From: an uncultured Kiritimatiellota bacterium
GTDB taxonomy: Bacteria; Verrucomicrobiota; Kiritimatiellia; RFP12; DVOR01
NCBI GenBank assembly: GCA_944389585.1
Contig: CALXMW010000009.1
Location: 1-64,000, forward strand
DNA: 64,000 nt
Reading direction: 5' to 3'
In this document: piece after piece, positions 1 through 64,000 of the stretch
Position numbering within the stretch: the first letter of the stretch is position 1
Layout of the letters: every line of letters begins with the position of its first letter
Notes under the pieces: model-generated
Told to the model about the DNA's origin: nothing
The model's database searches: none
The model's input: the letters and a program-made list of their open reading frames with translations, nothing else
Translations under genes and position numbers: made by a program

Positions 1-461
1 ATCGGCAAGACAGGTCAAGGTCGCGGGCAGGTGGCAGGCGCGCTTTGCCACAGTTCACATTCCCACATCGGCAAGACAGGTCAAGGTCGCGGGCAGGTGG
101 CAGGCGCGCTTTGCCACAGTTCACATTCCCACATCGGCAAGACGAGGTGGACGCAGACGGGACGCCGACCGGCGCTTTGCCACAGTTCACATTCCCACAT
201 CGGCAAGACCGTCGAAATCATTTCAGGGATTTTCCATATGCTTTGCCACAGTTCACATTCCCACATCGGCAAGACCCCGTTATCAATATTTCGCCCCCGC
301 CGCCGCTTTGCCACAGTTCACATTCCCACATCGGCAAGACCCGCTCCGCTTACCTGTGCGCACGGCCGATGCTTTGCCACAGTTCACATTCCCACGTCGG
401 CAAGACGTTTCCCTCGAAGAGCAATCCGTAATTCGAGCTTTGACACTGTTCGCAGTGCCAC
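1..461. CRISPR. CRISPR array, type II-like geometry, left end cut by window
   Basis: A 36-bp repeat (starts GCTTTGCCACAG, ends ATCGGCAAGAC) is exact at 42, 108, 174, 240 and 305. The copy at 371 has one A-to-G change, and 1-11 is the tail of another copy. Spacers are 12-41, 78-107, 144-173, 210-239, 276-304, 341-370 and 407-436, all 29-30 bp. From 437 a decayed terminal repeat matches 20 of the first 25 bases. The repeat ends can pair (TTGCC with GGCAA). The 36/30 geometry is usual for type II arrays, but no cas gene or tracrRNA is in the window, so the type is inference. Decay on the right suggests that the leader and the newest spacers lie to the left, outside the window. Confidence 0.95.
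12..143. repeat. Tandem duplicate of one spacer-repeat unit in the CRISPR array
   Basis: Bases 12-77 and 78-143 are identical 66-bp units, each a 30-bp spacer plus a 36-bp repeat. The two spacers match base for base. This points to unit duplication by recombination or slippage between repeats rather than two separate acquisitions. Confidence 0.95.
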
Positions 462-540
462 GGTGGGGGGCGGCGTGGGGGTGAGGAGGCCGAGGGGTGA
501 GGGGGGACGGGGAGGGGTTTGGCGGGGAGGGGCGGGTGTG
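462..540 (+). other. G-run-rich intergenic tract between CRISPR array and htpG promoter
   Basis: The plus strand carries a dense series of G runs of 3-6 bases with almost no C or T. Such a tract could form G-quadruplexes in DNA or RNA. It lies just upstream of the htpG promoter and overlaps its -35 region. No ORF in it looks real. Confidence 0.6.
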
Positions 541-547
541 GTATAAT
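519..547 (+). promoter_or_regulatory. htpG operon promoter (sigma-70 type, extended -10)
   Basis: TTGGCG at 519-524 and a perfect TATAAT at 542-547 are 17 bp apart. The bases before the -10 are TGG, giving an extended -10. The start codon at 581 leaves a leader of about 27 bases. Confidence 0.8.
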
Positions 548-580
548 AGGGTTCCCTTATAGTAGGGGGAGAAAGGTCTC

Positions 581-2446
581 ATGGCTATGGCAAAGACGTG
601 CGCGTTCAGGGCGGAAATCCGGCAGATGTTGGATTTGGTGATCCATTCGCTTTATTCGAAGAAGGAGATTTTCCTGCGGGAGTTGATTTCGAACGGGAGC
701 GACGCGATCGATCGGGCGCGGTATTTGGCGTTGACGGATGGGACGATCGCGCCGGAGGCGCCGGAGTGGCGGATTTCGTTGCGGGCGGACGCGGAGGCGC
801 GGACGTTGACCGTGGAGGACAATGGCCTGGGGATGAGCGCGGAGGAGATGGAGGAGGCTTTGGGCACCATCGCCAAGAGCGGCTCGAAGGCGTTCGCGGA
901 GGCGTTGCGGGAGGGGAAGGGGGCGGATGTCCCGGAGTTGATCGGGAAGTTCGGCGTGGGGTTTTACGCGGCGTTCATGGTGGCGGATTCGGTGACGGTG
1001 GAGTCGCTCCGGCGCGGCGAGGGGCAGCGGCCGGCGCGGTGGATGAGCGCGGGGGATGGGGAGTATACGATGGATGAGGGGGCGCGGACGGCTCCGGGGA
1101 CGGCCATCACGTTGCATTTGCGCGAGGACCAGGCGCAGTTCGCCGAGGAGTGGACGTTGCGTGATTTGGTGCGGCGGTATTCGGATTTCATCGCGTATCC
1201 GATTTATTTGGAGGTGGCGGGGAAGGAGAAGGGGGAGAAGGAGGATGCCGAGGGGGGCAAGCCGTTGAACACGATGGTGGCCCTTTGGAAGCGCTCTCGG
1301 AACGAGGTGAAGCCGGAGGAGTATGAGGCGTTTTACCGGCAGTCGTTGCGGGGGGTGGGCGAGCCGTTGAGGGTGTTGCACATCGCGGCGGAGGGGACGT
1401 TGGAGTATCGCGCGTTGCTGTTCATCCCGAGGGCGGCGGGGATGGAGATGTTGATGCCGGGGAGCAAGCGGGGGCTTTCGCTTTATGTGCGCAATGTCTT
1501 CATCGGCGATGAGATCGAGGAGCTGACGCCGTCGTGGTTGCGTTTCCTGAAGGGCGTGGTGGACAGCAGCGACCTGCCGTTGAACGTCTCGCGCGAGATG
1601 TTGCAGGACGACGCGATCATCCGCAAGATCCGCGCCGACCTCACGAACCGCGTGCTGAAGGCCCTCGCCGAGATGGCCAAGGAGAAGCCCGAGGATTTCG
1701 AGGTCTTCACCGCGGCGCTTGGCGACTTCCTCAAGGAGGGGTTCCATTCCGACTGGGAGAACAAGGAGAAGGTCACCGAGCTGATGCGCTTCAAGAACCT
1801 CAAGGACGGCAAGTTCACCGGCCTGCGGGCGTACAAGGACGCGATGCCCGAGGGGCAGAAGGCCATCTATATGCTGACGGCCGACACCGAGCAGGCCGCG
1901 CGCCAGAGTCCCTGCCTGGAGCAGCTGAAGGCCAAAGGCTACGACGTGCTTTTCCTCACCAGCCCGGTGGATCAGTTCATCGCCGGCGAGCTTTACGATT
2001 ACGACAAGACGCCCATCGTCTTTGCCGACAAGGGCGACCTTGGGCTCGACGCCGAGGAGGCGAAGCAGGCCCTCGAGGCCGCGAAGGAGGCGCTCAAGCC
2101 CACGCTCGAGGCCTTCGCGAAGCGCCTGGAGGCGACCGTCAAAGAGGTGCGCCCCACCACGCGCCTGACCGATTCGCCCTGCTGCCTGGTGCAGGATCCC
2201 AACGCCCTGCCCCCCACCATGCGCCGCATGATGGAGGCCATGGGCCAGAGCGTCCCCGAGGACAAACGCATCCTCGAGCTCAACCCCGAACACCCGCTCA
2301 TCAAGGCCGTGGCCGCGGAGGCCGACGGGACGAAGCGCGACGAAGCCATCGACCTGCTTTACGGGCAGGCCTGCCTGGCCGAGGGCACGCTCCCGCCCGA
2401 CCCTGCGCGCTTCAACGCCCTGGTGGCGCAACTGATGGGTCGCTGA
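581..2446 (+). CDS. htpG: Chaperone protein HtpG (Hsp90 family)
   Basis: Cytosolic ATP-dependent chaperone of the Hsp90 family, 621 aa against 624 in E. coli. The N-terminal GHKL ATPase fold is visible through ELISNGSDAIDRARY near residue 34, DNGLGMS near 85, IAKSGSKAF near 99 and GKFGVGFYAAF near 120. The middle and C-terminal dimerisation domains are full length. The start at 581 follows a purine-rich GGGGGAGAAAGG; an in-frame ATG at 587 is an alternative. It is the first gene of a tight eight-gene operon and is separated from dnaX by one base. The 5' part of the gene is G-rich and the 3' part C-rich, but the protein reads as intact. Confidence 0.98.
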   Translation: MAMAKTCAFRAEIRQMLDLVIHSLYSKKEIFLRELISNGSDAIDRARYLALTDGTIAPEAPEWRISLRADAEARTLTVEDNGLGMSAEEMEEALGTIAKSGSKAFAEALREGKGADVPELIGKFGVGFYAAFMVADSVTVESLRRGEGQRPARWMSAGDGEYTMDEGARTAPGTAITLHLREDQAQFAEEWTLRDLVRRYSDFIAYPIYLEVAGKEKGEKEDAEGGKPLNTMVALWKRSRNEVKPEEYEAFYRQSLRGVGEPLRVLHIAAEGTLEYRALLFIPRAAGMEMLMPGSKRGLSLYVRNVFIGDEIEELTPSWLRFLKGVVDSSDLPLNVSREMLQDDAIIRKIRADLTNRVLKALAEMAKEKPEDFEVFTAALGDFLKEGFHSDWENKEKVTELMRFKNLKDGKFTGLRAYKDAMPEGQKAIYMLTADTEQAARQSPCLEQLKAKGYDVLFLTSPVDQFIAGELYDYDKTPIVFADKGDLGLDAEEAKQALEAAKEALKPTLEAFAKRLEATVKEVRPTTRLTDSPCCLVQDPNALPPTMRRMMEAMGQSVPEDKRILELNPEHPLIKAVAAEADGTKRDEAIDLLYGQACLAEGTLPPDPARFNALVAQLMGR

Positions 2447-2447
2447 C

Positions 2448-3908
2448 ATGGCCTACGAAGTGCTCGCGCGCAAGTGGCGCCCCAAGACGTTCGACGACGT
2501 CGTGGGGCAGGGCCACGTCACGCGCACCCTGGCCAACGCCATCGAGCAGGACCGCATCGCGCACGCCTACCTCTTCATCGGGCCGCGCGGCATCGGCAAG
2601 ACCACGCTCTCGCGTATCCTGGCCATGGCCCTCAACTGCGAGAAGGGCCCCACCACCCACCCCTGCGGCGAGTGCGACAACTGCAAAGGCATCGCCGCCG
2701 GCAGCGACATGGACGTGATCGAGCTGGACGCGGCCTCGAACAACAAGGTCGAGGACATCCACGGCGTGCTCGACCAAGTGCAGTTCGCCCCCACCCACAG
2801 CCGCTTCAAGATCTTCATCCTCGACGAAGTGCACATGCTCTCCAACGCGGCCTTCAACGCCCTGCTGAAGACCCTCGAGGAGCCCCCGCCCTACGTCAAG
2901 TTCATCTTCGCCACCACCGAGGGCGACAAAGTCCTGCCCACCATCATCAGCCGTTGCCAGCGCTTCGACCTGCGCCGCATCTCGGTGGGCGACATCGTGC
3001 GGCGGTTGCGCCTCATCTGCAACGCCGAGCAGATCGCCATCACCGACGACGCCCTCCTGGCCATCGCCCGCGGCTCCAACGGCGGCCTGCGCGACGCGCT
3101 CTCGGCGCTCGACCAGCTCATCGCCTTCAAGGGCACCGACCTGACGGAGGCCGACGTGCTGGCCGTCTTCGGCCTCGTCTCCCGCGAGGCCCTCGAAGGG
3201 CTCGCCGCGAGCATCCTCCAGGGCGACGTCCCCGGCATCCTGCGCACCGTCGCGACGCTCGACGAATCGGGCAAGGACATGCGCCGCATGACCGCCGAGC
3301 TGCTCTGGCACTTCCGCAACCTCCTCGTCTGCCAGCAGGCCGGCGCGGAACTCGCCAAGCAAGACGTCACCGCCGAGCAGCTCGCCGTCCTCGAGGCCCA
3401 GGCCAAGCTCGCCCCGCCCCAGCGCATCGTCGAGATCTCCGCCCTCCTCTCCGAGATGGAAGGCAAGCTCCGCGCCGCCCTCTCGGTGCGCACGCTCGTG
3501 GAGATGACGCTCATCCGCTGCGCCCGCGCCGCCAAGGCCGCCTCCCTTGACGACGTGCTCCGCCGCCTGACGGCGCTCCGGGACCAAACGATCCGACGCT
3601 TGGCGGCCGCCGCTCCGCAAGGTCCGGCGGCCGCCCCCGCGGCGCCGCGGCGCGCCGCACCCGCCGCCGAAGCACCCCGCCAGGCGGCCCCCACCCCACC
3701 TTCCCAACCGCCGCCGGCGGAGGAGGACGACCTCGTCGCCGACGACGAGGAGGGCTACGCGCCCTGCGCCCTCCACGAGCCGGCGGCCACCCCAGCAGGC
3801 ACGGCGGCGCCCGTCCCCGCCGAGCCCCTCCAATCCTCGGACGGGCAATATATCGACGAGATCGTCAACGTCACCCTCCGCCTCTTCGGCGGGCGCGTGC
3901 TCGTCTGA
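2448..3908 (+). CDS. dnaX: DNA polymerase III subunit gamma/tau
   Basis: Clamp-loader ATPase of the replisome, 486 aa. The AAA+ module shows Walker A GPRGIGKT (residues 45-52), the zinc cysteines C64, C73, C76 and C79, Walker B ILDEVHM (124-130) and the SRC sensor motif (168-170). After about residue 370 comes an Ala/Pro-rich linker and a short acidic tail. The protein is shorter than E. coli tau (643 aa), and I see no A-rich slippery site, so a separate gamma form made by frameshifting is unlikely. It starts one base after the htpG stop. Its neighbours ybaB and recR form the widespread dnaX-ybaB-recR cluster. Confidence 0.97.
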   Translation: MAYEVLARKWRPKTFDDVVGQGHVTRTLANAIEQDRIAHAYLFIGPRGIGKTTLSRILAMALNCEKGPTTHPCGECDNCKGIAAGSDMDVIELDAASNNKVEDIHGVLDQVQFAPTHSRFKIFILDEVHMLSNAAFNALLKTLEEPPPYVKFIFATTEGDKVLPTIISRCQRFDLRRISVGDIVRRLRLICNAEQIAITDDALLAIARGSNGGLRDALSALDQLIAFKGTDLTEADVLAVFGLVSREALEGLAASILQGDVPGILRTVATLDESGKDMRRMTAELLWHFRNLLVCQQAGAELAKQDVTAEQLAVLEAQAKLAPPQRIVEISALLSEMEGKLRAALSVRTLVEMTLIRCARAAKAASLDDVLRRLTALRDQTIRRLAAAAPQGPAAAPAAPRRAAPAAEAPRQAAPTPPSQPPPAEEDDLVADDEEGYAPCALHEPAATPAGTAAPVPAEPLQSSDGQYIDEIVNVTLRLFGGRVLV

Positions 3909-3929
3909 CGGACGCAGAAAGGAACGACC

Positions 3930-4241
3930 ATGGGCCTTTTGGACCAGATGAAGCAGGCCGCGCAGGCGCGCAAGGAAGCCAAGCGCCTCCAGGCCGAGAT
4001 CGACAAAATCTCCTACACCCACCAGAACGGCGGCATCACCGTCACCGCAAAAGGCGACGGCTCCATCACCCAGCTCAAGTTCACCGACGAGGCCCTCGCC
4101 GAGCTGCGCGCCGGCAAGACCGAGCGCTTCGAGACCCTCCTCAAGACCGTCCTCAACGCCGCCATCAACAACGTGCGCACCCAGACCCAGCAGCTGATGC
4201 AGCGCATGATGAAGGATGGCTCCTTCCCCGGCCTGCGCTAA
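3930..4241 (+). CDS. ybaB: Nucleoid-associated protein YbaB/EbfC
   Basis: Small DNA-binding nucleoid protein of 103 aa, the usual family length. It has the long N-terminal helix with alternating basic and acidic residues, the short beta hairpin GGITVTAKGDGSI in the middle, and a helical C-terminus rich in Met and Gln. A clear AAAGGA ribosome binding site precedes the ATG. The position between dnaX and recR is the classic one for this gene and supports the call. Confidence 0.96.
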   Translation: MGLLDQMKQAAQARKEAKRLQAEIDKISYTHQNGGITVTAKGDGSITQLKFTDEALAELRAGKTERFETLLKTVLNAAINNVRTQTQQLMQRMMKDGSFPGLR

Positions 4242-4244
4242 GCC

Positions 4245-4862
4245 ATGCTCGAGCCGCTCGACAACCTCATCCACGCCCTCTCGCGCCTCCCCGGCTTCGG
4301 CCGGCGGAGCGCCGAGCGCGCGGCGCTGGCCCTGGTGCGGCGCCCGGAGACGTTGCTCGACACGCTCGTCCAAGCCCTCCAAGAGGCCCGCGAGGGCGTC
4401 TGCCTCTGCTCCAAATGCGGCGCCTTCACCACCCACGAGGCCGACCCCTGCCCCCTCTGCACCCGCGCCGACCGCGACGACGGCCTGCTCTGCGTGGTCG
4501 AAGACCCCGCCGACATCCACGCCATCGAGGCCGCCGGCGCCTTCCGCGGCCGCTACCACGCCCTCATGGGCAAGCTCTCCCCCGGCCGCCAGACGGGCGT
4601 GGGAGAGCTCCGCATCGCCGCCCTGGCCCAGCGCGTCAAGGCCGAACCCATCCGCGAGGTGCTCCTGGCCCTCTCCACCGACCTTGAGGGCGACGCCACC
4701 GCCGGCTACATCGCCGAGCGCCTCCGCCCCGCCGGCGTGCGCCTCACCCGCCTGGCCTTCGGCCTGCCCTGCGGCTCGGGCGTGGGCTACGCCGACCCGC
4801 TCACCCTCCGCCGCGCCGTCCAAGGCCGCCAATCCCTTGAGGGGGGCCCGCCCGATGCCTGA
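4245..4862 (+). CDS. recR: Recombination mediator protein RecR
   Basis: Part of the RecFOR pathway, which loads RecA on gapped DNA. The 205-aa protein has an N-terminal helix-hairpin-helix (LPGFGRRSAERAA near residue 15), a four-cysteine zinc finger (C55, C58, C69, C72), and a Toprim domain beginning at VVEDPADI near residue 84. The start is three bases after the ybaB stop. The 3' end overlaps the rlmN start by 8 bases, so the genes are probably translationally coupled. Confidence 0.97.
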   Translation: MLEPLDNLIHALSRLPGFGRRSAERAALALVRRPETLLDTLVQALQEAREGVCLCSKCGAFTTHEADPCPLCTRADRDDGLLCVVEDPADIHAIEAAGAFRGRYHALMGKLSPGRQTGVGELRIAALAQRVKAEPIREVLLALSTDLEGDATAGYIAERLRPAGVRLTRLAFGLPCGSGVGYADPLTLRRAVQGRQSLEGGPPDA

Positions 4863-5910
4863 GCCCGCCTACGCCCTCCTCCCCGAAGACTGGGCCGCCC
4901 GCTGCAAGGCGCTCGGACTGCCGGCCTTCCGCGCCAAGCAAATCCTGCAAGGGCTCTACCGCGACCGCGTCGCCGCGTGGGACGCGCTCACCACCCTCCC
5001 CGGCGACGTCCGCGCCCGCCTTTCCCAAGAGGCCCCCCTCACCCTCCCGCGCGAGGTCGAACGCACCCCCTCGGGCCCCGACGGCGTCGTCAAGCACCTC
5101 CTGGAGATGGCCGACGGCGAGCGCGTCGAGACCGTCTGGATCCCCGCCGACGGCCGCGTCACCCAATGCGTCTCCTCGCAGGTCGGCTGCGCCATGCACT
5201 GCGCCTTCTGCGCCAGCGGACAGCTCGGCTGCGTGCGCTCACTCGCCGCCGACGAGATCGTGGGCGAGGTGATGGCCTTGGCCCAAATCCAAGGCCGCTA
5301 CCCCAACAACATCGTCGTCATGGGCATGGGCGAGCCCTTCATGAACTACGACGCCGTCCTCCGCGCCCTGCGCGTCCTCAACTGCCAGCAAGGCCCCAAC
5401 ATCGGCGCGCGCCACATCACCCTCTCCACCTGCGGCGTCGTCCCCGGCATCGAGCGCCTCGCCAAAGAAGGCGTCCAATTCGAGCTCTCCGTCTCCCTCC
5501 ACGCGCCCAACGACGCCATCCGCGACCGCCTCATGCCTGTGAACCGCCGCTGGCCCCTGGCCGTGCTGCTGCCCGCGTGCGACGCCTACACCGCCGCCAC
5601 CGGGCGCATCATCACCTACGAATACACCCTCGTGCGCGGCCTCAACGACCGCCCCGCCCACGCCGCCGAGCTCATCCGCCTGCTGCGCGGCCGCAAAGCC
5701 CGCGTCAACCTCATCCCCCTCAGCCCCGTCGCCGAGTTCGACGGCCAGACGCCCCCGCACGCCGATTGCCTCGCCTTCCTCGACGCCCTCCTGCGCGCCG
5801 GCATCCACACCACCATGCGCCGCAGCCGAGGCCGCCAGGCCGACGCCGCCTGCGGCCAACTCCGCCTCCGCTCCCAGAAAGGCCCCGCCCATGGAAACCA
5901 AAAACCCTAA
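4855..5910 (+). CDS. rlmN: Dual-specificity RNA methyltransferase RlmN (radical SAM)
   Basis: Methylates C2 of adenine in 23S rRNA and in some tRNAs. The 351-aa protein has the radical-SAM cluster CAMHCAFC (C112, C116, C119), the GMGEPFMNYD SAM-binding segment, and the conserved C-terminal cysteine in DAACGQL (about C333), which forms the methyl-cysteine/thiol pair of the mechanism. I chose the ATG at 4855, which overlaps recR by 8 bases, because the protein then starts in phase with the usual N-terminal RNA-binding domain. Open frame continues upstream to 4216 only because the recR region lacks stops in this frame. The 3' end overlaps the next gene by 20 bases. Confidence 0.97.
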   Translation: MPEPAYALLPEDWAARCKALGLPAFRAKQILQGLYRDRVAAWDALTTLPGDVRARLSQEAPLTLPREVERTPSGPDGVVKHLLEMADGERVETVWIPADGRVTQCVSSQVGCAMHCAFCASGQLGCVRSLAADEIVGEVMALAQIQGRYPNNIVVMGMGEPFMNYDAVLRALRVLNCQQGPNIGARHITLSTCGVVPGIERLAKEGVQFELSVSLHAPNDAIRDRLMPVNRRWPLAVLLPACDAYTAATGRIITYEYTLVRGLNDRPAHAAELIRLLRGRKARVNLIPLSPVAEFDGQTPPHADCLAFLDALLRAGIHTTMRRSRGRQADAACGQLRLRSQKGPAHGNQKP

Positions 5911-6373
5911 CAACGCCACGCTCCTCATCGTCGCCGTCACCATCCTCCTCATCGTCGCGATGGTCTGCGGCGTCGTCATCTGGATGGCCCAGCGCACCTT
6001 CGCCCTCAACGAAAAACTCCTCGACGCCCGCCTCGCCCAAACCGCCGAGCCCCAAGACGCCGAGCCCCCCGCCCCAGAAGCCGCCCCCAAGGCAGGACCC
6101 AAGCCCGAGGCCGCCAAGCCCCAAGCGCCCCAAACCCAGGCGCCAAAGGCCGAGGCACCCAAACCCCAACCCCAGGCCGAACCCCAGGCCAAGGCACCCG
6201 CCCCCGAAGCCAAGCCAGAGGCCAAACCCGCCCAAGCGCCCGCGCAAAAGCCCGCCAAGCGCAAGGCCCCCACCGAAACCCCAGAGGCCAAAGGCAAAAT
6301 CGGCCCGGACGGTCTGCCGCTGAACCGCGTCACCCTCCCCGTCGGCAACGACGAGCTTGAATGGCAACTGTAA
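5891..6373 (+). CDS. Hypothetical single-pass membrane protein with Ala/Pro/Lys/Glu-rich tail
   Basis: 160 aa. Residues 11-33 form one strong transmembrane helix (LLIVAVTILLIVAMVCGVVIW). After a short helix, residues 50-135 are a low-complexity Ala/Pro/Lys/Glu/Gln segment, probably extended. It ends with a conserved-looking 25-residue piece (IGPDGLPLNRVTLPVGNDELEWQL). I do not recognise a family. The protein would sit in the inner membrane with the tail on one face, as a spacer or scaffold. It lies inside the htpG operon, overlapping both rlmN and the next membrane protein gene, so the two membrane proteins may work together. Confidence 0.8.
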   Translation: METKNPNNATLLIVAVTILLIVAMVCGVVIWMAQRTFALNEKLLDARLAQTAEPQDAEPPAPEAAPKAGPKPEAAKPQAPQTQAPKAEAPKPQPQAEPQAKAPAPEAKPEAKPAQAPAQKPAKRKAPTETPEAKGKIGPDGLPLNRVTLPVGNDELEWQL

Positions 6374-6990
6374 TGAGCCCCCTTCCCCTTGCCCTCCGCG
6401 AAGGCTGGCGCTTCTTCTGCGCCAACCCCGTGCGCGAGGCCGCCCTGGCCCTGCTCTTCTTCCTCGGCGGCCTCACAGGGCTCTTCCTCGGCCCCGCCGC
6501 GAACCTCTGGCTGTGGCACCTCGAGCCAAACAAGCCCGAGGAAACCCTCCTTGGAGACACCCCCCTCGGCACCCTCGTCGGGCAAATGGCCCTGGCCCAA
6601 CGCCTCCAGGCGCCGCACCGGCTGGCCACCTGCTTCTGGCTGGGGCTGCTCCTCTGGTGCGTCGCCCTGATCCCCGCGGCCCATGCCACGCTCCTCGGGT
6701 TCATCCCCGTGGGGTTGCTCCTGGCCCAGCCGCTCTGGCTGGCCCTTGTCTTGGCCGACCGTTTCGCCCTGCCCTTCGGCGTGGCCTGCCGCGCCACCTG
6801 CAACTTCATCGCGGACGCGCCGGGGCGGGCCTTCGGCGCCATGGCGCTGGGCCTTGCGGGCGGGCTCGGCGCGCTCCTCTTCTTCGTGGGGCTCTTCATC
6901 ACCCTGCCCGTGGCCAACCGCGCCCTCCTGCTCTGGCTCAGCCGATGCCATGCCGACCTTGCCGCCGCCATCCAAAGGGCCTACCCATGA
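6361..6990 (+). CDS. Hypothetical multi-pass membrane protein
   Basis: About 209 aa with four or five hydrophobic segments: near residues 27-50, 90-112, 112-130 and 157-185. No family is recognised. An alternative start at 6373 (205 aa), where TAATG joins the stop of the previous gene to this start, is equally likely because neither start has a good ribosome binding site. The gene overlaps its upstream neighbour by 13 bases (or 1 with the later start) and its downstream neighbour by an ATGA. A tightly coupled inner-membrane protein of unknown role. Confidence 0.78.
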   Translation: MATVMSPLPLALREGWRFFCANPVREAALALLFFLGGLTGLFLGPAANLWLWHLEPNKPEETLLGDTPLGTLVGQMALAQRLQAPHRLATCFWLGLLLWCVALIPAAHATLLGFIPVGLLLAQPLWLALVLADRFALPFGVACRATCNFIADAPGRAFGAMALGLAGGLGALLFFVGLFITLPVANRALLLWLSRCHADLAAAIQRAYP

Positions 6991-7520
6991 ACAAGCGCTT
7001 CCTCTCCGCCGACGCCTTCCAGCGCGACTGCGCGCGCCTGGCGCGCAAGGTTTTCGACGACCCCGCGTGGCGGCCCGACTTCATCCTCGCGCTCTGGCGC
7101 GGCGGGGCCCAGCCCGGCGTCATCATCAGCGAGGTCTTCGCCTACCTGGGCCGCCCCACCCCGCACGCCATCGTCAAATGCGCCTCTTACGCGCCCGGCA
7201 TCGGCAAACGCACGGACGCGGTCGTCTTCCATGGCGCGGACGCGATATTGGAATCCCTCGCCGGCAAGCGCGTCCTGGTCGTCGACGACGTCTTCGACAC
7301 GGGCAAGACCGCCGAGGCCACCCTCACGCGCCTGGCCCAGGCCGACGCCCGCGTCGCCACGGTCTATTGGAAACCCGCCGCCAGCCTGGTGCCCTTCGGC
7401 CCGGATTATTACGTCCGCGAGACGGCCGATTGGATTGTCTTCCCCCACGAGTTGCTGGGGCTTTCCCCCCACGAGCTCCGCGTCAAAGACCCCGAGCTCG
7501 CCGACATCCTCCAAGCCTGA
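6987..7520 (+). CDS. Phosphoribosyltransferase family protein (hypoxanthine/xanthine-type)
   Basis: 177 aa with a type I phosphoribosyltransferase fold. The PRPP-binding loop VLVVDDVFDTGKT lies near residue 95, and an N-terminal LALWRGGAQPG loop resembles purine-salvage enzymes. It probably transfers phosphoribose to hypoxanthine, xanthine or guanine, but substrate choice cannot be read from sequence. The C-terminal YYVRETADWIVFPHE segment also fits hypoxanthine/xanthine-guanine phosphoribosyltransferases. The start ATG overlaps the previous stop (ATGA). It is the last gene of the htpG operon and is followed by a strong terminator. Confidence 0.85.
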   Translation: MNKRFLSADAFQRDCARLARKVFDDPAWRPDFILALWRGGAQPGVIISEVFAYLGRPTPHAIVKCASYAPGIGKRTDAVVFHGADAILESLAGKRVLVVDDVFDTGKTAEATLTRLAQADARVATVYWKPAASLVPFGPDYYVRETADWIVFPHELLGLSPHELRVKDPELADILQA

Positions 7521-7540
7521 ACGCCTCCAAGCCTGTAACA

Positions 7541-7560
7541 TCCCTCTCCTGCGGGAGGGA
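7541..7560. repeat. REP-like hairpin
   Basis: TCCCTC at 7541-7546 pairs with GAGGGA at 7555-7560. Similar GC-rich hairpins with a CCCTC/GAGGG stem occur at 47911-47928 and 48009-48028, so it may be a dispersed palindromic repeat. Confidence 0.4.
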
Positions 7561-7661
7561 CAAGTGCTTTTCCATGGATGACAGGGTGCTTCCTGGGCGA
7601 CCACCCTGTGGTTGGGGGGCATTGACCGGGCAAGCGGGGAGGCGCGGCTGGCGATGGGATG

Positions 7662-7692
7662 AAAAAGCCCCGGCGGATGCCGGGGCTTTTTT
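7662..7692. terminator. Bidirectional intrinsic terminator
   Basis: AGCCCCGGC pairs with GCCGGGGCT around a GGAT loop, with an A run on the left and a T run on the right. It sits between the convergent htpG operon and rpoD-glgP operon and can serve both strands. Confidence 0.92.
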
Positions 7693-7710
7693 GTTTGGGG
7701 GGAGCGTGCC

Positions 7711-10215
7711 TTACTTGACCTGGAAGGGTTCGAGGTGCCAGATGTCTTCGGCGTATTCGCGGATGGTGCGGTCGCTGGAGAACTTGCCGGCGGAGGCGAC
7801 GTTCATGAGGGAGGCTTTGTTCCAGGCGGTTTGGTTGCGGTAGAGGGCCTCGACGCGGTCTTGGGCTTTGACGTAGTCGGGGAGGTCTTTGAGGAGCATG
7901 TAGTAGTCGTTGTAGTCGAGGAGGTTTTGGAGGAGGGGCTCGAAGATGCCAGGGGCCATGAGGGAGAAGACGTTGCGTCGGATCATGTCGAGCGCGCGTT
8001 TGATCTCGGGGTTGCTCTCGTAGATGGCTTTGGCGTTGTAGGTGGGGCGGAGTTTGGCGACTTCCTCGGTTTTGAGGCCGAAGATGACGATGTTGTCGTC
8101 GCCGACTTCTTGGGCGATTTCGACGTTGGCGCCGTCGAGGGTGCCGAGGGTGATGGCGCCGTTGAGCATGAGTTTCATGTTGCCGGTGCCGGAGGCCTCG
8201 GTGCCGGCGAGGGAGATTTGCTCGGAGACGTCGGCGGCGGGGATGATTTTCTCGGCGAGGGAGACGCGGTAGTCGGGGAGGAAGGCGACGGCGATGCGGC
8301 CGCGGACGAGGGGGTGGGAGTTGACGACGCTGGCGACGCCGTGGATGAGGCGGATGATGAGCTTGGCGACCCAGTAGCCGGGGGCGGCTTTGGCGCCGAA
8401 GACGAAGACGCGGGGGTAGACGTCGAGGTCGGGCTTTTCGATCAGCCTGTTGAAGAGGATGATGATGTAGAGGACGAGGAGGAGTTGGCGCTTGTACTCG
8501 TGGAGGCGCTTGACCTGGACGTCGAAGATGGCGTCTGGGGAGACCTGGATGCCGAGGGTGTTGAAGATGGTGTTGGCGAGGATCTCTTTGTTGGCGCGTT
8601 TGATTTCGGCGAAGCGTTTGAGGAAGGCTTTGTCGTTGGCCTTGGCTTTGAGTTTGGAGAGTTGGGCGAGGTCGGTGACCCAGCCGTCGCCGATGGCCTC
8701 GGTGATGAGGGCGGCGAGGCGGGGGTTGGCCTTGAGGAGCCAGCGGCGCTGGGTGATGCCGTTGGTTTTGTTGGAGAAGTGGGTGGGCATGATCTCGTAG
8801 AAATCCTTGAAGATGGTCTTCTTGAGGATTTCGGTGTGGAGGGCGGCGACGCCGTTGACGGCGCTGGTGCCCACGAGGCAGAGGTTGGCCATGCGCACGA
8901 ACTTGTCGCCGCTTTCGTCGATGAGGCTCATGCGGGCGAGGCGGGCGACGTCGCCGGGGAAGAGGGTGGCGACTTGCTGGAGGAAGCGGGCGTTGATTTC
9001 GTAGATGATCTGCATGTGGCGCGGGAGGACGCGCTCCATGAGGGGGACGGGCCACTTTTCGAGGGCTTCGGGGAGGACGGTGTGGTTGGTGTAGCCGGTG
9101 CAGGCGCGGACGTAGGTCCAGGCGTCGTCCCAGGTGAGGCCCTCGACGTCGACGAGAATGCGCATGAGCTCGGGGATGACGAGGGTGGGATGGGTGTCGT
9201 TGAGCTGGATGAAGACGTATTTGGGGAGGTGGCGCCATTCGTGGCCTTCCTCGCGGAAGCGGCGGAGGATGTCGTGGACGCTGGCGGCGACGAAGAGGTA
9301 TTGCTGGCGGAGGCGGAGCTCTTTGCCGGCGGTGGTGGAGTCGTTGGGGTAGAGGACTTTGGTGAGGTTCTCGGCGAGGACTTTGCTTTCGACGGCCTCG
9401 ACGTAGTCGCCGCGGTTGAACTCGTCCAGGGAGAATTCGTTGGTGGCCTTGGCGCTCCAGAGGCGGAGGGTGGAGACGGTTTTGCCTTTGTAGCCGACGA
9501 TGGGCAGGTCGTAGGGGACGGCCTGGACTTGCTGGGCGGGGACCCAGACCCATTCGTCGCGGCCGGTGCGCCCGGTGTAGTGCTCGACGTGGCCGCCGAA
9601 GCCGACGAGGCAGGCGTATTCGGGGCGCTGGATTTCCCAGGGATAGCCGTATTTGAGCCAGTTGTCGGGCTCTTCGCGTTGCTCGCCGCTGACGATGCGC
9701 TGGCGGAAGATGCCGTAGTCGTAGCGCAGGCCGTAGCCGGTGGCGGGGAGGTCGAGCGTGGCGAGCGAGTCCATGAAGCAGGCGGCGAGGCGGCCGAGGC
9801 CGCCGTTGCCGAGGCCGGCGTCCATCTCGTAGTCGCGCAGGCGGTTCCAGTCCAGGCCGAGGGAGTCCATGGCCTCGCGGCATTGCTGCTCAAGGCCGAG
9901 GTTGATGACGTTGTTGCCGAGGAGGCGGCCGATGAGGAACTCGAGGGAGAGGTAGTAGACGCGGCGAACTTTGGCGGCGCGGTAGGCGTCCTGCGTGGCC
10001 ATCCAGCGGTCGACGATGCGGTCGCGCACGGCGTAGGCGAGGGCCTTGTAGCAGTCGCGCTCGGTGGCGCGGTCGCCGCTCTTTGCCAGGGAGAAGCGCA
10101 TGTTCCAGAGGAAGTCTTGGGCGAGGCCTTCGGCGGTGAACTCAGCGGAGGGGTGGTTGCCGGGGAGGCGGACCTTCTCGGCGGCTTTGTCCTTGTTCTT
10201 GGTGGACGTGCTCAT
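7711..10215 (-). CDS. glgP: Glycogen/starch phosphorylase (GT35)
   Basis: Phosphorolytic release of glucose-1-phosphate from glycogen or maltodextrin, PLP-dependent, 834 aa as in typical bacterial glycogen phosphorylases. Visible signatures include YYLSLEFLIGR near residue 86, DAGLGNGGLGRLAAC, LNDTHP, and the PLP lysine K681 in EASGTGNMK. The start at 10215 is set by a strong AAGGAG 6-7 bases upstream; the open frame runs much further upstream but there lies antisense to rpoD or in its spacer. It is the last gene of a minus-strand group rpoD-RRM-glgP and ends at the shared bidirectional terminator. Confidence 0.97.
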   Translation of the reverse strand: MSTSTKNKDKAAEKVRLPGNHPSAEFTAEGLAQDFLWNMRFSLAKSGDRATERDCYKALAYAVRDRIVDRWMATQDAYRAAKVRRVYYLSLEFLIGRLLGNNVINLGLEQQCREAMDSLGLDWNRLRDYEMDAGLGNGGLGRLAACFMDSLATLDLPATGYGLRYDYGIFRQRIVSGEQREEPDNWLKYGYPWEIQRPEYACLVGFGGHVEHYTGRTGRDEWVWVPAQQVQAVPYDLPIVGYKGKTVSTLRLWSAKATNEFSLDEFNRGDYVEAVESKVLAENLTKVLYPNDSTTAGKELRLRQQYLFVAASVHDILRRFREEGHEWRHLPKYVFIQLNDTHPTLVIPELMRILVDVEGLTWDDAWTYVRACTGYTNHTVLPEALEKWPVPLMERVLPRHMQIIYEINARFLQQVATLFPGDVARLARMSLIDESGDKFVRMANLCLVGTSAVNGVAALHTEILKKTIFKDFYEIMPTHFSNKTNGITQRRWLLKANPRLAALITEAIGDGWVTDLAQLSKLKAKANDKAFLKRFAEIKRANKEILANTIFNTLGIQVSPDAIFDVQVKRLHEYKRQLLLVLYIIILFNRLIEKPDLDVYPRVFVFGAKAAPGYWVAKLIIRLIHGVASVVNSHPLVRGRIAVAFLPDYRVSLAEKIIPAADVSEQISLAGTEASGTGNMKLMLNGAITLGTLDGANVEIAQEVGDDNIVIFGLKTEEVAKLRPTYNAKAIYESNPEIKRALDMIRRNVFSLMAPGIFEPLLQNLLDYNDYYMLLKDLPDYVKAQDRVEALYRNQTAWNKASLMNVASAGKFSSDRTIREYAEDIWHLEPFQVK

Positions 10216-10238
10216 GGGGGGTCTCCTTGGGGATGAAA

Positions 10239-10565
10239 TCAGTGTTTGGCTTTGCCGTTGCGGGCTTCGTTGACGCGGAGGCGGCGGCCCATGACGGATT
10301 TGTCGTGGAGGGCCTTGATGGCCTTCTCGGCCTCGGCGCGGTAGGCCATCTCGACGAAGCCGAAGCCTTTGCTCTTGTGGTTGAAGCGGTTGGTGATGAC
10401 GCGGGCGCGGCGGACGGTGCCGTATTTGGCGAAGGTTTTTTCCAGCTGCTCGTCGTTCATGTCGTAGCTGAGGTTGCCCACGTAGATCTCGATGCGCTCT
10501 TGGGGGCCGGCGGGGGTCTTCTTGCCCAGGCCGACGAGGGAGAGGAGGGTGTTGATCAGGCTCAT
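10239..10565 (-). CDS. RRM-domain RNA-binding protein
   Basis: 108 aa with one RNA recognition motif. RNP2 is IYVGNL near residue 27 and RNP1 is KGFGFVEM near residue 65. A hydrophobic N-terminal segment of about 20 residues precedes the domain, and a basic tail follows. Bacterial single-RRM proteins of this type are common in cyanobacteria and in the PVC group and bind RNA, sometimes in cold response; the target here is unknown. It lies between rpoD and glgP with short spacers, probably co-transcribed. Confidence 0.93.
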   Translation of the reverse strand: MSLINTLLSLVGLGKKTPAGPQERIEIYVGNLSYDMNDEQLEKTFAKYGTVRRARVITNRFNHKSKGFGFVEMAYRAEAEKAIKALHDKSVMGRRLRVNEARNGKAKH

Positions 10566-10604
10566 GATGGGTGGTGTGTCTTTCTGTTGGGTGCGGCCGG
10601 GCCC

Positions 10605-12908
<2,304 letters not shown>

Positions 12909-12976
12909 GGCTGGGTGAGGCTCCTTGGACTGTCTCGCGGATGCCGCCACGCATTGCGTGGTTCAAGTTGCGTATA

Positions 12977-12985
12977 ATTTTATCA
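12977..12985 (-). promoter_or_regulatory. rpoD promoter, extended -10
   Basis: On the minus strand TGATAAAAT gives TAAAAT with a TG two positions upstream. The -35 is weak. The surrounding 60 bases are unusually AT-rich for this window. Confidence 0.55.
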
Positions 12986-13042
12986 AAAGTTTTGCGAAAG
13001 ATAACCCTTTTTTCGCCTAACGGAAAAATAATTTTCGCGGCG

Positions 13043-13063
13043 CGCCCGCCCTCTCAGCGGGCG
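13043..13063 (-). terminator. Possible weak terminator hairpin
   Basis: CGCCCGC and GCGGGCG pair around a 7-base loop that contains the stop codon of the 13054-13491 gene. An AT-rich stretch follows only after several bases, so termination would be weak. Confidence 0.35.
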
Positions 13064-13491
13064 TCGTCCTCAAGGAAGTGCTTGGCCTTGGCCAATCGCG
13101 CGTAGAGCGCGTCGAGCGTCTCGGTGGAGAGGGCCTCCGCCGGCACGCGGGCCGTCACCGCGGGGGTGTGCTCGTCGGTGGCCAGGCCCAGCTCCGTCAC
13201 CGCCACGCCTGGGGGGAGGGCCGCCGCCGCGCCAAGCAGGGCATGCGCGTCCTCCGCCGTCGCGACCGGCGGCAAGGCCAGGGGCAGGGTCAGCGCCGCC
13301 GTCGCGCGCTCGCACGGGGCCTCCGGCGCATAGGCCAGCTCCAGGCACCCGGCGCCCAGCGCGTCACGCTCGAAAACCCACATCCCGCCGTCGGCGCCCA
13401 GATACAGCTCGTCGGCGCGGAGGCACCGTGCTAGCCACGCCCGTGCGGCCTCGTGGGCCTGGCGCAGGCTTTCATGGAGGGTTTCGCTCAT
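13054..13491 (-). CDS. Hypothetical protein
   Basis: 145 aa, soluble, Ala-rich, no signal peptide or membrane segment. No family recognised. The N-terminus is helical (SLRQAHEAARAWLARCLRADELYLG), followed by alternating hydrophobic strands. The start at 13491 overlaps the GHL10 stop as ATGA, so it is translated with that gene. The open frame continues upstream inside GHL10, but only the ATG at 13491 fits the overlap pattern seen elsewhere in this genome. Confidence 0.75.
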   Translation of the reverse strand: MSETLHESLRQAHEAARAWLARCLRADELYLGADGGMWVFERDALGAGCLELAYAPEAPCERATAALTLPLALPPVATAEDAHALLGAAAALPPGVAVTELGLATDEHTPAVTARVPAEALSTETLDALYARLAKAKHFLEDDAR

Positions 13492-15398
13492 GGCTCGCTC
13501 CTTGCTTTGACGACGGGCAGGATGGCCGTGCGCAACGTCTCGTCCAGGTCGAACAGCGCGAAGCCCCGGCACCCGGCGCGGCGCGCGGCGTCGATTTGGC
13601 GCAAGGCCTCGAAGGGCGTCAGGCGGCTCTCCGCCGCCGTCACCCCCACGCCGCTGACGATCCGCGCCGCCAGCCTCGGGTCTGCCGTCTGCGTGCCCAG
13701 CCAATCGGCCAGCTTCGCGGGGTCTTCGGTGTAATTCATCGGCACGGCCACGTCGATGAGGCCCATGCGCAGCCACGAGAGCCAATCCTGCCCCACGCTG
13801 TCCACGCACGCGGGATACTTGCCGTAGACCGCCGCGCTCAACTGCACGCCGGGCTTGTTCGCCCGCAACCACGTGCGCACGGCCTGTACCGCGTCGGCCA
13901 CCTGCGCGGCGCGCCAGCGCAGGAAGTCCTGCCGCCGCGCCCCGTTCGGCTGGGAGACGCACCCGGGCCACCCCGGCGCCGGGCCGCGCGCCGCCTCGAA
14001 ACGCGCCCGCGTCCGCGGCCCCAGGCTCTGCGGCAGGCCGGGGAAACGGATGAAGTCCAGGTGGATGCCGTCCACCCGATAGCGCGTGGCGATCTCCCGC
14101 ACCGCCGCCACCAACTGCGCCCGCACCGCGGGGTGCGAGGGGTCAAGCCAATTCAACTCCTTGCCGGAAGGCTCCTGCAGCGTCCACCCACGCTCCCGAA
14201 AGCCCGCCACCGTCGCCGACGAGGCCGCCCGCTCGCACGAGAAGGCCAAAATCCAGGCATGGACGCGCAGCCCATTGCGCCGGCACGCCGCCACAGCCTC
14301 GGCCAGGCAATCGGCCGAGCCCTTCCGCGCCAGCACCTGCGAAGGATAAAGCGCGAAAGCCGCCCCCGCCACGTTCACGTAGACGTCCGTGATGCCCGCC
14401 GCCGCCAACGTCCGCGCCGTCCGCTCCCAATCCCCCGGCCACAGCCCCATCCCCGAATGATCCCACACCCCGCGCGTCTCGCCCCGCCGCGCCGTGAAGG
14501 TCTGCGCGTAAACCCGCGCCACCAGATCGCGCAAATCCAGGGCCGCCTGGTACGCCCCCACCCCACCCGTCCCCAACGCCGCCTCCGCGGCCGCGCGCTG
14601 GGCCTCGAGCAACGCCGCCGCGCGCTCCAACCGCTCCCGTTGCTCGCTCCCGCGCGGGAAGCGGCGGATGCGCTCGCGCAATGACCCGTCGCGCAACGGC
14701 GCCGAGGCCTCCGCCAAAATACGCCGGCCCGCCGCCGCCCACACCCCCGGCGAACGCTCCGCCGCGATGGCCAGGAGCAGGCGCCGCTTCCCTTCCTCGT
14801 CGCCGTCGCCCGTCAGCACGTGCGTCATCCAATAATGGCCGCCCGCCGTGCGCCACCACGCCACCCCCGCGCGGCGCCCCCGCGCATCCACCCACCACGC
14901 CATCGGCGCCGCGCCGGAACCTTTCGCCGGGCGCACCTCAAAGCGGTTCTCACTCGTCTGCGCGATCTCCGCCGGCGCGCCCTTGGGGCGGTTCGCCAAG
15001 AAGGCCATCGACCGCCGCGGGCCGTCCTTCTTGTATCCCACCGGCTCCAAGCCGAAAAGCCGCGCCAACCCCGCCGAGCCCGAATAGCACACCACGAAGC
15101 GCGTCCCCGCCGCCATCCCCCGGCGCACCTGCGCCAGGAAGGCCGCATTGGGCGTGTAACAATCCACCAGCACCGCCACCCCGTGCCCATCCCCCCCGCG
15201 GAAGGCCGAATCCGCCACCAAATCCGCCTCCACCCCCGCCTCGGCGTACCACCGGCGCACGTGGCCGGCCAAGGCCCGCGCGAAGCCCCGCTCTCCCTCC
15301 GCCACCGCGTCCACCGCGTAAACCACCGCGACATCCGCCCCCCGCAGGCAAAACGCCGGCAGGCACAGCAAAAGAAGAAACAGGGCAAGCGCCCGCAA
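13488..15398 (-). CDS. Secreted GHL10-family glycoside hydrolase-like protein
   Basis: 636 aa with an N-terminal signal peptide (about residues 1-20). The C-terminal half is a TIM-barrel of the GHL10 (DUF187) type: TDVYVNVAG near residue 340, ELNWLDPSHPAVRAQLV, YRVDGIHLDFIRFPG near residue 440 and VAVPMNYTED near 555. Known members act on peptidoglycan or other polysaccharides; the substrate here is unknown. The N-terminal half is an unassigned alpha/beta domain. The start codon is TTG at 15398, five bases after the infA stop; it is chosen because the signal peptide begins there. Confidence 0.85.
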   Translation of the reverse strand: MRALALFLLLLCLPAFCLRGADVAVVYAVDAVAEGERGFARALAGHVRRWYAEAGVEADLVADSAFRGGDGHGVAVLVDCYTPNAAFLAQVRRGMAAGTRFVVCYSGSAGLARLFGLEPVGYKKDGPRRSMAFLANRPKGAPAEIAQTSENRFEVRPAKGSGAAPMAWWVDARGRRAGVAWWRTAGGHYWMTHVLTGDGDEEGKRRLLLAIAAERSPGVWAAAGRRILAEASAPLRDGSLRERIRRFPRGSEQRERLERAAALLEAQRAAAEAALGTGGVGAYQAALDLRDLVARVYAQTFTARRGETRGVWDHSGMGLWPGDWERTARTLAAAGITDVYVNVAGAAFALYPSQVLARKGSADCLAEAVAACRRNGLRVHAWILAFSCERAASSATVAGFRERGWTLQEPSGKELNWLDPSHPAVRAQLVAAVREIATRYRVDGIHLDFIRFPGLPQSLGPRTRARFEAARGPAPGWPGCVSQPNGARRQDFLRWRAAQVADAVQAVRTWLRANKPGVQLSAAVYGKYPACVDSVGQDWLSWLRMGLIDVAVPMNYTEDPAKLADWLGTQTADPRLAARIVSGVGVTAAESRLTPFEALRQIDAARRAGCRGFALFDLDETLRTAILPVVKARSEP

Positions 15399-15402
15399 AG
15401 GC

Positions 15403-15624
15403 TTAAACCTTGTGGCGGTAGATGATGCGCCCCTTCGTCAGGTCATACGGCGAGATTTCCAGCGTCACCTTGTCCCCCGTCGCGATCTTGATGAAGAACT
15501 TGCGCATTTTCCCGGAGATATGCGCCAACACCTCGTGGCCGTTCTCCAGGCGCACCCGGTACATCGTCGCCGGAAGCACCTTCACCACCACGCCATTCAC
15601 CTCAATCGCGTCATCGCTCGCCAT
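15403..15624 (-). CDS. infA: Translation initiation factor IF-1
   Basis: 73 aa, the standard IF-1 length, a single OB fold (S1-like). Key segments are [32 protein letters not shown] and [21 protein letters not shown]. The ATG at 15624 follows AAAGGA; a start at 15645 would add seven residues without homology. First gene of the infA-GHL10-hypothetical operon, an unusual genomic setting for infA, which is more often near ribosomal protein genes. Confidence 0.97.
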
Positions 15625-15657
15625 AAACAATCCTTTATGAACCAAAGATTGCCCTCC

Positions 15658-15666
15658 ATTCTACCA
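15658..15666 (-). promoter_or_regulatory. infA promoter, extended -10
   Basis: The minus strand reads TGGTAGAAT, the same TGGTANNNT form as other promoters here. It lies 33 bases before the infA start. Confidence 0.65.
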
Positions 15667-15697
15667 CACCCACCCCCGCAACGCAAACCACAGCAGA

Positions 15698-15732
15698 CCA
15701 AACGAAACGGGGCGCGGCACACGCCGCGCCCC
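15698..15732 (-). terminator. Intrinsic terminator of the beta-barrel gene
   Basis: On the minus strand GGGGCGCGGC and GCCGCGCCCC pair around GTGT, followed by GTTTCGTTTGG. It directly follows the stop codon of the 15751-16440 gene. Confidence 0.8.
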
Positions 15733-15750
15733 GCCAGAGGCCTTCCCGCC

Positions 15751-16440
15751 TCAGAACGTCCACTGCAGGCCAAGGCCGACCTCGCAGGAGGTCGCCTTCA
15801 CGTTGCAGATCTCCACCCCCTCGACCTCCAACTCCAGGTCGTTCCCGAAGCGGCCGTCCACGTAGGCGAAAAGCCCCAGGTTGTCCGTGAGCGCCCACGT
15901 GGCCTGCACGCCGATGATGCCGTGGACGAGCGTCTCGGACGTCTCCTGCGAGCCCCCGGCACTGAACCCGGCGTAAGAGGCCGTCAGCGTGCCGGTGCCT
16001 TCCGCGCGGCTCACGCCCAACCCCAGGCGCAGCCCCATGGCAAGCTCCTCGCAAATCTGCACCTCGGGGATCAGCATCACCCGGAAGTCATACGCCTTCA
16101 GCTCCATCTTCCCCGCCGCGGACACACCGCCGGCGGAAAGACCCAGCGTGGCGATCTCCTGCTCCGGGACATACGACGTGCCCACGCCCAGCCACACCGT
16201 GAGATCCTTGTCGGAGACCAGCTGGAACTGGGCATCCAACCCGGCGCCCCACAGCTCGCCGCGATCCGACCACTCAATCAGGTCGATCTTTGTCTCCGTG
16301 CCGAACCGCCCGAATCCGCCGGCGGAAAGGCGCACCCGCCCCTCCCAGTCGTTCGGCTCCCGCAACGTCGGCTCCGCGCGCGCGGCGCAAAGCGTGGCCG
16401 CGGCAAGCGCCGCACACACGGACAAGGTGGCTTTCTTCAT
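15751..16440 (-). CDS. Putative outer-membrane beta-barrel protein
   Basis: 229 aa with a signal peptide (residues 1-21, cleavage after ARA). The mature part is built of alternating beta strands with aromatic and Gly residues (for example RVRLSAGGFGRFG, LTVWLGVGTSYVP, GLGLQWTF), and it ends in Phe, as outer-membrane barrels recognised by BamA do. No specific family is recognised. The ATG at 16440 has an AAGGAG site; the longer frame upstream has none. It is a single-gene unit with its own terminator. Confidence 0.78.
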   Translation of the reverse strand: MKKATLSVCAALAAATLCAARAEPTLREPNDWEGRVRLSAGGFGRFGTETKIDLIEWSDRGELWGAGLDAQFQLVSDKDLTVWLGVGTSYVPEQEIATLGLSAGGVSAAGKMELKAYDFRVMLIPEVQICEELAMGLRLGLGVSRAEGTGTLTASYAGFSAGGSQETSETLVHGIIGVQATWALTDNLGLFAYVDGRFGNDLELEVEGVEICNVKATSCEVGLGLQWTF

Positions 16441-16640
16441 GACTGTGTCTCCTTCTTTCGGTTCCCGCCGGCGCACCGGCTTCGGATGGCGGGCCTGGCA
16501 AGACACAAAAAAGGCGTGCCTCGCCCGACCGGATTCCCACGGGAGGCTTAGCACGGCCTTGAAGGAGAACACGATACGGGGAAACACGCCCGGGATACCC
16601 CATTCCCACTCCGCTTGTCAAAGCCCCCTCCCACAAAACG

Positions 16641-16675
16641 AAAAAGCCCCCGGCCAAACGGCCGGGAGCCTTTTT
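16641..16675 (-). terminator. Intrinsic terminator of the PEP-CTERM gene
   Basis: The minus strand carries GGCTCCCGGCC and GGCCGGGGGC arms and a terminal T run, immediately after the stop of the 16692-17390 gene. A run also on the other strand may make it bidirectional. Confidence 0.88.
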
Positions 16676-16691
16676 GAAGGCCTCGAAGGCC

Positions 16692-17390
16692 TTATGCCAC
16701 GCGGCGGCGGAGCGCCACCCCCGCCACGCCCAGCGCCAGCAACGCCAGCGCCGTCGGCTCGGGGACGTTCTCCCAATCCGCCGTACCCGCTTCCGCGAGG
16801 GCGGCGATCTGCTTGGCGCTCAAGACCTCGTCATACCCGGCGACCTCGTTCAACGTGAAGAGGCTGTCACTGTAACCGCTCCAGTTGAAGAACTTAATCG
16901 TCACGTTGCCCGCGAGCTGATCCTCCTCGCGCGTCCAGACGATGGCGTTGTCGTTGAACTTCGTCCCGTTCAGGTAGACGTCCAACGTGACTTTGCCATC
17001 GACATAGGCGTAGGTGACCGCCACGTTGTACGTGGTGTTCGCCGAGAGCGATGCCGTCTTGTTGTCCAAGCTAGCCTCATCGAGGGAGAAGGTTCCGTCA
17101 TTGCCGTTGAGGCGCACGCCGATGTTCCCGGCGTCACCGCCACTGGCAGCGAAGCTCGAGAACTCAAAGAGGTGCGCGGTCGCGCCACTGGCTGCGCCGG
17201 ATTGGCCAAAGAGGTTCCCCGTCGTGAGCGTGGCCACCACGGTGCCGGTGACGGTCGAGCCGAAGGCGACGGTCTGGCTGGCGCCGGTACTGCCGCTGGC
17301 AGGAACGGTGCCCGTCCAGCTCGTGCTCAGGGCCTGGGCGGAGCCGAGGGCGAGGGCGGCGAAGGCCGCCGTGAGAAGGGTCTTTTTCAT
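16692..17390 (-). CDS. PEP-CTERM sorting domain protein with a ConA-like fold
   Basis: 232 aa. A signal peptide (residues 1-20) is followed by a beta-rich domain resembling a LamG/concanavalin-like lectin module (strands such as VTLDVYLNGTKFND). The C-terminus is VPEPTALALLALGVAGVALRRRVA: the PEP motif, a transmembrane helix and an Arg cluster, which is the recognition tail of the exosortase (EpsH/XrtA) system. The protein is therefore probably surface-exported and processed. The ATG at 17390 has an AAAGGAG site. It appears to have a long leader of about 320 bases. No exosortase gene is in the window. Confidence 0.88.
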   Translation of the reverse strand: MKKTLLTAAFAALALGSAQALSTSWTGTVPASGSTGASQTVAFGSTVTGTVVATLTTGNLFGQSGAASGATAHLFEFSSFAASGGDAGNIGVRLNGNDGTFSLDEASLDNKTASLSANTTYNVAVTYAYVDGKVTLDVYLNGTKFNDNAIVWTREEDQLAGNVTIKFFNWSGYSDSLFTLNEVAGYDEVLSAKQIAALAEAGTADWENVPEPTALALLALGVAGVALRRRVA

Positions 17391-17724
17391 GTGTGTGCGT
17401 TTCTCCTTTCCCGCCCAAGGGGTGGCCGAAGGAGGTCGAGGCGGGAAAGATGGGAGGCCCCTTCGGTGTCGCGCCATGGGCACGCGCCCGTGTACGCTGT
17501 CGCGCCATCCGCGCAGGGCCGAGAAAAGGCGCACCGCCTTCACCCGTATTCCCTTGCGGCCCTGAGAAGCCTCGTCCGAATACGTGTCAAAGGGATGCGC
17601 CACGAATGGCGCACCTTATTTGACGCGGCGCTCGGACTGTGAAGTTTCTCAGGTTTCAAGGGAGCAGCCTGTCGCGTAAAGCGCAACTGTTGCCGTGGCT
17701 CACCCACAGCGTGAGAATAAGATA
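17391..17724 (-). promoter_or_regulatory. Long leader and promoter of the PEP-CTERM gene
   Basis: The minus strand reads TGCTATCTT, an extended -10 with TATCTT at 17719-17724. This gives a leader of about 320 bases before the start at 17390. In the leader, 17596-17613 is a perfect 7-bp hairpin with a TTCG tetraloop on the minus strand (TGCGCCA-TTCG-TGGCGCA). No known riboswitch could be assigned. The frame is open through most of the leader, but the protein start is fixed by the signal peptide. Confidence 0.45.
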
Positions 17725-17773
17725 GCACAATTCCCCCACCCCGGCGCAAGCCTTTTTCGCGCGGGCGGGGGCC

Positions 17774-17804
17774 TTGGCGGCGGGGCGGGGAATTGTGGTA
17801 TACT
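17774..17804 (+). promoter_or_regulatory. alaS promoter
   Basis: TTGGCG at 17774-17779 and TATACT at 17799-17804, with TGG just before the -10. The 19-bp spacing is long, but the extended -10 compensates. The leader is about 28 bases. Confidence 0.7.
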
Positions 17805-17838
17805 AGCGCGCGATTTTGGTTTCCAATGGGAGCATGAA

Positions 17839-19662
17839 ATGGCTAAGCTGACCGCCGATGCGTTGCGCGAGATGTACCTGAAGTTCTTTGAAGGCAAGGG
17901 GCACACGATCATCTCCGGCGCCTCCGTCATCCCCGAGAACGACCCGACCGTCCTCTTCACCACCGCCGGGATGCACCCGTTGGTGCCCTATTTGCTGGGT
18001 GAGCCGCACCCGGCCGGGCGCCGCCTGACGGACGTGCAGAAGTGCGTGCGCACGGGCGACATCGACGCGGTGGGCGACAGCGCGCACCTCACCTTCTTCG
18101 AGATGCTCGGCAACTGGTCGCTGGGCGATTACTTCAAGAAAGAGGCCATCGCGTGGAGCTTTGAGTTCCTGACCACCAAGCTGGGGCTGCGCCCCGAGGA
18201 TCTCTACGTGACGGTCTTCAAGGGCGAGGACGGCATCCCGCGCGACGACGAGGCCATCGCCTGCTGGAAGGCGCAGGGCATCCCCGAGAGCCACATCTTC
18301 CCCAAGGGGCGCGAGGACAATTGGTGGGGCCCGGCGGGCGTCACCGGCCCCTGCGGCCCGGACACGGAGATGTTCTTGGACACCGGCAAACCCGCCTGCG
18401 GCCCCGACTGCGGGCCGGGGTGCAAGTGCGGCAAGTTCATGGAGATCTGGAACGACGTCTTCATGCAGTACAACAAGACCGCCGAGGGGAAGTACGAGCC
18501 GCTCAAGCAGCACAACGTCGACACCGGCATGGGCGTGGAGCGCACCATCTGTATGATCAACGGCTACACCGACGTCTACGAATCCGAGCTCTTCCTGCCG
18601 CTCCTCGAGCGCATCCGCGCCCTCACCGTGAACGCCCTGCCCGACGACAAGCGTATCCGCGCCGAACGCATCATCGCCGACCATATGCGCACGGCCACCA
18701 TCATCCTGGGCGACCCCAAGGGCGGCGTGAAGCCCGGCAACGTGGGCGCGAACTACGTGCTGCGCCGCCTCATCCGCCGCGCCGTGCGCTACGGGATGGA
18801 TCTGGGCCTGCCCGCCGGCTTCACCGAGCAGCTGGCCGACCTGGTCATCGGCGTCTACAAAGGTTTCTACCCCGAGCTGCTGGAGAAACGCGACGCCATC
18901 GTCGCCGAGCTCACCGCCGAGGAAAGCCGCTTCGCCAAGACCCTCGCCCAGGGCCGCCACGAGTTCGAGAAGGTGGCCGAGGTCATGGCCCAGCACGGCC
19001 AGACGCAAATCTCCGGCAAGACCGCCTTCAAGCTCTACGACACCTACGGCTTCCCCCTGGAAATCACCCAGGAGCTCGCCGCCGAGCGCGGCATGACCGT
19101 CGACGCCGACGGCTTCGCCAAGGCCGAGGCCAAGCACCGCGAGGCCTCCAAGCAGGGCGAGGGCGTCTTCAAGGGCGGCCTGGCCGACCATTCCGAGCAG
19201 ACCACCCGCCTGCACACCGCCACCCACCTGCTCCACAAGGCCCTCAAGCTCGTCCTCGGCGACCACGTCAACCAGAAGGGCTCCAACATCACCGCCGAGC
19301 GCCTCCGCTTCGACTTCTCCCACCCCGAGAAGATGACCAAGGAGCAACTCGAGCAGGTCGAAGACCTCGTCAACGAGCAGATCAAGCGCGCCCTCCCCAT
19401 CACCTGCGAGACCATGGCCATCGAAGACGCCAAGGCCAGCGGCGCCACCGCCCTCTTCACCGCCAAATACGGCGAGCAGGTCAAGGTCTACACGATGGGC
19501 GACTTCTCCAAGGAAGTCTGCGGCGGCCCCCACGCCGACAACACCGCCGAGCTTGTCGCCTTCAAGATCCTCAAGGAAGAAAGCTCCTCCGCCGGCGTCC
19601 GCCGCATCAAGGCCATCATCGGCGAGCCCGCCCTCGAAAAGCGCCGTGCCGCCGGGAAGTAA
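17839..19662 (+). CDS. alaS: Alanyl-tRNA synthetase, short form without C-terminal C-Ala domain
   Basis: Charges tRNA-Ala. The class II catalytic core is intact (FTTAGMHPLVPYL near residue 40, TFFEMLGNWS near 85, GVKPGNVGANYVLRRLIRR near 296). The editing domain is present with H459xxxH463 (HTATH) and C561xxxH565 (CGGPH). The protein stops at 607 aa, where E. coli AlaRS (876 aa) continues into the DHHA1-bearing C-Ala domain. Short AlaRS proteins of this size are known in spirochetes and some other lineages. A Cys-rich insert, CGPDCGPGCKCGKF near residue 193, is also typical of those forms. The start at 17839 follows GGGAG by six bases. Confidence 0.96.
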   Translation: MAKLTADALREMYLKFFEGKGHTIISGASVIPENDPTVLFTTAGMHPLVPYLLGEPHPAGRRLTDVQKCVRTGDIDAVGDSAHLTFFEMLGNWSLGDYFKKEAIAWSFEFLTTKLGLRPEDLYVTVFKGEDGIPRDDEAIACWKAQGIPESHIFPKGREDNWWGPAGVTGPCGPDTEMFLDTGKPACGPDCGPGCKCGKFMEIWNDVFMQYNKTAEGKYEPLKQHNVDTGMGVERTICMINGYTDVYESELFLPLLERIRALTVNALPDDKRIRAERIIADHMRTATIILGDPKGGVKPGNVGANYVLRRLIRRAVRYGMDLGLPAGFTEQLADLVIGVYKGFYPELLEKRDAIVAELTAEESRFAKTLAQGRHEFEKVAEVMAQHGQTQISGKTAFKLYDTYGFPLEITQELAAERGMTVDADGFAKAEAKHREASKQGEGVFKGGLADHSEQTTRLHTATHLLHKALKLVLGDHVNQKGSNITAERLRFDFSHPEKMTKEQLEQVEDLVNEQIKRALPITCETMAIEDAKASGATALFTAKYGEQVKVYTMGDFSKEVCGGPHADNTAELVAFKILKEESSSAGVRRIKAIIGEPALEKRRAAGK

Positions 19663-19673
19663 GCCCCACACGC

Positions 19674-19709
19674 AAAAAGGCCGCCGACCCCTCCGGGCCG
19701 GCGGCCTTT
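19674..19709. terminator. Bidirectional terminator between alaS and the glycosyltransferase gene
   Basis: AAAGGCCGCCG pairs with CGGCGGCCTTT around a 12-base loop. It lies between convergent stop codons at 19662 and 19720. Confidence 0.88.
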
Positions 19710-19719
19710 CCATGCGCCC

Positions 19720-20901
19720 TCAACGCTTCGCGAGAAGCGACTGCACCAGGTCGTCCCACTGCTCCCAGATATGGGGCGCGGCATAGGCGTGACGGGTGAA
19801 GGTGGCCGCGCGCGCGCCCAGGTTGGCGCGGAGGGCGGGGTCGTCGACCAACCGCTGGAGCTGCGCCGCGAAGGCCTCCGCCCCCGGCGCGGCAAGCAGG
19901 CCCGTGGCGCCGTCCACGATGAGCCCGTTCACGCCCGGGGCCTCGGCGAAGCCCACGCACGGCAGGCCGCACCACATCGCCTCGGCCAACGCCAGGCCAA
20001 AGCCCTCCACCTGCGAGGGATAGGCGCAGATTCCGGCGCGCAGGAGCAACGGGCGCGGGGCGCGGACGACGCCCTGGAACACGACGCGCCCGGCGACGCC
20101 AAGCGCCTCGGCGCGCTCGCGCAGGCGGCGCTCCCAGGCGGGCGTGCCGGAGCCGCAGAGGCACAGGCGCCAATCGTCGGCGCGCCGAAGCTTGGCGAAG
20201 GCCTCAAGAAGGGCCAAGTGGTTCTTGTCCTTGCTGAAATAGGCGACGTAGACGATGGTCTTCTCGCGCGTGGCCGGATCCGGGAGCGGCTCGTCGGCGG
20301 GCCAGTCGATGGCGTTGCCGATGGCGGCGACGGGCGCGTCGGTGTACGGCCGCAGGAGGTCGCGGAACGAGGGCAGAAGCACCTGGCAGGCGGCGGCGCG
20401 GCGGATGGCGGCGCGGAACCGCGCGGCACGGCGGTACTTTTTGCCTTGGAAGGAGGTGGGCGGGTAAACGTGGAAGAGCTGGAGGAGCGGCGCGGGGAGC
20501 GGCCCGGCGTAGGTCAGCTCGGTGCCCTCGTTCGAGCCGGAGGAGAGGATGAGGTCTGGGCGCAGGTGGTTGAGGCAATCCTGGAGGCGAAGGCTCGTGC
20601 GCCGCATCAGGTCAAGCCCCGGCAACGCGCGCAAGACCCGCTCGCCGAAGGCCGAGCGCAGGAGCAGCTTGTTGAGGAACTTGGCGAAGGGCCGCCTCCG
20701 CCCGTCCGGCACGCGGTGGCAGGTGACGCCCGGCGCAAGCGCGACGGAGAGCGGCTCGGCGGGCGATTGGCGCGTGATGACGTGGACGTCGTAGCCGCGG
20801 GCGGCGAGGGCGTTGGCCAAGGCCGCCGTCACGCGGTCGGCGCCGCGCCCGGAGCGGAGGTAGTCCTTGTAGAGGGCGAGTTTGGCTTTGGTCGGGGTCA
20901 T
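19720..20901 (-). CDS. Glycosyltransferase, GT4 type
   Basis: 393 aa, GT-B fold. The N-terminal domain shows the nucleotide-sugar family pattern RSGRGADRVTAALANALAARGYDVHVI. The C-terminal domain has VYVAYFSKDKNHLALLEAFAKL and the EX7E-like PSQVEGFGLALAEAMWCGLPCVGF. It probably adds a sugar to a cell-surface polysaccharide or lipid; donor and acceptor are unknown. The ATG at 20901 overlaps the upstream lipoprotein stop as ATGA. Confidence 0.9.
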   Translation of the reverse strand: MTPTKAKLALYKDYLRSGRGADRVTAALANALAARGYDVHVITRQSPAEPLSVALAPGVTCHRVPDGRRRPFAKFLNKLLLRSAFGERVLRALPGLDLMRRTSLRLQDCLNHLRPDLILSSGSNEGTELTYAGPLPAPLLQLFHVYPPTSFQGKKYRRAARFRAAIRRAAACQVLLPSFRDLLRPYTDAPVAAIGNAIDWPADEPLPDPATREKTIVYVAYFSKDKNHLALLEAFAKLRRADDWRLCLCGSGTPAWERRLRERAEALGVAGRVVFQGVVRAPRPLLLRAGICAYPSQVEGFGLALAEAMWCGLPCVGFAEAPGVNGLIVDGATGLLAAPGAEAFAAQLQRLVDDPALRANLGARAATFTRHAYAAPHIWEQWDDLVQSLLAKR

Positions 20902-21473
20902 TGCGCGGAAACGTCCGAAAGGCCTTGGCGCAACATCAGGCGGGCGGCCTCGGCGGCTTCGTCGAGGCGGGCCCCGAGGCGGGAGGCACCTTGGCCGAAC
21001 TGGGTGAGCAAACGGGTGCGTTGGACGCTGTTGGTGAGGGTGGCGTCGTCGGCGAGGGTGTCGGTGTAAGCGGAAAGGTCTTTGCGGATGGCCTCGATGT
21101 TGGCCATCGCGGCCTGATATTTCGCGGTGATGGCGGCCTGGACGGCCGGGCGCCAATCCTTCCCCGCGGGCGCCTCAGGCACGGGCATCGAGCCATCGGC
21201 CACGCGGTGGGCGTCCTCGTAGATGACGCGGTAAAGGGTGTCGACGCGCTCGGAGAGCGCCTGGAAGCGGGCGACGGCGTCCGGGGCCTCGTCGGGCGCC
21301 ACGGCGCAGGCGATGGCGCTGGGCACGTGCGCCTGGGCCAGCCAGCGGTCAAGCGGCGTGTCGGCGGCGGGCACCTCGGCGGGCGCGGGGGGCGGCTGGG
21401 GGCGCTCCGCGGCGGCGCACCCGCCCAGCAGGGCGGCGGCAAGCAGGGCACTGGCAAGCGGCAAGGCGTTCAT
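20898..21473 (-). CDS. Hypothetical lipoprotein
   Basis: 191 aa. A lipoprotein signal ends in the lipobox LLGGC near residue 20, followed by a Pro/Ala linker. The rest is helical, with a Tyr/Ala-rich central part (ITAKYQAAMANIEAIRKDLSAYTDTLADD). No family recognised. A GAGGAA ribosome binding site supports the ATG at 21473. It is translationally coupled to the downstream glycosyltransferase. Confidence 0.8.
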   Translation of the reverse strand: MNALPLASALLAAALLGGCAAAERPQPPPAPAEVPAADTPLDRWLAQAHVPSAIACAVAPDEAPDAVARFQALSERVDTLYRVIYEDAHRVADGSMPVPEAPAGKDWRPAVQAAITAKYQAAMANIEAIRKDLSAYTDTLADDATLTNSVQRTRLLTQFGQGASRLGARLDEAAEAARLMLRQGLSDVSAQ

Positions 21474-21497
21474 GCGTTCCTCCAAGTCAACAACCCT

Positions 21498-21526
21498 AGC
21501 ATAGCCCAAAACCGCCCATCGCGCAA
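21498..21526 (-). promoter_or_regulatory. Promoter of the lipoprotein-glycosyltransferase operon
   Basis: The minus strand reads TTGCGC, 17 bp, TATGCT. The start codon is 25 bases downstream of the -10. Confidence 0.6.
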
Positions 21527-21576
21527 GCCCCAAGCGCGCGCGCTGCCTACGCAAGGACGCAGAGGCGGCGGGGCGC

Positions 21577-22059
21577 TCAGGCGCGGCGGGGTTTGCGCTT
21601 GGGGGCGGACGCCGGGGTGATGGCGCGGATGAGGTCGATGAACTGCGAAAGCTCGTCGAAGGCCGAGTAGACGGAGGCGAAGCGGACGTAGGCGACGGGG
21701 TCGAGGGCGCGCAGGCGCTCCATCACCAGCGTGCCGATTTTGGCGGAGGCGACCTCGGCGGCGTTGAGGGCCTCGACGTCGTCCATCACGTCGTCGATGA
21801 GGCGGTCGATGGCGTTCCCGGGAATGGGGCGCTTCTGGCAGGCGATGGTGAGGCCGCGGGCGAGCTTCTCGCGGTCGAAGGCCTCGGTGCGACCGTCGCG
21901 CTTGACGACGCGCGGAAGGTGGCGCTCGAAGCGCTCATAGGTGGTGTAGCGGAAGCCGCAGGTGATGCAACGGCGGCGGCGGCGGATGACGGAGCCCTCT
22001 TGGTTGGCGCGCGTGTCCACCACCTGGTCGTTGTCGGCGTTGCACTTGGGGCAGCGCAT
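21577..22059 (-). CDS. nrdR: Transcriptional repressor NrdR
   Basis: 160-aa repressor of ribonucleotide reductase genes that senses ATP/dATP. The zinc ribbon has C3, C6, C31 and C34. The ATP-cone domain follows (VVKRDGRTEAFDREKLARGL near residue 51). The C-terminal tail is basic. It starts seven bases after the tandem-receiver gene stop. No ribonucleotide reductase gene is in the window, so its NrdR boxes are elsewhere. Confidence 0.97.
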   Translation of the reverse strand: MRCPKCNADNDQVVDTRANQEGSVIRRRRRCITCGFRYTTYERFERHLPRVVKRDGRTEAFDREKLARGLTIACQKRPIPGNAIDRLIDDVMDDVEALNAAEVASAKIGTLVMERLRALDPVAYVRFASVYSAFDELSQFIDLIRAITPASAPKRKPRRA

Positions 22060-22066
22060 GGGAGCC

Positions 22067-22831
22067 TCAGACGACGGCAGTGAGGGCGGCCTGGGCGATT
22101 TCCGCGCCGTCGGCGCCCGAGACCTTGGCCACGTGGCGCGGGTCGATGAAGCTCCACTTCTCGGGCGTCTTCTCGGCGGAGTAGACTACCACGGGGAGGG
22201 CCTGCCCGGCGGGGAGCTTGCGCAAGATCTCGAGCACGCCGTCGGCGGCGAGGCCCTCGGCATCCATCGGCAGGATCAGCCCGGCGGGGTGGCGGGCGAT
22301 GACCGCCTCGACGGCCTCGGCGCCGGTGCGCACGACCTCCACCGAGAAGCCGGCCTTGCCGAGGGCCTCGCGCAGCGCGTTGGCGCGGATGGCGTTGGCC
22401 TCGGCGAGGACGACCAGGCGGCGGACGTCGTCGCCCACCACCATGGTGTCGCCGCGCGGGAGGGCGCTCTCGGAGAAGAGGATGCGCTGCACCTCGGCCA
22501 GGAGCTCGTCGGGGTCGGCGGGCTTGGTGACGAAGCCGGCGATCTGCTTGTCGGCGAAGAACTCGGCCATGTCGCCGCGCGCGGTGAGCACGAGGACGGG
22601 GACGCGCGTGCGGCCCAGGCGGTCGGTGATGCGCTCAAGGAAGCCGGTGCCGCCCATCCCGGGCATCCCGAGGTCGAGGATGGCCAGGTCGGGGAGGGAT
22701 TCGGTCATCAGGCGGAGGGCCTCCTCGCCGGAGGCGGCGCAGGTGACCTCGTAACCGGCGCCCATAAGGAAATCCCCGAGCATCATGCGGATGTTGGGGT
22801 CGTCGTCGATCAGCAACAGGCGTTTGTCCAT
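22067..22831 (-). CDS. Tandem receiver-domain protein with a degenerate second receiver
   Basis: 254 aa. The first receiver is complete: acidic pair D9/D10, phosphoacceptor D53 (LAILDLGMPGMGG), T83 and K103 in VTKPADP. The second (about residues 135-254) keeps the fold, but the phosphoacceptor position in LILPMDAEG is not Asp. There is no DNA-binding or enzymatic output domain, so it may relay a signal by protein contact. No histidine kinase is nearby. It is co-transcribed with nrdR and M18 aminopeptidase genes, which gives no clear functional hint. Confidence 0.85.
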   Translation of the reverse strand: MDKRLLLIDDDPNIRMMLGDFLMGAGYEVTCAASGEEALRLMTESLPDLAILDLGMPGMGGTGFLERITDRLGRTRVPVLVLTARGDMAEFFADKQIAGFVTKPADPDELLAEVQRILFSESALPRGDTMVVGDDVRRLVVLAEANAIRANALREALGKAGFSVEVVRTGAEAVEAVIARHPAGLILPMDAEGLAADGVLEILRKLPAGQALPVVVYSAEKTPEKWSFIDPRHVAKVSGADGAEIAQAALTAVV

Positions 22832-22849
22832 GGGCGCTCCTTTCGCGGT

Positions 22850-24250
22850 TCAGTCGGCCAGGAAGGCGCGGTACGCGCGGTAGGTCATGTAGCAGTCGAA
22901 CTTCGAGGCGGCCTCCCACGGCGCGTGCATGTTGAACAGCGGCACGCCGAAGTCCACCACGTCCATCCCATAGCGGGACATGAAGAGGGCGATGGTGCCG
23001 CCGCCGCCCTTCTCGCAGCGGCCCAGCTCGCCGGCCTGCCAGACGACGCCGTCGGCGGCGAAGATGCGCCGCAGGTCGGCAATGAACTCGGCGCGGGCGT
23101 CGTTGGCGCCGCTCTTGCCGCGCGCGCCGGTGTATTTGATGAGGCAGCCGCCGGCGTTCATCCTGGCCATGTTGCCGGTGGAGTCGGCGTTCGGGAAGTG
23201 CGGGTCGCTGGCGGCGCAGACGTCGGCCGAGAGCATCCGGCTGGCCTCGAGGGCGCGGCGGACGGCCAGCTCGGGGTGCGGCGTCCCCTGCCGCGCGATG
23301 AGCTCGGCCACGGAGTTCTCGAAGAAGGTCGAGTCCATGCCCGTGGCGCCGACGGAGCCGATTTCCTCCTTGTCGCAGAGCAACACCATGCCGGTGCGGC
23401 GCGGGACCGCGGGCAGATCCATGAGGGCGCGGAGCCCGGCGTAGGCGCAGACGCGGTCGTCGTGGCCGTAGCCGACGATCATCGAGCGGTCAAGCCCCAG
23501 GTCGCGCGGCAGCCCGGCGGGGACGAGCTCGAGCTCGGCGGAGAGGAGATCCTCCTCGGTCAAGCCATAGTCTTTCTCCAGCAGGCGCAGGATGTTGCGC
23601 TTCACGGCCTCCTTGGCGTCCTTGTCCGCGCCGGGCTCGGGCAACGAGCCGATGAGCACGTCCATGTCCTCGGGGTCGAAGGCCTCGGAGAGCTTTTTGG
23701 CGGATTGCTCCGCGCCGAAGTGCGGCAGGATGTCGGTGATCTGGAAGACGGGGTCGCCGGGTTTGTCGCCGATGGCGATCTCCACCTTCGAGCCGTCTGG
23801 CTTGACGACGACGCCATAGAGCGCCAGGGGGTGGACCAGCCAGTGGAACTTCTTGATGCCGCCGTAATAATGCGTGTCGAAGTACGCCAGGCCGCCCTTC
23901 TCGCAGAGCGGCACGGGCTTGAGGTCGATGCGCGGCGCGTCGGTGTGGCCGCCGATGACGTTGAGGCCGGCGGCGACGGGTTCCTGGCCGATGACGGCGG
24001 CCATCAGCGTCTTGCCGTGGTAGCCGCGATAGACCTTGTCGCCGGGCTTGAGCGTCTCATACGCGCCCAGCTCGCGGAAGCCGAGGGCCTCGATGCGGCG
24101 CACGGCCTCGGCATAGGCGCGGCGCTCGGTCTTGGCCACGCCCAGATAGCCGGCGTAATCCTCGGCATAGGCCGCGCACGCGGCGGCATCCTGCGCGCCC
24201 ATACGCCCGGCGGCGTTCTCGCGCTTCACGGTTCCTTTGATCTCTTCCAT
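22850..24250 (-). CDS. M18 family aminopeptidase
   Basis: Zinc metallo-aminopeptidase, 466 aa, cytosolic. The family metal ligands are visible in order: GGHTDAPRID, GYGHDDRVCAY (bridging Asp), CDKEEIGS (catalytic Glu pair), AASDPHFPN and FNMHAPWE. The length fits M18 (about 430-470). An AAGGAGG site precedes the ATG at 24250. It sits 18 bases after the Fe-alcohol dehydrogenase gene, so the two are likely one operon. Confidence 0.94.
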   Translation of the reverse strand: MEEIKGTVKRENAAGRMGAQDAAACAAYAEDYAGYLGVAKTERRAYAEAVRRIEALGFRELGAYETLKPGDKVYRGYHGKTLMAAVIGQEPVAAGLNVIGGHTDAPRIDLKPVPLCEKGGLAYFDTHYYGGIKKFHWLVHPLALYGVVVKPDGSKVEIAIGDKPGDPVFQITDILPHFGAEQSAKKLSEAFDPEDMDVLIGSLPEPGADKDAKEAVKRNILRLLEKDYGLTEEDLLSAELELVPAGLPRDLGLDRSMIVGYGHDDRVCAYAGLRALMDLPAVPRRTGMVLLCDKEEIGSVGATGMDSTFFENSVAELIARQGTPHPELAVRRALEASRMLSADVCAASDPHFPNADSTGNMARMNAGGCLIKYTGARGKSGANDARAEFIADLRRIFAADGVVWQAGELGRCEKGGGGTIALFMSRYGMDVVDFGVPLFNMHAPWEAASKFDCYMTYRAYRAFLAD

Positions 24251-24268
24251 GTGAAAGCCTCCTTGCTG

Positions 24269-25378
24269 TCAAAAGCCGGTTCGATAGATGTCCATGACCT
24301 CCTCGGGCGAGGGCATGGAGCGGTAACGACGCACCAGATCCAGGCGGAGCGGCTCGCGGGTGAAGCGCGTCAGCTCGTCCTCGCTCGGGGCCTCGGGGGT
24401 CGCGTTCGTCGCGTCCAACAGCGCGTCCACCAGCCCATGCAACTCGTCGGACGAGCGCAGGGAGGCCGCCTCGAGCAGTTTCTCGGTGAGCGCGGCGCAC
24501 GGACGCGCCATGAAATCCAGGTAGCCCGCCAGCAGGATGCCGTTGGCGCGGCCGTGGGGAATGCCCTTGTGGTAGGTCAGCGGGTAGCCCATCGCGTGGA
24601 CCAGGCCCGTGCCCGTCTGCGCGATGACGACCCCGGCCACCGTCGAGGCATACTGCAGCTGCGCCAGGTTCACGAAGGCCCCGTGCGCCATCCGCACCAG
24701 CTCCGGCACGATCGTCCGGATCGCCTCCAGCGCCAACGCCTCGGTGAAGCGCGTCGAGCGCGGCGAGTAGGCCCCCTCGATGGCGTGTGAGAGCGCGTCC
24801 AACGCCGTGTCGCACAGCACCTGCGGCGGCAGGCTCGCCAGATAGCGCGGATCCAGCAGCGCCACCTTCGGGAACAGCCCGTCGCCCGAGACGTTGACCT
24901 TCGTCTGCGCCTCATGGCTCGTGATAATGGAATAAGGTGTCACCTCGCTGCCCGTGCCGCAGGTCGTCGGGATCGCCACGATGGGCAGCGCCGCCTCGCC
25001 CGGCTCCGGGCGCACCCGGAAGAAACGCTCCCGCGGCACCCCCGCCGCCGCCGCCCAGGCGATTGCCTTCGCCGCGTCCAGCGCCGAGCCCCCGCCGATG
25101 CCCACCACGAAGTCGCACCCCTGCGCCTGGGCCGCCGCCACGCCGGCGTAGACCTGGTCGGCGTCGGGGTTCGCGCGGATGCCGTCGAAATGCGCCCACC
25201 CCGCGCCGCGCGCCTCAAGCGCCGCCTGCGCGTCCGCCAACGCCCCGGAAGCCGCCGCCGCGCCCGCCCCAGTCACCAACAGCGCCTTGCGGCCGAGCAC
25301 CCACCGCCCCGCGGCCGAACGCACGCAATTGGCCCCGGATTCGATCGTCGTCGGAAGGAAAAATCGCAAGCTGTCCAT
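24269..25378 (-). CDS. Iron-containing alcohol dehydrogenase
   Basis: Group III NAD(P)-dependent alcohol dehydrogenase, 369 aa. The nucleotide site GGGSALDAAKAIAW lies near residue 95 and PTTCGTGSEVTPY near 138. The iron ligands fall in DALSHAIEGAYS and GLVHAMGYPLTYHKGIPHG. The substrate (short-chain alcohol or aldehyde) cannot be told from sequence. It is the first gene of a minus-strand operon with M18, the receiver protein and nrdR. Confidence 0.93.
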   Translation of the reverse strand: MDSLRFFLPTTIESGANCVRSAAGRWVLGRKALLVTGAGAAAASGALADAQAALEARGAGWAHFDGIRANPDADQVYAGVAAAQAQGCDFVVGIGGGSALDAAKAIAWAAAAGVPRERFFRVRPEPGEAALPIVAIPTTCGTGSEVTPYSIITSHEAQTKVNVSGDGLFPKVALLDPRYLASLPPQVLCDTALDALSHAIEGAYSPRSTRFTEALALEAIRTIVPELVRMAHGAFVNLAQLQYASTVAGVVIAQTGTGLVHAMGYPLTYHKGIPHGRANGILLAGYLDFMARPCAALTEKLLEAASLRSSDELHGLVDALLDATNATPEAPSEDELTRFTREPLRLDLVRRYRSMPSPEEVMDIYRTGF

Positions 25379-25410
25379 AGCACCTCGGGTTGCACCTAAA
25401 ATCGCCCTTC

Positions 25411-25419
25411 ATTATATCA
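25411..25419 (-). promoter_or_regulatory. Fe-alcohol dehydrogenase operon promoter, extended -10
   Basis: The minus strand reads TGATATAAT, a perfect TATAAT with TG two bases upstream. The start codon at 25378 gives a leader of about 25 bases. Confidence 0.65.
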
Positions 25420-25472
25420 AAAAAGGCGTTTGGGCAACCCTTTTTTCGCCGCCCGAAAAGCGGCCGCGCGCC

Positions 25473-26249
25473 TCAGGGCGCGGGGAAATCCTCCGGGAAG
25501 CGGAAGTCCGCGGCGGCGGTCTGAGCGGCCAAGGCCTTGGCTTGGGCGCGGCGGTAGGCGCCCTCGAGCGTCTTGACGAAGGGCTCCTCGCCGCGCCAAT
25601 ACGGGAGCGCGCCCAGGCGCCGCGGCACGGCCCCGGCGTCGGCGCTCGGGTGCAGGCGCAGCACCTCGGCCTCCGGCGCGACGCGCGGCTCGGCGGCGTC
25701 CGGCGGCAGGGGCGGCTCGATGCCGCGGAAGCGCAGGAGCAGCGCGGGGTCGGCGGCGGTGGCGTCGGCGAAGAGGCAGAGGACGGCGGCGAGATGCTTG
25801 CACGGGCGCGCCCAGTCCTTGCAGTCGCACCGGAGCGTCAGGTCGCGCCGGGCCTCGGGCAACAGATTGAGCCCGGCCTGGCGGAGGGCCTCGTCGAAGG
25901 CCAGGGGCAGGGCGTGCGCGGCGAGCTGGGCGGCCAGGAGCGGGCGTTCGCGCAGGAGGGCCCCCACGGCGGCGGCATCGAGCGGGGCCATTTCCACGCG
26001 GACGTGGTAGGGCGCGGCCTCCGCGCCCTGCACCTCGGCCTCGATGCGGCCGGGCGCGACGGCCAGCGCGCGGATCTGCCCTTGCTGGGCGTAGTTGCGG
26101 CCGCGGCCGAGGCGCGCGCCCATGCGCAGGCTTTCGAGCCAGGCCAGGAGGCGCCGGCGCCACCAGGCCTCGCGGCGGCCGCCTTGGGGGCGGAGCCCGC
26201 CGTGGACGGCGCGGGCCAGGCGCGGGGCGTGGGTCTTGGCGCGGGCCAT
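25473..26249 (-). CDS. SWIM zinc-finger protein
   Basis: 258 aa, highly basic. A SWIM finger CxCx6CxH is formed by C141, C143, C150 and H152 (CDCKDWARPCKH). In this family the SWIM protein is often encoded with an SNF2-type helicase and may bind DNA or protein; no such helicase is adjacent here. The N-terminal part carries a Trp/Arg-rich stretch and a GRNYAQQGQI motif seen in other SWIM proteins. It lies three bases after the pseudopilin gene stop. Confidence 0.85.
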   Translation of the reverse strand: MARAKTHAPRLARAVHGGLRPQGGRREAWWRRRLLAWLESLRMGARLGRGRNYAQQGQIRALAVAPGRIEAEVQGAEAAPYHVRVEMAPLDAAAVGALLRERPLLAAQLAAHALPLAFDEALRQAGLNLLPEARRDLTLRCDCKDWARPCKHLAAVLCLFADATAADPALLLRFRGIEPPLPPDAAEPRVAPEAEVLRLHPSADAGAVPRRLGALPYWRGEEPFVKTLEGAYRRAQAKALAAQTAAADFRFPEDFPAP

Positions 26250-26252
26250 GGG

Positions 26253-26882
26253 TCAATCCTCGCCGATGGTGCCCGCGCAGAGGAAGTCGAAGGAGACGAC
26301 GTCGCCGCCGCTTTCAGCGCCCTGCGGGAAGACGCGGAGGGTGAAGGGGCGGGTGGTGCCGTTGGCGCGGACGGTGACGGTGAAGGCCTCGGCGGCCTGT
26401 TTGCGCGCCTCCTCGCCCACCTGCCCGGCGACGCGGCGGCCGAAGTCGGCCTTTTCGCCGGCCAGGTTGCGGCCTTGGGTGATGGTGTCGTCGTAGCCGA
26501 GGAAGGCGAAGGCGACGTCTTTGTAGCGTTTGGTAAGGCCGAAGGTGGAGACGTCCCCGCCCTCGAGGGCGACCTTCGGTTCCCGCGCCTCCCCCTCCGC
26601 GCCGGGCGGCGTCTCCGCGTCCGCGGGGGCGTCCTCGGCCTCCGGCGCGCCCGCGGGGGTCAGGCGGATGAGGCCGGGCGCGAAGGTGAGCGTGACGGGC
26701 CGCTGGGTCTGCACGGCCACGTTGTGGGCATAGCGCATCAGGCGGAGGGAATCCTTCGCCGCCATCGACACCTGCATCGAGGCTAAACCCGAGAAGGACG
26801 GCACCACAATCAGCGCCATCATCCCCAGGATGCCCAGGACAATCAGCAGTTCGATGAGGGTGAAGCCGGAACGGGCGCTCAT
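26253..26882 (-). CDS. Type IV pilin-like / pseudopilin protein
   Basis: 209 aa. The N-terminus has the prepilin peptidase signal SARSG-FTLIELLIVLG, with the Gly before the cut and Glu at mature position 5, followed by the long hydrophobic helix. The rest resembles GspH/FimT minor pseudopilins, with an acidic Pro/Ala/Glu loop near residues 78-100. It would assemble into a type II secretion pseudopilus or type IV pilus; no other component is in the window. Its ATG overlaps the FHA gene stop (ATGA). Confidence 0.88.
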   Translation of the reverse strand: MSARSGFTLIELLIVLGILGMMALIVVPSFSGLASMQVSMAAKDSLRLMRYAHNVAVQTQRPVTLTFAPGLIRLTPAGAPEAEDAPADAETPPGAEGEAREPKVALEGGDVSTFGLTKRYKDVAFAFLGYDDTITQGRNLAGEKADFGRRVAGQVGEEARKQAAEAFTVTVRANGTTRPFTLRVFPQGAESGGDVVSFDFLCAGTIGED

Positions 26883-27376
26883 GCGAGGAGCTTGACCACC
26901 ACCGCCACCGCCAGCACCACGATCAGCGCGACGATCGCCACGATGGCCAGGTTCAGCGCCTTCTTGCTCTCGGATTTGCGCGCGAAGCCTTCCACGGGCT
27001 TGCCGGAGGAGACCGTCGGGCGCATCACGATCGTCGTGCGCGGGATGGAATCGACGCTCTCCACCTGCCCGGGCTCAGCCTCCGGCACGTCGTCGCCGCG
27101 GATGGAGAGGGCGATGTCGCCCAAGGTAACGACGTCGTTGCGGCGGACCGTGGCCATCGTGATGCGCTGGTCGTTCACGCGCGTGCCGTTGGTGGAATCG
27201 AGATCCTTCACGCGCCAGCCGCCGTCGCAGCGCTCAATGATGCAATGCTCCCCGGAGACCGAGGCGTTGGCGATGACGAAATCGTTGGCGCTGTTGCGCC
27301 CGATGCGGATCTGATCCGCCGTCCACGAGTAAGTCTTGCCGATTTCCTCGCCGTTGAGAATGGTGATGTTTGGCAT
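26879..27376 (-). CDS. FHA-domain membrane protein
   Basis: 165 aa. An N-terminal FHA domain binds phosphothreonine: IRIGRNSANDFVI near residue 23, SVSGEHCII near 39, and DLDSTNGTRVND near 58. After a linker, residues 140-163 form one transmembrane helix at the C-terminus, so the FHA domain probably faces the cytosol. Co-transcription with a pseudopilin and a SWIM protein suggests a regulatory role, possibly for an envelope machine, but that is inference. No Ser/Thr kinase is in the window. Confidence 0.92.
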   Translation of the reverse strand: MPNITILNGEEIGKTYSWTADQIRIGRNSANDFVIANASVSGEHCIIERCDGGWRVKDLDSTNGTRVNDQRITMATVRRNDVVTLGDIALSIRGDDVPEAEPGQVESVDSIPRTTIVMRPTVSSGKPVEGFARKSESKKALNLAIVAIVALIVVLAVAVVVKLLA

Positions 27377-27409
27377 AATCGATGCGCTCCTTCGTCAAGG
27401 TACGGCAAA

Positions 27410-27439
27410 AGTATAGAAAAGCCCTCCCCGAACTGTCAA
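27410..27439 (-). promoter_or_regulatory. FHA operon promoter (consensus -35)
   Basis: The minus strand reads TTGACA (27434-27439), 18 bp, TATACT (27410-27415). It is the strongest -35 in the window. It is back-to-back with the tkt promoter. Confidence 0.78.
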
Positions 27440-27478
27440 TAGGCCCGCCCGGGAAAAGGCGCCCCGGCGCGCGGGCGT

Positions 27479-27507
27479 TTGCGGTTCGGGGCGCGTTTTG
27501 GTATCAT
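27479..27507 (+). promoter_or_regulatory. tkt promoter
   Basis: TTGCGG at 27479-27484, 17 bp, TATCAT at 27502-27507 preceded by TGG. The leader is about 30 bases. Confidence 0.68.
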
Positions 27508-27543
27508 GCACGTTTCCTTTTTCAGACCCCGAAGGTGAGCGCG

Positions 27544-29541
27544 ATGAGCAAATTGACGACGGAAGACTTGCGTTTGGCGGCGAACACGCTGCGGTGCTTG
27601 GCCATGGACGAGGTGCAGGCGGCGAACTCCGGCCACCCGGGCGTGGCGATGGGCCTGGCCGACGTGATGGCCGCGCTCTGGCTGGGCCACCTCAAAGTCG
27701 CCCCCTCCGCCCCCGAGTGGGCCGACCGCGACCGTTTCGTGCTCTCCGGCGGGCACGCCTCGAGCCTGCTGTACGCCACGCTCCACCTGGCCGGCTTCGG
27801 CGTGTCGCTGGACGACCTCAAAGCCTTCCGCCAGCTGGGCGCGCGCACGCCCGGCCACCCCGAGCGCGGCGTCACCCCGGGCGTGGAGACCACGACCGGC
27901 CCCCTGGGCCAGGGCATCGCCGCGGGCGTTGGCATGGCACTGGCCGAGCGCCTGCTCGCGGCGCGCTTCAACGCCGAAGGGCGCACCCTCGTCGACCACC
28001 GCACCTGGGTCACCTGCGGCGACGGCGACCTGGAGGAAGGCATCTCGCACGAGGCCTGCTCGCTGGCCGGCGCGCTGGGCCTGGAAAAACTGATCCTGCT
28101 CTACGACTCCAACGGCATCACCATCGAGGGCGCCACCGACATCGCCCTGGCCGACGACACCAAGCGCCGCTTCGAAAGCTACGGCTGGCGCGTGCTGGCC
28201 TGCGACGGACACGACTTCGCCGACATCGAGAGAGCCCTGCGCAAGGCCGCCAAGCCCGCCGGCAAACCCACGCTCGTCATCTGCCGCACCGTCATCGGCA
28301 AAGGCTCGCCCAACAAAGCCGGCTCCGCCTCCTGCCACGGCGCGCCGCTGGGCGCGGACGAAGTGCGCCTGGCCAAGCAAGGCCTCGGCTTCGACCCCGA
28401 CCAAACCTTCGTGGTGCCCGAGCAGGTGCGCGCCCACTTCGCCGCGCGCGCCGCCAAGCTGGGCCGCCTGCAGCGGAAATGGGCGCGCGACGCCAAAGCC
28501 GCCTTCGCCGCCGACCCCGCCCTCAAGGCTCAGTGGGACGCCTTCCAGGCGCAGGAAGTGCCCGAAGACTTCGCCTCCCTCATCCCCGCCTGGGGCGACA
28601 AACCCCTCTCCACCCGCGCGGCCTCCGGCAAAATCCTCAACGCCATCGCCCCCGCGATCCCCTGGCTCATCGGCGGCTCCGCCGACCTGGCCCCCTCGAA
28701 CATGACCGCCCTCAACGGCTTGGGCGACGTCTCCAAAGACGACTTCGCCGGGCGCAACCTCCACTTCGGCATCCGCGAGCTGGGCATGGGCGGCATCCTC
28801 AACGGCCTAGCCAACCACGGCGGCCTGCGCCCCTACGGCGGCACCTTCTTCGTCTTCTGCGACTACGCCCGCCCCACCCTGCGCGTGGCCGCGCTCATGG
28901 GCGCGCCCGTCATCTACGTCCTCACGCACGACAGCTTCTACGTGGGCGAAGACGGCCCCACGCACGAACCCGTCGAACAGCTCCCCGCGCTCCGCGCCAT
29001 GCCCAACGTCTGCGACCTGCGCCCCGCCGACGCCACCGAGACCGCCGTCGCCTGGGAAGTCGCCCTCCGCCGCAAGGACGGGCCCACCTGCCTGATGCTC
29101 TCGCGCCAGAACCTTCCCGTGCTCGACCGCGCCGCCCTGGCCCCCGCCGAAGGCCTCAAAAAGGGCGCGTACGTCCTCTGGCAACGCGACCCCGCCCGGG
29201 AGCCGGAGGCCATCCTCATCGCCTCCGGCTCGGAGGTCGCCCTGGCCCTCCAAGTGGCCCAGGCCGACGCACGCAACCTCCGCGTGGTCTCCATGCCCAG
29301 CTGGTTCCTGTTCGCCCGGCAGGACAAGGCCTACCGCGACGAAGTCCTCCCCCCCACCGTCGCCAGGCGCCTCGCCATCGAGGCCGCCAGCCCCTTCGGG
29401 TGGGAGCGGTACGTCGGCGCGCAGGGCCGCGTTTTGGGGATGAATGGGTTCGGCGCCTCGGGCCCCGCGGAGGTCTTGGCCGAACACTTCGGCTTCACCC
29501 CCGGGCGCCTCGCCGCACTGCTCAACGACCTCTTGGCCTAA
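27544..29541 (+). CDS. tkt: Transketolase
   Basis: Thiamine-diphosphate enzyme of the pentose phosphate pathway, 665 aa, the usual length. ThDP contacts appear in [10 protein letters not shown] near residue 28, [14 protein letters not shown] near 120 and [13 protein letters not shown] near 160. The pyrimidine domain has [15 protein letters not shown] with the catalytic Glu near residue 409. I chose the ATG at 27544, preceded by GAAGGTGAG; the longer frame from 27382 has no homology and crosses the promoter. lysS follows after 27 bases. Confidence 0.97.
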
Positions 29542-29568
29542 CGGCCGCCTTTGCCAAGGAGGCACACG

Positions 29569-31017
29569 ATGGACACGCAAACCCCGGACCAATACCGCGC
29601 GCAACGCCTCGCCAACCGCGCCAAACTCGCCGAGTTGGGCTACGCCCCCTACGGCCACGCCTTCGCCCGCACCGGCACCCTCAGGGAGACCCGCGAGCAC
29701 TTCGAGGAAGGCAAGGCCGTCGTCGTCGCCGGGCGCATCCAGACCAAGCGCCGCATGGGCAAGCTCATGTTCATCCACCTCAACGACGGCACCGACGCCT
29801 TCCAAATCCTCCTCAAGCGCGACGGCGTCGGCGAGGAGGCCTACAACGCCGCCAAGCTGCTCGACCTGGGCGACATCATCGGTGTCAAGGGTGCGCTCTT
29901 CACCACCCAGGCCGGCGAAAAGACCGTCGACGTCGCCACCTGGGAACTCCTCTCCAAGGCCGTCCGCCAACCCCCCGAAAAATGGCACGGCCTCCAAGAC
30001 CAAGAAGAACGCTACCGCCGCCGCTACCTCGACCTCATGTCCAACCCCGAGAGCCGCGCCCGCTTCGACAAGCGCCACAAGATTCTCCTCGGCATCCGCA
30101 ACTACCTCGCCTCCAAGGGCTTCGTCGAGGTCGAGACGCCCATCATGCAGGCGCAGGCCGGCGGCGCCGCGGCCAAGCCCTTCGTCACCCACCACAACGC
30201 CCTCGACCGCGAAATGGTGCTGCGCATCGCCCCCGAACTCTACCTCAAGCGCCTCCTCGTCGGCGGCTTCGACAAAATCTTTGAACTCGGCAAAGACTTC
30301 CGCAACGAAGGCATCGACCGCACGCACAACCCCGAGTTCACCGTCCTGGAGGTCTACGAGGCCTACGGCGACCGGTCCTCGATGAAGGCCCTCATCGAGG
30401 GGATGCTCCCCTACCTCTGCGACACCGTCCTCGGTTCCCGCCAGGTGCCCTACGGCACGGAAGGCAAGACGTTGAACTTCGAGCCGCCCTACCGCGAGGT
30501 CTCCCAGCGCGCGCTCATCGAGGAGCGCATGGGCGCCGACTGGTTCGCGCTCGACTATGAGGCCGCCCGCGCCCGCGCCGCCGAGGCCGGGCTCGAGCTC
30601 ACCCCCGAGATCGTCGACCACCTCACCCTCTCCCACGAGGTCTACGACAAGCTCATCGAGAAGACCCTCTTCCAGCCCACCTTCGTCACCCGCATCCCGA
30701 AGCAATACGTCCCCCTCGCGAAAGCCTGCAAGGACGACGACGCGCTGGTGGATGTCTTCGAGTTCGTCGTCGCCGGCAAAGAACTCTGCCCCGGCTACAC
30801 CGAGCAAAACGACCCCGACGCCCAACGCGAGGCCTTCACCCGCCAGGTCGAGGCCGACGCCGAGCCCACCGACCTCGACTTCGTCGAAGCCCTCGAATAC
30901 GGCATGCCCCCCACCGGCGGCCTCGGCCTCGGCATCGACCGCCTCGTCATGCTCCTGACCAACACCGAAGCCATCCGCGACGTCATCCTCTTCCCCCAGC
31001 TCAAATCCGAGGCCTGA
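29569..31017 (+). CDS. lysS: Lysyl-tRNA synthetase, class II
   Basis: Charges tRNA-Lys, 482 aa. An OB-fold anticodon-binding domain (VVAGRIQTKRRMGKLMFIHL near residue 50) precedes the class II core with motif 2 (ELGKDFRNEGIDRTHNPEFT) and motif 3 (GLGLGIDRLVMLL near the end). The ATG at 29569 has a strong AAGGAGG site. It shares a transcript with tkt and ends at a strong terminator. Confidence 0.97.
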   Translation: MDTQTPDQYRAQRLANRAKLAELGYAPYGHAFARTGTLRETREHFEEGKAVVVAGRIQTKRRMGKLMFIHLNDGTDAFQILLKRDGVGEEAYNAAKLLDLGDIIGVKGALFTTQAGEKTVDVATWELLSKAVRQPPEKWHGLQDQEERYRRRYLDLMSNPESRARFDKRHKILLGIRNYLASKGFVEVETPIMQAQAGGAAAKPFVTHHNALDREMVLRIAPELYLKRLLVGGFDKIFELGKDFRNEGIDRTHNPEFTVLEVYEAYGDRSSMKALIEGMLPYLCDTVLGSRQVPYGTEGKTLNFEPPYREVSQRALIEERMGADWFALDYEAARARAAEAGLELTPEIVDHLTLSHEVYDKLIEKTLFQPTFVTRIPKQYVPLAKACKDDDALVDVFEFVVAGKELCPGYTEQNDPDAQREAFTRQVEADAEPTDLDFVEALEYGMPPTGGLGLGIDRLVMLLTNTEAIRDVILFPQLKSEA

Positions 31018-31034
31018 CGCCCCGCCAGTCTGCA

Positions 31035-31072
31035 AGAAGGCCCCCGACCGACGGTCTGGGGCCTTCTCTTTT
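31035..31072. terminator. Terminator after lysS, shared with the converging remnant
   Basis: AGAAGGCCCC pairs with GGGGCCTTCT, and a second inner stem GACC-GAC-GGTC extends the hairpin. A short T run follows. Confidence 0.87.
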
Positions 31073-31086
31073 AGGTATGCCGCCGC

Positions 31087-31653
31087 TCAGCGATAGAGCG
31101 CCGCCGCCGTCATCGCGAGATAGCCCTCCGCGCCGAGCGTGGGGAAGGCCGCCCGCACGGCAGTCTCAAAGGCCTTGGCGTCTGGCGCCTCCGCGGCGAT
31201 CGCCTTGACACGCAGCAGATAGGCGCGCTTGGCGGGGATCGCCTCGGGCCCCTCCGGCAGATGGTGGGTGGAAAGGATGAGACGGACGCCCGCGGCCTCC
31301 AGCGCGTCGCACTGCGCCAGCGCCGCGTCGAGCGCCTCGCGTGAGGGCAGCAGGCTGTGGCAGTCCGCGCCGAAGAGGTGGGTGGCCGAGAGCCGCGCGG
31401 CGGGAAGCTCCACGGCAAAGCCATAGCCCTCGTCGCGGATGACGAAGTCCAGGCCGCCGAGGCTCAGCGCCCCCTCGGGGATGACCCGGCCAATCGGACG
31501 GGGCTGGAGAAAGGCCCCATGGAAGGCCTCCTTGAAGCCCTCGGTGATGCCATGGATGGCGCCGCCGGGGGCGAGCGCCGCGACGGTGCGGGCCGTGGCG
31601 AGCGTCTCGCCGAGCTGGTCGGCCCCGCCCACGTGATAAGGAGTTCGTACAAC
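31087..31653 (-). pseudogene. MBL-fold metallohydrolase remnant, 5' truncated
   Basis: The recognisable protein starts at HVGGADQLGETLA (GTG at 31632) and runs about 180 aa to the stop. HVGG is the end of the HxHxDHVGG metal-binding motif of metallo-beta-lactamase-fold enzymes, and everything before it is missing. The rest matches the C-terminal half of an MBL family, including ADCHSLLPS near the middle and the terminal AFPTLGAEGYLAMTAAALY. There is no good ribosome binding site. Expression as a short protein is possible, but it would lack the main metal ligands. The frame is open further upstream into the SGNH gene, but that part has no meaning. Confidence 0.6.
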
Positions 31654-31659
31654 GCCCCC

Positions 31660-31668
31660 AGTATAACA
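31660..31668 (-). promoter_or_regulatory. Extended -10 in front of the MBL remnant
   Basis: The minus strand reads TGTTATACT. It lies about 28 bases before the GTG of the remnant, so the promoter seems to have survived the deletion. Confidence 0.5.
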
Positions 31669-31705
31669 CAAAACGCCGCCTCGCCGAAACAAGCGCAAGG
31701 AGCGA

Positions 31706-34700
31706 TCAGCCGCCCTGTGCCGCCTCGGCGGCCAAGGGGGACGCCGAACGGCAGGCCTCGACGCGGAAAAGTCCCCCCTCCGATTCCTGCGGCGCCGTGA
31801 TGGTGACGCTCCGCCTATCAGGCCCCACGGCCTCCGAGACGCCCAAGACTCGGTCGTCCGAGACGGAGCGGAGACGGAACGTCGTGCCAGGGACGAAACT
31901 GGCCCCGGCCGGCGCACGCAGCGCGGCGGCGACCGCGAGGCGCCCCCCGTCAAACGTCAGATCCGTGACGGCAAAGTCATAGCACACCTCCACGCCGCCC
32001 TCCCCATCCGCGTGCGCGATCCCATCCAGACACGCCAACGCCTCGGAAGTCGCCGCCGCGTCGAGCGGCCTCCCGTTGCCCAACGCCCGAACGGCGGAAG
32101 GGACGACATTGCCGTTGACGCGCGTGAGCGTGGCCGCGGCGGCGGGGGAATAGGCGGAGGCGTCGTCGGCGGCGCCATTGGGCTTGGGCGGCGGCGTGGG
32201 ACGCACCCAGATCTCCAGGTTTCGGACGGCGTAAGCGCCAAAGGTGAAGGCCTCGGCGAATTCATCAAGGAAAACCCCGTTGACGGAAGGCGTCCGACCG
32301 CTGGTGTGGGTGGCCAAATCCCCGATGAGCACCTCATCCTCCCCGCTGTCGGAGCCCCAACGGTTGTAGGCGAAAAGCAACGTCGCCGGGGTGGCGGCCT
32401 CGGCCGTGCGAAGCCAAAACTGGAAAATGCCGTAGGCGCCCGTGGCGTTGAGGGTGTCGTTCCAGTCATACCATCCGGCGAGGCCGCCGGGAAGCCCGTC
32501 CGCGCCGTTCGCCGAGCCCGCGCTCCCGGGCGCGAAGGCCACAAAGCACGCGGCGGGGCCGGCGGCCTCGGGGAAGGCGTTGCCGAAGACGTGCGCGTCT
32601 CTCAGGTCCGCCTGAAGCACGGCGTCTGGCAGCCCCAAAGGCAACGCGCCCGGCGCGGCCGCGGCGGAGACCCAGACCGTCCGGACGGGGCCGCCGGGGC
32701 GGGCCAGCTCCAAATAATAGGCCACACGGTCAAAATCCGGGACCGTGTCCTTGTCCAACGCGGCCTCCGCCTCGTCGCGCACGGCGGCGGAACGAAGCCC
32801 CTCCGGCGTCCACCGGACACGGATGTAACCCTCGGCCTCCGGGATGTTCGCCTTGGCGCCAAGCCCGGCCGGCACGAACGCGGCCTCGGCCGTCTCGGCC
32901 GCGGCCTGCCCGGCGCGGCGGGCGGTGAGGCTCAGCGCGACCTCTCGCCCGGCGGCAAGCGGCTGTGGGAGGGCGCCCGTGAGGAGACGCCCGTCCTCGG
33001 AGAGCGTCAGCCCCTCGGCCTCCTGCCCTGCGACCGTAAGGCGGAGCCCGTCGGGCACGACGTTGTGGTTGAGCGCGACGGCGACCCGCGCGCAATCCCC
33101 CTCCGGCGACCAGGCCGCGACGACGGCGAGCGCTTCCCGGAGCCCCTCCTCCCGGGCGGCGATCTGCTCGATGGCCGCGCGCCACACCGCCGCCATGCGG
33201 TTGTAACCGGCTTGATTGGGGTGGAGGCCGTCGTCGAGGTAATAGGGATTGTTAACGCCGGACTCGGCAAAGCCCAGCGCGTCCAACATGCTGGCCAGAC
33301 GCACCTTGGCCGTTTCGCCGAAGAGCGCGCGCCCGGCGGCGTTGAGCGTACCGAGGCGGCAGGGCACCTCCGCGCCATCGACCGTGAGCGTGGCGGTGAC
33401 GGTATCGAAAAGGCTTAGGATCGCGCCGTTGTAAGCCGGGCGGAAGGCGTCGGCCTTGTTGTAATCCTCTTCGGTCTGGCCACGCGTGGCGATGATGGGG
33501 GAGACAATCACCCAGGCGTCCGGGCGCAACGTCACGAGGCGCCGCACAAGCGCCTGCCAATGGGCAAAGGCCGCTGCGGGGTCGCCGCCCGCGTCGTTCG
33601 TGCCGATGAGGAGGGTGATGACGTCTGGGTGGCCGGCGGCGTCCAGGAAATTGGCGACCCCTTCCAGATAACCGGCGCGGTTGCCGCCGGTATGGATGCG
33701 CTGCCCGCTGATGCCGTTGTGGCGGCGGCAAGCGGGCAGCGCGGGGGCGTTGGCCTCGGCGAGCGCCTCGGAGTAGAGATTCTCCCAGAAGCCGGCGGAG
33801 CGCACGTTCCAGCCATCGCGGGCGAAACCGTCGAAGAGGGGTTTGCGCCAGTTGGCGCCGTTGGAGGAACCGTGGGTGATGGAGTCGCCCATCGGCAGGA
33901 CGACCAGGTCCGCCTCGGCGCGGCGGATCGTGAGGGTGAGCGTGCCCTCCGCGAACCCCGTATCGGCGACGGCGCCGGGCAGGTCGGAGCGGGCCAGGAG
34001 CTCCGCCACGCGGTCGGGATCGGCGAACCCGTCGGGGAAGGCAAGCGCGGCGTAATCGCCCTCGGGGAACAAGGCGAGCGCGTCGGCATCGATCGCGAAG
34101 GGCGGCGCGCCGGCCTCCCAGCGGGTGACCCGGGCGCCGGCGGGGAGCGTGAGCGCCTCGCCTCGGGCAAAGGCGCGGAGGGTCCCGTCGGCGGGGACGC
34201 CGCGGAAGACGGCCACACGTTCCAACACGAAGTCGAGCCCACCCGCGTCGGCGTTCACGAAGTTGCCGAAAACGATGCGGTCGGCCCGGAGGCCGGTACC
34301 CTTGAGGCCGGTCACGGACGTCCAGGCCGGCACGCCGTCCGCACAGGGGAAGACGGTCATACGGGCAGGCTGGGTGCCGGTGGTGAGGGCGACGCAGACG
34401 CTCCCCGCGTCGAAGAGCGCGTCGGCGGGCGGGAAGACACCGCAATCGTCCCAGACGGCATTGCCCCACGTGCCGGTGAGGGTGGTCGCGGTCTTAAGGG
34501 CGCAGCCGACACCGGTGGTGCCGTTCCCGACGTGAAAAAGCGGTTTCCCGAGCGGCTCGGGCGAGACGCCGCGCACCACGGCCACGACGGTCAGCGGATC
34601 GGCGGTCTCGGCGTAACCCACGTCCAGCGTCTCTCCGAAATGGATGGCGGGGGCGATTCCCGTGCCCGTGCGCAGCGCCCCCTCCTCCACACGCCCATCG

Positions 34701-36625
34701 CCGAGCGTGAGCCGCCAAGCGGAGGCATCGATCCCCCCGACCGCGAAGGCGGCCTGCGGGGGCAAGGGCGCATTGGGCGCGACGGCGGAGCAATCCTCCC
34801 AAACGGCCAGCAGCCCATCCTCCGGGCCGGGAATCCCGGGCTCGACCCAGACCTCCAAAAGCCGGCGTTCGTAGGCGGCGGGCGCATAGGCGGTATACCC
34901 GGAGAGGCGCGAGAAGTGCGTCCAGTCATAGACGGCGGCGATCTGATTGCCCAAGTTGTCGCGGTGCGTGCTGAAGGACCCGATGCCCATTTCCGTGTAG
35001 GCGGGGTCGCCGCCCAGGAACCCATTGTAGGCAAACAGCATTTCCGCGGCGGGGTCGGTCCAATCCCCGGCGGCGCCCTCGCGGATCCGGGCCACCTGCA
35101 TGCAGCCCCAAAGCCCGCCCCCGGAGGCCAGCGTGTCGTTCCAGCCAAAGGCGCCGGCATGGGCCTCGGCGGGGAAGCCCGGCTGGTCGGCGGCCGTGTA
35201 GGTGTAGGGCGAGAACTCGATGACACCGCGGCCCCCGGTCACGGACTTGGCGAAGTTGCCGCGGTTCCCGAAGACGGCGAGCCTCTCGACGATGGCCTTG
35301 CGCGCGGGACCGCCGGCCGCCGGGATGCCCGTCTGCGCGGGGTCGCCGCCGAAGGCCGCCGCGTCCATCGAGACCCAGACGAACTGCGCGGGCTGGCCGG
35401 GGCGTTTGAGCTCGAGGTAGTACCCCACGCGGGCGATGGCGGCGGGCGGGTCGGCGAGCGTGGCCTCCGCCTTCCCGGTCGCCAGATCGGTCGCGCTCAG
35501 GCGGACAAAGCCCGCGCGGAAGGAATCGGGGACATTGTCGGCCGCGCCGGAGCCCAGCAACTCGATGGCCGCCGCGTCGGCCTCGGCGCGCAGCCCGCCG
35601 CAAACGAGGGCGGCGGCGGAGACCTCGCCATTCCAGAAGGCCCGGTCGCAGGGGAAGACCAGGACGCGCGGATCCTCCGGGTCAAGCCGCCCGCCGGTGA
35701 GGGTCGGGCCGCCCGTCAGGGCAAGCGTGCCTCCGACGAACGCCCCCGCGGGTCGGTTGAGGCGTACGCGCACCTCCCCGGCGACGCCGTTGTGGAGATG
35801 GACGATGGCCGGCGGCGCGTCGCGCAGCGCGGCAATGGCGGGCTCGAAAGCGGCGGTGCGCCAGGCGGCGGCGACACGTTGGCTGCCGGTCTCGTTGGGG
35901 TGGACGCCGTCGGGCTTGTAGGCGGCGGGGTCGAAGGTATCGTCGAAGGCGACGCGGGCGACATCGGCGAGGCGGACGTTCGGGCGGTCGAAAGGCGGCT
36001 CCTTGGCGGCGGCCGCGGCGCGGATGAGGGTGTTGAACGGCCCAAAGCGACCGTCGGATTTGTTGCCGGGGACGACGGGCAGCAAGGTGGAGACGAGCAC
36101 TTGGCTGTGGGGGCGCAGGTCGGCCAAACGCGAGGCCAGCTCCACCCAGCCCGCGAAGACCGCCTCAATGCCGGCCGCGTCGTCGGAGGGAAGGAACGAA
36201 AGGTCGTTGATGCCGAGCATGAGGGTGATGACGTCGGGGTAACCGGCGTGCTCAAGCGCGCTCTCGGCATTGAAGCGATGCGCGCCGTATTGGTTGCCGG
36301 AAACGGGGCGGATGAGCCCGCCGTAGAGGCCGCAATGCCAAGCCCAAGCCGGATTGTCCTCGACCTCCTCGGTGCCCTGGTGGCCGGTCCGGAACCCCAC
36401 GCAGCGGACGGGCTGCCCGGCCTCGGTGAGCTGGCGCCAAAGTTGGTAGCGATAGCCGCCGCGCGTGGCGGCGTCGCCGCGGTCGGGGTGGCCCATGTCG
36501 CGCTCGCCCTCGGTGATGGAGTCGCCCATCGGCATCCAGACAAGCGTGTCCGGCAACCGCTCCTCGGCGCCGCGCCCAAGGACGGTGGCGGACAGCGCAA
36601 GCAACACGGCGGCAAGCAATCTCAT
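31706..36625 (-). CDS. Large secreted protein with two SGNH/GDSL hydrolase domains
   Basis: 1639 aa with a signal peptide (about residues 1-20). The first SGNH esterase domain begins at MPMGDSITEG (nucleophile S36) and ends near DGVHPNETG (about 238). The second begins at LPMGDSITHG (about residue 910) and ends near DGLHPNQAG (about 1135). Each is followed by a beta-rich module with similar elements: YYLELxRPG, GWNDTL or DWNDTL, LFAYN and LEVWVxP/LEIWVxP. The protein thus looks like an internal duplication of SGNH plus beta module. SGNH enzymes include sialate and carbohydrate O-acetylesterases, and the gene starts 15 bases after the stop of the GH16-sialidase gene in the same operon. A GGGAGGAG site precedes the ATG. 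Confidence 0.88.
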   Translation of the reverse strand: MRLLAAVLLALSATVLGRGAEERLPDTLVWMPMGDSITEGERDMGHPDRGDAATRGGYRYQLWRQLTEAGQPVRCVGFRTGHQGTEEVEDNPAWAWHCGLYGGLIRPVSGNQYGAHRFNAESALEHAGYPDVITLMLGINDLSFLPSDDAAGIEAVFAGWVELASRLADLRPHSQVLVSTLLPVVPGNKSDGRFGPFNTLIRAAAAAKEPPFDRPNVRLADVARVAFDDTFDPAAYKPDGVHPNETGSQRVAAAWRTAAFEPAIAALRDAPPAIVHLHNGVAGEVRVRLNRPAGAFVGGTLALTGGPTLTGGRLDPEDPRVLVFPCDRAFWNGEVSAAALVCGGLRAEADAAAIELLGSGAADNVPDSFRAGFVRLSATDLATGKAEATLADPPAAIARVGYYLELKRPGQPAQFVWVSMDAAAFGGDPAQTGIPAAGGPARKAIVERLAVFGNRGNFAKSVTGGRGVIEFSPYTYTAADQPGFPAEAHAGAFGWNDTLASGGGLWGCMQVARIREGAAGDWTDPAAEMLFAYNGFLGGDPAYTEMGIGSFSTHRDNLGNQIAAVYDWTHFSRLSGYTAYAPAAYERRLLEVWVEPGIPGPEDGLLAVWEDCSAVAPNAPLPPQAAFAVGGIDASAWRLTLGDGRVEEGALRTGTGIAPAIHFGETLDVGYAETADPLTVVAVVRGVSPEPLGKPLFHVGNGTTGVGCALKTATTLTGTWGNAVWDDCGVFPPADALFDAGSVCVALTTGTQPARMTVFPCADGVPAWTSVTGLKGTGLRADRIVFGNFVNADAGGLDFVLERVAVFRGVPADGTLRAFARGEALTLPAGARVTRWEAGAPPFAIDADALALFPEGDYAALAFPDGFADPDRVAELLARSDLPGAVADTGFAEGTLTLTIRRAEADLVVLPMGDSITHGSSNGANWRKPLFDGFARDGWNVRSAGFWENLYSEALAEANAPALPACRRHNGISGQRIHTGGNRAGYLEGVANFLDAAGHPDVITLLIGTNDAGGDPAAAFAHWQALVRRLVTLRPDAWVIVSPIIATRGQTEEDYNKADAFRPAYNGAILSLFDTVTATLTVDGAEVPCRLGTLNAAGRALFGETAKVRLASMLDALGFAESGVNNPYYLDDGLHPNQAGYNRMAAVWRAAIEQIAAREEGLREALAVVAAWSPEGDCARVAVALNHNVVPDGLRLTVAGQEAEGLTLSEDGRLLTGALPQPLAAGREVALSLTARRAGQAAAETAEAAFVPAGLGAKANIPEAEGYIRVRWTPEGLRSAAVRDEAEAALDKDTVPDFDRVAYYLELARPGGPVRTVWVSAAAAPGALPLGLPDAVLQADLRDAHVFGNAFPEAAGPAACFVAFAPGSAGSANGADGLPGGLAGWYDWNDTLNATGAYGIFQFWLRTAEAATPATLLFAYNRWGSDSGEDEVLIGDLATHTSGRTPSVNGVFLDEFAEAFTFGAYAVRNLEIWVRPTPPPKPNGAADDASAYSPAAAATLTRVNGNVVPSAVRALGNGRPLDAAATSEALACLDGIAHADGEGGVEVCYDFAVTDLTFDGGRLAVAAALRAPAGASFVPGTTFRLRSVSDDRVLGVSEAVGPDRRSVTITAPQESEGGLFRVEACRSASPLAAEAAQGG

Positions 36626-36639
36626 AGGAACTCCTCCCT

Positions 36640-39600
36640 TCAGCGCAGATAAGGCGCAAGGTCGATCCGCTCAAAACAGATCTGGTTGTTGGCCTCGTAA
36701 AGGACGCCCAGTGTCGTCTCGTCAAGCAGGCAGAGCGAGACATAACCCTGCCCGCCGGTCGCCCCGGCGTGGATCACGAGGGGATTCTCCAGGTCCCAGG
36801 CCACGCCCTCCTGCCCGGCGTCCGGGTTGTCCACGGTGAGGTCGCGCCCGAAGACCAGCGCCAGCCGGGCGCGGGTGGCGGGGTCGAGTTGGTGGGCCAG
36901 CACATAACGCCCCACCCCGTCGGCCCCCACGCCGATGCGCAGGCAGGAACCCTGCACGTGGATGACGCCGTCGATGGTGGCGAGCTGCGACCACGTCTTG
37001 AAATCGGTCGTGCGGAAGAAGAGACGCTTGCCCTTGCCGGGGCCCCAAGTGCCGCCCTTGGACATCATGAGCCACGAGCCGTCGTCCAATTCAAGGATGC
37101 AATTCTCCTGCGCGTTGCCGGGCGGCATGGGGGTGAGGCCCGTCGTCCGCCAGGTCTTGCCGCCGTCGGTGGAATAGGCGGCGCAGCACTGCGCATTGGT
37201 GGTGCCGCCGTTCACGAAGGCCTGGACGGGGAAGACAAGCGTGCCCGTGGGCATTCCCGCGCGGCCGATCCGCGTGACCATGCCATGCCCCGGGCCCGCG
37301 AGGACGCCGCGCCCGGGGTTTGCCGTCCTCTCGATGCCCGCGAGGATATCGGCCTTGACGGAGCGGCGCCCCTCCCACTTGGCGTCCGGGCCGACGCCGC
37401 GGGAATACAGGACGCAGTCGTTGCGTTCGCTGTTCTCGCCGACATACGAAAGCCCGCCGCCGGTGATGGCCATCAGCCAGTAACGTTCCCGCTCGGGGTC
37501 GAAGAGGAGGGCGGCGTCGCCGATATCCATTTCCTTGGTGATCTTGGCCTGATTCTTGCCATAGGGATAGGAACCGTCGTTGGCGCGGAAGTTGGGCACG
37601 TCCACGGCCAGACGCGGCCTCCCCCACGAGACGCCGAAATCGTCGCTGTACGTCTCGCCCAGGTCAATGCCGCTGAGGCGGAAATCCCCCAGGTCGCCGC
37701 TGCCGTAGCGGACGTCATAGACCGCCACCACCCCGCCCGCGCCATCGGTGGCGAGGGCCGGGATCCGATAAATGGTGGCGTCATACCCTTCCGGCGTCCG
37801 CTCCGAGGCCAGGGCGCTGTCCGCGGGCACGAAGCCATCCTTCACCAAATCGTCCGCCACCACGGCGGCGATATGCGCGGTCGTGCCCGTGCCGCCCCAC
37901 GTGCCTGCGGCCACGGAGACCGAGCCGTTGACGTCGGTCGGGCCCGCGAGGGTGACCTGCGCGCCGTCCGTCACGGCAAGCCCCGTGAAGGTGAGCGTGC
38001 CCGTGGCCGCCGCGCCCTCGGGCGTCTCGAGACGTGCGGCATGGGCCACGCCGTCGATCGTCAGCGTATAGTGCCCGCCGGGGACAAGGCCCGTGCCGGA
38101 AAGGGTCAGCGTCAGCGTCGTCCGCCCCGCGGCGCCAAGATCCGCCGGATCCCCCGCGAAGGCGAAACCCAAAAGCGTGGCCGTACCCGAGCCGGCCGCG
38201 AGGGGACGCTCCGCGGGCGCGGCGGGCCGCAGGTCGACCAAAGGCCCCGGCGCGCCGGCCGTTTCCTCGGCGCGGACCTTGAGGAAGGGGAAGCCCGGCG
38301 CCGTCGCCTCAAGCGTCGCCCCCGCCGCGACCGGCGCGGGGGAACTTGCCAACCGCTCCCACGCCCCGCCGAGCGTCCGCGCGCCCAACAGGGAAAGCGC
38401 GCCGTTGCGCAAGGCCGGCGTCCCGTCCGAAAGCGTCACCGACACGCGGTCGCCGACCTCCAGCCGCCCGACGGCGACCTCCGCCGCGCCGCCCCGGTCC
38501 ATCCCGAACGCCCACAGCGCCAACGCGGCGTCGCGGTCGCCCAGCCGCTCGCCGTTCACCGAGACCTCCGGCACGGTCAGGGCGCCGCGCACCCGAAGCA
38601 GATGCAGCAACGGGCCAACACCCAGCCCGCGGAGCGCGTCGGGCACCTCATAAAGCGCGGCGACCGGGTTGTCGGGCACGGCCGTTTCCGCGAAGTCCAC
38701 CCGCGCGGCATGGAGGCGCAGCCCCGCCAAGGGCAAACCGCCCGTGGGCGTCGCGCCGAAGGTGATGGCCGTGAGCGGCGCGCCGCTCCACTTGATGCCC
38801 GGGGCCTCGGCCAAAAGGCGGCCATCCTCCCACAGCGCCGCGCCGCCGCCGATGGAATAGACGAGCGTCCAGAGATGGCGCCCCGCGGAGGGACGGCCAT
38901 ACGTCACGGTCTTATCATGCTCCAAGGAGCCGCTGTGGCGGATGGGGTCGGCCTCCGCCGCGCACGCCTCGGCCTGCGCCGTGAAGACCTCCCCGTCGCC
39001 GTGCGTCATCTCCCAGCCCACGAGCGCGCCCGTGGCGCCCTCGGGCAACGTCGCGTCCACCGTCACGGCCACCGCCGTATGGCCGGCAGCGAAACCGGAA
39101 AGGCGGAGCGCCCCGCCCGACAAGACCAACTCCGGCTCGCAGACCGGCGCGGCGGGCAGCAACCATTGCGCGCCGCCGTCCGTGCAGACGAACGGGCTCT
39201 CCGCCACGCCCAGGCGCAGCGACGCGGTGTGGACCGTCAGTCCCGCCATCGGCGAATCGGGTGCGTCCGAGGCGTCGTTGCCAAAGGTGAGGAACGGTAC
39301 CGCCGTCCTCGACCAGACCAACCTGGGCGAGGCGTAGGCCAGGGCCCCATCCACCCAGACCCGCGTGCCCGAGGTGACCGAATCGCGCGCCGCGCCCCCC
39401 ACGTTCGGCCGCTCGGAGTCATAGGTCAGGCGGATGCGGTGTCGGCCCGGCGCGAGCGCCACGGTTTGGGCGCCGTCCACCTGCGACCAGCCATTGTAAA
39501 AGGCCGAGGCCTCCCCCGCCTCCTGGCAGGCGAAACGCACCTCGTTCGTGCCGGAGCGGAACCCCAGGAGCGTCCCCGTCGCGCCCTCGGGCACCGTCAC

Positions 39601-40731
39601 CTCGGCCGTCAGCGTGAAGGCGGAGACCGGCGCGAAGCCGCCGATGGCCAACGGCCCGCCCGCCAAGGTCAGCCCGCCATCCGCCCCGACCGTCGCGTCC
39701 GCGGGAATGAGCGGCGCCGCGTCCGGGTCGTCGCACGCGAAGCCCGCGAAGGCGGAGGCCTTCCCCTCGATGAGCAGACGGTTGCCCGTCACCTCGGGAT
39801 CCTGCCACACGCGCACGTAATCGATCTCGTGGGCGATGGGATAGCCCGCGCCATCCGTCGGCGGGTCGTTGGCCATGCTCCCCAGCGCCAGATTCAGCAC
39901 GAAGTGGAAAAGATTGTCCGCGAAGGGCGTCTCGTCGCTCTGAGGGGCCGCGAGCTCCCTGGGATCCCGTTCGAGGACCGTCTTGCCGTCGAAGGTGACG
40001 GCAAGGCGTTCGGGCGCCCACTCCAACCCATACTCATGCCAGGCCGCCGCCGCGAGATCCGCTTGGTCCAAATCCTCGCACAGGAGCGTCTCGCCGGCCA
40101 TCTTGTAGGCCGGGCCCGTCCACGAATCGCCCCAATGCAGGGTGGAATGGATGGTTTGGCGCGCCTGCGCGGCGGCCTCCGCGCCGTCGCCGTCGCGCGT
40201 CGCGTACTCCATCAGGTCAATCTCGCCGCACTGCGGCCACGGGACGGTGGAGACGCACCGCCAAAAGGCCTCGGGGTCGTTGAGGTTCTCCGGCGGGGTC
40301 TGCGTCGTGCCCAGCATCCAGATGGCCGGCCACGCCCCCGAGGCGACGTTGAAGCGCGCCCGCACCGCCACCCGCCCATACCGCATGGAGAACTTGCCGA
40401 AGGAGTTCACCGAGCCCGAGGCGTAGGGCTTGGACTTGGTGTAGCTCCGCCAATCCTCCCACCCGTTCTTGCCGTAAAATGGGTTCGAGTACCCGGCCTC
40501 GTCAAAGGTCGCCGTCAGCCGCAGCACGCCGTCCGCGACCGTGAGGTTGGCCGGGTCGGCGCGATAGAGCTGCGCCGCGCGGTCGTTCCGCACCAGCCCC
40601 TGCTCCGCCGTCCACTTCGCCCCATCCAGCGCCACCCCCTCGAACTCGTCGTGCCACACCAGCACCTCCGCCGCCGGCGCCACCCCCGCCGCGGCCATCA
40701 ACGCCAGCCAGACAAACCAAACACGTCGCAT
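36640..40731 (-). CDS. GH16 endo-glycanase fused to GH33 sialidase, secreted
   Basis: 1363 aa with a signal peptide (residues 1-21). Residues 22-312 are a GH16 jelly-roll hydrolase with the catalytic motif EIDLME (E170, D172, E175). The middle (about 320-985) holds beta-sandwich modules, at least two of LamG/ConA type. The last 371 residues are a sialidase: YRIP near 998, Asp boxes SDDFGVSW and STDGGKTW plus a degenerate TTDFKTW, TLVFPVQ, and ENCILELDDGS with the conserved Glu. GH16 enzymes include mucin O-glycan endo-glycanases; with a sialidase the natural substrate would be sialylated host glycans (inference). The ATG at 40731 has an AAAGGA site; a GTG at 40758 is less likely. Confidence 0.9.
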   Translation of the reverse strand: MRRVWFVWLALMAAAGVAPAAEVLVWHDEFEGVALDGAKWTAEQGLVRNDRAAQLYRADPANLTVADGVLRLTATFDEAGYSNPFYGKNGWEDWRSYTKSKPYASGSVNSFGKFSMRYGRVAVRARFNVASGAWPAIWMLGTTQTPPENLNDPEAFWRCVSTVPWPQCGEIDLMEYATRDGDGAEAAAQARQTIHSTLHWGDSWTGPAYKMAGETLLCEDLDQADLAAAAWHEYGLEWAPERLAVTFDGKTVLERDPRELAAPQSDETPFADNLFHFVLNLALGSMANDPPTDGAGYPIAHEIDYVRVWQDPEVTGNRLLIEGKASAFAGFACDDPDAAPLIPADATVGADGGLTLAGGPLAIGGFAPVSAFTLTAEVTVPEGATGTLLGFRSGTNEVRFACQEAGEASAFYNGWSQVDGAQTVALAPGRHRIRLTYDSERPNVGGAARDSVTSGTRVWVDGALAYASPRLVWSRTAVPFLTFGNDASDAPDSPMAGLTVHTASLRLGVAESPFVCTDGGAQWLLPAAPVCEPELVLSGGALRLSGFAAGHTAVAVTVDATLPEGATGALVGWEMTHGDGEVFTAQAEACAAEADPIRHSGSLEHDKTVTYGRPSAGRHLWTLVYSIGGGAALWEDGRLLAEAPGIKWSGAPLTAITFGATPTGGLPLAGLRLHAARVDFAETAVPDNPVAALYEVPDALRGLGVGPLLHLLRVRGALTVPEVSVNGERLGDRDAALALWAFGMDRGGAAEVAVGRLEVGDRVSVTLSDGTPALRNGALSLLGARTLGGAWERLASSPAPVAAGATLEATAPGFPFLKVRAEETAGAPGPLVDLRPAAPAERPLAAGSGTATLLGFAFAGDPADLGAAGRTTLTLTLSGTGLVPGGHYTLTIDGVAHAARLETPEGAAATGTLTFTGLAVTDGAQVTLAGPTDVNGSVSVAAGTWGGTGTTAHIAAVVADDLVKDGFVPADSALASERTPEGYDATIYRIPALATDGAGGVVAVYDVRYGSGDLGDFRLSGIDLGETYSDDFGVSWGRPRLAVDVPNFRANDGSYPYGKNQAKITKEMDIGDAALLFDPERERYWLMAITGGGLSYVGENSERNDCVLYSRGVGPDAKWEGRRSVKADILAGIERTANPGRGVLAGPGHGMVTRIGRAGMPTGTLVFPVQAFVNGGTTNAQCCAAYSTDGGKTWRTTGLTPMPPGNAQENCILELDDGSWLMMSKGGTWGPGKGKRLFFRTTDFKTWSQLATIDGVIHVQGSCLRIGVGADGVGRYVLAHQLDPATRARLALVFGRDLTVDNPDAGQEGVAWDLENPLVIHAGATGGQGYVSLCLLDETTLGVLYEANNQICFERIDLAPYLR

Positions 40732-40758
40732 ACCGATTCCTTTCACGATTCCTTTCAC
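40732..40758 (-). repeat. Tandem duplicated ribosome-binding segment
   Basis: On the minus strand GTGAAAGGAATC occurs twice in a row just before the start of the GH16-GH33 gene, so two AAAGGA sites lie 12 bases apart. The first GTG is in frame and could also start translation. Confidence 0.7.
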
Positions 40759-40772
40759 GCGATTGCCGTTTC

Positions 40773-40781
40773 AGTCTAACA
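40773..40781 (-). promoter_or_regulatory. Possible promoter of the GH16-GH33/SGNH operon
   Basis: The minus strand reads TGTTAGACT, an extended -10 with two mismatches to TATAAT. It is the only candidate between the upstream terminator and the start at 40731. Confidence 0.4.
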
Positions 40782-40804
40782 TGCCCTGTCCCGCCCCGCA
40801 CGCG

Positions 40805-40843
40805 AAAAACGCGCCCCGCACGTCCATGCGGACTGCGGGGCGC
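40805..40843 (-). terminator. Intrinsic terminator left behind the PEP-CTERM remnant
   Basis: GCGCCCCGCA and TGCGGGGCGC pair, with a T run on the minus strand. It follows the stop codon of the truncated PEP-CTERM tail and insulates the GH16-GH33 operon. Confidence 0.82.
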
Positions 40844-40871
40844 ATCTTCCCGAGGCGAAGCCGACGCGGCC

Positions 40872-40946
40872 TCACGCCGCCCGGCGGCGGAGCGCCGCGC
40901 CCGCCACCCCCAGCGCCAGCAGCGCCAGCGCCGTCGGCTGAGGGTG
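40872..40946 (-). pseudogene. PEP-CTERM tail remnant
   Basis: The minus strand encodes PTALALLALGVAGAALRRR followed by Ala-Ala and a TGA stop. This is almost identical to the sorting tail of the 16692-17390 protein. The preceding residues are HPQ instead of a VPE motif, and no gene body lies upstream. It is the 3' end of a deleted PEP-CTERM gene with its terminator still in place. Confidence 0.75.
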
Positions 40947-40992
40947 GGGCGACATGCCCCACGACTACGCATAGAATACCACCCCCCCTCTG

Positions 40993-41154
40993 GTCAAGAA
41001 GTTTTTCGCCGGGGCTTTCGCACGGTCGTCCGCGGCGCGGGCCGAAGGCCTCTCCGCCGCCCAGGCCCTCGACGCCGAGGCGCTGGCCGCCTGCGGCCTG
41101 CGCGTGACGCAGACCGAGCGGTTCTTCTGCGAGCCGAAGACCGAGGAGGCGTGA
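40993..41154 (+). pseudogene. C-terminal gene fragment, unknown family
   Basis: An open stretch of about 53 codons after an in-frame TAG at 40972 encodes a protein-like sequence (VKKFFAGAFARSSAARAEGL to RFFCEPKTEEA) and ends at TGA. No start codon with a ribosome binding site is present. It looks like the 3' end of a lost gene, on the strand opposite to the PEP-CTERM remnant. Confidence 0.4.
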
Positions 41155-41155
41155 T

Positions 41156-41197
41156 GGCAAGTGGTAAATGGTAAATGGTAAGTGGTAAATGGTAAAT
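41156..41197 (+). repeat. Six tandem heptamers (GGTAAAT/GGTAAGT)
   Basis: The order is GGCAAGT, GGTAAAT, GGTAAAT, GGTAAGT, GGTAAAT, GGTAAAT, that is two 21-bp higher-order units with one change. It starts two bases after a stop codon. This is a low-GC short sequence repeat in a high-GC genome. Confidence 0.92.
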
Positions 41198-41201
41198 GGT
41201 T

Positions 41202-41219
41202 GCGCCCCGCGAGGGGCGC
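41202..41219. other. Perfect hairpin after the heptamer repeat
   Basis: GCGCCCC and GGGGCGC pair around GCGA. There is no T run, so it is not a standard terminator. It may belong to the repeat element. Confidence 0.6.
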
Positions 41220-41238
41220 CTGAGCAAGGGAGAAAGAA

Positions 41239-41595
41239 ATGGAGCAGGGTGAGCGGGAGCGGCTGCTGGGGCGTGCCCGGGAGCTGGAGGCGCGGTTGGA
41301 GCGCGCGCGGCTGTGGCGCCGGGAGCAGGCCGCCGAGGAGGCGCGTCTGCTGGACGCGCTGTCGGCGCAGCGGCGGCTGATGGCCAAGGGGGCGGCGCAG
41401 GCCTACCGGCTGAGCGCCGAGCTCTCCGGCATCCGCCTGCGCCTGCACGAGGCGCAACGGGCGGGGGAGGGGCCCGGGGCGGGTGCGGGGTGCGTCCGGC
41501 TGCCCCGTGCCGTGTCCGCCCGTGGCGGGGACCCGCCGGGGAGGGCGGGGTTGCGCTACAATGGGGACATTGCGGTTCGGCAAGGGAGCGACACG
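41239..41595 (+). CDS. Coiled-coil ORF, possibly a truncated gene, in frame with GH89
   Basis: An ATG at 41239 with an AAGGGAG site opens a helical, Arg/Glu/Leu-rich sequence of about 75 residues (ELEARLERARLWRREQAAEE and so on), after which the sequence is low-quality G-rich spacer. There is no stop before the GH89 start at 41596, so the frame runs into GH89. I read it as a truncated coiled-coil gene whose stop was lost, not as a true GH89 extension, because GH89 has its own signal peptide and ribosome binding site. The family is unknown. Confidence 0.4.
41557..41562 (+). promoter_or_regulatory. Possible GH89 -10 element
   Basis: TACAAT lies 33 bases before the GH89 start. No convincing -35 or TG extension is present. 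Confidence 0.4.
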
Positions 41596-44052
41596 ATGCG
41601 CGGATCGGTCTTGATGTTGGCGGGGCTGGCGGCGGCGACGGTCGCGGCGGGGCCGTTGGAGGAATTGGCCGGGCGCGTGGCGCCGGGGCTTGAGGGGCGG
41701 GTGCGCTTCCGGGTGGACCCGGGGCTGGGGGCCATCCGCATCGCGCGCGAGGGGGCGGACGGGGTGGCGATCGCCGCGCCGGGAACGCGCCTGGCGGCGG
41801 CGGGGCTGGGGCTTTATCTGCGCGAGGTGGCCGGCGCGCACTGGTCGTGGTGCGGGAACCGTCTGGAGGGCCCGTGGCCGGCGCCGGCGCGGACGCTGAC
41901 CTTCGAGCCGGCCTTCCCGGAATCCGTCGCTTACAATTATTGCACGCTTTCCTACACCATGGCCTATTGGGACGAGGCGGCGTGGCGGGAGGAGCTGGAC
42001 CGTCTGGCGCTCTTCGGCGTGCGCCGCTTCCTGGTTCAGGCGGGCGTGCGGAAGGCCTGGCAGCTGACGCTCCGCGAGCTGGGCTGCCCCGAGGCGCGTA
42101 TCGCCGCCTTCCTGCCCGACGAGGCGGCCGCCGCGTGGTGGGAAATGGGCAACCTCGAGGGACTCGGCGGCCCCGTGCCGCAGACGGCGATCGATCGCGA
42201 CGCGGCGGTCGGCCGTTTCGTCGTCCAAGAGGCGTTGGCGCTGGGGATGGAGCCGATCCTGCACGGATTCGTGGGGCTGATGCCGCACGACGCGCCGGAG
42301 TGGCTGGACAAGGCGCGTTTCCCGGACGCGCGTTTCGTGCCGCAGGGGACATGGGTGGATGGTTTCGTGCGGCCGACGGTGCTGGATCCGACCACCCGGG
42401 CCTTCCGCGACGTCGCGGCCGTTTGGTACCGCAATCTCTTCAAGGTTTACGGCGTGGCGCGCGCGGAGGCCTTCGCGGGCGACCTCTTCCACGAGGGCGG
42501 GCGCACGGGCGGGCTGGACGTCACGGCCTGCGCGCGGGCCGTCCAGGCCGCCCAGCAGGCCGCGTCGCCGGGCGCCAAGTGGGTCATCCAGGCCTGGGGC
42601 GCCAATCCGCGGGCGGCGCTGCTCCGCGGCCTTGACCCCGGACACACGCTCATCGAGGCGCTCGTGAAAAACCAGTCTTCCGGGAATGTCGGGTGCCGCG
42701 CGTTCGGCGATATCCCGTGGGTGTGGTGCGAGCTGGTGAACTTCGGCGGCAAACACGGCCTCTGCGGCGGCGCGCCGATGGTGGGCGCGCTCGGCCGGGC
42801 GCTCGAGTCCCCCGGCGGCGGCACGCTCGCCGGGCTGGGATTCCTCTCCGAGGGGTTGGAGACCAACCCGCTTATCTACGAACTTCTCGCCGAACGGCTC
42901 TTCCTGCCCCGCGGCAAGGTGATGGACCGCGCCGATCTCGGCGCCTGGCTGGCCCTCTACGCCACCCGTCGTTACGGTCTCTGCACGCCCGCCGTCCACG
43001 AAGGGCTCTCCATCCTTCTCGATTCCGCCTACACACACACGCGCGACCAGGAGGGCGGCTTCGAGAGCGTCTTCTGCGCCCGCCCCTCGTGGACGGCCCG
43101 CAAAACCTCCACGTGGTCCACCGCCGAGCCCTACTACGACCCCGTCCTCACCCTCCGTGCCGCGCAGGCCCTGCTCCGCGCCGCCCGCGAAACCTCCGCG
43201 CTTCTCGCGCGGGAGACCTTCCGCTACGACTTGGCCGACGCCGCGCGCCAGGCCCTCGCCGACCTGGCCCGCCCCCTGCTCTCCCGCGCCAAGGAGGATC
43301 CCGCCGCCCGGGCGGCCTTCGTCGAGGCCATCGTCCGCACGGATGAGGTCCTGGCGCACGAGCCCCGCTGGCGGCTCGATTGGCATGAGGCGCGCGTCCG
43401 CCGTCAAGGCGGGGAGGCCGCCGCCCGCGCCTGGCGGCGCATGGTCTCCACGTGGACGGGCCGCCGCGGCGCCCTCAACGACTACGCCCACCGTCAGCTC
43501 GCCGGCATGATGGGCGGCTACTACCGAAAACGCTGGGAGGCCTTCTTCGCGGGCGGGGAGGGGCTGGAGGCGCGCCTCGCGGCCATTGACCGGGATTTCG
43601 AGGCCAACGGCGTGCCCGGCCCCGCGCCAAAGGGCGATTTCGTGGAAGCCGTGGCCGAGGCGCTCGCCTTCGCGCAAGGTTGCCATGCCCGGTGGCCGGC
43701 CGCCTTCCGTTTCGCCCCCGGGGTGCCGTGGGATCTCGCCGCCGACCGGATGACGGTGGACGTGACCGACCAAATCGGCCCCGCCGGCCTCTATGAGGCC
43801 GAAATCCTCTGGAAGCGCGGCCCCAACGCCCTGAAAATCGCCAAGGTGGAACTCCTGGAGAACGGCCGCCCCGTGGCGGAGGACGCGCACGCGGGCTATG
43901 CCGGCATCCGCCGCGACAAAAACGTCTACGCCCTCCGCCTGCCCGCCCGCGCGCCCGGCACGCCCGCCTATGCCCTGCGCATCACGGGCGAGGGCGACGG
44001 CGGCGACCGTTCCGCCGGCGTCGCCGTCATCGCCCCGCGTTCCGGGATGTGA
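41596..44052 (+). CDS. GH89 alpha-N-acetylglucosaminidase-like protein, secreted
   Basis: 818 aa with a signal peptide (about residues 1-18). The NAGLU-type core is clear: NYCTLSYTMAYW (114-125), DRLALFGVRRFL, FAGDLFHEGG with the acid/base candidate E300, WVIQAWGANP, and PWVWCELVNFGGKHGLCGG (374-392). GH89 removes alpha-linked GlcNAc, for example from gastric mucin or heparan sulfate. The segment that carries the nucleophile Glu in human NAGLU (FAES) aligns with LVKNQSS here, so the nucleophile may be missing or moved. AAGGGAG precedes the ATG. It is divergent from the GH16-sialidase operon and probably belongs to the same glycan-use locus. Confidence 0.88.
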   Translation: MRGSVLMLAGLAAATVAAGPLEELAGRVAPGLEGRVRFRVDPGLGAIRIAREGADGVAIAAPGTRLAAAGLGLYLREVAGAHWSWCGNRLEGPWPAPARTLTFEPAFPESVAYNYCTLSYTMAYWDEAAWREELDRLALFGVRRFLVQAGVRKAWQLTLRELGCPEARIAAFLPDEAAAAWWEMGNLEGLGGPVPQTAIDRDAAVGRFVVQEALALGMEPILHGFVGLMPHDAPEWLDKARFPDARFVPQGTWVDGFVRPTVLDPTTRAFRDVAAVWYRNLFKVYGVARAEAFAGDLFHEGGRTGGLDVTACARAVQAAQQAASPGAKWVIQAWGANPRAALLRGLDPGHTLIEALVKNQSSGNVGCRAFGDIPWVWCELVNFGGKHGLCGGAPMVGALGRALESPGGGTLAGLGFLSEGLETNPLIYELLAERLFLPRGKVMDRADLGAWLALYATRRYGLCTPAVHEGLSILLDSAYTHTRDQEGGFESVFCARPSWTARKTSTWSTAEPYYDPVLTLRAAQALLRAARETSALLARETFRYDLADAARQALADLARPLLSRAKEDPAARAAFVEAIVRTDEVLAHEPRWRLDWHEARVRRQGGEAAARAWRRMVSTWTGRRGALNDYAHRQLAGMMGGYYRKRWEAFFAGGEGLEARLAAIDRDFEANGVPGPAPKGDFVEAVAEALAFAQGCHARWPAAFRFAPGVPWDLAADRMTVDVTDQIGPAGLYEAEILWKRGPNALKIAKVELLENGRPVAEDAHAGYAGIRRDKNVYALRLPARAPGTPAYALRITGEGDGGDRSAGVAVIAPRSGM

Positions 44053-44061
44053 CCGGGGGCG

Positions 44062-44239
44062 GGCAGGCGCCTCCGCGAGGACCGCTGGGTCGCCAAGCTC
44101 TTCTACAACGCCATCGAGTTCCTCCGCGCCCCCGGCACGGAGCGGGTGCGCCTGGAGTTCAACCGCCCTCGGCTCCTTCGCCAACGCCTTCGAGGAGGCC
44201 TTCGCCGCCTCCGAGGAATGGCGCCCCGGCCAGGACTGA
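44062..44239 (+). pseudogene. Frameshifted gene fragment downstream of GH89
   Basis: One frame encodes LREDRWVAKLFYNAIEFL and continues to RLEFNR; a second frame then continues as GSFANAFEEAFAASEEWRPG and reaches a stop at 44237. The change of frame lies near 44165. Both parts look protein-like and share codon bias with the neighbours. Probably the decayed 3' end of a gene; the family is not recognised. Confidence 0.45.
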
Positions 44240-44258
44240 GCCCCGCGCGGCCAACGCC

Positions 44259-44293
44259 AAAAAGCCCCGAGCCCCCCGGCCCGGGGCTTTTTT
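44259..44293. terminator. Intrinsic terminator
   Basis: AAAAAGCCCCG and CGGGGCTTTTTT arms flank a CC-rich loop. It ends the GH89 transcript. Confidence 0.88.
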
Positions 44294-45085
44294 GTCCCCT
44301 CCTTCCGCCCCACTGCGCAAGCGTGGATTTCTGCATTTCAATTAGAAAAGGGAGCTGTCTGGCCAAGCGCGTCATGGCTTATTCTGACATGCAAACACTG
44401 TCGCATTCATTGTGCGGCACGCCATCGCGCATGGGATATCGAACGAACGCTCGCCCGTTTCGACCCCATTCGTGTTTCCAATGTCAGCGACAAGGATTGT
44501 CCAGTCCGACTGAAATTGGGATTCCTCCCAATTCTGTGCCACAGTGCGTTCCCCAAGGCCTGGTTTGTCCGTGAGGCGGCGCATGGGAATTGAGAATGGG
44601 GGAAGGGCGGAATGGCGGGGTTTTGAGGGGACGGAACAAAAAACGGCGGGCGGCGAAGGTGAGAATGAAAAGGCGCGAAAAGGGCGGGAAATCAAAGAGG
44701 TTGAGAAAATATCGGGCAGGGGGGCGCTTTTCTCACGCTTCCTGATTTCGGTTTACGGGCGGCTTGCGGAGGGATTGCGGGCCGCTTGTTTTGTCCACAG
44801 TGTCCACGGTTGCCTTAAACGAAGAAGAGGGGCGTGGGACAATGGAGGCGTTCTCCCGAGGTATGGCCCTCGCCGGTCGTGCCCCGCGCCGGGTTGGCGA
44901 AAGGCGGGGCGCCTTTTCCGGAGGCGACGGCGGCATGAGCGAGGGCGCCCCGGCGTGCTGTGGGTGGTGCTCTCCGCCGGCGAGCGCCGGGCCGTCGAGT
45001 GGATGCGCATCCTCCGCAACCACCTTCCCTCCCTTTGTCAAAACACCTCCCCGGAATCCTCCAGGGGGTCTCACTCTCAAAGTTT
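44294..45085. other. Gene-poor spacer of lower GC before the helicase gene
   Basis: About 790 bases without a convincing gene. 44514-44533 is a perfect 8-bp hairpin (AATTGGGA-TTCC-TCCCAATT). A minus-strand frame at 44372-44584 could encode 70 aa but has no homology that I recognise. TTTTCTCA occurs once on each strand around 44710 and 44735, echoing the left half of the 45086 palindrome. The part from about 44860 to 45060 is again GC-rich. Confidence 0.5.
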
Positions 45086-45119
45086 TTGATTCTTTTCTCA
45101 AGGCACGTGAGCGAATACA
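45086..45119. repeat. 34-bp repeat with CTCA-N7-TGAG palindrome, copy 1
   Basis: The sequence begins TTGATTCTTTTCTCA and ends CACGTGAGCGAATACA. It matches 47519-47552 at 29 of 34 positions, in the same orientation. The two copies flank the helicase gene. It may be an operator or an end of a mobile unit. Confidence 0.7.
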
Positions 45120-45214
45120 CCGCCCCGCGCGCTGGGGGCTTTCCCCGGGTGGGCGGCCGCCCGCCGCGCCCAATGCCACGAACCTCAGCGGGCAGTTGTT
45201 GAGGGGAGGTCGTG

Positions 45215-47277
45215 ATGGCAGGTATCCGGATAGCGGCGCGGTTTGAGAAGGCACGGGGGGCCCTGGAGGGCAAAGAGGCCGCGCGCGTGGCCGATGCGGT
45301 GTTGCGCCTGAATACAAACCCGGAGTTACCCGCCTTCCATTCGCACCGCGTGGACGCGTGCGGCTTTTGGTCGGCGCGCGTGGGGGCGATTTGCGCATCA
45401 TCCTGCAGCGGGGCAACGATGGCGTGCTGACGCTGTGCTATGTGGGGCACCATGACGATGCTTATGCCTGGGCGCGGCGGCATCGCTTGGCGCAACACCC
45501 CGTGACGGGGACCATGCAGTTGGTGGAGGTGCCCGAACAGTCGGAGGCGCCACGGCGTGCCGTGCGGGCCACATCGCCGGCGCGGCGCCTGGTGCTCGAC
45601 GAAACCGCGCTCCTGGCGCTTGGCGTGCCGCCGGATTGGGTGGCGCGCGTGTTGGAGGCGCCGGACGCGGATGCCTTGATGGACGTGGCCGAGCATCTGC
45701 CGCCGGAGGCCGCCGAAGCCGCGCTGAAAATCGCCGTTGGGGAGCGCCCGGAGCCGCGACCTGTCGCGGAGGGGGTGACCGGCTTTGAGACGGAGGATGC
45801 CAAACGCGCCTTCGTTATCGTTTCGGACGACGCGTTGGTGCGCGAGGCGTTGGAAGCCGGTTGGGAGGCGTGGACCGTCTTTCTGCACCCGGAACAACGC
45901 AAGATGGCGTATCGCGATTACATGGGGCCGGCACGCGTCTCGGGAAGCGCCGGCACGGGTAAGACGGTGGTGGCGCTCCATCACGCAAAGTGGCTCTTGG
46001 AGCGCAACCCCGGCCGCCAGGTGTTGCTGACGACCTATTCGCAGAACTTGGCCGCGGATTTGCGCAATCGCCTCCACCCGCTCATCCTCAACCCCAAGAC
46101 GCGCGAACGCATTAATGCGGAAGACCTCCTGGGTTTTGCCATAGAAACCTATCGGGCGATTGCCGGCCGCTTCCCGCGCATGAAGGACGCGTATGAGGGC
46201 GAGGAGGCAGACTTCGTGCGGCAGGTCATCCAGGAAAACGCGACGCTTTTGCCCAAGGATTTGCCCGTGGATTTCGCTTATGCGGAGTGGTCCCGTGTGG
46301 TGGATGTGCGTGATTTGCACACGTGGGAGGCATACCGGGACGCTAAACGCCGTGGCGTAACGCGGCGTCTTTCCGAGCCTAGGCGCAAGGCTTTGTGGAC
46401 AGTCTTCGAGTGTGTGCATACGGCCTTTGCGCGTGAACAGTGTCTAAGTCGGGGCGAACTCTTCGGGTGGTTGGCGCAGTGGTTGACGGAACACCCCGGT
46501 CAGGGGCGTGCGTATGATTATGTGATTGTGGACGAGGCGCAGGATTTGGGCGAGGTGGAGTTGCGCTTCTTGGCGGCCTATGCAACGCGCCCGGATACCC
46601 TCTTTTTTGCGGGAGACGTTGGGCAACGCGTGCACCGATATGCCTTCTCTTGGGAGGCCTTGGGGATTTCGGTGCGGGGGCGGAGCCGCACCCTCAAGGT
46701 CAATTATCGCACGGCGCATGAAATCCGTGAGCTGGCTGATCGGCTTTTGGATGACGACAACGAAGATCCCGATGGCGAGAAACAGAGTCGGCGCGGGACA
46801 ATCTCGGTCGTGCGAGGCGCCAAGCCCGAAATCCGGACTTTCCCCACGCAAGAAGCCGAATGCGCGGGCGTGGCGGCGTGGCTGGACACTCTCAAGGCGC
46901 GCAACTTCAAGGCACGCGAAATCGCTGTTTTTTATCGCGACGAGGCGCAACGCTCACGCGCTTTGGCAATGGTGCGCGCCTCGGCTTATCGCGATTGCAT
47001 CCGCAGACAATCAATCGACCTGCATTTGTGCACGATGGCTGAGGCCAAAGGGTTGGAATATCGTGCCGTGGCGGTTATCGCGTGTGATGGCGACATCATC
47101 CCCTCGCCCAAACGCCTCGCGGAAAACGGCTTCATCTCCAATCTCGGAGAAATCTACGAAACGGAACGTAACCTACTCTATGTGGCCTGCACGCGAGCCC
47201 GTGATGTACTTTTAATCACAGCGGCAGGAAGCCCCTCGGAGTTTCTGATGGACTTGGCCAATCCCGCTCTGACGTGA
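45215..47277 (+). pseudogene. RelE-like/UvrD-like helicase fusion with a one-base frameshift
   Basis: If one G is added in the run at 45382-45386 the frame encodes 687 aa. Residues 1-90 form a RelE/ParE-like domain (ending in LTLCYVGHHDDAYAWARRH). Then comes a superfamily 1 helicase with Walker A GSAGTGKTVVAL, Walker B VIVDEAQDL, GDVGQRVHRYAFSW, LKVNYRTAHEIREL, EAKGLEYRAVAVI and LLYVACTRARDVLLI. The upstream frame (ATG at 45215, with GGGGAGG) ends early; the downstream frame is open from 45358. The break could be real, phase-variable or an assembly error. Codon use is less GC-rich than in neighbours, which suggests transfer. The family may have a role in DNA repair or defence. Confidence 0.85.
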
Positions 47278-47518
47278 CAGCAAGGCGGCCCAGCCTGCCG
47301 AGAGGCTATCGGGAGAAAAAGGCGAACAAGAGCCGACAACCCCGCGTTTCCTGTCCAATATCGCCTGGATGTGTCTGGCTTCCCCCTTCATCTTGCGTAT
47401 TCCGGCGTTCTTTCCCCTTACGTTGCCTATTGAGCCCCGTTATTCGGGGTGGAGGGGGCCGAGTCTCCTCCCGGGGGCGGAGCGGCACCCTGCCCCCAGC
47501 CCCCCATTCTCGCCCCTC
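47278..47518. other. Spacer between helicase and HxlR genes
   Basis: No gene is seen. A small hairpin, CCCCG-TTATT-CGGGG, near 47434 could slow transcription but lacks a T run. The rest is pyrimidine-rich. Confidence 0.5.
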
Positions 47519-47552
47519 TTGATTATTTTCTCATCCCACGTGAGAGAATACA
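47519..47552. repeat. 34-bp repeat with CTCA-N7-TGAG palindrome, copy 2
   Basis: TTGATTATTTTCTCA to CACGTGAGAGAATACA, 25 bases before the HxlR start. The position fits an autoregulatory operator. It is 29/34 identical to the copy at 45086. Confidence 0.7.
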
Positions 47553-47576
47553 TTGTTACCACCGCGAGGCCCGGAA

Positions 47577-47906
47577 ATGGTGAAGAAATCGGAACTCCCG
47601 CCCTGCCCCATCGCCGTCACGATCGGGCTTGTCGGCAGCAAGTGGAAACTCTTCATCCTGCGCGAGCTGATCCTCTCCGGCCCCACCCGCTTCGGCGCCC
47701 TGCTCCGCGCCTGCCCCGGCATCAGCAAGAAAGTCCTTGCCGAGAGCCTCCGCACCCTGGAGGCCGACGGCCTCCTCACCCGCACCGTCCTCCCCGGCAA
47801 GCCCGCGCCCGTCGAATACGCCCTTTCCGCCCTTGGCCGCGGCCTCCTCCCCCTCTTCGACGCCATGGCCGCCTGGGGCGAGGCCTACCGCCGCGCCGCC
47901 GAATGA
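47577..47906 (+). CDS. HxlR-family transcriptional regulator
   Basis: 109 aa with a winged helix-turn-helix of the HxlR type. CPIAVTIGLVGSKWKLFILREL lies near the start, then RFGALLRACPGISKKVLAESLRTLEADGLLTR, which contains the recognition helix, and a PVEYALSALGRGL wing. These proteins are usually dimers that sense redox or small molecules and control their own gene. The Cys near residue 10 is typical, although its role here is unknown. The ATG at 47577 is chosen over an in-frame TTG at 47553, which falls next to the palindrome. Confidence 0.92.
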   Translation: MVKKSELPPCPIAVTIGLVGSKWKLFILRELILSGPTRFGALLRACPGISKKVLAESLRTLEADGLLTRTVLPGKPAPVEYALSALGRGLLPLFDAMAAWGEAYRRAAE

Positions 47907-47910
47907 GTTT

Positions 47911-48028
47911 GCCCCTCATGAGAGGAGCCGGCCAACCCCCGAAGGCATCAAGGCCCGAACAACACCCCCCTTACGGGAGACGCCGTCTGGTTTGAGCCAT
48001 GCGAAAATGCCCCCTCGCGGGAGGGGCC
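47911..48028. repeat. Two REP-like GC-rich hairpins
   Basis: GCCCCTCATGAGAGGAGC (47911-47928) and GCCCCCTCGCGGGAGGGGCC (48009-48028) are imperfect palindromes, and both are followed by CCGGC. They lie between the convergent HxlR and C10 protease genes and may also act in termination. Confidence 0.45.
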
Positions 48029-48042
48029 GGCAGGGAACGCCC

Positions 48043-49974
48043 TCAACGAATCCTGAACCGATAGCCCAGGAGCGCGGGGCCGAGGGCGCCGCGCAACCCC
48101 CCGAGCGGGCGGCCGTCAAGCCCCGTCTCCGGGCAGGTGTGGCGCAGCTGCGGGCAGCTTTCCTCCGCGGCGGGCCGGAGGCCGTCGGCGCCGACGTTCA
48201 TGCGGTGGCTTTCGTTGTTGAGCGAGTCGCAGTTGCTTGCCATGCCAATCTGCCCCGCGAAGGTGCAGTGCGTCAGCTCACACGTGTCCAGCCCGACGCT
48301 CGCCCCCGGGAAGAGGCAGCAGACGAGCACACAGAAGGAAGCGGCCTTGCCGTCCTTGCCACCCTGGAGGACGCAGCCGCGCAGGGTGGGCATCCCGCCC
48401 GTGCCGCTGGAGGTGACCAGGCTGTCGGCGGCCCCCGCGCCCTCAAGCCAGAGGCCGTCGAGGGTGGCGTCGCTCCCGAGGACGAGGTGCGCGCCGTCGG
48501 CGAAGGTCAGGCGCGAGGGGCGGTTCAGGGGGTCGCGCGCCCCCGTGGCGGGGGCGTAGCCGCCCTGGAGGGTGCGGCCGACGGGGATCTTCAACATTTC
48601 AGAAAAGACGTAATCGCCGGCAGCCAGGTAGATGGGGTGGACGACGTCGGCCTGTTCCAGCGCATCCTTGAGTGAGGCGGCGGTCTCCCAGGAGCGCCCA
48701 TCGCCGCCGCCCTCGGCGGTCACGAAGACAGGGTTGGGCGTCAGCATGAAGTCCGCGACGGCGCCGGCGTAGGCCAGCTCGAAGAAGGCCGCCTTGCCCT
48801 CCCCGGGCTTGTCGTCCTTGTGCGCCTCGTCCCAGGCTTTCTGCTTGGCCGCGCGCGTCGGCTCGTCCACGTGGCTTTCGACCGTGACGGTCTGCGCAGG
48901 GGCGTCGGCGTAGCCCTCGGCCTGGACGGTGAGGATATAACGGTCGGCTGGATAGGGCACGGCGGGGTCGACCACCGCGTCGGCGGAAGGTTTGTGCAGG
49001 CCGATGAAGGCATAGCAGCCGTTCGCGTCCGTGGTGGCGGTGTCCTTAATCTTGCCGTCCGCCGTGGACAGGGTCACCGTTGCGCCGGGGACGGGCACCG
49101 CACCGTCAGTCGCCACGCGCCCGACGATGACGCCCCCGAGGTCGGTCGGGAAGACGTTGGGGTAGAAGGCGAAACCCTCAGTGACCAGTTGATCCAGATC
49201 CCACCAGCGCCCGCTGGCGCTGCCCCAGCCCTTGTCCACGTGGAACCACTCCTTGCCGTCGGCGTCCACGCCCCAGCCGTCCACCACGATCATGTGCCCG
49301 CTGATCTGAAGCACCGTCGGCGCCTCGGTCTGCGCCCCCACGCGCAGGAGGCGGCGCATCAGGTCGGGCCAATAGGGCACCATGGCGCCGTTCCGCTGGA
49401 TTTTGCTGTACATCGCGCCGTCCGCGAAGCCGCAGTAAGCCTTGAAGCCCTCGACCTTGATGGACCCCGCCGCCCCCAGCGCGGATTGGTAATCCACCTT
49501 GCCGAGGAGGCCGAGGTTCCACATCAGCCGCGCGACGGGGATGTCCTTCAGGCCGTCCTCCGCGTCGAGCGTCAACTTGCCGCGCACCGCCTCCCAGTCA
49601 TACGCGCCCGGCCAGGAGGCGCGCGACACCTCCTCGCCGCCATAGTACACGGAACCCTCGAAGGGGGTCGGCTCCCAGCCCTGCGCGGGGACGCCGTGGT
49701 TGAGCGCATGATAGACCAGCACCTGCCCCCACGCCAGGGGGTCGCAACCGCAGTCCGCGCCGTCGAAGCCCGACCTGCCCGCGCCATCCACGTAGCCGCG
49801 CAGGTCTTTCTTGCCCACGTAGGCGTTCAGCGCGCCCGCTTGGTCCCAGTCGGTCGCCTCGCAGCGCGGCGCGACAATCTCGAAGTCCGGCGCGTCGCTC
49901 CGCTCCGCGGCCATGCCTATGCCCGCCCAAACCACCGCGCACAACGCGGTTCCCAATGCAAGAATCTTTCCCAT
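48043..49974 (-). CDS. Secreted C10-family (streptopain-like) cysteine protease with extra modules
   Basis: 643 aa with a signal peptide (about residues 1-22). The papain-like C10 domain has the catalytic Cys in DCGCDPLAWGQVLVYH (C77), His in ISGHMIVVDGWG (H227) and the Trp in VDKGWGS (W250). It lacks the long propeptide of streptopain. A carboxypeptidase-regulatory-like beta domain follows (GVIVGRVATDGAVPVPGATVTL near residue 280), then a part that looks like a short right-handed beta-helix (DATLDGLWLEG to THCTFAG). It probably degrades extracellular host or dietary protein. There is no clear ribosome binding site; an extended -10-like TGCTAGCGT ends seven bases before the ATG. Confidence 0.85.
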   Translation of the reverse strand: MGKILALGTALCAVVWAGIGMAAERSDAPDFEIVAPRCEATDWDQAGALNAYVGKKDLRGYVDGAGRSGFDGADCGCDPLAWGQVLVYHALNHGVPAQGWEPTPFEGSVYYGGEEVSRASWPGAYDWEAVRGKLTLDAEDGLKDIPVARLMWNLGLLGKVDYQSALGAAGSIKVEGFKAYCGFADGAMYSKIQRNGAMVPYWPDLMRRLLRVGAQTEAPTVLQISGHMIVVDGWGVDADGKEWFHVDKGWGSASGRWWDLDQLVTEGFAFYPNVFPTDLGGVIVGRVATDGAVPVPGATVTLSTADGKIKDTATTDANGCYAFIGLHKPSADAVVDPAVPYPADRYILTVQAEGYADAPAQTVTVESHVDEPTRAAKQKAWDEAHKDDKPGEGKAAFFELAYAGAVADFMLTPNPVFVTAEGGGDGRSWETAASLKDALEQADVVHPIYLAAGDYVFSEMLKIPVGRTLQGGYAPATGARDPLNRPSRLTFADGAHLVLGSDATLDGLWLEGAGAADSLVTSSGTGGMPTLRGCVLQGGKDGKAASFCVLVCCLFPGASVGLDTCELTHCTFAGQIGMASNCDSLNNESHRMNVGADGLRPAAEESCPQLRHTCPETGLDGRPLGGLRGALGPALLGYRFRIR

Positions 49975-49980
49975 GCCAAT

Positions 49981-49989
49981 ACGCTAGCA
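49981..49989 (-). promoter_or_regulatory. Possible leaderless promoter of the C10 protease gene
   Basis: The minus strand reads TTGCTAGCGT, giving TG, one base, TAGCGT, six bases before the ATG. The match to TATAAT is poor, but the position repeats that of mfd and purD. Confidence 0.35.
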
Positions 49990-50116
49990 AAGAAATCCTC
50001 AAGACTCAAGCGCCTCCCGTCCTCTGCCCCTCTACCCAGAACACAGCGGCACGCTTATAAAAGTGGGAGAGAAATGTCAGCATGTCCCTTGTTGGATGTC
50101 ATAAAGGAATCCACCC

Positions 50117-50234
50117 ATGGACGAAGCCAAACACTTCCTCAAAGAACACCTCGCACGGCAATGTTTGGATAGCACTTCTCCCCGTCGTTGGCCGGATTGT
50201 CTTCCTCATCCTTGAGACACTGGAGGATGGTTGA
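50117..50234 (+). pseudogene. Small membrane protein ORF with apparent frameshift
   Basis: An ATG at 50117 with an AAAGGA site opens MDEAKHFLKEHLARQ; this frame stops at 50215. In the +1 frame the sequence continues as GNVWIALLPVVGRIVFLI and LETLEDG, a convincing transmembrane helix, to a stop at 50234. With one base removed it would be a 38-aa membrane peptide. It may be a decayed small gene or chance. Confidence 0.35.
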
Positions 50235-50310
50235 GACCTCGCGCTCCCTTTTTCGCCCTCCGCAAGTAGATACGGCGCCCGGCACGGTCGAATTGGCCGG
50301 GGGCCGCTTT

Positions 50311-50319
50311 TGGTATGCT
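50311..50319 (+). promoter_or_regulatory. mfd promoter, leaderless
   Basis: TGGTATGCT, an extended -10 whose hexamer ends seven bases before the ATG at 50327. The transcript would start at or next to the A of the ATG. No ribosome binding site is present. Confidence 0.65.
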
Positions 50320-50326
50320 ATGCGTG

Positions 50327-53300
50327 ATGAAACGCTTGGCGGAGGTGGCGCCGAAGGTCGCGAAGCTACTGGAGGGAATCCTCCCGCGGCAGGCGCGCGT
50401 GTTCGCGGTGGGGGACGTGCCGATGCCGGTGGCGGCGATGGCGGCGAGCCTCCTGGGGGAGGGCCGGACGCTCCTGGTGACGCCCTCGCCGGAGACGGCG
50501 GATCAGGCCCTGGCGGACGCGGCGGCGCTCCTGCCCGGCGTGCCGCTCCTGCCGCTCGCCCCGGCGGACGACGAGGAGGCGCTCCTCACCGGCGGGCGGA
50601 TGGCCCAGGTGCGCGACATCCTCGCGGCGGAGGGCCACTGCCTCATCGTGGCCTCCATCCACGCCCTGCTCCAGCCGGCGCCGGACCCTAAGGCCCTCGA
50701 CAGGGCCAGCCTGAGCCTCCGCCTCAACGCGGACTTCCCCTTCGACACGCTGGCCGGGGCGCTCACGGGCCTGGGCTACACGCGGGAGGAATTGGTGACC
50801 GAGCCGCTGACCTTCGCCCTGCGCGGCGGCATCCTCGACGTCTGGCCCGCGGGCGCGGCCCAGCCCGTGCGCGCGGAGTTCTTTGGCGACACGGTGGACG
50901 GCCTGCGGGCCTTCGACCCCGCGACCCAGTGCTCCGTGGCAAGGCTCGAGCGCCTCTCCCTGCCGCCCGCCCCGTCGGCCAAGATCAAGTCCGCGCAGCT
51001 CCTGCCGCAGCTCAAGGGCGCCTCGCTCTGGGTGCAGGACGCGCCCGCCGTGGAGGCCGCGCTCGCGCAGCTCCCGCCCGTCTCCCAACGGCAGACCAAC
51101 GCCGAGTGGCTCGCCGCGCAGGCCGGGGCGCTGGGCGGGCGCGTCTGCTGGGCGGGCGAGCCGCTGCACGGCGGGATGCCCGCGGTGGCGCTGGTGGCCG
51201 AGCCCATCAGGGGCGTGCGGGATCTGGCCGGAAACGGCCGCGCGAACCACCCGGATTTCTACGCCGGCCTGCGCAAAACCCTGCTCACGGAGCTGGACGC
51301 CGAGGCCCGCAGGCGGCGCACGGTGCTCGTCTGCGCCGAGGGCGCCGCCGCGCGGGAGCTGCTGGCCCGCGAACTGCCGCCGGACACGAAGGTGAGACTC
51401 CTGCCGGAGAGCCTCTCCGAGGGGTTCACGCTGGCGAACCTCAGGCTGACGGTGGCGGCGCAGGGCGACCTCTACCCGACGACCCGCTCCTGGCGCGCCG
51501 CGCCCCGCGCCAAACCCATCGCGGGGCAGCGCCTGGAATATGCCTTCGACGTGGAGCCCGGCGAGTTGGTGGTGCACCTGGAGCACGGCATCGGCCGCTT
51601 CCTGGGCCTCAACGAAATCGAGATGGAGGGCCGCCGCACCGAGGTCTTCACCCTGGAATACGCCGGCGGCGCGAAGCTCCACGTGCCCACCACCCACGCC
51701 CACCTCCTCTCGCGCTACATCGGCCCCGACAGCCGCAAGGTCAAGCTCCACGCCCTCGACGGCAAGCGCTGGCGCAACGAAAAGGAGGCCGCCCAGCGCG
51801 GCATCGAGGATCTCGCCGCCGGCCTCCTCGAGACCCAGGCCCGCCGCCGCGTGATGCCCGGTTTTGCCTTCGACCTCTCCGACCCGTGGATCGCCGAGTT
51901 CGAGGCCCTCTTCCCCTGGCAGGAAACCCCCGACCAGGCGCGCGTCATCGCCGAGGTCAAGCGCGACATGGCCGCGCCCACCGCCATGGATCGCCTTCTC
52001 TGCGGCGACGCCGGCTATGGCAAGACCGAGGTGGCCATGCGCGCGGCCTTCATCGCCGTCGCCAACCACAAACAGGTGGCCCTCCTCGCCCCCACCACCG
52101 TCCTGGCCGAACAGCACTTCGCCACCTTCTGCGACCGCATGGCCCACTTCCCCGTACGCATCGAGGTGCTCTCGCGCTTCCGCACCCGCGGCCAACGCGA
52201 GAAGACCCGCGCCGCCGCCGCCAAGGGCCAGGTGGACATCCTCATCGGCACCCACGCCCTCCTCACCGAGAACATCCCCTTCCAGGATCTCGGCCTGCTC
52301 ATCATCGACGAGGAGCAGCGCTTCGGCGTCGCCCACAAGGAACGCCTCAAAAGCCTCCGCGCCCTCGTCGACGTCCTCACCATGAGCGCCACCCCCATCC
52401 CCCGCACCCTCTACCTCTCCCTCACCGGCGCGCGCGACCTCTCGCTCCTGCGCACCCCGCCCAGCAACCGCGTCGCCGTCGAAACCCTCATCCAGCGCGA
52501 CGAGGACGCCCCCCTCGCCGCCGCCATCCGCCGCGAGCTCGCCCGCGGCGGCCAGGTCTTCTACCTCTACAACCGCGTCCACACCATCGGCCGCGTCCAC
52601 GAACGCCTCCGCCGCCTCGTCCCCGAGGCCCGCGTCCTCGTCGCCCACGGCCGCATGGACGCCACCGCGCTCGCCCGCACCATGGCCGCCTTCGCCCGCG
52701 GCGAGGCCGACCTCCTGCTCTGCACCACCATCATCGAAAGCGGCATCGACATCCCCCGCGCCAACACCATCCTCATCGACCGCGCCGACCGCTTCGGCCT
52801 CGCCGAGCTCTACCAGCTCCGCGGCCGCGTCGGGCGCTCCGCCGCCAAAGGCTTCGCCTACCTCCTCCTCCCCGGCGAGGGCCTCATCGACGCCGACGCC
52901 CGCAAACGCCTCCAGGCCCTCAAGCGCCACTCCGGGCTCGGCGCCGGCTACGCCATCGCCCTCCGCGACCTTGAGATCCGCGGCTCCGGCAACCTCCTCG
53001 GCGCCGCCCAAAGCGGGCACATCGCCGCCATCGGCTTCGGCCTCTACTGCCAGCTCCTGCGCCGCACCGTCGCCCGCCTCAAGGGCGAGGCCCTCCCCGC
53101 CCTTGTCGACGTCGAGCTCTCCCTGGACTTCCTCGACGCCTCCCCCGGCGCCGCCGGCCCCGACGCCGCCGCCATCCCCTACCTCTACGTCGAGGACGAC
53201 GCCCAACGCATGAACGTCTACCGCCGCCTCGCCGAGGCCGTCTCCATCCCCGAGCTCGACGCCCTCCAGGCCGAGCTCGCCGACCGCTACGGCCCCCCGC

Positions 53301-53524
53301 CCCCCGCCGCCCGCCGCGCCCTCCGCCTCGCCCGCCTGCGCATCCGCGCCGCCGCCGCCGGCCTGGCCAAGGTCGAGGCCCGCCGCGGCCTCCTCACCTT
53401 CTACGCCCGCCTCAACCACGCCCCCGTCCGCCACTTCGCCCACCTCCCCCTCCCCGACAAACCCGCCGACGCCCGCCTCGACCACATCGAGGCCCTCCTC
53501 GCCCGCCTCCCCCGCCTACCCTGA
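50327..53524 (+). CDS. mfd: Transcription-repair coupling factor Mfd
   Basis: 1065 aa; displaces stalled RNA polymerase and recruits UvrA. The N-terminal UvrB-like region, a CarD-like RNA polymerase interaction domain (VVHLEHGIGRFLGLNEIE near residue 415), and the RecG-like helicase core (GDAGYGKTEVAMRAAF near 570; LLIIDEEQRFGVAHKE near 660; MSATPIPRTLYLS; TTIIESGIDIPRANT) are all present, followed by the C-terminal D7-type domain. Somewhat shorter than E. coli Mfd (1148 aa), mostly in the N-terminal part. Start at the ATG at 50327, seven bases after the -10. Confidence 0.97.
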   Translation: MKRLAEVAPKVAKLLEGILPRQARVFAVGDVPMPVAAMAASLLGEGRTLLVTPSPETADQALADAAALLPGVPLLPLAPADDEEALLTGGRMAQVRDILAAEGHCLIVASIHALLQPAPDPKALDRASLSLRLNADFPFDTLAGALTGLGYTREELVTEPLTFALRGGILDVWPAGAAQPVRAEFFGDTVDGLRAFDPATQCSVARLERLSLPPAPSAKIKSAQLLPQLKGASLWVQDAPAVEAALAQLPPVSQRQTNAEWLAAQAGALGGRVCWAGEPLHGGMPAVALVAEPIRGVRDLAGNGRANHPDFYAGLRKTLLTELDAEARRRRTVLVCAEGAAARELLARELPPDTKVRLLPESLSEGFTLANLRLTVAAQGDLYPTTRSWRAAPRAKPIAGQRLEYAFDVEPGELVVHLEHGIGRFLGLNEIEMEGRRTEVFTLEYAGGAKLHVPTTHAHLLSRYIGPDSRKVKLHALDGKRWRNEKEAAQRGIEDLAAGLLETQARRRVMPGFAFDLSDPWIAEFEALFPWQETPDQARVIAEVKRDMAAPTAMDRLLCGDAGYGKTEVAMRAAFIAVANHKQVALLAPTTVLAEQHFATFCDRMAHFPVRIEVLSRFRTRGQREKTRAAAAKGQVDILIGTHALLTENIPFQDLGLLIIDEEQRFGVAHKERLKSLRALVDVLTMSATPIPRTLYLSLTGARDLSLLRTPPSNRVAVETLIQRDEDAPLAAAIRRELARGGQVFYLYNRVHTIGRVHERLRRLVPEARVLVAHGRMDATALARTMAAFARGEADLLLCTTIIESGIDIPRANTILIDRADRFGLAELYQLRGRVGRSAAKGFAYLLLPGEGLIDADARKRLQALKRHSGLGAGYAIALRDLEIRGSGNLLGAAQSGHIAAIGFGLYCQLLRRTVARLKGEALPALVDVELSLDFLDASPGAAGPDAAAIPYLYVEDDAQRMNVYRRLAEAVSIPELDALQAELADRYGPPPPAARRALRLARLRIRAAAAGLAKVEARRGLLTFYARLNHAPVRHFAHLPLPDKPADARLDHIEALLARLPRLP

Positions 53525-53592
53525 CCCCTTGGATGTGATGGCCAACGCCAGCGGCGAGGAGGAGAGAGAGGGTTGGTTCCGCCGAAAGGGCG

Positions 53593-53601
53593 TGGTAAAC
53601 T
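53593..53601 (+). promoter_or_regulatory. U32 gene promoter, leaderless
   Basis: TGGTAAACT, with the hexamer ending seven bases before the ATG at 53609; no ribosome binding site. Confidence 0.6.
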
Positions 53602-53608
53602 ATGGGGC

Positions 53609-55945
53609 ATGAAAACCGACGCTCTTCCTGAGTTGCTCGCGCCGGCGGGCTCGTTCGACGCCGCGCTGGCGGCCTTCGCCTATGGGGCGGATGCCGTCTA
53701 CCTGGGGCTAAGCCGCTTCTCGGCGCGGGCCGACGCGGCGAACTTCTCCGAGGCGGAGCTGCGCCAGATCGTGGCCTACGCGCACAACAAGGGCCGGAAG
53801 GTGTACGTGACGCTGAACACGCTCCTGGAGACGCGCGAGCTGCCGGAGCTGGCCGGGCCTTTGGCGGTCTTGGACGAGGTGGGCGCGGACGGCCTGATCG
53901 TGCAGGATCTGGGCCTGGCGGCGTGGGTGCGCCGGGCCTTCCCGCGCCTCCCCCTGCACGCCTCGACGCAGCTGGCCTGCACGTCGCTGGCAGGGGCGCG
54001 CGCGCTGAAGGCGCTCGGTTTCGTGCGGATCGTCACGGCGCGGGAGCTGGCCTTGGCGGAGGCGGCGGAAATCGGGCGGCGCGCGGGCGTGGAGATCGAG
54101 GTCTTCGTCCACGGCGCGCTCTGCTACAGCATCAGCGGCCTCTGCCTCTACTCCTCGCTCACCACGGGGCGCAGCGGCAACCGCGGGCGGTGTGCCTATT
54201 GCTGCCGCCAGCCCTTCGCGCCCGAGGGCGCCGAGGCGTGCCACCCCTTCTCGATGCGCGACCTGGCGCTCCTCGACCTCGCGCCGCGCCTGCGCGCCTC
54301 GGGCCTGGCCTCGCTCAAAATCGAGGGGCGCATGAAAAACCCCCTCTACGTGGCCGCCGTCACCGACCTTTACCGCCACGCCCTCGACGGCGACCTCCCG
54401 CCCGAGGCCCTCCGCGCGAAGGCCGACGCCCTGCGCACCATCTTCTCGCGCCCCTGGACGCACCTCCACGCCGACGGCCCCGCCGCCCCGGAAGCCGTCA
54501 TCGACGCGCGGAGCGTGGGCCACCGCGGCCTGCCCATCGGCCGCGTCCTGCGCGTGGTGCGGGACGTGGACGGGACGCGCTGGATGGCCTTCGACGCCCA
54601 GCGCGCCATCGAGCGCCACGACGGCCTGCAGATCGACCTGCCCGGGCGCCCCGTGGGCTTCGCCGTCGAACGCCTGCGCGACGCCCGCGCCAAACGCCCC
54701 GCCGTCACCCTGCCCGCCGGGACGCGCGTGGAGGTGGCCCTGCCCCGCGAGGTGGGCGACCTGCCCCGCGGCGCCGAGGTCTGCCACGCCGCCTCGCAGG
54801 CCGTCCGCCGCGCCTTCCCCGTGCCCCGCCCCCGCGCCGCCGAACTCCGCGCCCCTCGCCCCGCCGACCTCACGCTCACCCTCGCGCCGGACGCGCTCAC
54901 CCTCGCCGGGAACGGCGCCGAGGCCCGCGTGCCGGCGGCCCTCGGCCCGGCCAAAAACCCCGCCGGCACCCAGGCCGCCGCCGAGCGCCACCTGGCGCGC
55001 CTGGGCGAGGACGGCTTCTTCCTGCGCGCCCTCACGGTGCGCGACCCGCAGGGCCTCTTCGCGCCGCCCTCGCTGCTCAACGCCCTGCGCCGCGAATGGG
55101 CCGCCAAGGCCGCCGTGCCCAAGCCCAGGCCCGCCCCGCCGCCGCCCGAGGGGCCGGCCCCCCGCGCCGAACGGCCCCCCGCCGAGGCCGCGTGGTCGGT
55201 CAAGGTCTCCGTCCTCCAGCCTCCGCGCCTCCTGGGCGGGGAGATGCCGCGGGAGGTGATTGTGGCCCTGACGGAAGATGCGCCGGGAGAGGCCCTCGCG
55301 GCCTGGCTCGGGGCCGTCCCGCGCGAACGGCTCCGCCTGGCGCTCCCCGTGGCGATGCGCGACGCCGACCTCGGGCCCCTGGCCGCGCGGGTGGGAGCCT
55401 TGGCCGACCGGGGGCTCCGGCGCTTTGAGTGCGCCGACCTATCCTCGTGGCAACTGCTGCGCGACGTGCAACCCGCGTGCGACGCCTTCGAGGTCTCGGC
55501 GGATTGGACCTGGTACGCCGCGAACGCCGAGGCCGTGCGCCTGCAGCGCGCGTGCGGCCTCGCCTTCGGCGTGACGGGGCCGGAGGCGAACCTGCCCAAC
55601 CTGCTGACGCTCCCCGATTCGCCGCCGCGCGAGGTGCTCGTGGCCGCCTACGCGCCGCTCTTCATCGCCGAGACGCCGCCCCTGCTGCCCCACCCCGAGG
55701 GCGCGCGTTTGCGCGACCGCGGCGGCGAGCCGTTGCGCGTGGCGCGGCTGGGGCGCCGCTGGGTCACCTTCTCCGAGCGGCCGTGGAGCGCCGCCGCGCA
55801 CCTGCCGGCGCTGTCGAGGGCCGGCTTCGGGCGCCTGCGCGTGGATCTCTCCTGGGCCGGGGCCGAGGCCCCCTGCGCCACGTGGCGCGACCTGCTCGCG
55901 GCGGCGGGCCCCCTGACGGCGCATTTCGGCGAGCCCAGGCTATGA
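53609..55945 (+). CDS. U32 family protein with DUF3656-type C-terminal region (RlhA-like)
   Basis: 778 aa. The N-terminal half is a U32 TIM-like domain: LLAPAGSFDAALAAFAYGADAVYLG at the start, GLIVQDLG, and the cluster HGALCYSISGLC with CAYCCR whose cysteines can hold an iron-sulfur cluster. Members such as E. coli RlhA hydroxylate 23S rRNA and TrhP hydroxylates tRNA. The long C-terminal part resembles the DUF3656 region found in RlhA. An rRNA hydroxylase is the best guess; peptidase activity, despite the family name, is not expected. A transporter gene follows with an ATGA overlap. Confidence 0.88.
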   Translation: MKTDALPELLAPAGSFDAALAAFAYGADAVYLGLSRFSARADAANFSEAELRQIVAYAHNKGRKVYVTLNTLLETRELPELAGPLAVLDEVGADGLIVQDLGLAAWVRRAFPRLPLHASTQLACTSLAGARALKALGFVRIVTARELALAEAAEIGRRAGVEIEVFVHGALCYSISGLCLYSSLTTGRSGNRGRCAYCCRQPFAPEGAEACHPFSMRDLALLDLAPRLRASGLASLKIEGRMKNPLYVAAVTDLYRHALDGDLPPEALRAKADALRTIFSRPWTHLHADGPAAPEAVIDARSVGHRGLPIGRVLRVVRDVDGTRWMAFDAQRAIERHDGLQIDLPGRPVGFAVERLRDARAKRPAVTLPAGTRVEVALPREVGDLPRGAEVCHAASQAVRRAFPVPRPRAAELRAPRPADLTLTLAPDALTLAGNGAEARVPAALGPAKNPAGTQAAAERHLARLGEDGFFLRALTVRDPQGLFAPPSLLNALRREWAAKAAVPKPRPAPPPPEGPAPRAERPPAEAAWSVKVSVLQPPRLLGGEMPREVIVALTEDAPGEALAAWLGAVPRERLRLALPVAMRDADLGPLAARVGALADRGLRRFECADLSSWQLLRDVQPACDAFEVSADWTWYAANAEAVRLQRACGLAFGVTGPEANLPNLLTLPDSPPREVLVAAYAPLFIAETPPLLPHPEGARLRDRGGEPLRVARLGRRWVTFSERPWSAAAHLPALSRAGFGRLRVDLSWAGAEAPCATWRDLLAAAGPLTAHFGEPRL

Positions 55946-56814
55946 CGGCGCGTCCCGGGTGGTGGCCCTGCCTCTTTGCCGTGGCGGTGTGGGGGGCCAC
56001 CTTCGCCGCCACCAAGCAACTGCTCGCCGCCCTGCCGCCGACGGAGATCCTGCTCGTGCGCTTCGCCGTGGGCTACGCCGCGCTGTGGGCGCTCGCGCCG
56101 CGCCGCCTGCCGTGGCTGGGATGGCGGGCGGAGGCGCGCCTGGCGTTGGCCGGGGCGCTGGGCATCGCGCTCTACTTCCACTTCGAGAACCTGGCGCTCG
56201 TCCACGCCCGCGCGGGGATGGTGGCCGTGGTGGTGTGCGTCTCGCCCCTGCTCACCGCGCTCTTCGCGCGGGCGTTGGGGCGCGTGGCGCGGCTGGGGGC
56301 GGGCTATTGGGGCGGCTTCGCCCTGGCGATGGGCGGCGTGGCGCTGACCGTGGCGGGCGGGGACGCGGGGGCGCTCCGCGGGGCGTGGCTGGGCGCGGCG
56401 TTCGGCCTGCTGGGGGCGCTCGCGTGGGCGTGCTACACGCTTCTGCCCTTGCCCACGGGCGCGGACGGGCTGGCCGTGACGCGGCGCACCTTCCTTTGGG
56501 GGCTGTTGGCGATGGCGCCGCTGTGCCTGCTCGACGCGGGGGCGTGGCGCGCCGCGCCGCTCGTGGCGTGGCCCAACCTCTGGCGGCTGCTCTTCCTGGG
56601 GGTCTTCGCCTCGGCGCTCAGCTATGCGGCGTGGAACCGCGCCGTGGCGCGGCTGGGCGGCGTGCGGGCGACGCTCCTGCTCTACCTGATCCCCGTCATC
56701 GGCGTCCTCGTGGCGGCCGCCACGCTTGGCGAGCCGCTCGACGCCCCCACCCTGCTCGGCGTGGCGCTGACGCTCTCGGGTGTCGCCCTCTCCACCCTCT
56801 CCACCCGCCGCTGA
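55942..56814 (+). CDS. EamA/DMT superfamily transporter
   Basis: 290 aa with about ten transmembrane helices in two repeats of the EamA type. The first begins AVAVWGATFAATKQLLAALPP, the second near AFGLLGALAWACYTLLPLP. It probably exports or imports small metabolites; the substrate is unknown. Its start overlaps the stop of the U32 gene, so the two are translated together. Confidence 0.92.
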   Translation: MTARPGWWPCLFAVAVWGATFAATKQLLAALPPTEILLVRFAVGYAALWALAPRRLPWLGWRAEARLALAGALGIALYFHFENLALVHARAGMVAVVVCVSPLLTALFARALGRVARLGAGYWGGFALAMGGVALTVAGGDAGALRGAWLGAAFGLLGALAWACYTLLPLPTGADGLAVTRRTFLWGLLAMAPLCLLDAGAWRAAPLVAWPNLWRLLFLGVFASALSYAAWNRAVARLGGVRATLLLYLIPVIGVLVAAATLGEPLDAPTLLGVALTLSGVALSTLSTRR

Positions 56815-56824
56815 GGGGGTGTTG

Positions 56825-56830
56825 TATAAT
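56825..56830 (+). promoter_or_regulatory. PBP gene promoter, leaderless
   Basis: A perfect TATAAT ends six bases before the ATG at 56837. There is no ribosome binding site; the -10 is preceded by TTG. Confidence 0.6.
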
Positions 56831-56836
56831 ACGCGC

Positions 56837-58288
56837 ATGGCCCCGGTGTTTCATTTGGTGTTTTTGGCCCTGCTGGCGTTGTGCGCGGTGGGGCTGTTGG
56901 CGTGGCCGACGCGCGGGAAGGGGTGGCGCGGGTGGGGGCTGGCGCTTTGCTTCGGGCTGGGGTTCGCGGCCGTGCTGCTCCATCAGGCGGGCTGGCAGCT
57001 GAGCGGGTTCGGGTCGACGGGGTTCCAGAAGTTCCAGCGGCGCTATGACACGCGCCCGGCGACGCTCGCGCGGACGGCGGAGGGGCGGGGGCGGCTGCTT
57101 GACCGGAACGGCGAGGTGCTCGCCGCGTCGCTCCCGGGGCGGCGGTGGGGGCACGAGGCGCCGTTGGGGCCGGCGGGGCTGCACGTCGTCGGCTATTCCT
57201 CGCGGACTTACGGGCTGACGGGGCTGGAGCGGGTGTACGACGCGCGGCTGTGCGGCTTCGCGACGCCCGAAGGGCCGCGCGATTGGCTCCGCCGCGCCGC
57301 GCCGCAGGACGTGCGCCTGACGCTCGACGCGCGGCTTCAGCGCGCGGCCTTCGAGGCGCTCGGCGGGCGCAAGGGCGCGGTGGTGGCGTTGGATCCGCGC
57401 ACGGGGGAGATTTTGGCCCTCGTCTCCAGCCCTTCGGCGGACGAGGCGGATTTGGCGGCGGCGATGCGGAATCGCGCGGACGCGCCGCTCTTCAACCGCG
57501 CGACGCACGGGCTTTACCCGCCGGGTTCGGTCTTCAAGCCCTTCGTGGCCGCGCTGGCGGTGCAGGAGGGCAAGGCGGGGCGGTATCTCTGCCCGCCGCA
57601 GGGCTGGGCGCCGGCGCCGAACACCCGCCCCATCGGCGACACGCACCGCCACGCGCCCGACGAGGCGACGTTGGATTTGGGCACGGCCTTTGCCGAGAGC
57701 TCGAACATCTGGTTCGCCAAGTCCGCGCGCCAGTGCGGGTGGGAGGCCTTCCGCGAGGCCGCGGCGCGCGGCGGCCTGGGCGCGGGCTTCACGTTGGCGG
57801 CCTGCGGCGAGCGGGCGTTCGAGACGGAGGCCGGGCGCGTGCCGGATCTTTCCAGGCGGCCCAACCAGTTGGCCTACGTGGGCTTCGGCCAGGGCGAATT
57901 GCTCTTGACGCCCCTGCACGTGGCGGCGTTGACCGCGGCCATCGCCAACGGCGGCGTGCTCATGCCGCCCCATCTGGGGCCGGGCGCGCCGGAGGCGCCG
58001 CGGCGCGTGTGGCGGGCGGACGTGGCGGAGCTGGTGCGCCACCTGATGCGCCGCTCGGTGGAGCGGGGGACGTCGCGCGGCGCGGAGTTGCGGGGGATGA
58101 GGGTGTGCGGGAAGACCGGGACGGCGGAGACCTCGGGGCGCGACCACGCGTGGTTCACGTGCTTCGCGCCGGAGGAGGGACCGCGGATCGTGGTGACGGT
58201 GCTGGTGGAGCACGGCGGCTTCGGCGCGCAGGCGGCGCTGCCGATCGCGCGGCGCCTGCTTGAGGCGTGGCGCGCGGGCCGGGAGTGA
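56837..58288 (+). CDS. Penicillin-binding protein, transpeptidase (class B-like)
   Basis: 483 aa. Two N-terminal hydrophobic segments are followed by a short linker domain and the transpeptidase domain: SxxK at S231-VF-K234 (PPGSVFKP), SxN at S288-S-N290 and KTG at 426-428 (GKTGTAE). It cross-links peptidoglycan in the periplasm. The protein is shorter than PBP2 or PBP3 and resembles PbpA-type proteins of the FtsI/MrdA superfamily; the exact role (elongation, division or spore-like) is unknown. The stop lies two bases from the stop of the convergent 58291 gene. Confidence 0.92.
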   Translation: MAPVFHLVFLALLALCAVGLLAWPTRGKGWRGWGLALCFGLGFAAVLLHQAGWQLSGFGSTGFQKFQRRYDTRPATLARTAEGRGRLLDRNGEVLAASLPGRRWGHEAPLGPAGLHVVGYSSRTYGLTGLERVYDARLCGFATPEGPRDWLRRAAPQDVRLTLDARLQRAAFEALGGRKGAVVALDPRTGEILALVSSPSADEADLAAAMRNRADAPLFNRATHGLYPPGSVFKPFVAALAVQEGKAGRYLCPPQGWAPAPNTRPIGDTHRHAPDEATLDLGTAFAESSNIWFAKSARQCGWEAFREAAARGGLGAGFTLAACGERAFETEAGRVPDLSRRPNQLAYVGFGQGELLLTPLHVAALTAAIANGGVLMPPHLGPGAPEAPRRVWRADVAELVRHLMRRSVERGTSRGAELRGMRVCGKTGTAETSGRDHAWFTCFAPEEGPRIVVTVLVEHGGFGAQAALPIARRLLEAWRAGRE

Positions 58289-58290
58289 GG

Positions 58291-59265
58291 TCACGCGCCG
58301 GGCGCGGTGGCCTCGACCTCCTTGGCCTTGGGCTCGAGGCGCTTGATGTTTTGGGTCAGGCGGCGCCAGACGGCGTTGGAGCGGATGGCGGCCTCGTCGT
58401 AGGGATGGGCGGCCTCCCAGCTTTTTTTGGCGGCCTCGAGGCGCTTGATTTCCTCGCGCAGGCCGGTGGCGGTGTAGCGGAGTTCCTTGCGCAGATCCTG
58501 GTATTTGAGGCGCTCGGCGTTGGTGCGGGCGCGCTTCTGCGCGGCCTCGTAGCGGCGGTCGGTCTCCGGGACGTCGGCGAGCTGGGCCTTGAGCTTGGGG
58601 AGGTCTTTGGCGGGGGATTTGGCCAGATGGCGGTCGCGGGCGCGCTGCTCGAGTTTGGCGCGCATGGCGAGGGCCGCGTAATAATCGCCCAACGCGCGGC
58701 GGTTGCCGCTATAGGCGACGAAGGCGTCAACGTCTTCCTTGATTTCCGGCGGCGGGGCGAGGAAGACGCGGCAGTCGCCGCCGAGCAGGGCGCATTCGGG
58801 CTTCTTCGGGCGCTTGTCGAGGCAGACGTAGTAGGCCGGCTCGCCGTTGGCAGAGATGACTTTGAGGACGACGAAGACCTCGCCGCCGGGGATTTCCGCG
58901 ACGACCTTGCCGTCCTTGCCGTAGGCCTTCGCCTCCGGCGCGGTGACGACGCCCCAGCCAATCTGCCCCGCGGCGTTCGGCTCCGGCACGGCCTTGGCCT
59001 GGGGCTTGGGCTCCGGGGCGGGCACGGGCGCGGGTTCCGGCTTGGGCTCGGGTTTGGGCTCGGGTTTGGGTTCAGGCTTCGGCTCCGGCGCGGGCGCGGG
59101 GGCGGCGGGGGGCTCGGGTTCGGGGTCTGGCGCGGGGGCCTCGGCGCTTTCGCCCCGAACCGCGCCGGCGAGGGCGTCCAGGCGCTCCGGGGCGAGGGTC
59201 TTGAGGGCGATGGCGCCGCCCGCGGCGAGGATGATCAGGAGAAGGATGGTGCAGAGGGCTTTCAT
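58291..59265 (-). CDS. Membrane-anchored protein with PEPK repeats and coiled coil
   Basis: 324 aa. A hydrophobic segment (residues 4-22) anchors the protein. Residues 40-95 are Pro/Glu/Ala/Lys-rich, with tandem PKPE units. A small beta domain resembling an SH3-like module follows (IGWGVVTAPEAKAYGKDG and EVFVVLKVI, near 105-140). The last 130 residues are a long coiled coil. It probably spans the periplasm and contacts peptidoglycan or the outer envelope (inference). The next gene upstream encodes a peptidoglycan amidase, only five bases away. Confidence 0.82.
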   Translation of the reverse strand: MKALCTILLLIILAAGGAIALKTLAPERLDALAGAVRGESAEAPAPDPEPEPPAAPAPAPEPKPEPKPEPKPEPKPEPAPVPAPEPKPQAKAVPEPNAAGQIGWGVVTAPEAKAYGKDGKVVAEIPGGEVFVVLKVISANGEPAYYVCLDKRPKKPECALLGGDCRVFLAPPPEIKEDVDAFVAYSGNRRALGDYYAALAMRAKLEQRARDRHLAKSPAKDLPKLKAQLADVPETDRRYEAAQKRARTNAERLKYQDLRKELRYTATGLREEIKRLEAAKKSWEAAHPYDEAAIRSNAVWRRLTQNIKRLEPKAKEVEATAPGA

Positions 59266-59270
59266 GGTGC

Positions 59271-60506
59271 TTAGTTCCTGTAGAAGACGACCGTCCCGGG
59301 CGGGACGCGCCGCATGTCGATCTCACCCGAGGGGCGGAGCGGCTGGCCGGGGATGAGGTAGAAGGTGTCCGGCGCGTCCCATTGCGTGGGGCAGATTTGC
59401 GCGGGCAGGCGGCGGCTGGTGACGGGGCCGCCTTTGGCGTAGCCGACGAGGATTTTGGTGTTCGGGGGCATGGCCGCGAGGCTGCGCTCGGTGAGCTTCG
59501 AGCCTTGGACGGAGCCGCCGGTGGGGCGGATGTACCAGGTGTCCGGCGCGAAGACGGCCTCGCCGATGAGGCGGCGCGGGTGGGAGCCTTTGGCGAGCGT
59601 CTGCACGGGCGAGCCGACGGCGTCGGCGTCGCCGAGGATGACCTTGGTGCCGACGACGAGGCCCTCCCAGTCGCGCACCTTGTCGCCGGCGAGGCGCTTG
59701 CCGTCCGGGAAGACGTAGGTGGTGGAGGGGGCGTTGTAGGCGTCGCGGGCGACGTCCCAGGCGGTCTGGCCCTTCTTGATGACGTAGGCGCGCGGCCCGG
59801 CGGCGGCCGCGGGCCCGTCGGCGGCCGCGGCGGTGGAGCGGGGCACCTTGTAGGGCAGGAGCTTCTCGCCGTTCTTGGCGTAGAGCACCTGCGAGAGGTA
59901 GGCGTCGCCCACCACTAGGCGCCTGGCGCGCACGTCGGGATCGGCGAGCCAGCGCTCCTCCAGCCCCAGGAGCCTGCGCACGGCGGGCACGGCGTAGCCC
60001 ATGCCGCAGCGCTTGCGGCCGCGGTGGCTGCGCGGGTGCCAGCGGTTGGGCGTGCCGTAGGCCACCTGGGCGTGCGGCATGACGTTGGCGTCCTTGATGC
60101 CGTAGATTTTCTGCAACGTCAGCACCAGGTCGCGGAGGGCGACGTATTGGCGGGCGGTGAGGGCGCGGTCGTGGTAGCCCACCACCTCGATGCCGATGGA
60201 GACGTCGTCGAGGTTCTTGCGCCCGCGCCACATGCTCACGCCGCAATGGTAGGCCACGCGCGAGCGCTCGACGATGCGGTAGACCTTCCCGTCGCGGTCG
60301 ATGCAATAGTGCGCCTCGCCGTTCTTGGAGAGCTTGCGGAGCGAGGGTTTGGCCTCGCCCTCGGTGGTGTGGAGGATGATGAACTGCGTCGAGGCGCGGC
60401 GGGCGCGCTCGCGGGTGCGCGGCGAGGCGTAGGCGTCGCTGTACGAGAGCGCGTGGCAGAGCCCACACGCCAACGCCGCCAGCAACGCCAACGCCAGGCG
60501 CCTCAC
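59271..60506 (-). CDS. N-acetylmuramoyl-L-alanine amidase (Amidase_2 type), secreted
   Basis: 411 aa with a signal peptide (about residues 1-19). The amidase domain spans residues 35-190: zinc ligand His in FIILHTTEGEA, then VSIGIEVVGYHD, and the second His region MPHAQVAYGTPNRWHPRSHRG. The C-terminal half has a LysM-like segment (AYVIKKGQTAWDVARDAYN) and a further unassigned domain. It cuts the amide bond between MurNAc and the peptide, or recycles fragments. The start is a GTG at 60506 that overlaps the purE stop (GTGA); the signal peptide begins there. Confidence 0.9.
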   Translation of the reverse strand: MRRLALALLAALACGLCHALSYSDAYASPRTRERARRASTQFIILHTTEGEAKPSLRKLSKNGEAHYCIDRDGKVYRIVERSRVAYHCGVSMWRGRKNLDDVSIGIEVVGYHDRALTARQYVALRDLVLTLQKIYGIKDANVMPHAQVAYGTPNRWHPRSHRGRKRCGMGYAVPAVRRLLGLEERWLADPDVRARRLVVGDAYLSQVLYAKNGEKLLPYKVPRSTAAAADGPAAAAGPRAYVIKKGQTAWDVARDAYNAPSTTYVFPDGKRLAGDKVRDWEGLVVGTKVILGDADAVGSPVQTLAKGSHPRRLIGEAVFAPDTWYIRPTGGSVQGSKLTERSLAAMPPNTKILVGYAKGGPVTSRRLPAQICPTQWDAPDTFYLIPGQPLRPSGEIDMRRVPPGTVVFYRN

Positions 60507-61003
60507 AGCTCGCCCTGCAGGCGCGCGTCGGCGGCTTCCACCTTGCGCGCCATCTCCGCCTTGTAGGCGTGGAGCTTCTCGCGCAGGGAGGCGTCGCCGA
60601 GCGCCAGGATCTGGGCGGCCAGGATGCCCGCGTTCGTGGCGCCGGCGTTGCCCAGCGCCAGGGTCGCCACCGGGATACCCCCGGGCATCTGGACGGTCGC
60701 CAACAGCGCGTCGAGCCCGTCGAGCGCGCCGCCCTTCATCGGCACGCCGATCACCGGCAACGTCGTGTGCCCGGCGACGACGCCGGCCAGGTGCGCGGCC
60801 AGGCCCGCGGCGCAGACGAGCACCTTGAGCCCGCGGCCCTCGGCCTCCGAGGCGTAGGCCGCGGCGCGCTCGGGCGTGCGGTGCGCGCTCATCACGTGCG
60901 CCTCGAAGGGCACGCCGAACTGCTTGAGCACGCCCACGCACTTCTGCATGGCGCCCCAATCCGAATCGCTGCCCATGATGATGCCGACCAACGGTTTGTC
61001 CAT
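60503..61003 (-). CDS. purE: 5-(carboxyamino)imidazole ribonucleotide mutase PurE
   Basis: 166-aa class I PurE of purine synthesis (N5-CAIR to CAIR). Active-site loops GSDSDW near residue 11 and SAHRTPE near 39 are intact, and [13 protein letters not shown] and [18 protein letters not shown] follow. purD lies 12 bases upstream. No purK was seen in the window. Confidence 0.97.
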
Positions 61004-61015
61004 GACGATGTCCTT

Positions 61016-62290
61016 TCAGTGAAGATGCTTGAAGGCCTTGGCCGCGATGTCGCGCCGGAAGTGGGCCCCCTCGAAGCGGATGGCCGAGACGCCCGCGTAG
61101 GCCGCGTCGACCGCGCCGCGCAGGTCGTCGCCCAGCGCCGTGACGGTGAGCACGCGCCCGCCGGCGGTGACGACCTTGCCGTCCTTCGCCGCCGTGCCCG
61201 CGTGGAAGACCAGGCAGCCCTTGGCCGCGGCCTCCCCGAGGCCCGAGATCTCCAGGCCCTTCGGGTAGCTCCCGGGGTAACCCGGCGCGGCCATCACCAC
61301 CGTCACCGCCGCGCCCTTGCGGATGCGCAGCGCGGCTGGGTCGAGCCGCCCCTCGGCGCAGGCCAGGAGCGTCCCGGCGAAGTCGCCCTCCAGGCTCGGC
61401 AGCACCACCTCCGTCTCGGGGTCGCCGAAGCGGCAGTTGAACTCCAGCACGTTCACGCCCTTGGGGCCGATCATCAGCCCGCAGAAGAGCACGCCCTTGT
61501 AGACGATGCCGCGTCGGCGCAGTTCCGCCAGCGTGGGCAGGACGACGCGGTCGCGCACCTGCGCCATCACCTCTGGCGTGGCGATGGGCGCGGGGGTGTA
61601 GGCGCCCATGCCGCCGGTGTTCGGGCCCTCGTCGTTGTCGTTCACGCGCTTGTGGTCCTGCGCCGCGGGCAGGAGGGCCACGCGCTCACCGTCGCACAAC
61701 GCGAAGACGGAGGCCTCCTCGCCCTCCAGGAACTCCTCGATGAGCACCTCCGCGCCGGCCGCCCCGAAGCGCCCGCCCTCGAGCATGTCGCGCACCGCGG
61801 CCTCGGCCTCCGCGCGCGTCTGGGCGATGACCACGCCCTTGCCCGCCGCCAGGCCGTCGGCCTTGACGACCACGGGGAGGGAGAACGCCGAGAGGCCCGC
61901 GAGGGCCGCGGCGCAGTCGGTGTAGACCCGCGCGCGGGCCGTGGGCACGCCGGCCTTTTCCATGACGTCCTTGGAGAAGGCCTTGCTCCCCTCCAGGCGC
62001 GCGGCGGCCTTGCGGGGGCCGAAGACCTTGAGGCCCTCGGCCTCGAGCAGGTCGGCCAAGCCCGCGCAGAGCGGCGCCTCCGGGCCGACCACGACCAGAT
62101 CCGGGCGGTTGTCCTTCGCCCAGGCGACGAGGCCCGGCAAATCCTCCGCGCCGACCGGCACGTTCGTGGCGAGGGCCGCCGTGCCCGCGTTCCCGGGGGC
62201 GCAGAAGAGGGCATGCCCCGCCGCGTCCCGCGACAAACGCCAAACGATGGCGTGCTCCCGCCCGCCGTTTCCAACGATCAAAATCTTCAT
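61016..62290 (-). CDS. purD: Phosphoribosylamine-glycine ligase PurD
   Basis: 424 aa, ATP-grasp ligase, second step of purine synthesis. Visible motifs: ILIVGNGGREHAIVWRL at the start, PTARARVYTD and VVKADGLAAGKGVVIA near 140, AAQDHKRVNDNDEGPNTGGMGAY near 210, and LEFNCRFGDPETEVVLPSL. The start at 62290 is preceded at six bases by the -10 TATCCT, so the mRNA is probably leaderless; an ATG at 62308 would lie inside the -10. It forms an operon with purE, the amidase and the 58291 gene. Confidence 0.97.
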   Translation of the reverse strand: MKILIVGNGGREHAIVWRLSRDAAGHALFCAPGNAGTAALATNVPVGAEDLPGLVAWAKDNRPDLVVVGPEAPLCAGLADLLEAEGLKVFGPRKAAARLEGSKAFSKDVMEKAGVPTARARVYTDCAAALAGLSAFSLPVVVKADGLAAGKGVVIAQTRAEAEAAVRDMLEGGRFGAAGAEVLIEEFLEGEEASVFALCDGERVALLPAAQDHKRVNDNDEGPNTGGMGAYTPAPIATPEVMAQVRDRVVLPTLAELRRRGIVYKGVLFCGLMIGPKGVNVLEFNCRFGDPETEVVLPSLEGDFAGTLLACAEGRLDPAALRIRKGAAVTVVMAAPGYPGSYPKGLEISGLGEAAAKGCLVFHAGTAAKDGKVVTAGGRVLTVTALGDDLRGAVDAAYAGVSAIRFEGAHFRRDIAAKAFKHLH

Positions 62291-62296
62291 GGCACT

Positions 62297-62305
62297 AGGA
62301 TACCA
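62297..62305 (-). promoter_or_regulatory. purD promoter, leaderless
   Basis: The minus strand reads TGGTATCCT, six bases before the ATG. No ribosome binding site. Confidence 0.62.
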
Positions 62306-62380
62306 CATTCCGCCCGCCCTTTGCCCGAGCCGCCGGGCGGCGGGGGCGCGGGGGACATGCGCCGTCGGGGCGCGGGGCGG

Positions 62381-63412
62381 TCAACGAAGTTCGGGGGGGA
62401 GGGTGGCGACGAGGCGCTTGAGGTCTTGCGCGGCCGCCTTGGCGCAGACGAGGGTGGCCTTGGCGGTGTGGACGACGATGAGGCCTTCCACGCCGAGGAG
62501 GGCGGTGGGGCGCGCGACGCCTTCGGCGGCGACGATGTTGCCGGCGGCGTCGAGGGCGTAAACGGGGGAGATGGCGACGTTGCCCTGGGCGTCGGCGGGG
62601 AAGTGGCGGGCAAGGGCGGGGAGGGAGCCGACATCGTCCCACCCGAAGTCGCCGCGGACGACGACAAGGTTGTCGCTCTTCTCCATGATGGCGTAGTCGA
62701 CGGAGAGCTTGGGGAGCGTGGGGTAAAGGGCCTCGAGGCCCTCGGGGCGCTCGATGAGGGGGAGCCACTGGGGGGCGTGGGCGCGGAAGGCCGCGGCCAT
62801 CGTGTCGGCGCGCCAGACGAACATACCGGCGTTCCAGGCGAAGGCCCCGGTGGCAAGGTAGCGCTTGGCGGTCTCGAGGTCGGGCTTCTCGACGAAGCGG
62901 CGGACACGGCGGACGCCGGGGACGAGCGTTTCGGCGGCCTCGATGTAGCCGTAGCCGGTGGCGGGGAAGGTGGGGGCGATGCCGACGGTGGCGATGACGG
63001 GGGCGCGCGCGGCCTGCTCGGCGGCCAGGCGCAGGGCATCGCGGTAGGCGTCCTCGTCGGCGATGAGCGGGTCGGCGGGGAGGACAAGGGCCACGCCCGC
63101 GGGGTCTTCGCGCGAGACGATGCCGCAGGCGAGGGCGACGGCGGCGGCGGTGTCGCGCCCGACGGGCTCGCCGATGACGTTGGCGGCGGGGAGGCCCGGG
63201 AGGGCGGCGCGGGTGGCGGGGACAAGGTCGGCGGAGGTGATGACGCGGATGTTGGCCTCGGGCACCAGGCCGCGGAGGCGCCCGACGGCCTGGGCCAAGA
63301 GCGGCGTGCCGCCGAAGAGGGCGCAGAACTGCTTGGGCCGGGCAAAGGTGGAGAGGGGCCAGAAGCGTTCGCCGCGGCCGCCGGCAAGGATGAAGGCGTG
63401 GAGTTGGGGCAT
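62381..63412 (-). CDS. manC: Mannose-1-phosphate guanylyltransferase
   Basis: 343 aa, makes GDP-mannose for surface glycans. The nucleotidyltransferase signature is FILAGGRGERFWPLS near residue 7; FVEKPD follows near 167, and WNAGMFVWRADTM and DYAIMEKSDN later. The isomerase domain of bifunctional ManC/AlgA proteins is missing, so it is a single-function form. It lies 12 bases after queA. Confidence 0.94.
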   Translation of the reverse strand: MPQLHAFILAGGRGERFWPLSTFARPKQFCALFGGTPLLAQAVGRLRGLVPEANIRVITSADLVPATRAALPGLPAANVIGEPVGRDTAAAVALACGIVSREDPAGVALVLPADPLIADEDAYRDALRLAAEQAARAPVIATVGIAPTFPATGYGYIEAAETLVPGVRRVRRFVEKPDLETAKRYLATGAFAWNAGMFVWRADTMAAAFRAHAPQWLPLIERPEGLEALYPTLPKLSVDYAIMEKSDNLVVVRGDFGWDDVGSLPALARHFPADAQGNVAISPVYALDAAGNIVAAEGVARPTALLGVEGLIVVHTAKATLVCAKAAAQDLKRLVATLPPELR

Positions 63413-63424
63413 GGGGGCCTCCCG

Positions 63425-64000
63425 TCAGAGGATGAGCATACAGTCGCCGTAAGAGAAGAAGCGATAGCGCGCGCGCACGGCCTCGCGGTAGGCCTCGAGG
63501 ATGCGCTCGCGCCCGGCCAGGGCGGAGACCATCATGATAAGGGTGGATTGGGGCAGGTGGAAGTTCGTCAGCATCGCGTCCACCGCCAAAAAGCGGTAGG
63601 GCGGGTAGATGAAGGCGGTGCTCTCGCCGGAGCAGGGGACGACCTCGCCGCCGTGCGCCGCGGCGACCGTCTCGAGCGTGCGCACGGAGGTGGAGCCGAC
63701 GGCGACGACGCGCCCGCCGGCGGCGCGGATCTCGGCGATGGCCTGGGCGGTGGCCTCGGGGACGTGGTAGCGCTCGGCGTCCATGCGGTGCTCCTCGACG
63801 CGCTCGGCCTTCACGGGGCGGAAGGTGCCGGGGCCGACGTGGAGGGTGACGAAGGCGCGGCGGACGCCCCGGGCCTCAAGGTCGGCCAGGAGGGCGTCGG
63901 TGAAGTGGAGCCCGGCGGTGGGGGCGGCGACGGCGCCGACCTCGCGGGCGTAGACGGTCTGGTAACGCTCGCGGTCGAGCCGGGCCATCGCGGGGTCGTT
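63425..64000 (-). CDS. queA: tRNA S-adenosylmethionine ribosyltransferase-isomerase QueA, 3' part
   Basis: The last 191 residues of QueA, which makes epoxyqueuosine in tRNA. The frame is open to the window edge. Clear motifs: [54 protein letters not shown] and a terminal [13 protein letters not shown], the usual C-terminus. It is the upstream neighbour of manC on the same strand. Confidence 0.96.

Follow-up and report, generated by a model that had tools for sequence, protein, structure and literature searches.

Introduction

A triad of three arginines is regarded as a hallmark of the sialidase superfamily. BTSA-type sialidases of family GH33 (PDB entries 4bbw, 4fj6 and 4q6k) share a six-bladed beta-propeller with Asp boxes, a beta-sandwich preceding it, and an active site that includes the Arg of the RIP motif, the third Arg of the triad, an Asp, a Glu and a Tyr. 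In family GH181, as seen for AmGH181 (Amuc_1547), the third Arg is exchanged for Gln and the Tyr nucleophile for His-Gln, and the enzyme is inverting (PMC10067855). In influenza N9 neuraminidase, the substitution R292K lowers activity at pH 6.5, leaving an enzyme that is still active and has its optimum near pH 5.1 (PMC3810934).

Among the GH16 enzymes, the mucin O-glycanases BACCAC_02680, BF4060 and Amuc_0724 (structures 6T2N-6T2S; Crouch et al., PMC7419316) possess a single catalytic domain with an ExDxxE motif, a three-Trp motif in finger 3 and Trp platforms at subsites -1 and -2. Subfamily 3 of GH16 also includes laminarinases and other glucanases, and sequence divergence among the known O-glycanases is high, most of them being just 22-38% identical (PMC7419316). 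Sialic acid was never seen on the products released by these O-glycanases, and all assays were supplemented with a sialidase (PMC7419316). In Akkermansia, GH89 acts on the mucin fragments that are released by GH16 (PMC11790493). Here we describe a protein in which each half resembles a known kind of enzyme, whereas their combination and a fixed Arg-Lys-Arg (R-K-R) triad in the sialidase half were not found in the literature searched.

Results and discussion

A GH16 domain and a sialidase fold on one secreted chain

The window, i.e. the whole stretch of 64,000 nucleotides that was analysed, belongs to a genome of 1.95 Mb in 26 contigs. Its minus strand carries, at 36640..40731, an open reading frame for 1363 residues plus stop when counted from the ATG, or 1372 residues from an upstream GTG. 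The first-pass annotation had proposed that this frame encodes a secreted GH16 enzyme followed by a sialidase, based on the motifs EIDLME, YRIP, Asp boxes and TLVFPVQ, all of which we indeed find in the one protein. The order of the two halves was borne out by the Pfam GH16 match, by matches to the structures 6t2n, 4bbw and 4fj6 and by the predicted structure. From the N- to the C-terminus, the chain consists of a putative Sec signal peptide (residues 1-21, MRRVWFVWLALMAAAGVAPAA, 40669..40731, minus strand, recognized by eye), the GH16 domain, two laminin-G-like jelly rolls, a linker, a beta-sandwich and a six-bladed sialidase propeller.

Full-length homologues comprising GH16 and sialidase are present in five other genomes of the same genus, the Candidatus Spyradenecus group (L005-L009), with identities to the window protein of 87-93% for L005-L008 and ~60% for L009; the named copies stem from uncultured Kiritimatiellaeota MAGs and Candidatus Spyradenecus faecavium. 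As these are homologous frames of full length in other genomes, an assembly chimera and a chance open reading frame are both excluded. Large antisense frames, e.g. 36769-40779 on the plus strand, were dismissed as by-products of 70% GC with a GC3 near 0.89. Scanning 84,980 species genomes with short conserved peptides, which reaches close relatives only, returned just nine loci, all from the Spyradenecus group. The first-pass annotation was not aware of a well-described enzyme with this domain order; a literature search with GH16-GH33 phrases likewise found no paper naming the combination, and a broader search yielded nothing relevant. Judged from its sequence, the protein is a fusion of a GH16_3-type and a GH33-like domain with an R-K-R triad, which belongs to a divergent lineage that is neither textbook GH33 nor GH181.

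The GH16 half is most similar to a mucin O-glycanase

The GH16 catalytic domain is subfamily-3-like and spans residues 24-313 (39793..40662, minus strand), of which residues 103-256 match Pfam PF00722 (E 2.9e-7; 30.6 bits against a gathering cut-off of 22). The catalytic motif EIDLME (40207..40224, minus strand) retains all three residues of ExDxxE, that is E170, D172 and E175. Alignment to 6t2n revealed the three-Trp motif of finger 3 (W138, W157 and W165) including an insertion, and the platform residues W138 and W165, located upstream of EIDLME, correspond to the -1 and -2 subsite Trps of the Bacteroides O-glycanases. Thus, the catalytic motif, the finger-3 motif and the platforms are common to this domain and the known mucin O-glycanases, whereas the insertion between W138 and W165 and the added sialidase-like domain set the window protein apart from these single-domain enzymes.

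The substrate of this half is uncertain, since subfamily 3 also holds laminarinases and the known O-glycanases are so divergent. A beta-glucanase of the laminarinase kind, directed at dietary or microbial glycans rather than mucin, would agree with the dominance of beta-1,3/1,4-glucanases in the subfamily, with laminarinases being the next-best matches, and with the W138/W165 platforms, which O-glycanases and laminarinases have in common. We nevertheless regard this as unlikely. In the PDB sequence search, 6t2n was the sole strong full-length match (residues 18-313, E 4.1e-32; next match 1e-15) and the best one reaching over the first 80 residues. When a profile built from five orthologues was used, 6t2n scored 128 bits as compared to 78 for the best laminarinase, a margin of 50 bits, and the neighbouring genes as well as the sialidase on the same chain point to host glycans. 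The bit-score margin favours, short of proof, an endo-beta-galactosidase acting on poly-LacNAc.

The middle region

The GH16 domain is followed on the minus strand by two laminin-G-like jelly rolls (about residues 330-507, 39211..39744, and about 514-679, 38695..39192), an alpha/beta linker region lacking a family match (about 680-850, 38182..38694) and a beta-sandwich ahead of the propeller (about 851-975, 37807..38181), all delineated in the predicted structure. A Pfam search of this region in the window protein gave nothing significant, and a Laminin_G_3 match in the homologue L011 stayed below the cut-off. Foldseek matched the first jelly roll to neurexin and laminin LG pairs; as the jelly-roll fold is shared at 7-15% identity only, we rejected the view that the middle region is closely akin to neurexin, laminin or toxin receptor-binding domains. 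Glycan binding by the laminin-G-like domains is possible from the model. The beta-sandwich is probably covered as well in the long alignments that Foldseek gave with full-length sialidases of the BTSA type.

The propeller carries Lys in place of the second triad Arg

Residues 982-1363 (36643..37788, minus strand) form, according to alignment and predicted structure, a sialidase-like six-bladed propeller. In a PDB sequence search, residues 985-1359 aligned with the GH33 sialidases 4bbw and 4fj6 (E about 1e-15), and the predicted structure of residues 326-1363 (pLDDT 81.2) found its best solved matches in BTSA-type sialidases (Foldseek, E 1.5e-22). YRIP and TLVFPVQ are present, as are strict Asp boxes at 1029 and 1187 and a degenerate one at 1241. 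In an alignment with 4fj6, 4bbw and L004, the ordinary Arg-type sialidase of the window's own genome, five of the six key residues are kept, namely R989, D1006, E1209, R1287 and Y1330, and among these the Tyr/Glu nucleophile pair (Y1330 and E1209) and the Asp acid/base (D1006) are invariant in alignment A3. The sixth, the second Arg of the triad, is replaced by Lys1225 (codon 37057..37059, minus strand). A misalignment was rejected, as the Glu-to-Lys/Arg spacing is 16 residues in the window protein as well as in 4fj6 and 4bbw, without gaps.

The GH33 label given in the first-pass annotation can thus be retained in part. It is backed by the fold, by Tyr, Asp and Glu and by the first and third Arg, but Lys1225 and subthreshold family scores speak against it: BNR_3 reached 19.8 bits at the C-terminus against a cut-off of 27, BNR_2 was likewise weak and below its cut-off, and the NCBIfam neuraminidase model NF052328 scored 37.7 against 900 bits. 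The annotation had also said beforehand that lack of the Arg triad would count against a sialidase; R989 and R1287 are there, and the middle position, 16 residues after the catalytic Glu, is Lys. Compared with the BTSA-type enzymes, all other features named above are shared, whereas identity is about 20% and the window protein falls into a separate, well-supported lineage. Like GH181, it has a sialidase propeller whose Arg triad is changed, and AmGH181 stems from a relative within the same phylum-level group. However, the window protein changes the second Arg and keeps the third (R1287) as well as Y1330 and is therefore no GH181 member; with the Tyr in place, retaining chemistry is to be expected.

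As the Tyr nucleophile and the rest of the sialidase site are intact, the site looks altered rather than dead. The Lys occupies what we take to be the position of influenza R292, and since the R292K enzyme stays active, lysine at this place of the triad need not mean a dead site. Whereas R292K is rare and drug-selected, the Lys described here is fixed across a whole lineage. The altered triad could also hint at a non-catalytic module that binds sialic acid or another glycan and targets the GH16 domain. The sialidase fold has been reused as a binder elsewhere. We consider such a role improbable: Asp, Glu, Tyr and the other two Arg are kept in every member of the lineage, dN/dS of the sialidase part relative to the window copy is 0.16-0.40, and the same substitution was gained twice (see below), which suggests tuning and not decay. 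With values of 0.25-0.36 for GH16, purifying selection acts on both domains, which argues against pseudo-enzymes.

Distribution and evolution of the Lys-type lineage

At the position of Lys1225, every one of the 16 rows of alignment A3 has Lys, and so do all 18 domains of the Kiritimatiellae lineage in the tree. When 346 genomes from the class and 388 from the phylum were searched, this lineage was located in two genera only. Three further proteins (L072-L074), assigned to Akkermansiaceae by genome kinship, also have Lys at the second triad position and show stronger BNR scores; their closest relatives carry Arg, and the tree forces two separate Arg-to-Lys changes, one in Kiritimatiellae and one in Akkermansiaceae. 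A limited literature search found no description of a fixed R-K-R triad.

These data bear on whether Lys marks a change in specificity, such that the propeller cleaves a different acidic sugar, for instance Kdn or a Kdo-like or bacterial nonulosonic acid, or accepts sialic acids only when these are modified. Fixation of Lys in the Kiritimatiellae domains together with its separate gain in Akkermansiaceae, the ordinary Arg-type sialidases retained in the same genomes (L004, L089, L087 and L088) and the long starred branch that sets the Lys lineage apart would all fit. On the other side, the remaining sialidase residues and the Glu+16 spacing are kept, and the propeller is physically joined to a GH16 domain of the mucin type. 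On balance, we deem this change of substrate rather less probable than action on sialic acid, and a more serious alternative than those above.

The two halves need not act together, as a paralogue in the same genome (L002, about 50% identity) consists of the middle and sialidase parts without GH16. In L009, the GH16 part differs from the window copy by a dS of 0.29 as compared to 1.3-2.4 for the remaining domains; the simplest reading of these sequences suggests that a divergent backbone received its GH16 module by exchange. In another Kiritimatiellae genus, a chain of 1906 residues (L043:2084-7801; G070 C65) combines GH16, GH18, a related middle region and a Lys-type sialidase, i.e. three glycan-cleaving folds. 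Since its GH16 domain is just 26% identical to that of the window protein, pairing of GH16 with Lys-type sialidases may have arisen more than once.

Other domain combinations were noted as well. A protein of 2688 residues (L045:2569-10632; G109) joins a Lys-type sialidase to CotH kinase-like and lamin-tail domains, with a similar mix in L044 (G117), and L079:1069-3987 (G550) contains a partial SASA sialic-acid acetylesterase domain followed by an Arg-type sialidase.

Gene neighbourhood

Fifteen bases separate the stop of the fusion gene from the start of the downstream gene on the same strand (31706..36625, minus), which encodes 1639 residues with two SGNH/GDSL esterase domains (Pfam Lipase_GDSL_2), each with GDSIT, GxND and DxxHPN motifs. 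A PDB sequence search with this protein gave nothing. The adjacency of both genes is kept in L034-L038. On the other side, a divergently oriented gene (41587..44052, plus strand) encodes a GH89 alpha-N-acetylglucosaminidase (Pfam NAGLU, E 7e-75), and the orthologues in L034 and L037 are likewise flanked by a GH89 gene, at 99% identity. The tandem SGNH esterase and GH89 neighbours fit host-glycan degradation. Further genes of the same genome code for GH29, two GH20, about eight sulfatases and an aldolase nearer to NanA than to DapA, albeit below the curated cut-off.

Elsewhere in the window, 48043-49974 (minus) encodes a streptopain-type C10 peptidase with a carboxypeptidase-regulatory-like domain, possibly another secreted host-directed enzyme. 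A frame of 534 residues at 44815-46419 (minus) has no Pfam or NCBIfam match and is probably spurious, as it overlaps a UvrD-type helicase frame at 45358-47277 (plus).

A proposed model for uncapping and cutting by one molecule

Taken together, we consider it fairly probable that the protein is a secreted enzyme with two catalytic domains for host, mucin-type glycans, in which sialidase-like uncapping precedes GH16 cutting; the activities, the substrate, their order and the roles of the neighbours are what we infer. A role in mucin breakdown is plausible in view of the 6t2n match, the gene neighbourhood and the fact that GH16 O-glycanases do not accept sialic acid (PMC7419316). Because sialic acid blocks these enzymes, a single chain with both activities would solve the problem locally. 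In our model, the propeller would remove a nonulosonic acid from the terminus, sialic acid being the most likely one, through the usual Tyr/Glu/Asp retaining chemistry, with the substrate carboxylate gripped by an Arg-Lys-Arg set in place of three arginines. The GH16 domain would next cut internal beta-galactosidic bonds in the uncapped poly-LacNAc chain, and the laminin-G-like pair may either space the domains or bind glycans. The tandem SGNH esterase, encoded in the same direction, probably strips acyl groups that stand in the way, and GH89 from the adjacent gene would take off alpha-GlcNAc caps. The main doubt concerns what the Lys-type propeller cleaves; the Arg-to-Lys exchange could signal a non-sialic substrate.

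More tentatively, and with the balance tilted against it, the Lys-type propellers may be a family or subfamily in their own right among the hydrolases with a sialidase fold. Such a group would be marked by a carboxylate clamp fixed as Arg-Lys-Arg, would have evolved separately in Kiritimatiellae and Akkermansiaceae, would act on a substrate of its own (a nonulosonic acid that is modified or differs from Neu5Ac) or have its optimum shifted to acid pH, and would have been fused repeatedly to endo-acting mucin glycanases. If true, uncapping and chain cutting would be united in one molecule. A lineage with fixed Lys, along with a separate gain, provides a natural test of the role of the second Arg in substrate range, pH optimum and inhibitor sensitivity. 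In the fusion, a single chain unites two steps of mucin breakdown that are known to follow one another, which hints at the poorly known gut Kiritimatiellae as mucin foragers.
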